From Tenrec ecaudatus (Eukaryota > Chordata > Mammalia > Afrosoricida > Tenrecidae), in the NCBI RefSeq assembly GCF_050624435.1, contig NC_134539.1, positions 142,944,025 to 143,008,024 of the forward strand: 64,000 bases of DNA. The letters run 5' to 3'. This document shows, piece by piece, positions 1-64,000 of the stretch. Under the pieces are notes generated by a model. The model was not told where the DNA came from and did not search any database. It saw only the letters and a list, made by a program, of their open reading frames with translations. How positions within the stretch are numbered: the first letter of the stretch is position 1; each line of letters begins with the position of its first letter. Made by a program: the position numbers and the translations under genes.

Positions 1-1330
1 AGGATTTAAGCAAACATGGATAGAAGCAGAAAGCAAAATTAAAGTTATTATTCCTTAAAGTTAGTAAGCGTTAGAGGGTACAGCCTTGATTATAAATATC
101 TTGGTTAATAAAATTAAAAGTAATATCCTGGTTACAACACCAAAAGGAACAATGTTATTACTTACGATGTTCTGGTCTCGAGAACATAAAGAGTACATTT
201 AAAAATCAATCACTAGCGGGACTTTCTGAGATGGGAAGGGGAAGCAGGCAGGTCATTCAGCAGTCAACAAAACGTGGTTCCAGTGGCTAGTGCTGGTCCG
301 CCTGACGTGGCACCTTCAATATTCTTCCCCAGCACCAGAGTTTAATATGAGGCCTAGGAAACGGGAACATGGATTGCTCGTCTGACTCCTAAGTGGAAGC
401 AAGGTGAAGGAAGACGTGACCAGACCTCCAGAGTCAGCGCTTTCTCTCAGGTCTGTGCCTCAGGAGTCATCTGACCCAGAGGGCAAACCGGAAAAGTAAA
501 TAAAATGCATTCACCTCCCAGCCTTTTCTCTGTTGTTGTAGTTTTGGGCCATCAAGTAGCATTCCTGCCCTGTAAAGAGTGGCCAGGCGTTTTGGAGGCT
601 GTGCCTCCACAGGAGCACGTCTGGAGGTCTCTCTCCCCCAGTGCGGCACAGGGGGAGGGGAGCCCAGCTGCTCAAGGAACACAGTCAGCAGCAGTTAGCC
701 TCTCTGCCGCCAGGGCTCCTCTTTTCTCTTCCTTGTCATGCTGGTGTGCTGCCCTGTAGGGCAGAGTGGCCCTGCTCTGTGCAGTCCCCAAGGCCGTAAC
801 GGCCATCCGACTGCTGAGCGGACTCAGCAACTTGTGGAGAAACTGTCAAACGGGAACCTGATTTGCAGTGTAAACGTTCACCCCAAATAGTAACACGTAT
901 CTTTTTAAAATGGGTGTAAGAAGATGCCAAGAGAGGGTATCTGTGACTGCTGACTCCAAATCAGACGAGCATCTTTCTCCGAAAGAGGTGGTAGATTTCT
1001 GAGCATTAAAGCCCGTGATCCTTGGGGCTGGAACAGTGGGAAAGGGTGCATAGACAGGAAGCAGGAGCCTCCCCAGATCCTGTGTGACACTGGGTAGAAA
1101 GGGAGCTAAGCTGACACATAGCTGTGCCATCTTTTATGAAAGCCGGAGATGAGGGAGGTTGTGGGGAGAGACTGGCCTGTGAGCCGCTTGGCCGTTCCAG
1201 ATGGCTGTTGGCTGGGGAGACGCAGAGGCTTCATGCCTGGCTGCCAATTTGGCCTCTCTCTCCCAGGATCCTCCCTTAGGTCATCCAGGAGGAACTTGCC
1301 TCATGTAAGAGGGACTAGCACAGGAGCTGA
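1..1330. other. DCAF7 intron 1, unassigned
   Basis: No exon, RNA gene or repeat recognised; the ORFs are short, overlap on both strands and match nothing I know. The same holds for 1505-1824. Confidence 0.5.
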
Positions 1331-1504
1331 GGAGCCCTGCTGGCTAAGTAGGCTTCACATCTGGCTGCTAACCCCCAGTCAGCAGATTGAGCCCACGGAC
1401 CATTCCGCAGGAGAAGGATAAGGCTGTCTGCTCTCAGATGAAGGTTCCGAGGCCCAGAGGGACAGTGTCCTATGGGGTCACCATGAGTCGGAATCGGCTC
1501 GAGA
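1331..1504 (+). repeat. AfroSINE
   Basis: AfroSINEs are tRNA-derived SINEs of Afrotheria; their 3' part (GGGTCACCATGAGTCGGAATCGGCTCGA here) is shared with the local RTE LINE, which presumably mobilises them. This copy is nearly full length, in DCAF7 intron 1. Confidence 0.8.
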
Positions 1505-1824
1505 ACAGCGAGTGTGAGCACAGTAGCTATAGGAGGATGATAGAAGAAAGGGAAGAAAAAGGGAGATCAGTGGCAGGCAGAGTCCCCACACTTTGTGAAA
1601 GACATTTTCACTTCAGTTGAAGATTATGGTTTGGCATAATATCACGCCACCATAAATGAAAAAACGAACATGAATAACTGCAAGCCGAAATAGCAGATTC
1701 AAAACCAGTGGGAACACAGTAGCTGTCGAAAATAAAGGAGACTTCTGGGTAATTAGCATCTCAGAAGAAGAGAAACAAAAGAACAAGATCCAAGTCCAAT
1801 ATGTAATTAAAAAGATATATTCAG

Positions 1825-2620
1825 CTCTTTTCCGGGGCGACGCGGAGGCGATCGGCAGCTTCACCATGAGGCTGAACATCTCCTTCCCAGCCACTGGCTG
1901 CCAGAAGCTCATTGAAGTGGGCGCTGAACGCAAACTTAGCACCTTTTATGAGAAGCAAATGGCCACGGAGGTCGCCGCCAAAGTGCTGGGTGCTAAATAG
2001 AGGGCAGGTTGTCCGCATCAGCGGTGGGAATGACAAGCAAGGTTTTCCCATGGCCATGTCCACCTGCTGCTGAGTAAGGGGCACTCCTGCTACAGACCAA
2101 GGAGAACTAGGGAGAGGACTCGCAAATCTGTCCGGGGCTGCATTGTGGATGCCAATCTCAGCGTTCTCAACTTGGTCATTGTAAAGAAAGGGGAGAAAAA
2201 AAGGGGGGGAGGAAGATATCCCAGAACTGATAGAACTGTGCTTCGTCGCCTGGAGCCCAGAAAGCCAGCAGAATCCTCAAACTCTTCCATCTCTCTAAAG
2301 AAGAGGATGTCCACCAGTATGTCGTGAGAAAGCCCCTGAGCAGGCAAGAAACCCAGGACCAAAGCGCACAAGATTCAACGTCTCGTGACTCCATGGGTCC
2401 TGCAGCACAAGCGCCCGCACGTTGCCCTGGAGAAGCAGAGCACCAAGAAAACCAAGGCGGCAGCCACCGAATAGACCCAAGCTTTTGGCCAATAGAATGA
2501 AGGCGGCCAAAGAGAAACGGCAGGAACAGACTGCCCAGAGACCAGGCTGTCCTCGCTGAGGGCTTCCAGCTCTGAGTCTGAGTCCAGTCAAAAATAACAT
2601 AGAGTCTTGAATAAATAAGC
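1825..2620 (+). pseudogene. RPS6: RPS6 processed pseudogene
   Basis: Intronless copy of the ribosomal protein S6 mRNA. It includes part of the 5' UTR (CTCTTTTCCGGGGCGACGCG), the start ATG at 1866 followed by AGGCTGAACATCTCC ([17 protein letters not shown]), a readable middle ([22 protein letters not shown]) and the C-terminal SESSQK-stop at about 2595. Frameshifts and stops break the frame in several places, so it makes no S6 protein. It sits in DCAF7 intron 1 in the same orientation as the gene. No clear A-tail remains, which suggests an old insertion. Confidence 0.9.
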
Positions 2621-2699
2621 TCATCTATTTAAATACACATATATATATATTCATAGAAATATAGTTTCCACATGACGAATTCAAGCTCTGTCGAGAAAG

Positions 2700-4300
2700 A
2701 TTGACACAGGACAGAGTTTGTGTGCTTTTAAAATGAAGGAAAAGTCCTTTGGGCCTCCAGGAATAAAGAGTGTGTCTTCTTAAAAAGGAGAAGAGGGCCT
2801 TATGCCAGAAGACAACGGAACAATGTCTACAAATCTACAACTAGTGTACGTTGTGTTACTATAATCACCTAAGGATGTATTTTAAAATATGTAAGATCTG
2901 CAGGTCTGTCTAAATAAGATAGGCTGGATGAACAATATGGAGGAGAAAACAACGAGACTGACATATCCGGGGGGAGATGGGAGAGGGGAAGGTGGGGGGA
3001 AAGGAAGTGGTGTTAACAAACCCAGGGACAAGGGAACAACAACTGATCCAAATTGGTGGTGAGGAGGGTGTAGGAGGCCTGGTAGGGCATGATCAAAGGC
3101 AATGTAACTGAGAGGAATTACTGAAACCTAAATGAAGGCTGAGCATGATAGTGGGACAAGAGGAAAGTCAAAGGAAATAGAGGAAAGAGCAAGGAGGCAA
3201 ACGGCATTATATAGAGGTCTAAATAAAGGCATGTACATATGTAAATATATATATGATGGGGAAATAGGTCTATGTGCATATATTTATAGGTTTAGTATTA
3301 AGGTAGCAGATGGACAATGGGCCTCCCACTCAAGTTCTCCCTCAATGCAAGATACTTTGTTTTATTAAACTGGCATTCCATGATGCTTATCTTCCCGATG
3401 ATCGCTGAAGACAAAGCGGGTGAATAAGCACATGTGAAGAAAGCTGATGGTGCCCGGCAATCAAAAGATAAAGCATTTGGGGTCTTAAAGGCTTGACGGT
3501 AAACAAGTGGCCATCTAGCTCAGAAGCAGCAAAGCCCATATGGAAGAAGCACACCAGCCTGCATGATCACGAGGTGTCAAAGGGTTCAGGTGTCAGACAG
3601 CATCAGAATGAAAAATCATAATTGTGAATGAGGGGAGTGCGGAGTGGAGACCCAAAAGCCCATCTGTAGGCAATTGGACATCCCCTTATGAAAGGGTCTT
3701 GGGGAGGAGACGAGCCAGTCAGGGTGCAGTGTAGCAACGATGAAACACAACTTTCTCCTAGTTCCTAAATGCTTCCTTCCCCCCCCCCCCCACTATCATG
3801 ATCCCAATTCTACCTTACAAATCCGGCTAGACCAGAGGATGTACACTGGTACAGATAGGAACTGAAAACACAGGGAATCCAAGACGGATGATCCCTTCAG
3901 GACCAGTGGTGAGAGTGGCGATACCAGGAGGGTAGAGGGAGGGTCAGATGGAAAGGGGAACAGATTACAAGAATCTACGTATAACCTCCTTGGGGAACAG
4001 ACAACAGAAAAGTGAGTGAAGGGAGACATCGGGCAGTGTAAGATATGACAAAATAATAATTTATAAATTATCAAGGGTTCATGAGAGAGTGGGGAGCAGG
4101 GAGGGAGGGGGAAAAATGAGCTGATGCCAGGGGCTTAGGTGGAGAGCAAATGTTTTGAGAATGATAAGGGCAGTGAATGTACAAATGTGCTTTACACAAT
4201 TGATGTATGTGTGGATTGTGATGAGTTGTATGAGCCCCTAATAAAATGATTTTTTTTGAAGTTGTATGAGCCCCTAGTAAAATGATTTATTTTTAATGTA
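2700..4300 (+). mobile_element. LINE 3' region (probable afrotherian L1 tail), doubled end
   Basis: About 1.6 kb of a poly(A)-type retrotransposon with purine/G-rich blocks, as in mammalian L1 3' UTRs. It ends GAGCCCCTAATAAAATGATTTT and then, 20 bp on, repeats GTTGTATGAGCCCCTAGTAA. At least five other copies in the window share this same 3' end. The left limit is approximate. Assignment to L1 rather than another poly(A) LINE is inferred. Confidence 0.6.
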
Positions 4301-4659
4301 TAAGATTTACATGGGAAAATGTTGATGGTGGGACAAAATATAAGACCTGAATAAAAATATTTTTAGAACCAGGAAGACGGATTTTCTTTTACACATGAAT
4401 TTTATAAATGTGCAATTGCTGTCAGAAGAATTCTGAAGAGAAAGTGATGAGGGAGGTGAGGATGTTAAGACATGTTGATGTTGCAGTCTGACACTCTGAG
4501 GGCAGCTGAATGGAGCAGAAAAGAGTCTAGAAATGAACTCGGATATGTAATCTAGTCTGATAAAGATAGGGTGATTTGAGTGGAGAAAATTAATAAATTA
4601 TATTGAGCTAGGAAAAATTATATTCCTACCATAGACCTTGTATCACAAATTAAGATAAA

Positions 4660-5235
4660 TAAAAATGTCAACACAACTGTAAAGCACAAGGAATTTTATA
4701 AATGAAGAGTGGGAAGTAAAAGTAGAGATAAAATAGACCATAAGACCATGAAAGTACCAATAAGCTTGACCCAATCAAAATTAAATTTCTGTGTTGTAAA
4801 GCCAACAAACCAACCCCATAAAGTCAAAAGATAGATAACAAATGGACAAAGTATTTGTAATCTCCTAGGTTAAGAGCAAATACTTTTAATAAATGTCTAC
4901 CATCGAGAAAAGACCAATCTCCCAGAAAAAGCACAACAGTACGAACATTTTCCAGAAAAGGGTTTATAACTTAATATATGAAGAGCTTCACCTCATTGCT
5001 TTAAAAAAAATTAATTCATATTAACCAAACTAAAAAAATTACAATCAACATTGGTTGGTGTGTAAACTTACATAGCTTCTGTAGAGAACAAGCAGCCACT
5101 TCCAAAGTTTTAAATAGACTTTTCCTTTGGCTCCGTAGTTCCTCCTGTGGGAATTCATGATATAGCTAGCTGTATTTATATAATTGAAATGACATAAGCA
5201 GTCACATACTATGACTATTTTTAAGAACAGTACAC
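4660..5235 (+). mobile_element. L1 ORF2 3' fragment, decayed
   Basis: Contains the usual order of L1 ORF2 C-terminal DNA (AAATTAAATTTCTGTGTTG, then AAAGATAGATAACAAATGG, then TGGGAATTCATGATATAGC) with many changes and no open frame. It follows directly after the LINE tail at 2700-4300. Confidence 0.5.
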
Positions 5236-5584
5236 TATTATATTACTAAGATAAATGTGCTCAGCCTCAAAAGTAAAGTGGCTATGAAATGTCATTTTTA
5301 TTCATCAGATTAACAAAAAAATAAAAGATTTATTGTTTTCAATTTTTTTTAAGGTACGGAGAAGTTAACATTCATAAACTGTGTTGTCTTAACTACCATT
5401 CTCTACTTTTAGGTACATATAAGCTCTAACATCCATTGCAATAGCTACATCAAACTCCCAGGCAATATTCACGATTAAAGAGTCTCTTAACGGGCAAAAA
5501 AAGTGCAAGTGAGAAAATGCTCTGAGGATAGACTTGCTCATCTGGACAGAATACAGCATCTTTTCAGGGTTGCTAATAGATGCC

Positions 5585-7010
5585 CATGACTGGAGAAGCT
5601 CAGTACCAGCAGCTAAAACCAGGGCTGACTGTGGAGCAGACCATCAGTTGCTCATCTGTAAATTCCGGTTGAAGCTGAAGAGAATGCAAACAGTGCCTTG
5701 AGCGTGGCGTCTTTCCCGCTGAGTGTGGAGAACATCCCTCTCCGGAACAGGCGTGAGGCACTCAGCACTAATGCCGGGTGACCTGATGAGTTACGTACGG
5801 GAGGACATCGAGAACATCAAACCTGAAGAAAGCAAAAGGCCATGGAAAAGACAGGAGAGAAAAATCAAAGTGGATATTAGAAGACTCTGAAACTGGCCCT
5901 CTTTTTAGATTGGCAAAGCAGCTTTTATTTTCCCCATCGTGAAAAGGGTGTCAATGTACAATGCCCTATTGTTGAGCACAGCTTTGTTTGGAGGCATACG
6001 GTTTTGGGAAACCACAGGTGATGAGGTTTATCTTACACAACGGTTACAAGACAGACTTTTTGTGGGCATTTACTGAAAGTAAGTGTATGCATCTTTTAAA
6101 TTCTATCAAGATATACAACTCAGAATCGTGTGAAACGTGTTCTAAATTCATAGAGCAGCTAAGACCAATGGCAGAAAGGATGAAATAAAGGAGCTAAGCA
6201 GAAATGTTCCAGGGCAGCTTGAGAAGACAAAGTCAAGTGTCACCGTGAACTCTGCAAAGCTCTAGGCTGGAAAACCAAAGAGGAAGAACATGCCCATCAT
6301 ATCCAAACTGAAGGGGAAACATCAAGCCGTGAGTTGCAATATCGAAAGATTGTATTGGCAAATATTGAATGATGCCAGAAACATCAAACGAAGATGGCAC
6401 GAACACAGAGCCGCTGTACCAAAAAGAACTAGTTGACATTGCACTGTTTCAGGAGGTAGCATACGAGAAGGACCCAGTGGTCCTGACGGAAGAATTCCAA
6501 GCTGCACTGAAAACATTAGCCCAAATCAAGGCTCCAGAAATTGGTGGAATACCAACTGAAATGTTTGGACAAGTTCATGAAGCTCTGAAAGCACTTTACT
6601 AACTGACGGAAAGAGAATAATATTTGTACCCATTCCAAAGAAAAGTGACACAACATAATATGCAAATTATAGAACGCTATCATTGATACCACATGCAAGT
6701 ACATCGACAAGTTGCTGCCAGAGACTTGGGCCGGATTCAGAAGAGGATGTGGAACAAGCAGTGTCAAAGCTGACACCGGCTAGATCTTGGTTGAAAGCAG
6801 AGTACCCAAAAGATGTGCATTTGTGTTTCATTGAGCACAGACGGACGGACGCTAAGGCATTCCGCTGTGCGGGCCATGGCAGTCTGTGGCTGCAGCCTTG
6901 GGAAGAATGGGGATTTCGTAAGACTTCATTGAGCTCATGTAGAATCTGTACTGGATCGAATGGCAAAACTAATGATCATAACATGGGATGTCAACTGTTA
7001 AGGAAAAAGC
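5585..7010 (+). mobile_element. RTE-clade LINE fragment (partner of AfroSINE), with insert
   Basis: Matches the afrotherian RTE/BovB-like element from the end of its endonuclease (CAGGGCTGACTGTGGAGCAG, reading GADCGADHQLLICKF) into the reverse transcriptase (AALKTLAQIKAPEIGGIPTEMF, where the family has NKAPGIDGIP). Frames are broken throughout. Roughly 5901-6154 is a foreign stretch: RTE sequence stops at GAAACTGGCCCT and resumes at GCAGCTAAG. Confidence 0.7.
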
Positions 7011-8388
7011 AAGTTGCTGAATAAATTCAGTGTTCTAACCTGCGTGTCTGTGTTTAAAGTATTTAACCCCACCTGCATCTCTATACATAGAAATGCAGGA
7101 GAACCATTTGGAAAGATAAGCCTCCAACACTGGTTTGGGGTCAGTACATAGAACTGGGGATGAGGCTGTTGGGGGCTTGAGCTTTTTCTTTTACATGAGT
7201 ATTCACAAAGAGCTTACATGCCTTTCCTGAATCACATTTTAAAATCTAAGTGTATGAACAAAAACTGAGCGGTGACAGCCAGACATCCCCGCTTCCCTCC
7301 TTGACTGACAGCTTGGAGTGCCAGTCCTAGAGTCAGGTTGGCCAAAAACGGAACACAAATTGGCAGACCTGTGAAGAATTGGAGGTGAAACTGGATTGCG
7401 TCATCGAAGCGTCCAGGTGAAGCAGGACTGTCTTCTGTAAGTGCTGCAATTTTGAAATGCTGAGGCAAACAACCGGCTCTGGGAAAAGACGTGCTCGGCG
7501 GCTCCGGGTGCCTGGGACGTTGACATCCCCGTGTGTACAGGAGACGCTATCTGGCAGCTGGCCCCTTTCTTGGGGTGTGTGTGTGTGGGGGGGGTGTCTC
7601 CCAGCCTCTGGTGTGCTTCCTGTTCTCCGAGAGAGGCCGACTCCCTCCTGGGACACCAGGTGCTCTGGATCACTGTTTTGTGTCTCAGTGTTTATGAGGG
7701 TGATGTAAAACACACACAAGTTGAAGCCAGGTCTCTGACTTCAGGAACAGAAGAATGTAATCATACCCTTACTACCTACCGGTCCACTTGCACTTTACCT
7801 TAAGACAGTGGTTCTCTACCTTCCTCATGCCGGGACTCCTTCATTGCTACTTCGTCACTGTCATTTTGCTACTGTTATGAATCAGGCGACCTCTGTGAAA
7901 GGGTCATTTGACCCCGAAAGCAGTCGTGACCCACAGGTTGAGAACCGCTGCCTTAAGGTAACACTGTGCATGCGAAAAACAAGATTTTGTCGGCTTATGA
8001 GATGATGGCTAATTTTTCTGAACCAGTGTGCAGGGCAAAAGCCATTTCTAGTCACGTTACCCTGGGTTGTGGAACACTACACTTTGCTTGGCTAGTGTTG
8101 TAGTAGAAGCAGCACTGCATATAAATGTGTGTAAGAAATGCAGTGTGTGTTAAAGCCTTTTCAGCAGAAACACACAAAACAAGGCCCTGTGCCCATTGCT
8201 TAGTGACAGTGTTATGGCCCGAGGCTCAGAGGGACCTAACCCCCTTTCTCTTCGGGGCGTGGCAGGGCTCGGCGCAGCCCACTCCTACACGGTGGCCGCG
8301 GGCACGAGACTCCCGGGGTAACGGGATGAGTGGAGTGTGCCGGACCGGAAGGCGGGCCTGTGCGGAGCTCATCTTGGATGTGTTGCAG
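7011..8388. other. DCAF7 intron 1, 3' end
   Basis: Apart from the SPIN copy at 7806 I see nothing specific. A G/T-rich run lies at 7576-7600. The last bases TGTTGCAG are the exon 2 acceptor. Confidence 0.5.
7806..7950 (-). mobile_element. Short SPIN derivative (145 bp)
   Basis: Only the two ends of SPIN remain, joined by an internal deletion. Flanking 8-mers CCTTAAGA (7798) and CCTTAAGG (7951) differ at one base. Located in DCAF7 intron 1, 440 bp before exon 2. Confidence 0.88.
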
Positions 8389-11300
8389 GTCCAGCTCGTT
8401 GGTTTGGACGAGGAGAGCTCGGAGTTTATTTGCCGGAATACCTTTGACCACCCCTATCCCACCACAAAGCTGATGTGGATCCCTGACACAAAAGGCGTCT
8501 ACCCCGACCTGCTGGCGACCAGCGGCGACTATCTCCGGGTGTGGCGGGTAAGCAGTGGGCCCCGTTACTGTCACCTGTTGTCAGCAGCCTGCTATCCTAG
8601 CAGCCCCAGAGGGCCAGTGGCCGTGTGTCAGCACCGACCTTGTGTGCCTCCATAGCCAGGCTTGCCAGGGTTCCTGGAAGCCATGCTGCTGGCTATAGAG
8701 TCAGCTGCCCCAGAAGCCGGGGCCCCGAAGGAAAGATGGAGGCCTGCTCTGGGTGTGGGGGGTCTGAGGCCTCATCTGCATCACAGCCCAGATGTTTTTG
8801 AGTAACTAAAACGAAATACCAGGCCACTGATCCTAGTAACGTTAGTGGAGTGGGAATCTCATGTCAGCGGCCCCTCCTACCACCTGGAAGCCATGGAGCC
8901 CAGAGGTGAGGCCTCTCTGCTAGAAAGATTTGGGGAAGGGAACTGAGGAAGCAAATCTGCACAGAGGAGGTTTGGAAGGAAAGCAGTAGCATTCGGGGCT
9001 GCCTCTCGGATTTCTCCCTTACTCCCACCCCCATGTGGTAGGTTCCGAAGAGACTGTGCACCACGTTTTAAAGGCCTTCTGAGCGGCTCTGCCTGCCTGA
9101 CCGGGTCACACTTGTTTCTTCAGGTTGGTGAGACGGAGACCAGGCTGGAGTGTTTGCTAAACAACAACAAGAACTCAGACTTCTGTGCCCCTCTGACCTC
9201 CTTTGACTGGAACGAGGTGGACCCCTATCTTTTAGGTGAGGAAGTCGGGGGGGCCGGGGATTCCTATTGGAAGGAAGAAAGATCTGGTGGTGGGGGGTTT
9301 TGTACCCGGTGGTGTGTTAGTCTGGGTAGACTAGAGAAACAATTCATAAACATGCATATGTGTATGGGAAAGAGCTTTATTTACCAGAGCAATTGAATAT
9401 TAAGAAAACAGCCCAGTCCAGATCAAGTCCATAAGTTCGATATTAGCCCATATGTCTGATAACAATCTATAAAGTCCTCTTCAGACTCATGGAACACATG
9501 CAATGACGCCGAGTGCAGGAAGATCACGGACCAGTGGGTACAAAGTCTTCTCGTGGCGGTCGAAGCATCTCAGCACTGGCAGGGGTCTCTGAGTGGCTCC
9601 TTTCGTCCACGGGGCACAGGGTTGACCAGCACAGAGCCATGTGTCAACAGCAGAGCTTCTCAGGGAGTGAGCAGAGAGAGTGTCTCTCCCGCCTCCAAGG
9701 AGGACATCCCGGAGTCCACACAGAGGCCTTATTGGCTATAACCCCATTGACAGACTAGACTCCACCCCTTCACTGTTATCCTCAAATTGACAAACGATTA
9801 CATAACAACCACAGGTGGCCTGGCTCGTGAGAATCACAGCCTAGGGAAACTGCAGGCTCACTAGGCTGTGGGTGGTAGTCATGCTGGCGCCGAGCTCTCT
9901 GTGTGTGAACATCTTGTCTCTCTGGTCACATATGACCCTCCTGCACTGTGTGTGGGCATGTCCCCAGGGCTGGGCAGATGAGGGAGCACAAGCCTGGGGT
10001 GGTGGGGAGCCTGCGTGAGAACCAGTCACTGACTTGCACCGGTTGCTTCTTTCAGGTACCTCAAGCATTGATACAACTTGTACCATCTGGGGGCTGGAGA
10101 CGGGGCAAGTGCTGGGGCGAGTGAACCTTGTGTCTGGCCACGTGAAGACGCAGCTGATCGCTCACGACAAAGAGGTGATGGCGCTGTCGGGTCCTCTCCC
10201 GGCGAGTGCTTTCTGTGCCCGCAGCATGAGAGGGCAGGCTGTTTGCCCACAGCTTTGCAAATGACTTCAAAAGTCTTAATACAATGGCCGATTTCTTCTG
10301 GGAAATCATGTGTGCAAGCGGTCGTGGCCCACCACTGCAAACGAAGGCCTGCTTTGACTGGCACGAGGAATGGTTCTGAGGCTGCTGTCCTTTTGATTAA
10401 TGACACCGCTCGCGGGCAAACTGGCAGCTGCTGTGCTTTAACAAACACACGCTCCCAACCTGAGAGCACTTGGGCTTCTCCGTGGGGCAGCAGGGAGAGG
10501 GCCTTGGAGATGGCAGCAAACAGAGGCAGAATCTTTGGACAGACAAACCCAAATTGTCAGTCTTTCTCAAAAAACGTTTTATGCAGCGGTTCGCAACCTG
10601 TGGTCGTGACCCCTTCGGGGGTCAAACAACCCTTTCACGGGGATCGCCCGATTCATGACACTAGCAACATGACAGTGATGAAGTAGCAATGAAAATAATG
10701 TTATGGTTGGGGGGTCACCACACATGAGGAAGCGTATGAAAGAGTCGCAGCCTGAGGAAGGTGGAGACCCACTGGTTTTATGGAATTCCAGTATGCTAGT
10801 GCTTGTGCTTTACCATGATTTAGAATTAAGTTTGTGCTTCATACACTTATTTCAGGTTGTCGGGTTTCTTGCGTGTTGTTGGAAGAGCTGAGGGTGCTCT
10901 GCGGCTGTGTTTAGTGGAAGCACTCTCCCAGGTGACTGGGACATGGTCGTGCATGCTTTTCCGCGGGAGCGGCTGCTCGTTCCTGCTTCTTTGACTCCCT
11001 GTAGGGACTGTCATTGCTCTGCTTTTTGCAGCTAGAGACGTGCCGCATCTGTACAAATGAAAAGAACATTTGACCTTAGGTCAGAAACAGAGCCGTCCGC
11101 AGGCTAGGAGGTTGGCGCCCAAGCTGCCCTGCTTAGTGAGGGGTTACCTTTGGCTTTGTCTACTAAAGGTCAGACCTGTAGGGAGGCCACTGGACTTAGG
11201 CTGCTGCGAAGCCAAAGGCCCAAGGAATAGCTTGTCCTGTAGAGAGAGCTTCTGGAACCTTCTTGGTATCAAATGGAACAGGTTGCTACATTTTAGTTAC

Positions 11301-14300
11301 TGACAGCTCGGTCTGCAGTTCCTCCACAGGAACTGACAGAACCCAGAAAACAGCAACCCTTCCCTCTATTCGAACTGAGGGGACTTCATGCAGGGAGGTC
11401 CTACAGATGATGGGCAAGCAGAGAAGCCACACAAGGACCTGTAAGGTAACCCAGTGACCAAGGACAGCCAAAGCTGCTGCTGCCGCCCATCGAGCAGAGG
11501 AGCCCAACCGCAGGTGCAGGGGGGACACGGCCATCAGGAGAGCAGATGCAGCTCCACTTCTCTTTCCTGTCCCACCACCCAGTGTTCCTTTAGTCCCACT
11601 CGTTGACAAGACTCAACCAGGAGTAGCCTGCAGACCTGGGACCCCACGAAACACAACTCGGCTCTCAACACAGTGAAGGGCAATGGACAGTGCCAGTCAA
11701 CAGGCCTCAGAGCAGCCAACCAGGTTGCTCTGTGAGACCTGGTGGTGCTCCTGGTGCCCATGCGTTTGCCCAGCCTGCCTCGTGGTCAGAATGAAAACTG
11801 GAGTGGGGGCGCTCTTGGGTGCCTCGATAGCTGATTGTCACTGTGATGGGTTTAGTTTACTTGGATTTGTCACCCTTCTGCCATCTACAGTGTGGAGCAC
11901 ACTGGTGGCGCAGAGACGAGGGGGCTATGCCTGAAAGCAGTGAGGGAACTGAGAGAGAGGGGGGCCTATGGACTCCTCGTTTGCATGTGTATTGGTCTGC
12001 CACCTCTGTCCGTCTGTTCCCACCTGCCCACTGTGTGGTCTTCCGACAGGGGTGTGAGTGCTGACACGCATGCCTCAGCCCCAGAGCTGCCCAGGGCTGG
12101 CCAGAACATGGGCTCTTCAGGCCCCTTTGAACTCCTCCCAATTCCTGCCAGAGAAAGCAGTGTGGTTCCTCCACCATCAGCCAGGGAGGACAAGGAGCTT
12201 GTTAGGCTGACCAGAAATGACTGCTCCTTCTCCTGTTCCTGAGGGGGTAGAACCTCACAAAGGCTGGAACTGTGGCCTTTCACTCGACTGGGATCGCGCC
12301 CGAACTCAGCTCACAGCTTACCCTGGCTTCCCAGTCATTTTTCTTTCCTGCTGACTCCTGGTCAGCGGGACTGGCTCTCTCAGCCCTTCTCCCCGGCATT
12401 CACCATGCCACACTGCCTCCGTTGCTCATGCCTGCCTTCTCGGAGTGAGTCAGGGTGCATTCAGAAAGCAGTCGTTTGAAACCTAGCTTGATTTTGCTTG
12501 AATATAAAAACCTTAGAGGAGCAACAACGCATCTAAGGAGTTCTTTGCGGCACAGGAGTCGCGTGCAGGTGGGCCAGCAGGACCAACCTGGCGGCTAGTA
12601 AGTGGCTGCCAGAGCCTACAGCAGGAGGGCTTGCTATCACTCCCACTGATGGCAGCCTGGGAGTGGTCACTGTCAGTGAAAGCCACAAAAGCCCAGGCGA
12701 GTGTCTCAGCCCTAGAGTGCAGCAGAAGGCATGGTGGCACCGGCCCCCCGAGCCCAAGCGGGTGGGGCACAAGCCCTGGTCTCATCTCACAGAGGCTGGG
12801 GGGAAAACTGGAAAAGTTTCTGCAGCAAGCTGCTCTGTTCTCTGGAAAGCCAGCTGCTGTCAGGGCTCTTGGGCTGCAGGGCTGGGTTTCCTCTACCACG
12901 AGCTGGGACTTACATGGACTACAACTGGCATACAGTTGTCCGCTCCAGGGACAGGAGGTGCTGACTGATGGGAGCTAATGGGAGCTTCCTTATTCACCAA
13001 CAGGTCTACGATATCGCATTTAGCCGGGCCGGAGGCGGCAGGGACATGTTTGCCTCTGTGGGCGCTGATGGCTCCGTAAGGATGTTTGACCTCCGCCACC
13101 TGGAGCACAGCACCATCATCTATGAAGACCCGCAGCATCACCCGCTGCTCCGTCTCTGCTGGAACAAGCAGGACCCCAACTACCTGGCCACCATGGCCAT
13201 GGATGGAATGGAGGTGAGCCGCCCCCTTCAGGTGAACGCAGACCCTGTTAGTAAATCTGACTAGTGGTTTTCACCTGGGAACGGTTTTGCCTCGTCGACA
13301 CGTCTGTCCATGTGTAGAAACATTGTCAGTTGTCACAACTGCAGGAAGGCTGCTGGCATCTAGCGGGCAGACCCCAGGGACACTGCTAACACCGCTCTGG
13401 CGGGGGGGGGCAGCCTCCCAAAGAATGAGCCCATCCAAACAGATGGAGAACGGGGGGGTGGGGGGGCTTCAGAAGGTGTGTGGGCAAGTGCTATTAGCTT
13501 GCCATTCCATTTTCCAGACATTCTTTGAAGCTCCCTCATGTGTAAAAAACTCTCATTGCAGAGCATTGAACTCAGAGCAAAGAAGAACACTACCCAAAGA
13601 GTCACTCAAATCCTAGTTGCGTGAGACTGAGTAGAGAATGGGCCATTTCCTCTTCTGCCATCTGGGCAGATTGTACCAGCTTTAGTGAAGAGGAGCGGCT
13701 ACTCTGCCGCCCTCACTGGGGAAGCGGTGACGGGTGGGTAGAGATGGAGATGATGCCATCCTGAGCTTTGTGTTGGTGAAGCCCCCACTTCAGACTTCTG
13801 CGCCCACAAAAGCCTGCCCGGGTACCCCGAGCAGGACTTGAATCACAGCACGCACGGAGTAGCTACCGCGAGTTCCCCACGCGTGTACCTAAGAGGACTT
13901 GGGGAGTAACGCCGAGTGGGTCACTCCACCTCCTCTGACCCACCCCTGCTCCTCCCCCAGCAGTCGGAGGGCCCTGCGCGGCCATGTAGGCAATTGCCTG
14001 GCTCTTGTTTCTTCTCGGTCCTCAACCTTGTAGCTACGTTTGGGACCAAGAACCCACAGTCTTTAAATCCTTTAGTGACAAAGTTACGCTGTGAGAAACA
14101 TTGACCGTCATCGCGTTGGGTGTTGTGTTGTGTTTTGATCTAATTTTTGTTTTTCCCTAAAGTTTCCTGGGTCTTCTCCCTGTGATTTCTGCAGGTGGTA
14201 ATCCTGGATGTCCGAGTTCCCTGCACCCCGGTCGCCAGGCTGAACAACCACCGAGCATGTGTCAATGGCATCGCGTGGGCCCCACATTCATCCTGCCACA

Positions 14301-14814
14301 TCTGTACTGCAGGTAGCCCAGCCAGGGGAGGGGCGCATAGAGGGGCTTTGGGTTCTTAAGTCAGGATTTATTATTTTGATTATAAGTATACATGGCCTTA
14401 TTACAGTTCATTTAGAAACTATGATGTAGTCTGGTCATCCTAATGTCAACTCAGGCCCAATTCTGAAGTGTGCGTATAGATAAATAGATAGATGGGTGGG
14501 TAGATAGATAGATAGCCAAATCACTGCCAGAGAGAGAGAGAGCGCCAAACCACTGCCGTGGGAGTTGGTGTGGACTCAGCAACCATGCCAGGCAGGGTAG
14601 AACTGCCGCCATGAGCTTTGGAGACTGGAACGCTTTACGGGAGTAGAAAGCCCTTCTTTTTACCACATGTAGGCAGTGTTATGCAGGTGACCAAGATAAA
14701 GTGCTATGAAAATGTGCTATTAAAAAAATAAATCTTTTTCCCCCAAGACAAAAGCTGGTGAGAAACACCAGAAGGACGCTCATTATCTTTAAAATGTATA
14801 TAAATAGGGGGGCA

Positions 14815-14855
<41 letters not shown>

Positions 14856-15502
14856 ATATAAAAGATGATTAGCGTCCTTCTGGTGTTTCCCACATCCTTT
14901 GTCTTGGGGGAGAAATACCGTTTCATAGCACATTTCCACAGCACTTCAAGAGAGAGTGCTCTAACTGCTTCAGGATTTGCAGTGGCTACAAGGGCATTCT
15001 TCCACAACTGTTTTATCCCGCTGCCCTTCCTAATGCCTGGCCCACCGTCAGGTTGCCCACTGCCACCCACTGTCAGGGCCAGCCCTGATGCAGGGCCTCC
15101 AGACACAGAGCCGAGGCCTGCATTGGCATCCTGGCTCTGCCTCACTGGTTACATGGTTGCGTGGTTGGGACAAAAGCCTCAATATTTCTGAGCCTCCGTT
15201 TCCTTAGCTTCACATGGCCCTTCCTCACAGGGCTTTGGGTGAGCCAGTGCTTTGTCGATGCTGCCTCCCTCCTCAGATACAGGGCTTGTCATCCTCAGTG
15301 CCTGACTCGTGACCTTGCTTTGTCCCTAGCGGATGACCATCAGGCTCTCATCTGGGACATCCAGCAGATGCCCCGGGCCATCGAGGACCCCATCCTGGCC
15401 TACACAGCCGAGGGCGAGATCAACAACGTGCAGTGGGCATCCACGCAGCCCGACTGGATCGCCATCTGCTACAACAACTGCCTGGAGATCCTCAGGGTGT
15501 AG
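8389..15502 (+). CDS. DCAF7: DCAF7 (WDR68), exons 2-7, 5'-partial in window
   Basis: WD40-repeat scaffold protein; the family binds DYRK1A/HIPK2 kinases and serves as a DDB1-CUL4 substrate adaptor in nucleus and cytoplasm. Coding exons, all with AG acceptors and GT donors: 8389-8547, 9124-9235, 10056-10174, 13004-13213, 14195-14312 and 15330-15502 (TAG stop at 15500-15502). Joined they give 891 nt, or 296 residues plus stop, matching residues 47-342 of the 342-aa human protein as I remember it, with no frame break. The first residues here are [13 protein letters not shown] and the last are [11 protein letters not shown]-repeat signatures are visible, for example [17 protein letters not shown] and [13 protein letters not shown]. 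Exon 1 (residues 1-46) and the promoter lie upstream of position 1, so 1-8388 is intron 1. The protein is essentially unchanged from human, as expected for one of the most conserved WD40 proteins. I am very sure of the identity and exon limits. Confidence 0.97.
9313..9813 (-). mobile_element. Solo LTR, ERVL-like
   Basis: A 501-bp element starting TG and ending CA, with 5-bp target duplications GGTGG on both sides (9308-9312, 9814-9818). Its minus-strand ends (TGTGGTTGTTATGTAATCG and ...CCCAGACTAACACA) resemble the ERVL/MLT2 class, and a 5-bp duplication fits that class. No internal retroviral region is present, so it is a solo fossil LTR in DCAF7 intron 3. The family name is inferred. Confidence 0.65.
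10584..10774 (+). mobile_element. Short SPIN derivative (191 bp)
   Basis: Inverted-repeat ends CAGCGGTTCGCAACC and GGTGGAGACCCACTG, with perfect target duplications GTTTTATG (10576-10583, 10775-10782). Inserted in DCAF7 intron 4. Confidence 0.92.
10783..13003. other. DCAF7 intron 4, unassigned
   Basis: 2.2 kb of moderately GC-rich intron with no repeat I can name. The short ORFs at 11286-12283 and 12513-12978 read on both strands and lack family features. Introns 2 (8548-9123) and 5 (13214-14194) are equally plain. Confidence 0.5.
14515..14668 (-). repeat. AfroSINE with adjoining TAGA and GA microsatellites
   Basis: Recognised by CTTTACGGGAGTAGAAAGCCC and AGGGTAGAACTGCC. A (TAGA)n tract at 14476-14513 and an (AG)n tract at 14529-14542 border or break its A-rich tail. 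DCAF7 intron 6. Confidence 0.7.
14700..14944. repeat. Inverted repeat (about 100-bp arms) around a TG tract
   Basis: The left arm (14700-14808) and right arm (14854-14944) are reverse complements over most of their length. Both read AGAAACACCAGAAGGACGCT / GAAACACCAGAAGGACGCTA and CCCCCAAGACAAA in the same order on opposite strands. The loop is (TG)n at 14816-14853. In DCAF7 intron 6. Confidence 0.85.
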
Positions 15503-18500
15503 GCCTCCCGCCGCCACCGTTGCCCTACCCCCACAGTAAGAAGACACCCGTTCCCAGTGGCCAGTATGTCTTTCGTTGCTTTGTACCCACTGTTACCAGA
15601 AGCTGCTCTAGGAGTCCCTGGCCTGTCACCCCACCACGCTCTGGGCTGGACTCGGTGCTCTGTGGCGCTGCCTCTGCCCAGGGCTGAGCGTGAAGATGCC
15701 CTCTCCTTTCCTCGTCACTGAAAAGGTTCTGTGTACCATATTTCTTCCTAAGTAAAGATGAGCGCCTTCGACAGTACAACCATGCCCTCCCAGCAGGAGG
15801 GACCTTCCTGTGTGGCTCTGCCAGATTTTAAAAATATATATGTTGCTATTAAAAAAAATAAGAGGTAGTCTAGCACATTTACAAAAAATACCTGGGGACT
15901 GGTGGGGGAGGGAGCAGTAGCGGACAAAGTTAGACGGTGCAAAAAATACAGTAGCTGTTTGTTAGCTGTTGTTGGCTCCCGCATCATGGGCCCTACTGAG
16001 TTTGTCTTCACCTGCCCACAGTGTCTGTCTGTCTCTGTCTGCTGCCCCAGGCAGCAGTCTGTGTCCTGTCGTGTCCGAGTTAGCACTTACATGGGAACAC
16101 ACACCAATTAATTGTCTTTCCTCCCCGTTGGTGTCTTCAACACATTCCCACTTTGTGTATTTTTTATCTACCAGGCTAATTTTTCTATGAGAAGAATTTT
16201 ATTCTCCCTGGTTTCTTCCTTTGTCCCTTATCTCTGCTGGCACCCTTCCCTCTTCCCTCAGTGCCCGGAGCTGGCACTGGGCCCTGGCCTATGAGCACTG
16301 GGCCCTCTTGAATCACTGCCTGAGTGGTTTGTATCTGACGGGGCCCCTCAAACCACCTTGGTGCTCTGCAGTCTGCCAGCTTGTCAGGCCTGTTCTCCTG
16401 GCTCTCTCCTCCAGGCCGTTGTGGGCTCTGAAGCAGCTCTCTGAAGCCTGGGGCACTCCCGAAGGAGCTCGGCTTCGAGCTGAGCAAGGCCCAAGGAGGC
16501 CGGCCACCTGGAGTGCATCTCTGCGGGGAAGAGTTTCCGCAAAGCTGCGCGTGGGGCCCGTGTTCAGCACAGAGTTTCAGAGTCTCGTCCCTGCCCTGAG
16601 TGCTTGACAAGAATGGCCTATGAGCTGAAGTTAGGCATGACATTTCTGTTTCGCTTACTGTGACTTAACTTAAGGAATACTGGCCACTCTGTGGACAGAG
16701 TGCCCTGAGGTGAGAGTCCTACTTGAGAGATACATAGCCAATCCCAACTCTGACCTCTGAACAGGAGCCCTCTCAGAATGTGGGACTCGGTGTTTGTGAG
16801 GAATGGGCCCATGCACCGTGAGAGCCCCCCCACTGCCAAGTCAGTGGGCAGCCTGAGAAGAGTCATGGACTCCCGGCCCGCCCCTGAAGGGTCCTGCCGC
16901 CTCTCCCCGAGCCCAGCCTTAGCGTCTGAGCAGTATTGGCCTTGTTTCCGTTACGTGACTGTGTTGCTTGGAGACAGTTAGGGTGCGACTCTCCTGTGGG
17001 GCAGTCGTTGGGCAGTGTGGGCAGCCCTTGGGGGCGGCAGGACAGCGGGCCGGTAGGTGACTTGGCTTTACCAAGTTCTCGGAGGCGCCTGAGACCCTCT
17101 GAGACGACGACGTGAGAAGCAGGCACTCAAGCTTGGCTCTGGGCAGCTCTCGAGGAACAGAGCTTTTGGGGCCTTTAAACTCTGGATTGGCTCTTCCTCT
17201 TCAGAAGCAGCACCCTGCACCGCACCCCCCAGAGCCAGCGTGTTCCACACCAGGGCTCTTTGGTTAGTCAGGCACTTCCTTTTTATAACTTTCTTGTTGT
17301 GGTGCTGAGACTCTTTCTCGCTGAGCGTCCAGCTCAAGGTCAGCTCTCCTGCGTTTCCCACTGCAGGATCGCTGAGGGTGGGTCGTCAGGAGATGGAAGG
17401 TGAGGGGTTTGGGGTCAGCACCTGCTCTTAGTTGCTGTTGATTGTGCTCACCGGTTCCCTCTCAAGGGCGGCAAGTTGCACGATGGCTGCTTGATCTGGG
17501 GGCCGGCCGATCCTGCCTGTGCAAACCAGAGGGGCAGAGAGTTAGGCTTCCTTCCTGGTCCCCACTTAACCCTGGCCTTGAAGGGTGAGGAGAAACCCCA
17601 AAACCACGGGACATGCGCCGTGGTCAACAATAGTAACGAGAGAGAAGGTGCGTGGACACGGAGGCTGACCAGTGTGGATGGGTCTTTGCATCCTGTGGTC
17701 CTTCTGCCGTCCCGCCCAGGGGCAGGTACCAGTTCCCCAGCCGACAGACAGACACAGACACTCCCAAGTCCAAGGCCTCTTGCCCCTCTCTCCTGCTCAG
17801 GCAGGGCAGGATCTGTGTGTTTTCAAGATTTTGAGAGGCTCTTAGCCCACCACACTCTGTGAAGCAGGTGTATTGTCATTTTAAAAGCAAGTCTTTTGAT
17901 TTCTCAAGTGGGCAGCCAGAGAAAATGAGTAGAACGTTCTGCGTCCTCTTGTGTGAGAAGGCCACGCGGTGGACTCTCGGCTCTGGCTCAGCTGATAGTA
18001 GTCCAAAGCTGTCTTCCACAGCCCGGTCTGGTCTGAGGAGGCTAGGCCTCGGGCTAGAGAACTAGGGATGAGAGATGTCACCCTGGGGAAATCTGAAGCC
18101 CTTCCTTCAAGGGAGGCACTGCCCTCCACGTGGGGCTATGAGAGGCCAGATGCTTGATGCCTGGTTGAGAACTGATCTTCAGAAACCTGGGTTGGCTCTC
18201 GGAAAGCTAGTTCGTTTGGGTGGGAGTGAATGACATGGGAGGAGAACTATGCCAGGCAGTAAAGATGTGAAGTGGGGAAGCCGACTCTCCCCTGGCTTTG
18301 GAGTGAGGCTGAGTGACCTTGGACCATTCCTGGACCTCAGTAACTCTTGGTAACTGCTCGGAGAGCTGTGAGCCAGAGAGCCCTCCCTGCGGCAGTGGGT
18401 AGGCCTCGGTAAAACACCTGCAGGCGGTCAGTGTCATATGACCGTCCCTGGTTGTAGGTGTATCCTGAGCAGGAGCAGCAGCCATTACACGTGGCCATGC

Positions 18501-19015
18501 TGACTTTTCTCCTCCCCTGCTCACTCGCCCTCGGCTTCCTTGTCCCTTCTCCCTCCCCCTCTCATGAGGTCCTTTGCCCCCAGACTCCTCAGCTGTAGAC
18601 AGGAGCTGCAGGGGTCACCAAAGTGGAAGTGCCAGCCCAGTGCCCCCCCCCCACCTTCCTCACCCCAAGGACATGGATGCTTGGCATAGGGGGTCTTTGA
18701 CATAGCTCTCTGGGTGCAGTCGCTTCCCTCTGTCTGCACTCCAGCTAAGGAAGGAGGCCATGCTTGGCACTTAAATTGAGTCTTCCCCTGGGAGAAAAAG
18801 TCCCTGTGAAGCCTGGGCCAGGCTCTCAAAGAGTCGTCCTTTCTCCCTGCCGGGCCAGCAACTGGGAGGGGTTTATGGCGCCAAGCCTTGCCCCCTCCCC
18901 CCTGCACCCTGTCCTTCTCCCACAGTGGTCATCGCTGCTCATGGTCAAAGTCCAGTGGGTAGCCCCCTGGGGTGGGCCAGGTCCTCTCAGTCTACCCTTT
19001 AGATGTGATTTTTAA

Positions 19016-19021
19016 AATAAA
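19016..19021 (+). terminator. Possible proximal poly(A) signal of DCAF7
   Basis: AATAAA within the DCAF7 3' UTR, about 3.5 kb past the stop. It would shorten the 3' UTR by roughly 0.7 kb. Use is inferred from the hexamer only. Confidence 0.4.
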
Positions 19022-19703
19022 GAGGTTTGGACTGGTGTCTCAGACCAGCAGTGAGTTAGCTAGAGACAGTTTGAACTCAAGAAGAAAGATGCTGGCAGGC
19101 TGTGTAGCCGCTGGGAAACACACCTCCTTGGGACCTACGGAAAAGCTCCGGTTGCTGGCGGGGCCGCGCTGGGCCGAAGCTCCACGCTGCTTTCCTCCCG
19201 CGGCTCCCTTTGCTTTGGGTCCTGTGTAGTTCCTGGCCCGCCCTGGCAGTGCCTCTCCGCCCCCTCCCCTGAGTGTGGATTTGTAGCATGACTGTGTGAA
19301 CCCCAGGGCAGACGATGGTTCCTTGTTCTCTGCAATGTCACGCTCTTGCCAATCCGTTTCTGTCCCCATTAGCCTAGTGTCTGCACTTCTGCCCTTGGTA
19401 GATGTTTCAGGGGCCGCGCTCTGCTGTCGGTTTCAGGACGTCCCGCCGTCAGAACTGCGCCAGAACCGTTTCCCTGCTTTAGACATGATCCCCAGGACCA
19501 CTTGTGCACAGAGAGGGCTTGTGGTAGCATGCTGACACGGCTGTGACGCCACGGTGGGGCATCACCCTGGAAGGCCACTTCAAAGGCCCTGGCAGTGGCC
19601 TGTTAGAGCGGCTTCCTCGGTCCATTGAACCTAACTGTCACCTTTCGTTCTGTTTCAGCCTCCTGTATAAGAAGTACCGTATTTTCTGCCCATCCTACTT
19701 TGT

Positions 19704-19709
19704 AATAAA
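19704..19709 (+). terminator. Distal poly(A) signal of DCAF7
   Basis: AATAAA in the context TTTGTAATAAAACTTG. Cleavage is expected at about 19720-19730. Repeat-like sequence begins only beyond this point, which supports it as the gene end. Confidence 0.65.
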
Positions 19710-19725
19710 ACTTGAACATGTATAG

Positions 19726-20714
19726 ATTGACCGCATTTCTTCTTGTCATGAATTCAGTTCCCCTGTTCTGCCACTGTCGTTACGGTGCAGGGAAAGGGCT
19801 CCTTGTCTGTCACAGACCTGGGGGGTAGGGGTGAGGTGCTCCCCCAGTTCTTCCCACTCATCTGACAGCCGACATGTTGCTTTTTAGCCCCTATGTGAGC
19901 ACTCAGGTTAGCCACGCCCTAAGGACCGCCTCATAGGAGGGGCGCGCTTGCTCCAGCCCCTCAGAGGAGGTATCCGCATAATCAAATGCTGCAGTGTTTC
20001 TAGTAGCCGGGGTTCGCTCAGGCTAGCTAGTGTCCCCAAAGAGGAGGCGATCACCTCTGCTTGGGCAGCAGCCCAAAAATGTCAGGGAAGGCGTCACAGG
20101 ATGCAGGGTGCTTGAGGTGGGGTTTGAAGGCCGAGTAGAAGTTCTCTGAAATGGGGAGTGGCATCGAGGGAGGAGGGAGCATCCCAGCGTGGGCCTAGTC
20201 GGAGAATCCAACAGTTTGATGGGGGGCAGTGTGTGAAAGGAATGGCGGGAAGTATAGCTGGGGGCGTGAGCAGGCACCAGATCGGGATGGGCCTGAGACT
20301 GTGTTTACTGAGAGAGGGAGAACATGATCAGAGCTAAAGGGTCAACATCAGCAATGCGCCTCCGAAAGGGATCCGCAAAGTAGAGAAAATTCTAGGCCCA
20401 GACCGGAGTCGCAGGGATGGAGAAGACTCGGGATTGGGGAGCCTTTGGGCTGTGGAGGATAACAAAGACATGAAAACTCCCCGATCTTTGCATTTGAGCA
20501 TCAGGCTCTCACACCTCACTAGAAGTTTCCCAAGTTCAAGCCAGTTTCCCACGCCAACACCCCAAATAGGATGGGGGAAGACTCCCTGACCCCACTGCTA
20601 TTCAAATGGCATGGGTACTCGAGGCAACCCTGCCCCATGTATGTGTGTTCGTCTGCGTTGCTCAGAGGAAGCAAGTAGGTTGGTTCAGTTAGCCACGATT
20701 TCTACTCCCATGAA
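19726..20714. other. DCAF7-TACO1 spacer, first part
   Basis: No gene seen. 20080-20330 (GTCAGGGAAGGCGTCACAGG and following) has the look of an ancient decayed mammalian repeat, not assignable by eye. Confidence 0.4.
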
Positions 20715-20830
20715 GAGTTTCAGTCTCGGACACTCACAGGGCAGTTCTGTCTTGACCTATAGGGTCACTGGGAGTCACCACCGACCATGACTGAGTTGGA
20801 TTTGCCATTTTCCGGCCATGGATTCTACTG
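20715..20830 (+). repeat. AfroSINE, 3' part
   Basis: CAGGGCAGTTCTGTCTTGACC and TATAGGGTCACTGGGAGTC. It sits just upstream of the RPL37A retrocopy. Confidence 0.65.
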
Positions 20831-20876
20831 GCCAAAGGTCTGTGATAAGAAGTAGGCCCTTCAGGTTACAAATTGA

Positions 20877-21254
<378 letters not shown>

Positions 21255-21454
21255 ACAAATTGAGCACTGAAAGTCTCTTGGGGCAGTGCTGTGTGGTTTG
21301 GTATTCAGAGGAGAAGCTGGGACACGGACCATCTAGAAAGCCGAGTAACAAAGCAACCCCCGGAGCTGAGACTCAACGTGAGAGAAGTTTGGGTTTTGCC
21401 TACAAAATGACCTTTGGAAAGCGATTGACCCTCTTATAACTCTCATTCAGAACA

Positions 21455-21600
21455 CACGACCTAAAGGCTCAAGTAGAAAGCAAATATTTTGAGAATGATG
21501 ATGGCAACAAATGTATAAATGTGTTTGACACAATGGATGTATATATATAGATTGTGATAAGAGTTGTATGGGCCCCCAATAAAATGATTTTTTTTAAAAA
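21455..21600 (+). mobile_element. LINE tail copy, subfamily with GACACAATGGATG
   Basis: 5'-truncated copy of the same LINE 3' end as at 2700-4300, ending GGCCCCCAATAAAATGATTT plus A-rich tail. Diagnostic words are CTCAAGTAGAAAGC and TTTGACACAATGGATG. Confidence 0.7.
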
Positions 21601-21640
21601 GCGCATGGCTTCTAAGGTGGCTTCAGACATGGGGAAGAGA

Positions 21641-21893
21641 GATTTTTTTTTTAATCGGTTTATTAGGGGCTCATACAACTCATCACAATCTATACATGCA
21701 TCAGTTGTGTAAAGCACATCTGTACATTCATTGCCCTCATCATTCTCAAAACATTTGCTCTCCACTTAAGCCCCTGGCATCAGGGCCTCAATTTTTCCCT
21801 GCCCTCCCCATTCCCCCCCACTCATGAACCCTTGATAATTTATAAATTATTATTTTGTCATATCTTGACCTGTCCGACGTCTCCGGAAGAGAT
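21641..21893 (-). mobile_element. LINE tail copy, inverted relative to its neighbour
   Basis: Begins with a T-run and TTTATTAGGGGCTCATACAAC, the reverse complement of the LINE 3' end. It belongs to the other subfamily (CAGTTGTGTAAAGCAC; TCTCCACTTAAGCCC). Tail-to-tail with the copy at 21455-21600, 40 bp apart. Confidence 0.7.
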
Positions 21894-22263
21894 TTTTAAG
21901 AATAGACCCCAAAGTAGCTTAATCACATTTGCTCTGTCTGCCGGATCTGATCACACGACTGCAGCCCAGACTGCAGGACGTCAAGAAATAGGGCCTTAGG
22001 GTTGCAACTGGGGCCACAAACCGTGTGTGTGGGAATGGCTAAATGGGAGACTAAATTTGTCTTACTTTCACCAATTACCACAATAATATATATAAATAAA
22101 ATTTTAATGTCAGCTTTGTGCCCAGGGACAGGAAATAAAGTGATTAAGTAACCATTTTTTGCCTGTCCACAAAGTAATAATGAGTGTCATCTCATTCACG
22201 GAGAGCTGTACATGGGATAGCATCTCCGTAAGCCTAACACAGGATACCCTCCACCAGTCTATA

Positions 22264-22465
22264 GAGGAGTCCCGGTGGTGTAGTGGGTTATGTGTTGGGC
22301 TGCGAACCACAAGGTTAGCGGTTTGAAGCCACCACTGCTCGGGAGCAAGAGGAGGCTTTTTACTCCTGTCAAGAGTTATTACAGTCTGGGAAACCCCCAG
22401 GGGCAGGTTCTCCTCTGTCATATAGGGTCACTAGGAGTCGGAACTGACTCGATGGCCATGAATTT
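22264..22465 (+). repeat. AfroSINE, full length
   Basis: From GAGTCCCGGTGGTGTAGTGG to GGAACTGACTCGATGGCCA. The tRNA-like box B (GGTTTGAAGCC) is readable. Confidence 0.85.
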
Positions 22466-24374
22466 GGATCGTGTTGCAGCCAATCTGTCGTTCCCAGGCT
22501 TGTGGCTAGTTTTAAGTGATTCTGATGATCCTGGCAACCAGGACTCCAGAAATGGTTCAGCTCCTGTGAATTCATCGCGGGAACGTCCCCAGTAGCTCAG
22601 ACTCAGAGAGTAAACAGTGCCCTGCTAGCCATCACCCGGACACAGATGTGCAAACCCAGCTGGAAGGCCACAAGCAAGAATAGTTCTTCCAGGGATGTGC
22701 AGAAGTGGAAAGTGTCAGAACAGCCTCTCCTGGGAGAGATGACCTTTCCCTCTCACTACGAAACTTCAGAAAGGTTACTGTTGGAGATTCCACCAGTAAG
22801 AATGCAGCATCACACATTTGTATTGTTGAGTACATCCAGCTCAAAAACCTACCCCAGACCCACTGCTTCTCCATGTACAGTGCAGTGACATTGATTACAT
22901 CCTTCAAGCTAGGCATTCTCCCCCTCATTCTGAATTGTGCGCCCCCTCCATCAGCAACCTCCCTGCCCTCCCTCCCAAATTTCTCTCTACTCTTTTGAGG
23001 CATGTGTTACACTTCTGCTTGGGAGGGCCTCAGTCACGGGGACATAGAGAAGCAGCCTTGGTAGCCAATCTAGGTAGGGCGCTTCCACTAAAGGGTTTCG
23101 AACAACACTGCATTTGTCCTGGAAATGTCCGCCCTGGATCCACATCACGAGGACCTGATGTTGACCCCGTGTTTGTACAAGCCCCATGTTCGTACAGCCC
23201 TGTATGGCTTTGCCAATGTTGAAGCTATCAACACTGTTACTTCTATTTTACCAACCACCCCTGTCTTTTTCCAAACCCCACAATTGTCTTCCCTGTGGGT
23301 GAGACGCTCACTGTCCTCTGATGCGCTGACCTTGTCACAGTGAGTGAATAGGCCTGAGTGTGTTGGACGACCACTTTGCCCTTGGTGAGTTTAGGCTGGT
23401 TGGATATGGATGCTCTAGAACTTTATGATTATAAATTTCATAATGTGCTCTTTGCTCTTCAGAGTACCATGTATTTTAAACTATACATATAAGATAATTT
23501 TGGATAGATATCATATACGGATGACTAATAAGCCCATGAAAAGTTGTTCACATTTTTGCCTGTTAGAAAAATCCAAAGTAAGACCACAATGCAATACTAT
23601 TTTACAACCATTAGGTAGATGACGGGAGCAGTTACCAAGTTAGGAAGCCTTGGTGAGAAGACTGGGAAATCTGATGCCCACTCTGCCCATGAGAGGGATG
23701 CAGCTATTTTGGAAACAATCAGTCTCTCAAAAGTTTAAATAGCATTAGAATGTGTCCCAGCAATTTCATTTAGGTATATACCTAAGAGAAATAGAAACGT
23801 GTACACCAAAATTTGTATATTTTTCATAATTTCCCAAAATGATGTAGTATGGTGACAAGCATGTATGACGCCATACTTGTATCAAATATATTGGAAACCG
23901 TTTTAATCTAAAAGGTAAACGCTGTATATGACAGCTGATGTGAACAGAGTCGAACGTGTGAGTCCAATCGAAGACCGTGAAGACGTCCTCTGATGGGAAT
24001 CGATGCCAGAGCGAACCCTGGAAAGAAAAAAGCCGGGTGACATCCGGGTGAGAAGGTGGCTGGTTGGAATGACTAGGGGGGTTCTCATCTGCAAAGAACA
24101 GAAGGCGAATGTTGGGCCCATCACTAAGGAGCTTGGAAAAAATAAAGGAGAGACTAAGGAAAAATAACCCCCAAATGAACTGTTCCCTGCCGGGGCGTCT
24201 TTTGCAGCAACAGAACATTCCGGATCTGCTCAAGGGTTGGGGAGCTATTAATTTGAAAGCAGTCTCAGGTAGTTCACGCAGAAACTCCTAGGAACTAGCC
24301 TCACGCTGCCACCCCTTCATAGAGTTCCTCCTGTGGTGGTAGCCCCCAACCATCACATTATTTTCTATTTTTTT
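22466..24374. other. DCAF7-TACO1 spacer, second part
   Basis: Contains the L1 fragment at 23490; otherwise no gene or named repeat. The ORF at 23766-24233 (-) overlaps L1-derived DNA and is not a gene. Confidence 0.4.
23490..23850 (+). mobile_element. L1 ORF2 3' fragment, old
   Basis: Shows the sequence order of L1 ORF2 near its end, including CCCAGCAATTTCATTTAGGTATATACC and the AATAGAAACGTGTACACC region. Heavily diverged, in the DCAF7-TACO1 spacer. Confidence 0.5.
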
Positions 24375-24530
24375 GGCATCATTTTATTGAAGGCTCTTAC
24401 AATGCTTATTACAATCCATACATTAATTCTATCAGGAATATTTATACATATATTGGCATCATTCTTGTCTAGACAGTTACTTTTAATTTATTTTTAAGCG
24501 TTTTATTAGGGGCTCATACAACTCATCACG
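24375..24530 (-). mobile_element. Two LINE tail fragments before TACO1
   Basis: An older, diverged tail (CATTTTATTGAAGGCTCTTA at 24383) is followed by a 45-bp piece of the common tail (GTTTTATTAGGGGCTCATAC at 24500), ending at the SPIN remnant. Confidence 0.55.
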
Positions 24531-24629
24531 AATTATTTTCGTTGCTACTTCATCACTGTCATTTTGCGACTGTGATGAATCGGGCGGCCCCGGTGAAAGG
24601 GTCCTTCGACCCCAGGTTGAGAACCGCTG
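24531..24629 (-). mobile_element. SPIN remnant next to the TACO1 promoter
   Basis: Carries one SPIN terminus (CAGGTTGAGAACCGCTG at its right edge) and part of the end-proximal sequence; the other terminus is missing and it abuts a LINE tail. It stops about 10 bp before the CpG island. Confidence 0.8.
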
Positions 24630-24639
24630 CTCTAGGCCC

Positions 24640-25260
24640 TGGTGGAAAATTCCTTCTGGGGCGCGCGGGGTGCACCCGCAAAGACTGTCCGGGTCAGGGA
24701 GGAAGTAGCGCTTCGCGGCGGCAGAACCGACTCTGTGGGCGGAGGGGACGTCTTTTTGCGACGGACCTGCGGGCGGAAGTGCGGTGCGCCGGCTCGTGTC
24801 CCCGCTCCGGGCCGCCGCGGGTCGGGGTGGAGGGGACGAGGGGGCTACGGTGTTCCAGCCGTCGGCCGCGAGCCTGAGCCCCAGGGTGTCGGGGGCCGAC
24901 CGAGGCGGCCGTGGGCCTTGGGTCTGCAGACAGGACGGGCTGACCTTGGTCACTGGTAGTGGCGGGTTGCAGCTGATGGCTGTCTGGGCTGCCGCCTGTC
25001 TGAGCAGGGCCGCTGGCCGCTGCCTGCGGGCGCCGGGGTCCGGGGCCCGGGTCGCTGGTTCGCGTGTTCCCCGGCCCTCCCAGCCCGAGCCCCCGGGTGC
25101 TTGCCTCTCTCCGGGCAGGACGCTGCACGTCTCGGCGGCTGTCCTCGCCGGGCATAACAAGTGGTCCAAAGTCCGGCATATCAAGGGCCCCAAAGACACC
25201 GAAAGGAGTCGCATCTTCACCAAGCTCTCTCTGAGTATCCGCCTGGCTGTCAAAGGTGAG
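24640..25260 (+). promoter_or_regulatory. TACO1: TACO1 CpG-island promoter and exon 1
   Basis: The sequence changes abruptly from AT-rich repeat to CpG-dense DNA at about 24640 and returns to ordinary composition after the exon 1 donor. I see no TATA box in the expected place, so a CpG-type dispersed start is likely. A SPIN remnant and a LINE tail sit directly against the 5' edge. Confidence 0.6.
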
Positions 25261-28200
25261 GGCCCCGGGCCGATGGTCACCCACCTTAAGTGGGTGGTGG
25301 CTACCGTTACCCTCACTGACCCCCAGGGATGGCTTGCCTCCCGGAGCGGGTTCAAGGCTGGCGCAACCTTTCCCCTCCAACCAAACCCATTGGGCTCGAG
25401 TCTGTTCTGACCCATAGTGACCCCTTAAGACAGTCGCACGGCTCCGTAGGGCCCCCGAGGCTGTCAATCCTTACGGAGGCCAACTGCTTCAGTCTCTCTC
25501 CAGAGTGCCTGCTGGGTTGACCTTGTCCTTGATGAGCAGCTGAGGGCTTTAACTACTGCGATTCTATTCTAGGGCTCCTCAGCGGCTCTCACCTAACCCA
25601 GTCCTGCCCAGTATCTGCCGTCTCCTGGCAACCCCCAAAGGGCCGAGTAGACCTGTCCAGAGGGTTTCAGAGATTGCTTACACCTGTACAAGAGCAGAAT
25701 GGCCAGTTGGTTTGAACCTGGGACCTGGAGGTTAGCAGCCCCAAGTGGAACCCACGATGCCACCAGGACTCCTCCTCACCCCTTTCCTCAGACAGGCTCC
25801 TCTTTCCTTACCTCAGTGCCCACTGCGGCTCCCCCTTCAGAATGCCTCAAAACCCTCACCTACAATGGTGGTTTCGGTCAACTTTTCAGACCAACCTTTG
25901 GCCAGTTCTCTGGGAGGGAGGTGCTCTTGGGAAGATAAGGTAAATGTGCCTTCATCCTAGGCTGTAGTTAGATACTTCATAGAAACAAATCCTACAAGGT
26001 AGGTCAGCTGTGTGCCCCTCTTGAGGAGGTGAGGCAAGCTCTCTGCCAGCCAATGGTGGGCCGGAGGCATGGACTGCAGTTAGGGCTTGCCTGTGGTTGG
26101 TTTTCTGAGGGTTTCCTGGGACACATATCCTTAGAAGAGATGTCTGCCCAGGTCTTTTTTCCGCTGTGCAGCTATCCTCCGAAGGGGGTTTCGTTTGCTT
26201 GTTTTGCATTTGGTGCCAGACACCTGGAGGGGTGGAGAAGAGGCCCTGCCACATGCATGGACTTTAGAGGGAGGAGCACTTGGTTTCGGTCACGAACTGA
26301 CCTTGAGAGATGTCCTTGTGAAGGAGCATAATGTCACCGAGTTTTAGATATCCTTTTCTATAAACTGGGACAATGCTCACCTTGAGGTAGTGTTGGGCAC
26401 ATAATAAGCATTCAGTGAATGCTCATTCACACACACACAAATTCACGCCTCATGTTTCACTTTGCTTTCTTTAAACTCAATATCGAGTCTGAACAGCAGT
26501 GTGTGTGAGTGCACATGCACGCAGCAGCTCTGGTGGTGGCATGGGTTACTTGCTGGGCTGCTCATTGCCAAGGTCAGTGGTTTGAAGTCTCCAGTTGCTC
26601 CAAGAGAGGAAAATGAGGCTTCTGTAACTTTTTACCACCTATGAAGCCCAAGGAGCAGTTCTACTGCGCCCTGTAGGGGTGTCTGAGTCAGAATCGGCTT
26701 GCTGACAGATCTTTGAGTGTTGTCTGTTTCTTCTGTGCCAGGCCTGGTAACACAAGGATAATGGCCTATAGTTCCTACCTCAGAGAGAGAGTATGATTAG
26801 AAGGTCGTGTGAGCATCTCAGTAAGTATGCAGGAAGTTGTAGAATCATTAGAGTTGGGGTTTTTAACAAGTCAAGGAGCCGTTAGGACCTTCTACACCCC
26901 TTCCCTTTTCACCTGGCAATAGAGTGACCTCACGGAAAGAGACACCTCTTTAAAGGTAGAATGTGAATTCAAGCTTCTTTTCCAAAACACTATCCTACTC
27001 AAACCCTGGAATTGTTCTTAACCAACCAGACATAAATGGAGTGGTGACCTGCCACTCTTTTGACTGATGGAATAAGGAAAAGCAAAAAGCCAGTTATTTG
27101 CCGCGAGTCGATTCCAGCCCGTAGTGACCCTGAAGCACCAAGTAGAACTGCCCCCTGGGGTCTCTAAGGCTGTGATTCCTGCAGAAGCAGACTGCCACGG
27201 CTTTCTCCCAGAGTGATTGCTGGGCTCCAACTCCTTTTCAGTTAGCAGCCAAGTGCTTAACTACTGCACTGCCAGAGTAGTGGGGGCGGGGACTGGTTAG
27301 GGAAAGCAATCACAAATCCCTTGTGTTGTCCATGCTGTAATAAGATGCTTTCACTCGTTCCTTTCTCTTTCTCAGAGGGAGGTGCCAACCCTGAGCTCAA
27401 CAGCAACCTGGCCCACATCTTAGAGGTGTGCCGCACCAAGCACATGCCCAAGGCCACGATTGAGGCAGCCATGAAAATGGAGGTGTGTCCGTAGTTGGGC
27501 ATTCTTGTTATTGATCACAGTCCCCACTGGGTCCGTGTCTGGAAGGCTGCCACGCATGCGTCGAATGATCAGAGCGGGGTAGCAGTGAGCGTGACATCCT
27601 CAACTCAGAGACGCTGTGTCCTTGAGCCTTGGTTGCAGGAGCAGTCAGGAATAGGGTGGACAGTGCCCAGGGACTCCGCCCTTTGGTGAGGAGATGGGGT
27701 AGAAGACGGGCACTGGATGGGGAAAGGCCTGAACCTGGGTTGTGGAAGGGTTTGTGTAGGCCCTGGAGGAGAAAATCCAGTAGAAAAGGTCAGGGTGCCA
27801 GTGGTAGTAATGGTGGGAAGGACCAGGATGTAGAGTCCCAGTGTGGGAATTGTCTGCAGACACAGGTGAGAGGACACCGCTTTTTCTGGGACTAGTAGTT
27901 AGAATCTGAGAAAGTAATCATCTTAACAGCGCATGGTGACTGAGCGCTTACTGTGGGCCAAGCACTTAGGTAATAACCCGTCCTATAACTCATCGTGAAT
28001 ACGCAGAACAAATTTGACCGGAAACTGAAGCACAGCAAAGTTAGGTGACTTGTCTAGGGTCACAGAGAAAACATTAGACGCACAGCCAGACAGATTCCAG
28101 AGACTTGGCTTTCACCTCCCTGTGCATATAAAGGTGGTGGAGACTGCATAGGCTGTCCCTTGTCTGGTGGTGTTTTAGCTGCTTGTGAATGAGGAGGAGA

Positions 28201-30261
28201 GGTTTCCACAATCAAGCATACTTGAGAAGTCAGGGCAGGGTGCTTGGAGGGCGTCATGAAGATCCAGAGGATGGGCTTGGGATGAGGAGAAGGTACAAAG
28301 GGTCCAGATGAGATTGGTCACCAACGTTTGTGATTGTTCATTGAGACCAGGCTACCTGCAGAGGCGCTCAGGACAAGGCCTAGTGTCTGAGTATTCTCTC
28401 AGCAGAAGTCAGCAGCCCAGGGTAGAAGGTAAGCAAGTAGACTCTACCTGGTAGAGGAACAGACGGAGATAGAGCTGAGACGTTGCTGACACTCAGGTCC
28501 CCTGCAGGAGGAGGCATTGGAGGGGAAGTCCTGCTGGGGCAACTGAGACAGATCTGAGATTCGGCTGGTAGGCGAGAAAGCAAAGCTATAGACTGATTCA
28601 GTTGTTCAGGCTCCAAGGAAATAGATTTTTTTCCAAGTAGGGGGTTATACTTCCAGTGACCTCAGAAGTTGCTCTCAAGGGCCACTTCTCAAAGGGTGGT
28701 GACGCAAACAGACTTGAGGGTCCAGGTATGAGCTCAGTCCAATAGCCCACTGGGGAGTGGTATGTCATGGGGCTGACACCCGAGGTGGGGGGTGGTGTGT
28801 GTGTGTGTGTGTCAGGAAACGGGAATGCCCTGCTGTTGTCTGTTGCAGAAAACCAAGGACATTTATTTGCTGTATGAAGGTCGAGGCCCCGGGGGCTCTT
28901 CCCTGCTCATCGAAGCGCTGTCTAACAATGGCTCCAAGTGCCTTTCGGACATCAGGCATATCCTGAACAAGAATGGGTAGGTGTCGGGAGGCCTGGCGGA
29001 AAGGGTGCCACCTCTAGGTTCCAGTTCTGTGCAAAGAAAGTACTGTTCAGACACATATTCCTTAAATTCACCGTCATCAAATAAATTCCAACTCAGAGTG
29101 GCCCAATAGGACAGGGTAGAATGCCCCCGTGGTTTTCTGAAACGATCATGTTTTCATGGGAGTAGAAAGCTTCATCGTTCTCCTGCAGAGAGGCTCCTGG
29201 TTTTGAACTGTTGACCTTGCAGTTAGCAGCCCACTGCATAAGCACGACACCACCCAGGCTCCTACCGCTAATCCTAAGCAGAGTGCAAATGGCAGCATTT
29301 AAGTTCTCTTCATGGGTTCTGTACTAAGCGGATCCAAAAGACCCATTGAGCAGATGTAGAAGGGGACCTTGGTTCTCGTGTCTGGTCGGTGGCCCCCACT
29401 CCACACAGGCATTTCCCGAGCACACTGGGTCAGGCCTGCGCCCCTGAAGCCAGTGGGAGCCAGGTCTTACCATAAACCTCCAGGACTGGCGCCTCAGCGC
29501 ACGAGGGACGCACGAGGGACGTCTTCACATGTTCCAAGCTCCAGCTGGGGTAGGAGACGGAAGATGGCCGCGTTTGTGGACTAGAGGCTGACTGACTGGC
29601 TTCCTCCTCCCCTCCAGGAGGAGCGTAGGCCTGGTGCGACGGAGCCAGGGTTAGAAGGCTGCGTGGTGGCAGCGGGGCCTAAAGCCCGTTTCCTTTCCTC
29701 CTTTCCGTCGTTCTCCATCCAGCGGCGTGATGGCGGAAGGAGCCCGGCACGCCTTTGACAAAAAGGGCGTGGTGGCGGTTGGCGGAGAGGACCGAGGGAA
29801 GGGCGCCCTGAATCTGGAGCGCGCCCTGGAGCTGGCCATCCAGGCCGGCGCCGAGGATGTTCAGGAAACTGAAGACGAAGAGGAAAAGGGCGTTTTCAAG
29901 GTGGGTCCCTGTGTTTGACCAGGCGCGGGCGGGCACTGGGCGCGGCCCACCCCACCCACAGACAACGGGGAGTTCCGGGCCCTGCCTGCTGTGACCCACG
30001 CTAGCCGTGGCCTGCGGGCCTTGTCTCCTCACTCACCCCCTGCGTTTCCTTCCTCCCCAGTTTATTTGCGACATCTCCGAGCTGCATCAAGTGAGGAAGA
30101 AGCTGGACTCTCTGGGCTTGTGCTCGCTGTCCTGCTCGCTGGAGTTCATCCCCAACACCAGGGTGCAGCTGGCGGAGCAGGACCTGGCGCAGGCCTCCCA
30201 GCTCATCCAGGCGCTGGGCCACCACGAGGACGTGATCCAGGTCTACGACAACATTGAGTAG
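24976..30261 (+). CDS. TACO1: TACO1, translational activator of cytochrome c oxidase I
   Basis: Mitochondrial matrix protein of the YebC/TACO1 family, needed for efficient translation of the mitochondrial COX1 mRNA; loss causes complex IV deficiency in humans. Exons: 24976-25255, 27376-27482, 28849-28976, 29723-29900 and 30061-30261 (TAG at 30259). They join to 894 nt, or 297 aa, the human length. Residues 1-50 are Arg/Ala-rich and nearly free of acidic residues, as in a mitochondrial targeting peptide. The YebC core begins at [17 protein letters not shown] (residues 58-74) and ends in the acidic EDEEE stretch and VYDNIE. I chose the ATG at 24976 because [17 protein letters not shown] aligns with the human start. 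An in-frame ATG lies 64 codons upstream at 24784 with no stop between. All introns are GT-AG; intron 1 and the short introns carry AfroSINEs and MIRs. Identity and structure are very secure. Confidence 0.96.
25381..25560 (-). repeat. AfroSINE
   Basis: CTGACCCATAGTGACCCC near the start and GGGCTTTAACTACTGCG at the end. TACO1 intron 1, 125 bp after exon 1. Confidence 0.7.
25622..25772 (-). repeat. AfroSINE, diverged
   Basis: GTTTGAACCTGGGACCTGGAGG and GATGCCACCAGGACTCCTC mark the tRNA-like end. TACO1 intron 1. Confidence 0.65.
26330..26440 (+). repeat. MIR SINE, 3' part
   Basis: TATAAACTGGGACAATGCTC then GGGCACATAATAAGCATTCAGTG is the core-to-tail region of an ancient MIR. In TACO1 intron 1. 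Confidence 0.65.
26519..26712 (+). repeat. AfroSINE
   Basis: CAGCTCTGGTGGTGGCATGG through GAGTCAGAATCGGCTTG. TACO1 intron 1. Confidence 0.8.
27081..27278 (-). repeat. AfroSINE
   Basis: CGCGAGTCGATTCCAGCCCG to AACTACTGCACTGCCAGAG. It ends about 100 bp before TACO1 exon 2. Confidence 0.8.
27935..28105 (+). repeat. MIR SINE
   Basis: TGAGCGCTTACTGTGGGCCA, AAACTGAAGCACAGC and GGTGACTTGTCTAGGGTCAC follow the MIR order. In TACO1 intron 2. Confidence 0.75.
29066..29262 (-). repeat. AfroSINE
   Basis: AAATTCCAACTCAGAGTGGCC to GACACCACCCAGGCTCCT. TACO1 intron 3, 90 bp after exon 3. Confidence 0.8.
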
Positions 30262-32096
30262 CCTCGCTGTTGTGGGGGCCTTGTGGATTGGGAGGTACAA
30301 GACCTCTGTGGGGCCTCCCTGTGACGTCTGCTGCCCACTGGGTGCTTCTGGGCGAGCCTCCCTGTCCGCATGCAGGGTAGAGGCCCAGTCAGGCTCGATG
30401 GCAGGAAAGTGACCACTGCAGGGATGGCATTGGAGGTGCCCGCGCACTGGAATCTGCTCAGAAATAATAACCGTTACTGCATTGCTAGTGTGTGGCGCCT
30501 GAGTTTTCCCAATGTAGTTGTTTTTTGTGTCTAGCTGTTGGGACCCTCTTGACTCCTTTCAAGTTTATAGGCTTGATTCCAGTATTTCAGTTCTTGGACT
30601 GTTTTTGATTGGCCATCAAGTTGTAGCTTTCTTCAGGCACGCCATGGGGCAAGAATGCTCTGATGGCCTGCGCCTGCCATTCATGCTTGCGCTAACCCTT
30701 AGGAAGTCGTAATTACCTGGTGAGCCTGCCCCAAGGCACAGGGCCCAGGGGAAGGAAGGAGCCAGGACTGCTCTGGCTGGGGCTGTCACCGGGAGGGCAG
30801 GGTCAGTGTCCCTGTTTCCTTTGTGACCACTGTGCCCTTCTTCCCCAGAGAGCTTCCTGCTCCAGCCCAGCAAGAAGGCGAGTGCCAAGGACGAGGAGCC
30901 GGGGAGCCCGTGGGCTCTGAGACAGGACAGCAGATCGGACTGTTCTGGGAAGGGCTATGCCAGACTGGGCTCAGATGATCCTGGGCCCAGAATGCCCGAC
31001 CCTAGTTCCTATTCATCCAGTCCGGACGGTGGGCACTGGGAACTAGAGAGGATGTGAGCACAGGAGGACTGAGGGACTGAGTCTGGAGGCTGATGAGGAG
31101 GGAAATGGGCCCCTGGGCGTCTTTTGCTCGCAGTCATCACTTCTAGCCTGAGGGAGGCCAGAAACGCCTAACTGTGCGGGGCCTGTTTGTCAGGCTGCAA
31201 GCTGCAGAGGCTTTGGGGCCCCTTTTAACTGTCCTACAGGCGCACGGTGTGCAGTGTGTTTGGAAGATACGGTACTTTTACAAATTGAAGATTTATCGCA
31301 AACTTTTCATCAAGCACGAGCTCACTTCTGTCTCTGAGTTTCATTTGGTCCCTCTCAGGGTACTTCAAACTTTTTCATAATGCTAGTGCATACTTCACAG
31401 ACTACTGAAATCTCTTAATGGTCTCTAATGTCCATTACACTGGCTACACGGAAACACACGGAATTTACGGTTAAAGGGTTTACTGAAGAAGTTAAATTGT
31501 AATGGCAGTTAGAGGTGCTCAGGGTTGTTTATCAGGACATGCTGCAACATCTCCGATCTGCTAATGAATGCCCGGTGGGGCTTACTACTCTGCTGTAAGC
31601 CTCAACCCAAAGGCATTCAACTCAGGCTCCGTGGGTCAGCAAACCCAGCTTTCCTGGTTAAGGGCTCAGAGGCACCGCACTCCGAAAGCCAGCCTCCTGC
31701 ACAAATACTCTCATCTCAACTTACTTCGTGAGTCCATCACTCTTCTGTCCTCTGGCTCCTGGTGCTGCTGCTGCTGCCCCTCTGATGTAACTAGCTGTCA
31801 TCTGGACCCAGGTGATTCCCTGCACTGGGATCTCAGGTCCACAAGATGTGCTCCATTCCTGGCTCTTGCTGGCAATGAGATTCCCTCCTCCTGCTTCTCA
31901 GAGGGCACATTTTGTATACAGCAGGGTGACATTGCAGGGAATCCTATTAGCAATTGCTCAGGTGAAGTCTATCAGTATCTTTCCCCACCTCTTTATCAGA
32001 CCCACGCAGGACAAGGTTGTTTTGTGGACATTAAGATACTTTGGCTAGAAGGGTCACATTAAGTAATTCACTGCCCCTGCAACGATCACAGCTCAA
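30262..32096. other. TACO1 3' UTR and downstream spacer
   Basis: The TACO1 3' UTR begins at 30262; its end is not visible. 31400-32080 may be one decayed afrotherian interspersed repeat (possibly LTR-derived); I could not fix its ends or family. It includes a short CTG run at 31764-31777. Confidence 0.35.
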
Positions 32097-32270
32097 AAAC
32101 CCACTACTGACAAGGCGATTCTGACTCATAGTGGTGCTATAGGACTGAACAGAACTGCTTCCCAGGGTCTCTGGGGCTGTAAGTCTTTACAGAAGCATAC
32201 TGCCTTATCTTAAGCCCACAGTTTGAACTGCCAACCTTCTGGTTGGCTGTCTACTCTCGCCAGGGCTCCT
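32097..32270 (-). repeat. AfroSINE
   Basis: CGATTCTGACTCATAGTGG to CTCTCGCCAGGGCTCC. TACO1-MAP3K3 spacer. Confidence 0.8.
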
Positions 32271-32716
32271 TAATACATTGCAGTAGACTGTAAATATAAC
32301 TTATATTGCACTGGAATACAAAAGAGCAAACAAAAGGCAGGTAGCTTGCTTGTTGTTCTATTGTGGTGGCCGGGATGGAACCCACAGTATGGACAGGTCT
32401 GACTGTACTTATAAACTGTGGAGACATTTCTGAGCTCGGTCTTTTCCTGTGAAGGAGCAGCTGGTAGGTGAGGATGGACAAGTACTGAAACTAAGCCAAC
32501 AAACTCCACAGTGACTTCACCAGCTAGCTGGCGAGCGAGAATGCAGGTGAAGCCAGCAGGATGATCCATGATCCTGCCTTGGAGCCCTGTGCCTTATTCC
32601 ACACACATCACACCACCTGGGATTCCTGGGTTTGGTAGGTGAGGACTCGTCCACGCATCTCAACTTACACAGACTCTCAGGTTGCCACTGTAGCACATTT
32701 TCAACATCACAAACCT

Positions 32717-32918
32717 CCAAACTTCACTGCCATCGAGTCGATTCCGACTCACGGTGACCCTATCGGGCAGGGGAGAACTGTCCCTGTGGGTTTCCAAGAC
32801 TGAATCTTTATGGGAGTAAAAAACCTGCTCTTTCTCTTGCTAAGCAGCTGTTGTGGTTGGAACTGCTGACTTCATGGTTTGCAGCCCAACTAGTAACCCA
32901 TATGCCATTCCAGGCTCC
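32717..32918 (-). repeat. AfroSINE, well preserved
   Basis: CTGCCATCGAGTCGATTCCG to CATATGCCATTCCAGGCTCC, covering the whole unit. Confidence 0.85.
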
Positions 32919-33147
32919 TCGCTGACATAGGCCCCTTAACATTTATATACTGCTTCCTAACTTAAAAGGTACTTTGGGGTGTCATTGATTTCACCTCAAA
33001 CCAGTTCTGTACAAACAATATCATTCCAAGCAGGCCAGGACAGCTCTCACTGTACCGTATACCGGTAAGCTTTGCTTTATAAAACAGCTGCTTTAAAGGT
33101 GTCGAATGTAAATTAATTTGGAGCAACCTGATGCTTTGACCTGGACT

Positions 33148-33338
33148 GGACAGAGGGAGCTTGCTCATGCGCTTCTGTGGTGTGGTCCGGCCCGCGTAGT
33201 AGCAGGTCTGAGTCCCACCGGTGCCTGGAAGAAAGACCTGTTGCTCGGCTTTGAAAAGCCCACATCCCTAAAACGGTTGTACTCTCACACAGTCGGGGTC
33301 GCTATGAGCCGAAACCCACTCTCCAGCGTCTGCTTTAA
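33148..33338 (+). repeat. AfroSINE, strongly diverged
   Basis: Only the 3' section is clear (CAGTCGGGGTCGCTATGAGCC). It ends about 90 bp before the CTCF-type motif. Confidence 0.5.
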
Positions 33339-33429
33339 TTGATGTGTTCATCTGGACGGCCCTTTAACCAATTTCCTTCACATCACAGGCTTGCTGTACT
33401 CCCTAGGTGGACTCGTGAGATGGCTCTGC

Positions 33430-33444
33430 GCTGCCCCCTGGTGG
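33430..33444 (-). promoter_or_regulatory. CTCF-type motif between TACO1 and MAP3K3
   Basis: On the minus strand this reads CCACCAGGGGGCAGC, agreeing at every core position with the usual CTCF consensus. It lies about 3.2 kb past the TACO1 stop and 5 kb before the MAP3K3 island. Occupancy cannot be seen from sequence. Confidence 0.55.
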
Positions 33445-33484
33445 TGGCCTGGAGTCTTTCTTGCAATTAATATGGGAAGGTGGA

Positions 33485-33490
33485 AATAAA
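33485..33490 (+). terminator. AATAAA downstream of TACO1 (uncertain use)
   Basis: This is the first canonical AATAAA I find after the TACO1 stop, but it is 3.2 kb away with AfroSINEs between. TACO1 may instead use a variant signal near AATAATAAC at about 30463. The TACO1 mRNA end is therefore unresolved. Confidence 0.25.
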
Positions 33491-33626
33491 ACCTTATCCG
33501 CACCTGTTGTGCTGCCTCTCATCTGGTAAGGAGAGCCTTAGCTCCGGAGATCAAAGGAATGGTCACTTCCACGGGGTTGGGGTAGTCCGCTGCCACTAGA
33601 AACAATTTGTCATATATGAAAATTCT

Positions 33627-34100
33627 GTGCCAGGGGCCTTGATGAACACTCCTGCTAGCCGAGAGTTTAGCTTGAGCCCCCTAGCAGCTTCAAGGGAGAA
33701 AAGACCTGAGCGCTTGCTGCCACCATCATTTCAGCCTAAGAAACCTTACAGGACAATCCCCCACATTCCAATCGCTATGATTCTGAATCAGCCCAATGAC
33801 ATCCAACGGCCTGCAAGAATCCTAGGCCTGCCAATTTCCATAAGACAGCTGCTGCCTTGCCACTGATTTTCTTACAGGCAGCTACAACAGCAGGTACAAG
33901 TTGCTCGGGACATAGCAGAGGCCCAGAGTTCTCTTTCGGAAGGCGTTCTGCAGGGAATGATGTTCAAACCTGGCTGTTCCTTGGACAATCAGGCTGTGGG
34001 GCTGAAATGGAAGGGAAGAGAGTCCACATGGGAAATGGCACATGCATGTAGGTGCAAAGGGAGGCCCAATTGGGGAACTGCCTTGGTTCAGAGGGACGAG
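33627..34100 (+). other. Unidentified ORF-like stretch
   Basis: An ORF of 79 codons from 33627 ends at TGA (33864). The same frame continues open after it (RQLQQQVQVARDIAEAQSSL) to about 34115. I recognise no family. It could be a retropseudogene of an unknown gene, an old repeat or chance; no intron structure or A-tail is evident. Confidence 0.25.
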
Positions 34101-34994
34101 CATGGAGTTTGAGTGATGGGGTCGGTCGAGGTAGAAACTGGAGACTTGGGGCTGGAGAAGAAATGGATTAGGTCCTGACGGGCTGCCCTGGCCACGTTCT
34201 CCCACATTAACACGGGTCTGGCAGAAAAGCATTCCATGGAGCGAGGTGCCAGTAGTACTGGCTGGATGTTTGCGGCTATTGCTGACTGGGCCATGCTTCT
34301 CAGTGGTTGGGCAGTTAGGTAATGATGTCACATTCCATTTTGTGATCTTACGTGTTCATCCTCCATTTTGCCTAACACCAAATTTCACTTAACGGCCTGG
34401 TCTTTGGAACCTACCCCTGCCAAGAAGTGAGGAGCAGCTGTATTGACCACCCATAGGGCCAGGGGCAAGTCTACGGTTTTTAATCAGCGTATGGCAGGCT
34501 CAGATGTCAGCTCCCACATAAGAGGTTTGGGTGGTGTGAACTTGGATGACAGAGCTGGGGACAGATTGAGGACATGGTCAAGATGGGCTGTGGAGGGAGA
34601 CCAGTGGAGAAGAAATGCTCGCAGATAACTCAAAGGGATGTGACTGAGGCAACTGGAGGGAGAGGAAGTTTGGAACTAGAGAGGATAATGGTGAGCGATG
34701 TTTGGGTTTGGACATACAGACCATGAAGTGCCTGAGCGCTACTATCCCACCAGGTGGTCTCTGGAACTCAGAAGAAAGACCTGAAGGAGAATGTAGTTCA
34801 GGTTCTAGAGCCCTCAGCACCTGACAGTAACTGGAACCCGTCTAAGTGACGAAGCCTACAAGGAAGGCAGTGACTAGAAAGGGAGAGAGAAAGTCCGAAG
34901 GCTCTTCAGCTACCGACTACATGGTTATATTGCAGCTCCGGAACAAGTCCTACTCCGGGCAAGGCATGCTAAATGCTAATGATAGGATCTTCCC

Positions 34995-35168
34995 GCACCT
35001 GGTGCTTACACATTGGACTGCTAACCACAGGCCAACAGTTCGAACTGAACCGACCAGCTGTTCCTAGAGAGAACTATGAGGTTTTCTGCTCCTGTAAAGA
35101 TGGTCAGTTCTCCTCTGTCCTATAGGGTCACTATGAGCTGGAATGGACTCAGTGGCTGCAAGTGACGT
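34995..35168 (+). repeat. AfroSINE
   Basis: TGGACTGCTAACCACAGGCC to CACTATGAGCTGGAATGGAC. TACO1-MAP3K3 spacer. Confidence 0.8.
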
Positions 35169-36039
35169 GTACCTATGTCGCTTATGGCCACTCTAACTGG
35201 GGCAAAGACAAACAGATACATCGTTTTAAGTACTGTGCAGGAAAATAATGCAGACTACAGCGGTAGAGAACACTGGCGGGAGAAAGGCTGTTTTGGATGG
35301 AGCAGTTTGTAAAGTCTCGAGTCCTGGGAACATCTTGGGCAGACGGAAGATGAACGAGAGAGGTAGGTAAACTCACAATAGTCACTGTGGCTGGAGGACA
35401 ATGACTGAAGGAGAGAGTGGCAGGAATGAGGTCAGAGTGGGTAAGGCTGGCACCAGCTGCTGCTGGGCCTGATGGACCATGACAAGTGGGTTTGGGTTAT
35501 AGTCTCAGTGTGATGGGAAGTCATTCGAGGGTTCACGGCAAGGGAGTGACCTGACCTGCCTCACATTATACAAGGATCATCTTGGCTGCTATGTGGAGAA
35601 TCACTTGTTGGGTGGCCGGTCATCTAGTGCTGCTAAAATCCTTCCCCTCTCACTGCTTCTTCCTTGGTGGTAGGTGGCTCCCTCTTCTCTTTTTTCTTCT
35701 CTCTGCTAAGGAGATGCAGGCCATCCTAATCCTTTCATGACTGATTGCTAATCATATAAATCGCATTATGGGGAAGTGCGACATCATTAAGTGCCAACCC
35801 AATGAGAATCACGGCACAGTCACTTCACGTACAATGAGATTTCCAAAAGTTTCTTGAAAAACTCCATTACTTCTTTGTAAATAAATGGTTTTTGAAATTG
35901 TGAATTTGGTGTGGGGGTGTTACATTTCCCATGACCAACTCTGCATTCAAGAGTTCCAAGTACTCTCTATCCCCTCTCCCTGTTCTATTCCCCCCTCCAC
36001 CCCTGATTTCTCGTAAGGACCTCCATCTTCCTGTTCACC

Positions 36040-36590
36040 CAAGCCGGTACCTGTCAGCCTTCTAGTCCACTGCCTCACCCTCCCACCCTCCACTCCTAGG
36101 CAACTTCCAGCCTGTTCTCCTCGTCGTCTCCGTCTCCGTCTTGGTTTTTATCCTCATGACAGTGGTCTCACACCACACACACACACACACAATCTTTTTG
36201 TAACTGACGGACTTCCTTCAGCATAATGTTCTCCAGGCCCATCCATGTCGTCAGGTTCTTCGTGTCTCATGGCTGTTTTCTCGTGATCATAGTATTCCAT
36301 TGCATGTAAGTACCGAGGTTTCTTTTTCCCGTCTTCTACTGATGGGCATTAGGGCTGTTTCCAACTTCTTGCTGTTGTGCACAGCGCTGCAATGAGCACT
36401 CGAGTGCACATGTCTGTTTCTATTGTGCCTGCTACTTTTATTACTTCTTTAGGGTATATGTCCAGCAAAGGAGAGGAATTGCTGACTCATACGGAACAGT
36501 CCCAACATCTTTCCGTTCCATTTTCCCACGAACGTGCTGAAGATACAAGGAGAAGGCACAGTTCAACCTGATAGTGCCCAAAGAAGAAGC
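36040..36590 (+). mobile_element. Old L1 3' region fragment
   Basis: Carries phrases common to mammalian L1 3' regions, such as CAGCATAATGTTCTCCAGGC followed by CCATCCATGTCGTCAGG, and GATGGGCATTAGGGC. A (CA)n tract is at 36174-36191. Orientation is less certain than the family. Confidence 0.45.
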
Positions 36591-36702
36591 AGGGAGAGCA
36601 TGAGGAAGCTATAACTGTGGATAGGTTTGGGATACAGTTAGAATTGGAGTTGAAAAGGTATGTTGACTGGTTATACTTATGGTAGTTAGGGCCAGAGGAA
36701 AG

Positions 36703-36870
36703 AACCAGGGTGGTACAATGGCTAACTCGTTGGCTGTTACCAGAAAGGTCAGCAAATTCGCCAGCTGCTCCCCAGCCCAGGAGTCCCCGGTGGGCAGTGT
36801 CTACCCTGTCATGTTGGGTCACCCTGGGCGGGGAGTAACCGGCCAGCACACCACGGCCACAACCACAGGT
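36703..36870 (+). repeat. AfroSINE, diverged
   Basis: CAGGGTGGTACAATGGCTAAC at the tRNA-like end; the 3' end has decayed. Confidence 0.6.
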
Positions 36871-37724
36871 AGAGAGAGTCCAGAAAGATCCTGCCCAGGC
36901 TTGTACATCAACAACTGGGAAAACAGAGGAGCAGGTTTTTATTTTATGGGGTTTGGGGAGAAGAGGCAAGTTCAGAGTTCCTTGTTGAACATGCTAAAGT
37001 GGAGATGTGTTTGAGACATTCCAGAAGGTGCCGAAAAAGCCTGAGTCATTTTTAATATTTATCTTGAGGGTCAGACCTGGATCTGAGCTTGGGCAGATTG
37101 TGATCTACAGCATTGGACCGGTGCACATTCTCGATGCAGACAATGTCACCTCCCAATAAGGTGAAGATTGATTTTTAAGGAATGAGAAAATCTTTGGCAT
37201 TACAAGGGTGTGTGCCCCTGTAAAGCTCAACCTAACAATGTCTTATCCTTTAGTATTTATCTTATTAGACCGTAAACCAGTGACTCCCCCTCCCCCCACT
37301 TTGGGAAAGGTTGGGAGAACAAAAATGAAAAAGTGGTTGGGCTGCATCAGCCTAGGGCAGGAACACAGTGACGGGGTGTCAGGCCCCAGATGAATCCTGG
37401 CTTCATGCTCACCGTAACCGCTGAGCTCATTTTCGCCATGTAAATGCCTGTAGGATGTCTTCCCTCAAAACGTTAACAGGATTCCATGGGATGAATATAT
37501 GGCTGACATATTTCCGTTCTCTCCCTTTTACGCTATCACTCCTTCCCAGAAAAGAACTTATTATAGTGAAGGGACTACACTAGACTAGGGATCTGAAGTG
37601 GGGAGATGACCGGCATCAGCTTGTTGGGAGGAAAAGCCGCAGGAGGAGGTGACTGATTGTGTGTGAGAGAGAAGAGAGGGGCCAGGGTGATTCTAAAGGA
37701 TATGACACTCAGGGTGAAAACCTA

Positions 37725-37780
37725 ACAAACAAATTCACTGCTTTCGAGTCAGTTCTGACCCATAGAGTAAAATCACCACT
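37725..37780 (-). repeat. AfroSINE fragment (3' end only)
   Basis: CACTGCTTTCGAGTCAGTTC TGACCCATAG remains; the rest of the unit is absent. Confidence 0.6.
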
Positions 37781-38149
37781 ATAGAAGTTCTTAGCTGGCA
37801 ACGGAAAGGCGGCCAACGGAGATTATTCTGGTATCCGACTCAGGTTACACGGGGAAAGGGCCATGGGGAGGAAGCCTGTATTACAGTGGATTTGGAAGCT
37901 GGATATCTGGGCATATAAAATGTTGAATGGGGAATGAGGATTGGCAAAATTAATTCTGCTCGATCTTCATTTTGAAATACACAATACAATAATTTTTTCT
38001 CATGGTACTTATCTAGGTAGGAAGTTGATTTTAAAAAATCCTCTAGGGTGATAAATACCTATCTTTAAAACGTGTTTTCTACAAAGATCTTGTGTTGCTT
38101 TTACATGAAGGAAAAAAGTATTTTCTGAAAGAACTGGCTTTGCCCCTTA

Positions 38150-39950
38150 CTGGTTGCGCCCCGGCCAGGGCCAGCAGGGACTCAGATTCCCAAGCACCCA
38201 CATTCCAGCGCTACCCCAGGGTAGCCGAAGGGTGTGGCCCCAGAGGTTTGGAACCCGGGACCAGGAGCGATGCTGGCGAGGCCGGCCCCGCCGGCGGGCA
38301 AGCGCAGCATCTGGACCAGAGGACAAACTGGGGGACCCGGCAGCAAGGGTGGCCACACGCCGGGAGGCGCTCCGAGCCAGAAACCTCCCCGCTAGTTCCG
38401 CGCCGCGTGCCGGGCACTGGGAGGGGAGGGGAGGGAAAGGGCGGGGCGCCGGCCTCCAAACCCGCGGAGACTCGGGAGGATCTGGAAGGCGGAAGACCCG
38501 TGGGCCCCTCCAACTGCCTTCCCCAAGTCCCGGCCTCCAAGCAGCCGGCGGGGAACCGCGCCAGCCCGCGCGTCCGCCGAGCCGTCAGCGACTGACCGGA
38601 GGTGGGGATGTGGGCGGAGCCCCACGCCCGAGCCGTGATTGGAGCACCAGCACCGCCCGGAGCCCGGGAGAGGGATGCTCCGAGGCGGGCGCTTCGAGCC
38701 CGCTCCGTGATTGGCTCACGGCGAAAGGATTCGGGCGCTGTCTCAATGATTGACAAGGGAGGGACGTCCGAGGAAACCGCCTTGGCTTCGCCCATTGGCA
38801 TCTTGCGAGAGTAGGCGGGATTAGTTCGTCGTGTGGCGCTGATGATTAGCTGGCGGGTGAGAAGTGAGGGGGCTGGGGGGAGCTCGGAGGGGCGGGGACG
38901 GAGCGCGGGACGCCCTCCTAGTGATTGGGTAGTGAAGCGAGGAGGGCGGTGCGACGGCCCAGCGGCTGCCTGGGATTGGCCAGCGCTGGAGAGAGTGACA
39001 GGCGGGGGGCAAGCTGCGTGACCAGCGGTTTGTTTTTCGGAGCGTTCCTGAGGTGGAGAACGGTGGCCGGACTGAGCGACTGCGGGACCGAGGGACGGGC
39101 AGGCGGGCGAGCCGAGCCGAGGAGCGCCGGGGATGTAGCAGGCCGCCCTGCCCATGCCACAGCGCCCGGCCGCGGGCGGAGCCGGAGCCGGAGCCTGGGC
39201 AGGCGGCGGGGGCCCCGAGCGCAGCCCGCGCCCCCCGCGCGGAGCCAGGCCCGCCGCCGTCCCCGCCGCCCGGGCCCCCGGCATGCAGCCCCGGCTGCGG
39301 AGGTGACATTCCCGGGTCCGAGCCGCCGCCGCCATCGCCACCATGGGTGAGTGTCGCCACCGCCCCGGCCTGTGCCCGCGCTGCTCCGCGTCGCCCCGCC
39401 CCACCCGCCCCGGGGGGAGGAGGACCCCGGCCGCGGCCTGACAGGCATGGACCGCCGGCCGCCCCCCAGTTCTCGGGTTCGCAGATCCCGGGCCCCCGGC
39501 GGGGCTTCCAGCGGCTGGACCCGCCCGAGCCCACTTGGCCGCACTGTGCCCTTCCGGGCCGCGCGGCGGGCGCATCCCGGGGAAGGGCGGCGGGCAGCGC
39601 GGGCCCGGGCGAGCCGGAGCGCGAGCCCGAGGGTGGGGGAGCGGGGCGCAGTGTGGGCCCCGGCTGGAGGCTGGTGCAGGCCCAGCTGCTGTTGTGTCTT
39701 TTCCTTGATTTGCTTTTTTTTCCCCTGCCTGTGTCATTTCCTTCCCTTTGCTGCTCACACAGGCTGGCCTGCGGGCGCTCCCGGGGCTTGCTCGGGAGCC
39801 CAGAGCCCGGAGCTGGGAGCCAGGCCGGGCGGGCGGGCGGGCGGGAGCCGCGCGTGCAGCACGCCGCTCGCGGGAGGCTCGCGACGGCTCGGCCGCTGCC
39901 ACTAGAACTCCGCTCTGGCTCTCCGCAGAGGTCCCCCCCCCCTTCTTATC
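38150..39950 (+). promoter_or_regulatory. MAP3K3: MAP3K3 CpG-island promoter, 5' UTR and exon 1
   Basis: About 1.8 kb of very GC- and CpG-rich DNA spanning the MAP3K3 start. No TATA box is evident; GC boxes (GGGCGG-like) are frequent. The long ORFs readable here on both strands come from the low stop-codon density of GC-rich DNA and are not genes. The transcription start is not fixed by the sequence; the segment just before 39343 is the likely 5' UTR. Confidence 0.75.
38638..38979 (-). promoter_or_regulatory. Cluster of five inverted CCAAT boxes (NF-Y type)
   Basis: ATTGG occurs at 38638, 38710, 38794, 38924 and 38975. Most copies sit in GTGATTGG or GGGATTGG, the usual NF-Y flank, and a degenerate ATTGA lies at 38749. 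Spacings are 72, 84, 130 and 51 bp. NF-Y binding is inferred from the motif. Confidence 0.6.
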
Positions 39951-42900
39951 TTGCGATATCCCTGAAATTATGTAACTTCGGGAAGAGCCAGACAATCACG
40001 GCACAGAAGAATCTCCATGAGATGCTTGCCCTTTTTATCAATACTTGCAGGTTCTGCGGTGAAGATGTAATCCAAGAAAGGAAAAATAAAACCAAAAACA
40101 ACTTATCCTGTCTGCCGCATACAGAATTTGAGACCGAATTTCATAGCTTTTCTGGCAACTTGGCAAGGGACTTTCAGCGTAGCTTAGGAAGCAAATGGTA
40201 CATTAGGTCCTGCGTCCGCAGACTTGGCTAACATTGGAATCACCTTGGGATCTGGTGAAACTGCAGATTCTTGGGCTCAGTTTGCCATCTAGGAATCCGA
40301 ATCTCCCGTAGGAGGAGCCAAGGTATCTACAGTTTCATCAGCTCCCCAGGTGATTCCAGTGATCAGCCAAGTTTGGGAATCTGGACTTTCCCTGGACCTG
40401 GATTCCCTTGTTGGGGCAGTTTGGGATGCTGTTGCCTACCCAAACCAACCTCACTGTCCTCCAGTCGGCCAATGCCGACTCAGCGACCCCACTGGACAGG
40501 GTGGCTGGGACTGCCTCAGTGAGTTTCTGAGAATGTGACTCTTTACAGGAGTAGAAAGCTCCCTCTTTCTGCAGCGGAGTGACTGGTGGTGTCGAACTGC
40601 TGACTCTGGCCGTTAGCAGCCCAACCTGTGATCACCACGCCACCAGAGCTCCCACTGGTGCCTGCTGTCACAAGTTTTTCAGAATATTTGGGCAAAGCCG
40701 CTTATTGCTTCTGAGAAGAGGGAGCGTTAACATTGGCTTTGTCTCATGGCAAAATCAAGTCAACTTTTGTCGGCGCTTAAGTCACTTTGGCCAGATGGTC
40801 TTTTGTGGGTCATCTCTGCACTGCCTGTGACTGACTGCCTCGCCTTGTGCTACCTCGTCTGTCCCCCCGACATCCAGGAAGGGTTTGTTCATTTGCTAGC
40901 TTTACCATTTCCTTCCCAGGCTTTACTTCCGAGATACTTGTTCTTCTGGGGCAAGGTCTCTGCGAGGAGCAGGCATAGAAGGCCTGGTATTCAAGGAAAT
41001 AACTCAGCAAATATTTACGGTCAATAAGGGCACAGAATTCTTGTCTCCTCCACAGGCTGGGAACATTTAGCTGGTGTTAGGGAATTTGGTGATTGAACCA
41101 AGTGTCTGAAATAATTTGTGAGTCTGTGCCTGGGCTCTCCCAGAGTTGGAATCGACCCCACCGCCTCTGAGGACAACGTGGGGAGGGAAGTTCTAAGGAA
41201 GTCTTCCTCTCTTACCTGTGAAGGCAGCCTTCAGTCCCAAGGGGGGAGTGGGTGCACTGGTGTGGCTGCAGACCTCCCACCCCCATCTTCCTGACTGCTA
41301 GAGTGGCTGGCTTCATGTCACTGTCTGCCATGACAGATGCGAGCGTGCTTCCACATCTCTGGACGTTTCCAAAAAGTTGAGGTGCGAGAGCATGTGAAGA
41401 AGACAGTAAGGAGCTGTGTGGTAGGGTCCTGCTCCCTGAAGAAAAAGGGACTAGGAGCAAAGTGTCTGCCCATTTGCCCCCATGCCAAGTTTTCATGGAG
41501 ACACAGGCAGGGAGAGAGGACTATCGCTTGCCTGCCGGTGACTACGGCCTCTTGGGCAAGCTAGTTTAAGAACCATTGCGCCAGCTTCCTTCACTGCTTA
41601 CTCCCCTCCTCTTTCTTTCTGGTAGATATCCTTGACACATGGTCAGAGCTGGTCCTGGACTCTCCCAGACACCTGGCTCTCTCTCATTGATTTGTAATGA
41701 GGGCTCAGCAAGGATATTTGTATGTAGCGACACACACACTCTTAAATTCTGTTTTCATTCTGGGAATATAAATGATAGACGTTACCCCTCAGGAACATTA
41801 ATGGGAGTAGCAATACCTTGAGGGTTGGTGGAAGGTAGGGGGAGAAAGGGAACTGATCGCAATGATGGATGTATTAACTCACACACACACACACACACAC
41901 ACACATCAGAGTGACAAACAATAGAAACACATGGGTGAAGGGAGACAGCGGATGGTGTAAGATATGAAAATAATAATTTATAATTTATCAAGGGTTCATG
42001 AAGGTGGGAGGGGTAAAAAACGAGGAGCTGTTACCAAGGGCTCAACTAGAAAGAAAATGTTTTGAAAAAGGATGATGGTTACATATGTACAGATGTGCTT
42101 GACACAATGGATGGATGGACTGATAAGAGCTGTAAGAGCCCCCAATAAAATGATTTATTGAAATAAAAAAAATGACAAGTCAAAATCCTGGGTGAGTTAG
42201 TTACTATCTTAAGTATGCTTTTGTTCATACTATAGTTCTAGTGAACAAGCTCTGGTAGCACAGTGGTTAAAGCGTTCCGCTGCTAATGAAAAAGTTGGTG
42301 GTTAAAATCCGCGAGCTGCTCTATGGGAGAAAGATGTGGCGATCGGTGTCTGTGAAAGATTACAGCCTTGGAAAGCACAGGGCAGTTGTATTCATTGGTG
42401 GGGTCTCTGTGAGTCAGAATAGGCTTGCTTGGCTTTGTATTTTTTGATCTAGTTCTAAATAAACTCCAGGGTTGCTCAGACAGAAGCAGACTTAATATTT
42501 TTGGTATATTTGCTAAACTCCCGTGAGGAAAGGACTGAAACAAATTTTGCTCCCTACCCTGCAGGATCTTTGGCTAAAGCAGTCATGTTTTCCTGCACTG
42601 TTCTAAGCCTTGAGCTCAACCCAGTTTGACAACTCGGGTTTGTAATTAAAACAGGTCAGATTTTATATTGGCTGTTAGCCCCAGTAAATTTCTAGTGGAA
42701 ACTACAATTATCCTTATTAAATAATGAGAAATAATTCTTTTTGGCTTGGACGCTATATGGCTGGTTTAAAAGTTGGGAGTGGCTGGTCATTTTGTCTTGA
42801 TCACTTTAGAATCTCCCTCAGCTTTAGTAATCAGAGTGGCAAGTGTTATTAATTACATGGAGACTAATTTACTTGTGCTTGGACTTTTTACATGTGCAAT

Positions 42901-45900
42901 CTGGACCGCCTTAAGAAATGTTAGTGGGGGTAAAAGGTAACAGTGTGAAACACATGACAGGAAACATAACTAAGCGGCGGGATTATGGATGTCTAGGCCT
43001 GGCCTGATACTTCAGTCTTAAATTGGAGTCAGTGCGACCTCTGTGGAACTGTTGGAGTGCCCACTTAGACCAGTCTCAGTTCAGTTAATCTAGAACAGCG
43101 GCTTACAACCTGGGTCGCAACCCCCTTGGGGGTCGAATGACCCTTTCACAGGGGTCGCCAGATTCATAACAGTAGCAAAATGACAGTTATGAAGTAGCAA
43201 CGAAAATAATGTTATGGTTGAGGGGTCACCCCAGCATGAGGAACTGTATGTATTAAGGGGTCGCGGCCTTAGGAAGGTTGAGAATGAGAACCACTGTTCC
43301 AGAAGCTCCAGCTGGTCTGTTACAGAAACTGAGTAGTTGGTAACTGTTTTGATTGAAACTTGGACCACAGTTTAATAAGCCAACATAGTTAAACCATGAC
43401 TCGATTTCTGATAGTTCTTGAAAATGACAGGTGGATTTTAAAATGGCATTCTCGGCATTTGTACAAAGTCCGTAGGCAGCCGACTGACTGGTGGGCGGGG
43501 AAGACGCAGACGGTAAGGAGCTGTTCCCCAGTTTGAGCTTGTGTAAGCGATCCCTGAGCCCTTGTCCATTTACTGCATGCCTCCTGTGCCTGGCACAGTG
43601 TGGGTGAGCCCGACGCTTGTGTTTTCCAGCCCTGAGGGGTTGCGTTCAAGTGAGGTGAACTTGACGCCGTGGGGTCTTTAGGTGTGCATTTGTCAGAAGT
43701 GCGTCAAGGGGCACAGGAGGGAGCGGTAAGCTCGCTAGTTGTGGGGTCCACAACTTACAGTTCCAGTCCTTTAGGCTAATTCCATTAGTATTAAAATAGA
43801 GGCGGAGTACACTCATTCTTAGGAGGAAGAAATGGCTTGCTTTGAAATGAGTTTGTTTGTCTGTCTGCTTTAGATGTTGCATCATCGATTAGTAATACTG
43901 AATGCCTAATGCACCCTAGAAACAGCAACAATTTGAGAAGGAGGCTCCAGAATTGGACTTTGAGATGTAGAAAAAGATACCACCAGGTCCCCGAAGGAGA
44001 AAGCTTCTTGTGATCGGGCTTTATTGTGTGGTCACACTTGCTGTCGACAGCTGTTTGCACAGATGTGGACAAGGAGGAGGCAAGGGAATACCATCTGACT
44101 CAGGTGCACTCAGAAGCCCCGGGGAAGCATGGAAATTCATGTACACGCAGAATTAAAAGATAACTTTTTGAAGAGCCCTCTTATACAGGAAAGCGTGACT
44201 GGCATAGTAATCACACAAGGCAACATTGTTTATCAATGGGAAGTGCTGTAGACCCTGCTTTTAGATAGAGTGACTTCCCGCTGCAGCTACGGTGCAGGAG
44301 TTGCCTGGCAGCCCCCACGCCATGGGTCAAGAGTATCCGGAGAAGAAATCTTTGCAGCTGGATTAGTATGGGCCACCGTCGGCTTCAAACTCCTGAGAGC
44401 TTCCATTTCTAGAAGCCTGAACCCGGAGCCTTTTTCCACGGATGCCCTGTTTTCTGCTGTCTGTGACTGCCCCTGCCTCCCGCCCCAGCTCCTCAGTCTC
44501 ATCCAGAGCGTCCGTCTTCCTCTTTGTGCGCCTTCCTAGCATTAGTGGACAGTCCGCCCCATACTCAGGAAATCTTGTTGAGGTTTATAACACCCTTTCC
44601 CCGGGCCTCAAACTCACAAACGGATTGTTAGTTTTCACCACCTCCAATTTTCTTTCTTTTTTAAAGAGTTTCCCGCTTCTCGATTCTCCTTAAACACTTG
44701 CTCTGCCGCTACCACCCTATTGGGTCTGTCTTAGCCGACTCTCCTAATACAAATAAAATCTAATGAAGATCCAAGAACAGAAGCAAGGATGAGGTTAGGT
44801 TACGTGATGTCTAGCAGTTCACCAAGGACAATGGTAGCCAGCGTGTTTGTTTAAGCATTCCTGAGTGCTGATTCTAAATCATAGGGACCCTCAGCTGCCT
44901 CCGGGCTTTCATGACTGACTCTTCACGGGAGCAGGTTGCCAGGTCTATGCCCCACAAGCAGCTGGTTGACTCCAGCCTAACCCTTTCTTTCACTAGCAGC
45001 AGAGTACCTACTCATTGTGCCGTCTGGGCTCACCTTACTAAGTGCTAGGGACTGTGAAAACGGCCTTCAGTTGTTAGTTTTTTTCCTTTAAATTCTTACA
45101 ACTGAAATGTTGCTCAAATGACTTTTTTTACAGATGGGAAAATTAAGGTGTAGGAAGAACAAGTGTTTTGCTTAAGTCTCCCAGCTAGTACATAATTTGA
45201 CTTAGGACTTAAGCCCAGGACTTCCTGGCTCTAAAACCAAACCAAACTCAAAGGCCTGTTATTTTCTTGAAAAAGTTTTTGTTTGTTACTTTTAAGGAAT
45301 GTTACTGAAAGAGTGCTGGTGATTTAGTGAAAATCTCAATTCAGGAAGAAATCCCTAAAAGAGCTGCTTGATTTACTTCCTATCTTTACGCATGTTCTCA
45401 ATCTGAAGTATCAGTTTAAGAATTTGTCTGCCTGTAGCAGTATATTCTACTTGGGCACGAAATCAGATTCTCTTAACTCTGGTTCACTTGTGTTAGTTGT
45501 CTCTGACTTCAGGAGACACGCTGAACCATTCCTCTAGTGTGTTCTAAGTGCTGAAAGTACCAAACAAGCTTACCCATTAAGTAATGCCAGGAATTGGTTG
45601 GCTTCCTGGAAGCATAATTTGTCAACCTGATAAACCAGCTCTTATAATAGCATCATCTTCTCCAAAATTAGAAATAGCTTTTCCAATCACGCTTATCCAT
45701 TTGATTCGGAAGGTGTGTGTATGTGTATATGTTTTAATAACAGACTTCAGATAACAATCGAAACCCTCAATTCTAAGGCTGGTGATCCTGAAAATTCTGC
45801 ATTTTCATTGGTTATTCCTTAGAAAACACCTACCTAGTTATAATCTTTACAGTGATCTGTTTTACTGTATTATACTTTATAATGTAGATCAGCCAATTTC

Positions 45901-48900
45901 ATATGTAGGCTGATTTTCCTGGTATAGACATTATACTCTTCTTTTTAAAGCCTTGGTTGAGAAATGGAAAAGCAAAGCAAAACAAAAGCAATTTTGTTTC
46001 TTTAAGGAACCTACATGGAAATTAATGGAAAATAATTGAAGAAATGTATGTGTTTTAGTCTTGACAAGTATGCCTACTTCTTCCCTTTACTACGTGCTTT
46101 TCCAGCAGCGTGATGCGTGACTTGAGACATACCTTTTCGTGTATTCTAAAGTGGGATGAGCCTGGAAAACGGTTTTACTATTACTTCTTCGACAAGATTT
46201 AAATCCAGTTTCATTTTTCCGAGGGAGAAGAGATCTCTTGGTAGGCACCCTTCCTTCTCCTTCCTTTCCCACCTCCTCAAAGGGCACAGGGGCATCCGCC
46301 CACGTTGGGTCTAGGAAGTGGGGAATGGCAGCTGGCACAGGCGAAGAGAATGGAGTGGTTCTGCTTCCTCTACTTCGCGCTGCTCCTTCCTTTCCAAGGG
46401 GTAGCAGAGTATTTCTAAGGGCAGGAGATAGGCACTCTCCTCGGGTGGAGTCTTCAGTACTTGCTTCTTTTAAGGTGTGCCCGAGTGACTCACTTGTCAT
46501 CACGGCAAAGTGTAACAACTTGTCCCTCATGTTTCCCTCTGGGTCAGCAATTTATTTCTTTTCAGTCCTCATTAACTAAAAAGTATATTTCTTTAAAAAC
46601 CATTTCTTTTTCAAGTTCACTCCATGCTGTTTGAGTGGACAAGGACCTTTTGAATGACCTGGGAAATTTTTGCACAACATGGCATTGGGCTGATTGGGGA
46701 GGACAAACAATAGGACTGCCTTTTGACTTCCCTCTGGGAAGCAGAAGGCCTATAAATTTGTAAAGGGTTGGGGGGATTCAGAGACTAGGCTTGTCGAACA
46801 ACTTCTCTTCAAAGCAGCTACACGATGCCTTTAAAAATGTGCTTTCCTGCATATGTTTTGAGGTTCACCCCTGGTTATGAAGCAGTCAGTCCCAAGCCTG
46901 TTTCTATAGTATAGGCACTCATGACGCTGGCAAGGAAGCATTGGACTGCTCACGGTAAGGTTGATGGTTCAAACTCACCGCCATTCTGAGGGAGATAGAT
47001 GAGGCTATCTGCTCCACCCATATAAAGATTGATAGCCTTGGAGCCCCCAGAGAGGGGTGTTAAGAGCTGGAACTGGTTCGATGGCGGTGGGTTGGGTGGG
47101 CTCCCATAACCAGCTTTCAGCCACTCCTCGTTGATTCAGTGCTTTGTCATGCTGTGCTCTGCGCTTCACGCTGTCTTCTTCCCTTTCCTCGAGGAGTTTC
47201 TCTGGCACGGGACACTGCTTGAGCAGGTGACTGCATGTACATACACACGAATGCGTAAATCCTCGTGCCGGCATCACTTATCATCCACAGTGACGCGGTC
47301 TACCCTCCACTGTGTGCCTTTCAGAGGCATCTCGGGCATGTCGCGGGGTCTGTCACTTCCCCGGGCAGAGCTCCCCGAGTACGGTGCCGTGATTTGTGGA
47401 CTGCTGCCGGCCAGTGCCTAAGTGTTTCAGCCTGTGTGTTCTCTTTCACTGCAGACGAACAAGAAGCATTGGATTCGATCATGAAGGATCTGGTGGCCCT
47501 CCAGATGGGCCGACGCTCCCGGCTACCTGGATACGAGACCATGAAGAACAAGGACACGGGCCACCCAAATAGACAGGTGTGTGTGCTAGCTGGATTTGTC
47601 GGGGAGGGGGTTAGTCGTGGGAAAAGTGTGAGCAGCCAGGGTTCTGTTGTAGCAGGCTTGGGTGCTGTTGGCTTGTTCCTTTCAGAGTCTGTTCAGTGCT
47701 AAGTGATAGACAGCAGCACGGAGTGGGCCCATGATCTGGAGTCCAGACCCTGTGCGCCTGATCTGATAGCGCGGTAGCCGTGGAAACCAAGAGTAGTCCT
47801 TGTGCTGCTGCTGGAGACGGTATCCATGTACTTCTTTTTCTTTACTAAGTATTTGGCAGATATTCTATCCGGATTTGTGACTCCTAACGCAGATAAAATC
47901 GTGCATACTCTAAAAGTTCATTTTGATATCCGCTTACATAAAGTCAAGCTAAAGAGAGAAGATTCTTTTGATTAGAATGTCACTTGGTGTATTCGAAAGG
48001 CAGTGGTGAGCGGCTTTGTGTTGGTACTGTTTGTGGGATTTCCTCCTTAGGAGCTGGGGGACTCGAGGTGCCTGCTTTATTGAAGTTGCCTGCTGTTTAG
48101 GGAAGTGGTTTTTAATCCTGGTCACAGTTCGCTTTGTGTGCTGCTGCAGGTCTCACCTCCAGTGTCCTCTGCCTCTGTCACCTGAGCGTTTCGGCCTGCA
48201 GAGAGGCATGAGGGCAGGGGCGCCTTGCTTCCCCCTGGGTTTCCAGAGCAGCACCTGGGGGTTGATGGAAATGTTTTCATGACGTTCTCCCTTGTGGGCT
48301 GTGTCCTCAGCAGTCTTCTCCGCTCCTCCTTCCACCATGTCCACCCGCCAGAAGACCCTGGTGCCTGGAGGACCACACCAGGCCCTGGGTTTTTTCCCTT
48401 GGGGCCTACAAAGTGTAGCTCCCGGAGTGTTCCTGCCTTCAGGAATACTAGGGGCCCTGAGTCCTTTTGTTTCATGTTAGAACACGAGGAAGGAGTCATT
48501 TCACAAGCGGCTTTTATTTTTATGGCCACCTTACAGAGTCAAGGGGACAGGGGACCAGGGCCCATTCTTGTATTATTTTCGTACATTGTTCTATCTAATC
48601 GCTTTGGTTCTCACCTAACATTCAAAGCCACTTTTGGAAGGAGCTGTTCTTAGCAGAAGTGAGTCCCCTCCCCCAGGCAAATGACCTCACTTTCCTTCCT
48701 GTCTTCCTATGTGGCGTGTGCTCACTAACGCGCTCCAATCAGCTGATCCTTCGCCTCACTGGACTGTTGGTGTGGACATCAGATAGTGGGCGAATAGGAG
48801 ACGCGTTCTGGAGTTCAAAAGCCCAGAGGGACTGGGAAAGGAAGGATGGAGTGGTCCCCAGTTCGTTCCTTGTAAGGAGATTGTCTGTTAAGAGTCCTTC

Positions 48901-49231
48901 TGCTTCGAACTTAAAACTGATTAAAAGAGAAGTCCCCGTCGTGTGCTGTGCCTGCTGCTGTGTCTTCAAGCCAAGGGGTCATGAAGGGAGAAGGCTGGGG
49001 AAAGAATTAAGTGCTGGTTAGGAAATAAGCCAAAAAGAGACACTGGCTCTGTGCACCCACCGTTTACTTGAATGTCGTTCACACGTTTTCCTGTTGCCTG
49101 GAGGACATAAATTAACCTCAGTTTTTTTGTTTTTAAAGAAAAAGCACAACAGCAGCAGCCCAGCCCTTCTGAACAGCCCCACAATAACCACAAGCTCATG
49201 TGCAGGGGCCAGTGAGAAAAAGAAATTTTTG
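39343..49231 (+). CDS. MAP3K3: MAP3K3 (MEKK3), exons 1-3, 3'-partial in window
   Basis: Ser/Thr kinase of the MAP3K family that activates the MEK5-ERK5, p38, JNK and NF-kB routes in the cytoplasm. Coding exon 1 is four bases, ATGG at 39343-39346, in a near-ideal Kozak context (GCCATCGCCACCATGG) followed by GTGAGT. Exon 2 is 47455-47576 (ACGAACAAGAAGC... to ...AATAGACAG). Joined they read [19 protein letters not shown] and on to [11 protein letters not shown], the known MEKK3 N terminus. Exon 3 at 49139-49231 is the optional 31-residue cassette, described separately. The PB1 domain (human SDVRIKFEHNGERR...) and the kinase domain are not present: I searched the rest of the window by eye for the PB1 start and did not find it, so 49232-64000 should be intron. 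Relative to the human sequence as I recall it, exon 2 has a few substitutions such as ALNS to ALDS and NRRHRMPG to GRRSRLPG. Confidence 0.95.
40217..40385 (+). mobile_element. MER5A-type hAT-Charlie remnant
   Basis: TTGGAATCACCTTGGGATC and AGCTCCCCAGGTGATTCCAG are the two arms typical of MER5A, an ancient placental element. In MAP3K3 intron 1. Confidence 0.65.
40437..40653 (-). repeat. AfroSINE
   Basis: CTTTACAGGAGTAGAAAGC and ATCACCACGCCACCAGAGC. MAP3K3 intron 1, close after the MER5A remnant. Confidence 0.8.
41120..41168 (+). repeat. AfroSINE 3' fragment
   Basis: CAGAGTTGGAATCGACCCCAC only. Confidence 0.4.
41745..42172 (+). mobile_element. LINE tail copy with CA microsatellite
   Basis: 5'-truncated copy of the GACACAATGGATG subfamily ending CCCCCAATAAAATGATTTATTG and an A-rich tail. 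A (CA)n tract at 41879-41905 has grown inside it. In MAP3K3 intron 1. Confidence 0.65.
42244..42445 (+). repeat. AfroSINE, full length
   Basis: AGCTCTGGTAGCACAGTGG to GAGTCAGAATAGGCTTG; AGAAAGATGTGGCGATC in the middle. MAP3K3 intron 1. Confidence 0.85.
43096..43296 (+). mobile_element. Short SPIN derivative (201 bp)
   Basis: CAGCGGCTTACAACC to GAATGAGAACCACTG, with diverged target duplications ATCTAGAA (43088) and TTCCAGAA (43297). A small duplication (GAGAATGAGAA) disturbs the right terminus. Inserted in MAP3K3 intron 1. Confidence 0.88.
44865..45032 (-). repeat. AfroSINE, diverged
   Basis: TTCACGGGAGCAGGTTGCC and CTCATTGTGCCGTCTGGGC. Confidence 0.6.
45130..45238 (+). repeat. MIR SINE
   Basis: CAGATGGGAAAATTAAGGTG, then CTCCCAGCTAGTACATAAT and AAGCCCAGGACTTCCTGGC, the MIR middle region. 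In MAP3K3 intron 1. Confidence 0.7.
46913..47095 (+). repeat. AfroSINE
   Basis: AAGCATTGGACTGCTCACGG to GAACTGGTTCGATGGCGG. It lies 360 bp before MAP3K3 exon 2. Confidence 0.75.
47577..49138. other. MAP3K3 intron 2
   Basis: 1.56 kb between exon 2 and the cassette exon, with no SINE or LINE copy that I can see. Low repeat content next to an alternative exon could reflect constraint, or chance at this length. Confidence 0.4.
49139..49231 (+). CDS. MAP3K3: MAP3K3 alternative cassette exon (31 residues)
   Basis: A 93-nt exon bounded by TTTTAAAG and GTAAGG. It is phase 0 at both ends, so it can be skipped without a frameshift. It encodes 31 residues beginning [14 protein letters not shown] and ending SEKKKFL, matching the insert that separates the longer from the shorter human MEKK3 isoform as I remember it. 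It is Ser/Thr/Lys-rich and falls between the N-terminal tail (NRQ) and the PB1 domain. The acceptor pyrimidine tract is T-rich but ends in AAAG, a weak context that fits regulated inclusion. Confidence 0.88.
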
Positions 49232-49454
49232 GTAAGGAACCAAGCCACCCCTTAAAGGTGAAATGTGCTTTCTGATATGATATTCATGATATGAAGAGTG
49301 TAGATTTCATTTCTGGGATAAGGCATTTTCGAGAGGACATAGGAGCCGCTGGCTACACATGACCTGTGTCCTGTGCGCTAGTCACCGTTTCTCACAGCAG
49401 GGCTACTCCTCGTCTCTCAGTGCCGCCCAGCAAATGTTCCTGATGATGGAAATG

Positions 49455-49592
49455 TTCTAGATAGGTGCTATCCAGTATGGTAGCCACTGGTCACATGGGG
49501 CTATCGAGCAACTGACTTTGAAACTTTATTTACTTTTTTAGAATTTAAGTAGGCATATGTGGCTAGTGGCTTTTGTTTGGAACAGCACAGCT
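49455..49592. mobile_element. Ancient hAT-Charlie-like remnant
   Basis: The arms GGTGCTATCCAGTATGGTAG and GGCTAGTGGC...GGAACAGCACA form the inverted ends of a known mammalian Charlie-type family. It begins about 220 bp after the MAP3K3 cassette exon. Confidence 0.5.
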
Positions 49593-50974
49593 TGATGTTC
49601 TGAATACCAGAGACTGTTGGTTTTGACGGGACAAGAAATGAGGTATGTGAGGCTTGGAGCCTCATTGGTGCAACCAACCATTCCTGTCACATAGGCACAG
49701 GGGTTTAGATATCATGATAAACTTATCAGCAGGAATCCCATCTGAGGATTCAATTTCAGGGGGACGGTGGGATCTGGGGAGCTCTGATCGAAGCCCAGAG
49801 CACCTAAGCATAGCTCTTTAGAAACTGGAACTCACGTTTTCTGCCAGCGTGGCATCGAAGGGCTATGAAAATGTCACAGTAGTTTTCCCATATATGCAGT
49901 CACAGTGGAGTAGAGGCCCCACTGCTGACCAAGAAAGTTGTCTTTCAGCAAAATCCTGAAAGCAGAAAGAGAGAGCAAGTCTCTGTGCACACGGAGGGGG
50001 TGTTTGCAGCTTAGTGTATTCCAAAGAACCTGGCCGGGGAGCTCAGAGATATTGTTAATAATCCATTTGATAGGACTTTATCATTTACAGAGTGAATTCA
50101 CATGTATTTATTGTTGGTTTTGTTAGTTTGGGCCTGGGTAGGATGGAACCGTCTTTTGCATGATTTCACCAGAAGGCTCATGCTCAGGAATAGGAGAAAC
50201 AGCAGATGCAAACCTAAGCTAAGTGGCTAGGAAAGGCCAAGCTGGGCAACTGGTTGAGGTAAAGATTCCAGTTGCAGAGCCCTTTGACAGTCACCAAGTC
50301 CTTTGGCTAGCCCTGGGGCTTGTTTGGTAAGGGTGAAATGGTAGTGGCAGAGGCAAGCAGGCCTTCGGTGTGAGAGCAGCAGTGCCAGCTACAAGGCATT
50401 GTGGAGATCGGCACAACCTTCTAGGGCTTAGGCTTGACACAGCCAGCAGCAGGCTCATTGACAGAATTGTTTGGAGGCCGAGGCCGGAAAAACGGGAAAA
50501 CCTAATTTAATTTCTATTTGGCACGACTTTAGACTTCCTTTTTTCTCTGAGTAAATGAGCTAGGTAACTAATTGAAAAGGAGACTGCCTTGGAGAACAGA
50601 TAAGCCTTCTGAGCAGCTCTGGAAGTCCACGGACAGTGAGGCGCCAGCCATCGTAGGATGTAGGGTCTTTGCTCGCCTTTCTGTCCATTCCATCCGTGGC
50701 AAGAGCTGGATGGCGATTCCTCAAGGCTTGAAAGGCCCTGGACTTTCTGTGAACTGCGGTTGGCTCTGCTGGCCATGACGGACAATGCTCCTTTAGCTGT
50801 GGGTGCTGGGTCTCTGGGCTGGCCAGTTTTCCTGTAGGCAAGAAGAGCACAGGCTACAAGTCATGGAGAGGCCCGCCGCATCCATTCAGGGTTTACAATT
50901 TGCAGAGTGTGCTTGCAGCAACAATTTGCGGAATTGGCAACAACAAGTATCAAAAACAAAATTCTCACAGCTTT
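49593..50974. other. MAP3K3 intron 3, first part
   Basis: No repeat or gene recognised between the Charlie-like remnant and the AfroSINE at 50975. Confidence 0.4.
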
Positions 50975-51125
50975 CAATTTGATTCCAACTCCCAGTGATT
51001 CTGTAGGACAGAGTTGAACTGCCCCTGTGCATTTCTGAGGCTGTATATCTCCACAGGAGCAGAAAGCCTTGCTTTCTCCCATGGAACCACTGACCTGTGG
51101 TGAGCAGTTCACTGTGTGCAGCCCC
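50975..51125 (-). repeat. AfroSINE directly before an RTE 5' end
   Basis: GATTCCAACTCCCAGTGATTC to GAGCAGTTCACTGTGTGCAG. It abuts the leader of the RTE LINE at 51128. Confidence 0.75.
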
Positions 51126-51127
51126 TA

Positions 51128-52620
51128 CCACTGGTCTGTCAGTTTGTTGTGCTGTGGTGGCTTGTGTGGTGCTGGAAGCTGTATCACTGGTATTTCAAAC
51201 GTCAGCAGGGCAGCCCAAAGTGAACCGGTTTCAGTGGAGCTTCCAGACTAGGAGCAGACGAAGAAGGAACGAATCAGCTGTCCCCTTTGGAGGAATTAGC
51301 TGCTGACAACCGTATGCAGAGCACTGAAACACTGTCAGATACTCGAGGGCCTAATGAATGGAGGCAGAGCGTGTCAGAGATAGTGCCAGAGAGGAGTCAT
51401 TTAGCTCAGAAGACACTCAAATACAACCGAGGAAGAGCTGCCTTCTCCAGGTGAAGTTGACCATAGTGACGCGAATGGAGTGAAGCCTTCAAAGTCTTCA
51501 TTTGCTGATGGGGCAGGGTTCCAAATGAGAAGAAACAGCTGCAGAAAATCTACAAATAATCAGAACCTGTACCAACTCTGAATCTAGGAAAATTATGCCA
51601 TCAACAATGAAATGCATTAAGATCGATATCTTAGGTGCTAGCTGAAATGGATTGGTATTGGTCTTTTTTAATCAGAAAATGATATGATTTCCTATGCTGT
51701 GAATGGTATAATCACGAGGAATGGTGTTCCATCCCTTCTCCAAAAGGACATCTCAAGATCTATCTTGAAGTACAGTACTGTCTGGGATAGGATTATATCT
51801 ATCCACGTATAAGGAAAATCCACTCCAAACAACTATGATTCAAAGTTACACACCAACCAGGGAAGTGAGGTGATAAAAAAATTGAATTCTACCAATGATG
51901 TGGAACAGGAATGTCATTGCCGGTAACAGATGGATCTTGGCTGAAAGCAGGGAATACCAGAAAGATGTGTACTTGTGTTTTATTAAAGATCAAAGATTGC
52001 ATCCTTCAGTGTGGATTCTGACTCAAATGTAAAGAAGACCGAAATCTTCCCAACTGGACCAATAGGGGACATAACAGAGAAAAGGTTGAAGTTGTCAATT
52101 ATTTCATCTTGCCTGAATCCACAATCAGTGCTCAGGGAAGCAGAGTCAAGAAATCAGATGACACCCTGCATTAAGTCCATCTGCTTCACAGACCCCTGAA
52201 AGTGTTGAGAAACAAAGAGGCCACTTTGAGGGAGAACTGAGGTGCCTTCTTTGAAGGTGAAAGTTGAATAAGGAAGACCGAAGAAAAATCAGTGCATTTG
52301 AACTATGATGTTGGTAAAGAATACTGAAAGTACTGTGAACTGCCAAAAGAACAAACAAATCTGTCTTGGAAGAAGTGCAGCCAAAATACTTCTTCAAGGC
52401 CAGGATGTCGAGACTTGGTCATGTTAGGAGAGAGCAGTCCTTGCAGAAGGATGTTGTGTGTGGTAAAGTGGAGGGGCAGCAAAAGCAAGGAAGGCCTTAA
52501 TGGGCTGGATTGACACAGGGGCTCAAGCATCGCCCTTGTGGGGATAAAGCCGGATTGGGCAGTCCAGTTGGGCTCCGTTGGACAGAGGCTCACTAGGAGT
52601 CCGAACCAACATGGGACCCG
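51128..52620 (+). mobile_element. RTE-clade LINE, internally deleted but with both ends
   Basis: Has the 5' leader of the element (GTTGTGCTGTGGTGGCTTGTG), the endonuclease start (AATCAGAACCTGTACC), then jumps into reverse transcriptase (GGATCTTGGCTGAAAGCAGG) and on to the C terminus (ATGTCGAGACTTGGTCATG; RLGHVRREQSLQKD) and the tail. The roughly 1.5 kb left of an original of about 3 kb shows large internal deletions. In MAP3K3 intron 3. Confidence 0.7.
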
Positions 52621-54135
52621 ACAATAGGTGCAGCCTTCTGTGGCACCAGGGCTCCGTCAGCAGCACAGCCTGTGGATGGCACTTGGGGTTTACAGAGCCC
52701 TTTCACAGAGGGGCTGAGAGCAGCCAGGAGGCAAACCCAGATCTTGGGACTCCAGAGCATTTCTACCACGCATAAGTCATACGACGTTCCTTCTATAACC
52801 TTCGTTGTTCCACCTAAAAGATAGGCCTAGTCATACCCAACAAGTCTGCCTTTTAAGGTTCTCGTCAGATGAGTGCCATAATGCAGTACTTTGAACATTG
52901 TAAGGTGGATGTACAAACACACGTAAAGTCGTGGTGCGAACGCTGTGTCCATTGGGGCTCTGGGATTGCGGGTCTGAGCTGCTGAGAACTTCGAACCAGA
53001 GCATGGAATTGAGGGCGTGGTGGCTTTTCTGCCTGCACAGGATTGTCCTTCCTGGCACCCTGTTGGACCCTGTTTCCACTAGTACTTATTTCTCTTGAAT
53101 CTCAGCAAAATGGCAGGTAGAGGCATTGAACAAACACCAGAGTCGGGTTAATCCTCCATGTGTTCACTGTTGGGTACTTCTCAATGCAGAAGCTACTGTC
53201 CTGGGGCCAGCAGGGCCTGACTGTCCATTCTGGAAGAAGGGTCCTCTTTCCAGGAGCTGCCCCCTAGCAAGGGAGGGGATTGAGACCACTGCTCTGTCTC
53301 TTTCCGCTCCCCCCGCCCCCCGCCCCTTTCGAAGGGGCTTGTGGATTGGCCAATTTGAAAATAGAACACACTGAAAGCAACATAGAAGCTTGGCATTCAT
53401 TACATTTTGTAAGAAAGTTACTGTATAATCCTATCTTTCAGTGATCTTTGGGCTTTTCCTGAGCTATATTTACAGATAAGATGTTGGTAAAACATTTAAC
53501 CCAGGTGTGGATGTTCTCCAGCAAATACAGGGCAGTGGAGCAATGCAGAATCAGGGAGAGGGTCCGAGGGCTGATGGCTAAAGAGCCCTTTGCCAGGACA
53601 GAGTGGTTCACAAACCTTTGTCGAATAAACAGTTGCTTTTTCTGGATTACTTAGTGTTCTCTCGGGTTGGCTACATGCATAGCTGTCAAATTCGGACTTT
53701 GAGAAGATCATAGCTTAGACTAACTTCAGGATCATCCTTCACTCCTGCGATCAGCCTGGAGGCCTGAACTGTCTCTCCTGGGGCATGACTCTCAGGACTG
53801 CTTTCACCACATTGGCTGTGGAGGCCCGGGGACTTGAACCTGCCTAGACCTGAATTCCTGTATGGGAATTCTTCACTTATGCGCTGTAACCCCTCTTCAT
53901 TCAGTCCAGCACGTGCTTATGTCCAAGCTACTTGAGTCATGCGTATGCTTTGTGCCCCAGGAAATAATACATGTGAGAAAAAAGTGAAGGTGGCATGTGG
54001 CTTTGCCTCAAAAGATACAGGGATGCTAAGTTCAGTGGGAGGGTGAGCTTGGGCTAAAAGCTTCACAGATTACTTCTACAGGAATGGTGCGTGAACCGGG
54101 CCATGAAGGGTGTATAAAAAAAAGTTCATTGTTGG
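52621..54135. other. MAP3K3 intron 3, unassigned
   Basis: No gene or repeat named. A C-rich run (CCCCCGCCCCCCGCCCC) lies at about 53310-53328. Confidence 0.4.
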
Positions 54136-54300
54136 CATTTTGTGCCATTGAGTGGATTCTAACCCAGGGTAACCCAGGGTAACCCATGGTAACCCATGGT
54201 AGCGTCTTGGCTGTAATCTCTACAGAGCAGATTGGTCTTCTGTGATGTGACTCTGGGTAGATCCAGACCCGGACTCCGGACCTTGTAAAAGTCTGTGAGG
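54136..54300 (-). repeat. AfroSINE with a 10-bp tandem expansion
   Basis: The stretch AACCCAGGGT is repeated about four times (54161-54200), the last two units as AACCCATGGT, inside the 3' part of the SINE. Confidence 0.55.
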
Positions 54301-54494
54301 TGGAAAGGAGGGCACGCCTGCTTGGGAACCAGAATGAGTAAAGGCCTAGGAGTAGAAAGGCCTGTGGCGTAGCTGAAGGCATGAAGTGGGCACTGATCTT
54401 ACAGGAGAGGAGAGCTCCTGTTGGAGCAGGGTGAGGCACTGAGGTAAGCTGAATGAGCCCACATACCAGAGGTCTCTTAGGATTTAGACTACAT

Positions 54495-54690
54495 GTTCTC
54501 AAGATTATTCGACCTACTGCCCCTTTTCAGAAAATTTAGGAATTATACAGTGCCCCCTGGCAATTAAAAACCTAAACTGTAGCCCATAATCCAGGATAAA
54601 GCATAGGTATCTGTTATTACAGACCATCTGGATCGTTCCAGGGTCCCCCAGGGGGCGCCATCACCCACTTTAGGAAACACTGCCATAGAT
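54495..54690. mobile_element. Ancient MER-type DNA transposon remnant
   Basis: Recognised from CGACCTACTGCCCCTTTTCAG at the left and CACCCACTTTAGGAAACACTG at the right. It contains a CTCF-like word (CCCCCAGGGGGCGCC at 54645-54659). The LINE at 54711 inserted just after it. Confidence 0.45.
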
Positions 54691-54710
54691 TGGTCACTGG
54701 TTGCTTTTTT

Positions 54711-55706
54711 TTTTTTTTTTAACAATTTATTGGGGCTCATACAATTCTTTTCACAGTTCATACATATACATACATCAATTGTATAAAGCACATCTGTACA
54801 GTCTTTGCCCTAATCATTTTTTTCTCTTTTCTTCTTTTACATTTTATTAGGGACTCATACAACTCTTACCACAATCCATACATATACATACATCAATTGT
54901 ATACAGCACATCCATACATTCCCTGCCCCAATCATTCTCAAGGCATTTGCTCTCCACTTAAGCCCCTTGCATCAGGTCCTCTTTTTTTTCCCCCCTCCCT
55001 CCCCATTCCCCCCTCCCTCATATGCCCTTGGTAATTTATACATCGTTATTTTGTCATATCTTGCCCTATCCGGAGTCTCCCTTCCCCCCTTCTCTGCTGT
55101 CCCTCTCCCAGGGAAGAGGTCACATGTGGATCCTTGTAATCAGTTCCCCCTTTCCAACCCACTCACCCTCCACTCTCCCAGCATCGTCCCTCACACCCTT
55201 GGTCCTGAAGGTATCATCCACCCTGGATTCCCTGTACCTCCAACCCTCATATGCACCAGTGTACAGCCTCTGTCCTATCCAGCCCTGCAAGGTAGAATTC
55301 GGATCATGGTAGTTGGGGGGAGGAAGCATCCAGGATCTGGGGGAAAGCTGTGTTCTTCATCGGTACTACCTCGCACCCTAATTAACCCATCTCCTCTCCT
55401 AAACCCCTCTATGAGGGGCTCTCCATTGGTCGACACTTGGGCCTTGGGTCTCCACTCTGCACTTCCCCCTTCATTTAATATGATATATATATATATATAC
55501 ACATATACATATACACATATATACACATACATACACACACTTATATCTTTTTTTTTTTTGCATGATGCCTTATACCTGGTCCCTTGGGCACCTCGTGATC
55601 GCACTGGCCGGTGTGCTTCTTCCATGTGGGCTTATTTGCTTCTGAGCTAGATGGCCGCTTGTTCACCTTCAAGCCTTTAAGACCCCAGACACTATCTGGA
55701 GGAAAA
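54711..55706 (-). mobile_element. LINE insertion with two tails and one target duplication
   Basis: Flanked by a perfect 15-bp duplication ACTGGTTGCTTTTTT (54696-54710, 55707-55721). Read on the minus strand, an 870-bp copy runs to its AATAAAATG, then an A-rich joint, then a second 110-bp tail ending in AATAAATTG and a long A-run. Contains an (AT)/(CA) microsatellite at 55480-55545. Confidence 0.75.
55480..55545. repeat. AT/CA microsatellite inside a LINE
   Basis: Alternating TATATATATA, CACATATACATATACACATA and ACACACAC units. Confidence 0.8.
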
Positions 55707-55775
55707 ACTGGTTGCTTTTTTAACAAGGGATGTGAATGGATTGGAAGGGAGAGATGCCGAGAGGTTTCCATCTGG

Positions 55776-55955
55776 GATCAAGTCCAGATTCCAACTCCTG
55801 TAACCTGTGAGGACCCAGAACTGCCTGGTAGGGATCTCTGAGGCTATAAGACCTTTATACAGCAAGCTGTTTCCTCTTTCTCCCTCAGATTGGCTGCTGG
55901 ACTGCCATCTTTTACCTAGCCACCTTGTGTTCAACCCTCTGCGCCACCAGAGCTC
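55776..55955 (-). repeat. AfroSINE
   Basis: GTCCAGATTCCAACTCCTG to CTGCGCCACCAGAGCTCC. Confidence 0.75.
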
Positions 55956-56566
55956 CTTCCAGGAGACGTGAGGCAGGAATCCAGGAATGAGGGGAAGGGG
56001 GCCCAGCAAGGGTGGTCACGGGGAGAGTAGGAGGCTTGGGGGTAGGACGGGCTCTGAGGGGAGAGGAGGAACACCTCAGCGAGCAGGCCTGCACCTGCAT
56101 GGCTGAGCAGTGGTGCCAGCATTGGAGTGACTGGTTTGGGAGGGTGCCTGATGCCGACACAGAGAGAGAAAGTGATTTTGGGGTCACAGTGAAACAATTC
56201 TGTGGTTTTTGTGGATCCACAGTTCTTATCTGTAAGTCTAAAATCCACAAAAATACTGCAAATTAAGCAGCTTGTTTTGTTTCGTAAATTTGTAACAAAA
56301 AACATTTGGCAATAAAACTCTGCTTGAACTGACACAGGATAATTTTAGTCTCTTTCTTCCACTCACTGGGACTAGTCCTACTTGTCAGTTAAGGACCAGG
56401 AGAGCTGGGATACCTAGCACCTGTGGTGTCACCCCAGTATCCCAGCAACTTTAGCACAATGGAAGTTGTGCATCATGTCCATCGTGAGAGAGGGAAGGCT
56501 GGTACCTTTCCACAGTCAGTTAGGGCCCCAGACTGATGGAAGAACTGTTGGCCGCCTACCCTACCA

Positions 56567-57317
56567 CAGCGGTTCTCAACTTGTGGGTCGCGACCCCTTT
56601 GTGGGGTGCAAACAACTGTTTCACAAAAGTTGTCTAAGACCATCAAACAACACAAAAATATTTCACAATATATAATTACATATTGTTTTGTGATTAGTCA
56701 CTATGCTTTAACACCCCTGGCGGTCTAATTAGGTCAGTAATTTTGTACCCAAAGTGGTACATTGTTTTGTATAAAATTTGTTGTTTTATATTATAGGCCT
56801 GTAATTCTTAAGAAATTACTCATTTTAATATCTCTAGTTGACATTCAGGTATGATAAACTTTAATATACAAAATCATAAATTATAATTTAATAAATATAA
56901 AAATAATATAATTTTTTCAATAATGTAATCAAACCAAAAACAAAATTTTTCATAAAGGGTGCAACATCAAGGGTGAAATCAATAAAAATCCTGGGTGTGA
57001 AAAACTTTGAAACATGGACTTCACAGAGTCCGACGTCACAATCAGGACAATGGAGCCTGGTTTCCTTTCGTGTTCTCTTTCCATGGCCATCTCGCTCAGG
57101 GTTACCGCTTCTGACAGTTAACATTTACCCCGAGCCACACTCGGGATTACCGCCAGGGAGGTTAATTATGTTCAATTTGCAATGATGAAAACCCTGCATA
57201 TCGGATATTTACATTACGATTAATAACAAAATTAGTTATGAAGTTGCAATGAAAATCATTTTTTATGGTTAAGGGTCACCACCACCTAAGGACCTGTATT
57301 CAGGTTGAGAACCACTG
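56567..57317 (+). mobile_element. SPIN-type hAT transposon interrupted by a piggyBac-like insert
   Basis: Ends are CAGCGGTTCTCAACTTGTGG and ...GGTTGAGAACCACTG, the SPIN terminal inverted repeats. Perfect 8-bp target duplications CCCTACCA flank it (56559-56566 and 57318-57325). Without the 450-bp insert and its 4-bp TTAA duplication it is about 297 bp, shorter than the 476-bp copy at 58072, so it also carries an internal deletion. It is non-autonomous with no transposase. Confidence 0.9.
56712..57161. mobile_element. piggyBac-like non-autonomous element (450 bp) inside SPIN
   Basis: Flanked on both sides by TTAA (56708-56711 and 57162-57165), the specific piggyBac target. Its ends form inverted repeats: CACCCCTGGCGGT on the left and CCTCCCTGGCGGT read inward from the right. 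The interior is AT-rich and has no transposase. SPIN sequence resumes exactly at the right TTAA (TTAATTATGTTCAATTTG), so the insertion is younger than that SPIN copy. Confidence 0.85.
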
Positions 57318-57596
57318 CCCTACCATCTGGACCATGTGGCCACCAAGGAAGAGCATGGAGAGCTCAGTGTTCTTTGTGACTCTTGGTCAGAACTCGTCAC
57401 AGGCCCCCAGTGACCTGCACGAGGGGCTAGGAAGTGCAGCAAGTACACCGAGTCCTTGTGAGCAGGCTGCCTCTGCCACAGGGGGCTGTGTCGCACACCC
57501 TGGGGGCTCACGTGCTCGGGAGAAGGTGCACCAGCTGACCTCTCAAAATCAGAAAGGTTTTCATTCATTCTGAATCATCTTTTGACCCCCGAGGGA

Positions 57597-58060
57597 TTTT
57601 TTTTTATATCATGGATCACTTTTATTAAAAGCATTATTGCTACATTTGGTAGCAATTTACATTTTATCCCACATGCTAGCAGTTTCAAAGGAAAAAACAA
57701 AGATATCACACACACACAAAAGATGTCACAGCAACAACAACAAAAGCTACGTTTACAAAGTAAAGGATGAAAATAGCAGCTATACGACAGGCTAATTATA
57801 TGCTAATTATGTACAGTGACTAATTATTGGGCAACCTCAAAAGCAAGAGATTTGAACCACAATCTACAGACTTCTAAATCCACAACCTTGAACTAGCTTC
57901 TCACAATCGGGTGTCTCAGCTTCAAGTTAGAGGAATATTTCGGTCGCTTTAATCTGCAGCAGGTATGTTTAAGGTACACTCCAGATCCATTAGTCTGATG
58001 TGGCCTATGAAGAATATTGTACACCTACAGACAATACTAGGCGGATTCTCCCAATCAGAG
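57597..58060 (-). pseudogene. Retroposed mRNA 3' end, source gene not identified
   Basis: Read on the minus strand, this AT-rich stretch ends ...TTTTAATAAAAGTGATCC followed by a poly(A) run (the T-run at 57597-57605, with TTTATT at 57621-57626). That is the layout of a processed mRNA tail. No coding part was recognised, so it is a 5'-truncated retrocopy of a 3' UTR or an unrecognised poly(A) retroposon. It lies in MAP3K3 intron 3, antisense to the gene. Confidence 0.4.
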
Positions 58061-58071
58061 TCTGCTTAAGC

Positions 58072-58547
58072 CAGCGGTTCTCAGCCTGTAGCTTGTGACC
58101 CCTTTGGGGGTTGAATGACTCTTTCACAGGGGTTGTCTAAGACCATCAGAAAACACCTTTTCCCCATGGTCTTAGGCACCAAGACTTGGCTCCTCTATCT
58201 GTCTCCTGGTGGGTCCGCCCACATGCAGATACACCCACATACGAGTACCCGGTGTAAAGACTGTTATCCATGCTACACCATGCTTCAAAACAAAATGTCA
58301 TTCATTCGTAACTAGAAATAAGTATTTTGCAAGATATAATTACATATTATTTTGTGATTCATCACTGCTTTAATTATGTTAAGTGTATAACAATGAAAAT
58401 ACATCCTGCATCAGATATTTACATGATGGTTTATAACCAGCAAAATTAGAGTTATGAAGTAGCAATGAAAATAATTTTATGGTTGGGGTCACTACAACAT
58501 GAGGGAACTATAAAGGGTCGAGGCATCAGGAAGGTTGAGAACCACTG
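58072..58547 (+). mobile_element. SPIN non-autonomous hAT element, near full length
   Basis: A 476-bp copy bounded by CAGCGGTTCTCAGCC and GGTTGAGAACCACTG. Target duplications are GCTTAAGC and GTTTAAGC (58064-58071, 58548-58555; one mismatch). It holds the diagnostic middle portion (CTGTCTCCTGGTGGGTCCGC and ACACCATGCTTCAAAACAAA). It lies 750 bp from the SPIN/piggyBac composite. Confidence 0.92.
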
Positions 58548-58640
58548 GTTTAAGCAATGGTAAACATTTTTGTCAGCACCAAGGGTTTTAGCAAAAGGAT
58601 TATAGTCCTGAATTATTATTTGTTGAACACAGATTATATG

Positions 58641-58812
58641 TGAGGAGTCCTGATGGTGCTATTAGACTGTTAACCACAAGGTTCGTGCTTCCAACCAATC
58701 AGATGCTTCTCCAGAGAAAGATGAGGCTATCTGCTCCCATATAGATTTATAGCCTCAAACCCTATAGAAATGGTCATTATGGGTCAGAATCAATGGCAGT
58801 GGGTTTTTTGTT
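58641..58812 (+). repeat. AfroSINE
   Basis: GAGTCCTGATGGTGCTATTAG to GGGTCAGAATCAATGGCAG. Confidence 0.8.
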
Positions 58813-58828
58813 CTTCTGACCTCTTTTG

Positions 58829-59000
58829 GAGCCCCCTAGCATAATCAGTAGGGCTTAGCTGCTAAGCAAGAGGCTGTTGGTGCAGACCCACAAGTTGCCC
58901 TGGGGGAGAAAGATGTGGCAGTCTGCTTCTGTAAAGACCCTGTGAGATGCTTCTACTCTCTCCTAAGGGGTCACTCAGAGTTGTATTTCGTTTGACAACA
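58829..59000 (+). repeat. AfroSINE, tandem neighbour of the previous copy
   Basis: GGAGCCCCCTAGCATAATCAG to TAAGGGGTCACTCAGAG, in the same orientation only 17 bp after the copy at 58641. Confidence 0.75.
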
Positions 59001-59034
59001 CACAACATTCTAATCTCTTTAATCAAATTGTTTA

Positions 59035-60830
59035 ATTCTTCCAATGGTTCTATGAGCTTGAGACCATCATTATTCTCCCTTTATAGATGAGGAGACTAAG
59101 CCATAGAGAGGCTAAGTCACAAGTGCAAGATCGTGGTTAAGAAGTTGTAGAGCCAGGTGGGGGGGGGGAATGAAGAGTGGATACCCAACGTCCATCTGTA
59201 GACAGTTGGACATCCCCTTACAGAAGGCTCACAAAGAAGAAATGAGCCAGTCAGGCTGCAGTATAGCACCGATGACGCATACAACTTTCCTGTAATTTCT
59301 TAATGCTTCCTTCCCCCTACTATCATGACCTCAGTTCTACCTTACAAATCAGATAAGACCAGAACATGCACACTGCTACAGAGAAGAGCCCACAACATAA
59401 GCAATCCAAGATAGATTAACCTCACAGGGCCAACAATTAGATTAGAGATACCAGGAGGATAAGGGAAGGTAGGGGGAGAAAGGGGTCAATCATAAGGATA
59501 GACATATAAACCCCTCCCAGGAAGATGAGCAACAGAAAAGTGAGTGAAGGGTGACAGGATGATGTAAGATATGAAAACAATCTATAACTTATCAAGGGTT
59601 CATGAGGGAGGGAGGGCGGGAGAAGGAAGGGGAAAATGAGCTAATAACAAGGGCTCAAGTAGAAAGAAAATACTTTGAAAATGATAATGGCAACATATGT
59701 ACAAACATGCTTGACACAATGGATGAATATATGGATTGTGATAAGACATGTAAGAGTCCTCAATAAAAGTATTTAATAAAAAAAAGTGAAGGTAAACAAG
59801 CGGCCATCTAGCTTAGAAGAAGCACACCAGCCTGTGTGATCATGAGGTGCTGAAGGGATCAGTTATCAGACATCAAAGAACAAAAAATCATATTGTGTGC
59901 TCACCTCCATGATATGATCAGTGCATAAGCAAACAGGTACATAAGCAAATGTGGCGAAGAAAGCTGTTGGTGCCCGGCTATCAAAAGATACTGTGTCTAG
60001 GGTCTTAAAGGCTTAAAGGTAAACAAACATCTAGCTTAGAAGCAACAAAGCCCACATGGAAGAAGCACACCAGCCTGTGCGATCACAAGGTGTCGAAGGG
60101 ATCAGGTATCAGGCATCAAAGAACAAAAAATCTTATAGTGAATGAGGGTGGGAGCGTGGAGTGGAGACCCAAAGCCCATTTGTAGGCCACTGGACATCCC
60201 CTTAAAGAAGGGTCTCGGGGAGGAGATGAACCAGTCAGGGTGCAATGTAACAACAATGAAACAACTTTCCTCTAGTTCCTAAATGTTTTCTCCTCCCCCA
60301 CTATCACAATCCCAATTCTACTTTACAAATCTGGCTAGACCAGAGGATGTACACTGGTACAGATAGGAACTGGAAACACAGGGAATCCAGGACAGATGAT
60401 CCCTTCAGGACCAGTGGTGTCAGTAGTGATACTGGGAGGATAGAGGGAGGGTGGGTTGAAAAGGAAGAACTGATTACAAGGATCTACATGTGACCTCCTC
60501 CCTGGGGGATGGACAACAGAAAAGTGGGTGAAAGGAGACATCAGATGGCAAAATATGACAAAATAATAATTTATAAATTATCAAGGGTTCATGAGGGAGA
60601 GGGCAGCAGGGAGGAATGAGAAAATGAGCTGATGCCAGGGGCTTAGGTGGAGAGCAAATGTTTTGAGAACAACGAGGGCAAAGACTGTACAGATGTACTT
60701 TACACAATTGATGTATGGATTATGATAAGAGTTGTATGAGCCCCTAATAAAACAATTTTAAAAAGTTGTAGAGCCAGGATTTGCATCCCCAGGTAGTTTG
60801 ACTCTAGAGCTGCATCCTTAATACCCACAT
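59035..60830 (+). repeat. MIR SINE split by the 1.6-kb LINE
   Basis: The left half is 59035-59157 (ATAGATGAGGAGACTAAGCC) and the right half resumes after the target duplication at 60763-60830 (GCCAGGATTTGCATCCCCAG). Together they read as one continuous MIR. Confidence 0.75.
59158..60762 (+). mobile_element. 1.6-kb LINE insertion, two units head-to-tail, splitting a MIR
   Basis: The 16-bp duplication AAGTTGTAGAGCCAGG (59142-59157 and 60763-60778) encloses the whole block. Unit one (59158-59788) ends CAATAAAAGTATTTAAT plus A-run; unit two runs from 59790 to the final CCCCTAATAAAACAA. Unit one is of the GACACAATGGATG subfamily, unit two of the TACACAATTGATG subfamily. Inside unit two the segment starting GGTAAACAAGCGGCC is itself present twice. 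Confidence 0.75.
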
Positions 60831-60865
60831 AAGCCCAGAAAATGTTTTTGGTCGAGTGGGTACCA

Positions 60866-61018
60866 ATTCTTAGCGTCCTTTTAAGACCCAGTAGAACAGC
60901 ACCAGACGGTGTCCAAGGCTGTAAATCTTTGAGGAATCAGACTCCACACTCTCCTATGTGGTGTTTGGTGGATTAGAACCATTGATCTTACAGTTAGCGG
61001 CCCACCAGGGCTCCCCAC
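60866..61018 (-). repeat. AfroSINE, diverged
   Basis: AAGGCTGTAAATCTTTGAGG and GTTAGCGGCCCACCAGGGCTCC. Confidence 0.7.
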
Positions 61019-61733
61019 AACTACATGTCTGCCTCAAATATATGGCAGTAGATGAAGTTTTGATTAAAAATTGGGCACTGGACTTAGAGATCTGCGCCCC
61101 TTCAGTTTAGAGGTTGATAGATGGAGTTTATCCCACGGAGGAGAAGATGTGAGAAAAAGGAGAAAGCCCCAAAGGCCAGAAGTCCACACGCTGAGAGTGG
61201 TCATGTGTGGGATGAGGGTGAGAGAGGGCATGAAGAAGAGGAACCAGCAAATAAAAGCGGAAGTGTGGTGAGTGTGGTTCCCCGGGCTGGGATGGAGTTA
61301 CACAAGGGAGGAGGAGAGAACCTCCCGAGAGACGACTTGGTCCTTGGTGCAGGTCGACAAAGAGCAGCCGACCGACTTACCTTCTGTCTGAGCTTACTTT
61401 ATCCATTGCCTGTATGCCTGGCAGGGAAACCCAGATTTAGGAAGTGGGTACATTGGGGCATTCCGTGGGCCCTGCATCTTGCTCTGGAAAAGCTGTCACC
61501 ACATCAGAGAAGGGCTTTGGTGCCTTAGGCACCTCTGTTTACACGGCTTACTGTGCACAGACCGGTTAGTTTGGGTAAGAGTGATTTGTGTGTGGGGTGG
61601 AAAGTTTAACACCCCCTTTTGAGTATATGCACATAGAATGTAGTGCTTGGATTATGGCCCACTGCGGAGTAAATTTAGTTCCTTCAGCCCCAGAAATAGA
61701 CAGCATTTTTCATTTAAAACAAACACAGACAAA

Positions 61734-61893
61734 ACCCCACTGTCATGGAGTTGATTCCAACCCAGAGCACCCCTTTAGGGTGGGGTTGAACTGCCCCACG
61801 GGGCAGAATCCGACTACCACATTCTCCCACAAGCCACCAAGCTTTGGGTTGGCAGCCACGCATTTAACTCCTGTGCCACCAGAGCTCCTTTGG
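61734..61893 (-). repeat. AfroSINE
   Basis: CATGGAGTTGATTCCAACCC to CTGTGCCACCAGAGCTCC. Confidence 0.8.
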
Positions 61894-62524
61894 ATTCCTT
61901 CATAGGTGTGTATAAATACAACATCCCCGTTTATGAATGGCAGCTGTACCAAGGCACGTTGGCAGGACTGGGGGACAGGATGCGATAACCGCACTGCAGG
62001 GAAACGGCGGGTTCTAAAGGGTGGTTAGGACTTGGGGGAACTTCAGAGCCAGTGGGGAAAGGAGTGTCCTGAGCTGAGTGGTATCTCTTGGGCCCGGGAT
62101 CTGGCGGGCCCTGCCATGGTAGCTACACAGTATTTCAGGGGAAAGAGCAGAAGGGGACAGTCAACCAGCTGCTGTCACTGATGCACCCAGAGTCTACACA
62201 GCGACTTGCTGACAGCATTGACAGCACACTCACACTCCCCTACAATCCAAGCAAGGCGGTAGTGTGCTGTCCCCATCCTGCCTCAGTCACAGACCCCAAT
62301 GCTGGCTCCCAGGCCACTTGGTTTGCTGCATCCCTGGTCCCCAGGCTCCTGGCTCCGTCCCATTACTTACTCCAGCTATGGGGAGCTTTCCATCTCTACC
62401 ACCATGAGCTCCAAAAAAATATGGCCACAAACGATCCTTTGATAGTTTTCTTCTCTCAGTTGAGGGCCTGCATCTATGGGTAAAATGATCCTCATTTGCT
62501 TGTGTGACACTGCAGTTGTAGCCT

Positions 62525-62935
62525 ATAGCCTGACTTAGCGCTTCCAGGGTTCAAACCTCAACTCTGCCCTTACAAGCCTCATGACTTTAAGGAACTCAGC
62601 CTCATTGTAACTCAGGTTTGGAGGGTTTAGGGTTTGTGTGTGTGTGTGTTTCTGTAAAGTAGGGATAATAGACCTGTTGTGAGGATTAATTAGGATCTGT
62701 GTTACATGCTTTGAACAATGCCATTGCTTTAGTCCTGACTCATGACAGCACTGTCGGTTTCTGAGACTGCGAATCTTCACAGGAGCAGCCAGCCCCACCT
62801 TTCTCTTGTAGAGTGGGTGGCGGGCTTGAAGACCCGAGCCTTGCAGTTAGCAGCCCAATGTCTAAAGCACACTTCCAGCAGACTCCAGTAGAACAATACC
62901 CAGTACTTAGTAAATGCTCAATAAATGTTCACTCT
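62525..62935 (+). repeat. MIR SINE split by an AfroSINE
   Basis: The left part contains GGTTCAAACCTCAACTCTGC and TGTAAAGTAGGGATAATAG; the right part is CAGTACTTAGTAAATGCTCAAT. The AfroSINE at 62723-62890 separates them, with duplications GAACAATGCC and GAACAATACC. Confidence 0.7.
62723..62890 (-). repeat. AfroSINE inside a MIR
   Basis: CGAATCTTCACAGGAGCAGCC and TTGCAGTTAGCAGCCC identify it; the 10-bp flanking duplications (one mismatch) bound it. Confidence 0.75.
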
Positions 62936-64000
62936 ACTCATGCATTGCTAACAGTTAAAATGGCCCATGTTAAAGGATGGGTCTGCACGGAAGGCTTATT
63001 CTTCAGGGAGCCCTGCTGCCCACTGTTGACTCTGGGACTTTTAGAGGGACACTAAGCTTTTTGAGACCCACTTTCCTCATTTTTAAAACAATACATTTAG
63101 AGGCTGGGTCACCTCTTATATTTGAATTCATTGTCAAAAATATGTTCTGGGGGCCTCCTGGGCGGTTTCTAAGATCCTGCTAGAGAGTCCAGGAGGTAAA
63201 TACTATTTTCTTAACAAGAGTAAGCTATTATTTGCCTTTTGAACTCTCATTCCGTCAGAAATGTACAGTAAGTTTTCCCGAGGCTACATGACCTGCGGTA
63301 CCACCGCAGATTAAATGCAGAAGCAACTGGGAGAATCCTTTAGCCTCCTACTACGCCAGACATGAACGAGATGTCGACGTACCTTCTGCTGACGGAATGT
63401 TTTTGAAAGAGTCCATCTATTTTTCAGAGTGTAAATTGCAGTCACTGATCTAATTCACGGGACATCTCTTCTGGGCCGGAAGGGATTTCCAGTCCTCGAA
63501 ACAGTGCTGTGTGCACCCAGCCCCACCCTGTCCTGCCCTGTCCTCTGCTATCGCTGCTGCCCGTCCCTCTCGCTGAGACAGTCTTACCTCCGCCTCTCTC
63601 GGCAGCCCACAGCCCGTGTCCTACCTGCACGCAGCGCTCTCGCACTTGCTATCAACTTTCCTCCGTCTCTCTTCTCCGCTGGTTTCGTGACAGCCTGTCT
63701 TCTCTTTCCCCCGTACCTGTCCTTGTCTTCTCTACGCGCTCCCCTCTGCCTTTCACTCTTTCGCTCCCTCAAGTTGTTGGTTTGCTGCTTTGCAATCGCT
63801 GCCTCTTCTTGATTTACTTTTAAGATTCTTAAAACTTCTTACCTCCTCTTAATTCTAGAGTTTATGCTGCGTTCTGGTCTTCATTTGATTCATCGCTCTA
63901 ACAAATGCTGTCACATGCGAACCTTGGCATGCTCTTCCTTTCGCTTTGTCCTGAGAGAACAGAACAAGACAGCCGGGGGAGTGACAGGATGCGCGTGCTG
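62936..64000. other. MAP3K3 intron 3, window end
   Basis: 63500-63820 is a pyrimidine-rich tract (many TCTC/CCTC runs) that yields overlapping ORFs on both strands, none with protein family features. 61019-61733 and 61894-62524 are likewise unassigned. Confidence 0.4.

Follow-up and report, generated by a model that had tools for sequence, protein, structure and literature searches.

In the stretch of 64,000 nucleotides of the Tenrec ecaudatus genome that was analysed here, hereafter called the window, a 450-bp element flanked by TTAA divides a copy of the hAT transposon SPIN. This raises the question of what the element is, in which order the two insertions took place, and how the family of the element came to its host. 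As a kind, the insert is ordinary, namely an internally deleted piggyBac. The combined account that we favor, with a probability of about 0.85, is that SPIN inserted first, that an internally deleted piggyBac element followed within it, and that the piggyBac family, which encodes a frog-type transposase, derives from horizontal transfer. The frog link is new here and was absent from the preliminary description of this DNA.

Table 1. Features of the nested locus and of the neighboring long SPIN copy (positions in the window).
Feature	Position	Strand	Remarks
Left 8-bp target duplication of the SPIN insertion	56559..56566	+	CCCTACCA
SPIN (hAT) copy, whole span including the insert	56567-57317		
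SPIN left part, up to the occupied TTAA	56567..56711	+	
piggyBac insertion, left TTAA target duplication	56708..56711	+	
450-bp piggyBac derivative	56712..57161	+	parental transposase on the minus strand
Left inverted end	56712..56724	+	CACCCCTGGCGGT
GCT microhomology at the internal deletion junction	57094..57096	+	from comparison with L092
Right inverted end	57149..57161	-	minus-strand reading CCTCCCTGGCGGT
piggyBac insertion, right TTAA target duplication	57162..57165	+	
SPIN right part	57162..57317	+	
Right 8-bp target duplication of the SPIN insertion	57318..57325	+	CCCTACCA
Second, long SPIN copy	58072..58547	+	matching TTAA at 58370-58373 unoccupied; paralogous empty site

The piggyBac element is inserted at a TTAA inside the SPIN copy, and SPIN is present here as a shortened non-autonomous hAT form with an 8-bp duplication, split by the insert. 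The perfect SPIN duplication and the 450-bp element with inverted ends and TTAA on both sides, both reported in the preliminary description, were found again (Table 1). The inverted ends (56708-56724 and 57149-57165) agree at 15 of 17 bases including the TTAA and at 11 of 13 without it. Among 2,727 pairs of TTAA located 100-3000 bp apart in the window, three had inner ends with at least 11 matches in 13 bases; these were the insert and two SPIN copies that by chance adjoin TTAA. With the insert removed in silico, the site aligned as an uninterrupted SPIN of 297 bp, and the long SPIN copy about 750 bp from the nest carries the empty-site sequence GCTTTAATTATGTT. No fewer than six SPIN copies, including one that is cut short, lie in the window; a short copy of about 190 bp (10584-10774) is flanked by a perfect 8-bp duplication GTTTTATG. 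Used as a query, the long copy gave 10,444 first-look candidates in the T. ecaudatus genome, and the nested copy aligns to a consensus of 20 genome copies and copy B. From the form of their ends we take these copies to be SPIN, with whose published consensus they presumably agree.

Some other features of the window were recorded as well. An open frame on the plus strand (24784-25407) matches in part the N-terminal domain of TACO1/YebC (PF20772, E=1e-08, at the cut-off); it probably is an early exon of TACO1 and adjoins the SPIN copy that is cut short. Another plus-strand frame (8125-8655) gave no Pfam match and contains a stretch that we take to resemble DCAF7/WDR68; in human, DCAF7 and TACO1 are neighboring genes. 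At 54710-54936 a 118-bp unit is present in 1.9 tandem copies, and the stretch, possibly a retrotransposon tail, recurs elsewhere in the window. A scan of positions 54000-60000 against Rfam gave no match.

According to the preliminary description, an interior shared by other SPIN copies at the same place would speak against an independent element. The other long SPIN copy of the window is empty at this place. The occupied-junction motif had 101 matches in the genome, and among the 10 loci read the window alone was occupied at this SPIN site. In hits to the motif with two mismatches the sequence ATGCTTTTACCCCCCTGCCGG recurs (contigs C91, C93, C307, C348, C1448, C1892, and C1907), which looks like another repeat and not like the tenrec piggyBac element.

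It was also considered whether the insert could belong to a different superfamily with TTAA or A/T targets, such as Chapaev3/Conan or Kolobok. The left end of the insert starts with CAC, and Chapaev3 Conan has been recorded in the tenrec Echinops in an account that assigns TWA duplications to Chapaev3 and CAC ends to Chapaev (PMC4079192). This identity is nonetheless extremely improbable: the right end starts with CCT, the usual form in the genome, the target duplication is TTAA, and the parental transposase is of the DDE_Tnp_1_7 type with a match to piggyBat. Hence, the combination of TWA duplication and CAC ends is not that of the insert. Kolobok, compared by its known features, was rejected on ends, duplication, and transposase.

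That the insert represents a repeated family became apparent from the genome-wide searches. A search for the end motif, along the lines proposed in the preliminary description, yielded 145+107 = 252 occurrences of TTAACMYCCCTGGCGGT in the genome (3.918 Gb, window included), whereas its reversed version, used as a control, gave 2+0. When the insert itself served as DNA query, 1,611 first-look candidates were obtained. Forty of them were scored; one is the window copy, and the remaining 39 end at or before query position 389. Two full-length relatives with both ends, L092 (2386 bp) and L085 (2395 bp), match both outer parts of the insert. The far-end TTAA, which had not been used for finding the elements, was exact in 10 of 18 informative elements, had one mismatch in 4, and was absent or unclear in 4; this set was derived from 25 elements by leaving out 7 that had been found by both ends. 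Other deletion forms of about 211-214 bp and about 145 bp were present in several copies each, a 309-bp form was met once, and some measured near 1000 bp. The family may already be catalogued in Repbase or Dfam, although none of the papers listed on tenrec or Echinops transposons, on piggyBac transfer in frogs or mammals, and on piggyBac in Mantella reports it in the title or the opening of the abstract.

Compared with L092, the insert consists of the left 385-389 bp (to 57096) and the right 65 bp (from 57097) of an element of about 2.4 kb, and about 1.93 kb are missing. Searched in the whole T. ecaudatus genome with up to three mismatches, the deletion junction gave one match without mismatch and two with three mismatches, which were read as the intact parental right end; the junction was found at no other place. 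On comparison with its relatives, the 450-bp form is a one-off, internally deleted derivative of a true repeated family. As an amplified family in its own right it was rejected, since the junction is present once. The preliminary description held that a unit found only at this locus would not be an independent element. To the letter the junction does occur only here. Both parts of the unit, however, are members of a family that repeats in the genome, so that this demand went too far. Since the 450-bp form is a singleton, its mobility is deduced from its ends and the target duplication. Possibly, the element had its full length of 2.4 kb when it inserted into SPIN and lost its middle there, so that the 450-bp form never moved as such. 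The absence of the junction elsewhere in the genome and the 3-bp microhomology agree with such a course, whereas the amplification of other short forms indicates that deletion before movement happened too; we rate deletion in place at slightly below even odds.

The minus strand of L092 carries a broken transposase, pieces of which match the Pfam family DDE_Tnp_1_7 (302 aa at 7.7e-45 and 223 aa at 7.1e-09). One piece matches the solved piggyBat transposase (9c0f) at 2.2e-26, and three aspartates align with piggyBat as a DDD triad, which we take to be the catalytic residues. The preliminary description had suggested looking for an autonomous partner with a DDD transposase; relatives of the autonomous type were found in the elements of about 2.4 kb, with the transposase decayed. 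TTAA duplication, shared short inverted ends, and a DDE_Tnp_1_7 transposase support the assignment of the family to the piggyBac superfamily. With 116 of 461 candidates scored, PF13843 gave at least 118 matches in the genome, among them PGBD-like genes, and none in 14 control genomes of unspecified kind. The protein of the frog Mantella gave at least 105 matches (77 of 3,235 candidates scored), 85 with stops and 20, mostly short, without. Among the stop-free matches close to the family, the longest extends over residues 92-449 of 562; a longer open match (residues 24-559) is 37% identical and probably is a PGBD-like gene. Among the 105 scored matches to the Mantella protein there was no intact full-length copy.

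The statement of the preliminary description that the piggyBac-like family was moving after the arrival of SPIN is borne out by the nest in the window and by a second one, L102:1506-1650, in which a 145-bp derivative lies in another SPIN copy at a different TTAA. At L102 one TTAA now reads TTAG, and the duplication of the host SPIN agrees at 7 of 8 positions. Because L102 resulted from a motif search with a SPIN-like prefix, it is no measure of the frequency of such nests. None of about 63 distinct piggyBac loci besides the window, except L102, lay inside SPIN at the threshold applied. The reverse order, SPIN inside piggyBac, did not occur in the loci fetched, a sample too small to exclude such cases.

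Divergence from consensus at non-CpG sites was 0.0515 for 30 left-part copies and 0.055 for the window copy. These 30 copies were drawn from the 40 best of the 1,611 candidates, after removal of hits with a span below 370 bp, of L055 and L093, which represent the window, and of L073, which duplicates L092. The short classes diverge by 0.0655 (9 copies), 0.0595 (5 copies), and 0.0645 (6 copies); they were sampled by the end motif with the ends excluded, members were picked by structure, and 4 of the 20 came from the occupied-junction motif search. For SPIN the value was 0.063 in 20 copies among the most similar of the 10,444 candidates, and 0.09-0.20 in eight copies met without such choice, including the window host at 0.150 and not including the copy F that is cut short. 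A tenrec rate of 2.9173e-9 per site per year has been quoted (PMC4079192). At this borrowed rate piggyBac would be about 18-22 million years (My) old, the 20 similar SPIN copies 22 My, and 6 of the 8 others 31-51 My; the other two, C and L110 (0.19-0.20), would exceed this age and possibly represent another subfamily.

The comparison of divergence with SPIN, which had been recommended in the preliminary description, thus gave a divided answer: SPIN copies met by chance are older than piggyBac, whereas the most similar ones are equally young. Likewise, the activity that had been termed recent dates to about 18-22 My at the borrowed rate, and no intact copy was left among the 105 matches. At the window site the host is diverged at 39 of 289 positions and the insert at 20 of 375 (p=0.0003), whereas at L102 host (38 of 445) and insert (9 of 101) show similar divergence (p=0.85). 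The window host may belong to a SPIN subfamily outside the consensus used for divergence. The order of SPIN and piggyBac follows from the nesting; the dates permit overlap, and both may have been active at the same time.

The transposase gave hints to the origin of the family. A protein search with the transposase of L092 (476 aa, each stop written as X) resulted in 112 matches, 60 of them with an organism name: 49 from frogs, 11 from arthropods, and none from mammals, in which decayed copies would escape a protein search. The best match was to Mantella aurantiaca, a Malagasy frog (69% over 99%). A PGBD2 search of the same protein database returned many mammals, which are thus well represented there. 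With the Mantella query, no mammal was named in the best 120 of 578 matches. When 30 tenrec copies were reduced to their residue majority, this sequence was 90.1% identical to Mantella (P0001) over 553 columns, 85.2% to Leptobrachium (P0004), and 84.8 and 82.8% to Rana (P0002 and P0003). These comparisons at 83-90% span 545-553 columns and are independent of the anchor protein (four were tried). Identities to Hyperolius (69-73%) and Pyxicephalus (74%) were lower. The best match of Mantella to another named genus is 82% among the matches listed, a value not strictly comparable with 90%, since taking the majority averages out the decay of the tenrec copies themselves. The C-terminal cysteine-rich domain PF13842 is annotated, as precomputed, in many frog relatives.

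When the tenrec majority was placed in a tree with 25 selected proteins (528 columns), it and the frogs formed one clade (99.6/100) that also includes some nameless proteins. The nearest neighbor of the tenrec sequence is the contig protein P0040 (88.8/91), followed by Mantella (57.5/78) and by a group of Rana_b, Hyla, and Bufo (93/86); several deeper nodes of the frog clade have low bootstrap values (30, 38, and 44). Possibly, P0040 is a decayed copy from tenrec; in the motif TTDNFYTSP it shows Asn in place of the Asp of the frog consensus. An earlier tree of 15 proteins grouped the tenrec copies at 100 and joined them to Mantella at 68. A special sister relation of Mantella and tenrec was not adopted, as its support is weak (57.5/78, and 1 of 10 Mantella-private residues common to tenrec).

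The transposase is nested among those of frogs, in conflict with the host tree. Most likely, therefore, the tenrec lineage acquired the family through a horizontal transfer in which the frog group was involved. Vertical inheritance from a tetrapod ancestor, with retention in frogs and tenrecs and no transfer, would be in line with the wide occurrence of domesticated piggyBac genes (PGBD) in mammals, and the lack of mammals among the protein hits leaves room for decayed, unannotated copies there. It is very improbable, however, given that the tenrec majority nests among frogs and that none of the named hits is mammalian though PGBD2 finds many mammals. Moreover, an identity of 83-90% to Rana, Leptobrachium, and Mantella is unexpected for neutral decay over the time separating amphibians and mammals, and the copies differ from consensus by about 5-6.6%, which indicates a young burst.

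A third party, i.e. an invertebrate, a parasite or an unsampled vertebrate, could have supplied both frogs and tenrecs, so that the family did not come from frogs. The tenrec majority shares 47-52% identity with spider, stick insect, and tick proteins and 81.5% with a piece named for the ostracod Darwinula, and the nearest neighbor in the tree is P0040 and not a named frog. On the other hand, tenrec is enclosed by a diverse set of frog sequences in the tree, the Darwinula piece may be contamination, and P0040 may be tenrec-derived; we regard this source as rather unlikely. The piece in question, P0048 of Darwinula stevensoni, aligns over 260 columns in a record that also has PF00858, and may reflect contamination, fusion or another transfer. 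A viral carrier was rejected: the 26-position end motif had no match in viral contigs, and none of 322 pattern-matched viral stretches encodes a relative of the frog transposases. In bacterial genome contigs 46 stretches match a shorter motif and were treated as chance.

Horizontal transfer with frog involvement is also of interest for geographical reasons. T. ecaudatus, a member of the Afrotheria, has been called Malagasy (PMC12328210), and for two other Mantella species Madagascar is given as the place of collection (PMC9007160). A Malagasy (mantellid) frog as donor is no more than suggestive. More specifically, an active piggyBac may have passed between frogs (mantellids or their kin) and the tenrec lineage in Madagascar about 20 My ago, perhaps via a shared parasite, a scenario that we put forward as doubtful. 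Since a frog-type family is found in a Malagasy mammal, a dated horizontal transfer is likely and can be tested.

The proposed course of events is as follows. A non-autonomous SPIN inserted first, duplicating 8 bp. Later, piggyBac entered a TTAA inside SPIN, presumably by cut-and-paste with transposase supplied from elsewhere in the genome. As judged against its parents, the 2.4-kb element lost its middle, including the transposase, at the 3-bp microhomology, either before the move by failed gap repair or in place after landing. The family, having probably reached the tenrec lineage by horizontal transfer, spread in the ancestors of T. ecaudatus, at the borrowed rate about 18-22 million years ago. 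It did so both in its full length and in shortened forms of about 145, 213, 309, and 1000 bp.

Fewer than 3% of 975 vertebrate transfers have been reported to involve mammals and birds (PMC7070016). Relatives of the tenrec also took in SPIN (PMC5857283) and Conan (PMC4079192), and Madagascar has been described as a hotspot of BovB transfer among vertebrates, mantellid frogs included (PMC9007160). If our reading is true, this hotspot would extend to DNA transposons and to a mammal, and nests of piggyBac in SPIN would constitute an ordered record of successive foreign invasions of one genome. The question of a transfer hotspot would become testable, as the island is the same, the bursts can be dated, nests fix their order, and the sister fauna can be scored.

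The host copy resembles SPIN (hAT) in its CAG...CTG ends, 8-bp duplication, and AT-rich middle, and differs in being shortened, non-autonomous, and split by the insert. SPIN has been reported as horizontally transferred in galago, murine rodents, opossum, tenrec, and vesper bats (PMC5857283). With piggyBat the tenrec family shares the TTAA duplication, short inverted ends, and the DDE_Tnp_1_7 transposase, but the match is distant (96 bits over residues 7-263). It is far closer to a group of frog proteins that carry the annotation 'piggyBac transposable element-derived protein 4' or '4-like'; in this comparison, made at the protein level, the tenrec copies are decayed whereas the frog proteins are uninterrupted predictions. 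The horizontally transferred piggyBac of mouse lemur and vesper bats likewise is a case of piggyBac entering a mammal, and the passage describing it does not name tenrec for piggyBac (PMC5857283). The main text of the BovB study mentions neither tenrec nor piggyBac (PMC9007160). In contrast to BovB, a LINE that passed from snake to frog (PMC9007160), the tenrec case concerns a DNA transposon and a mammal.
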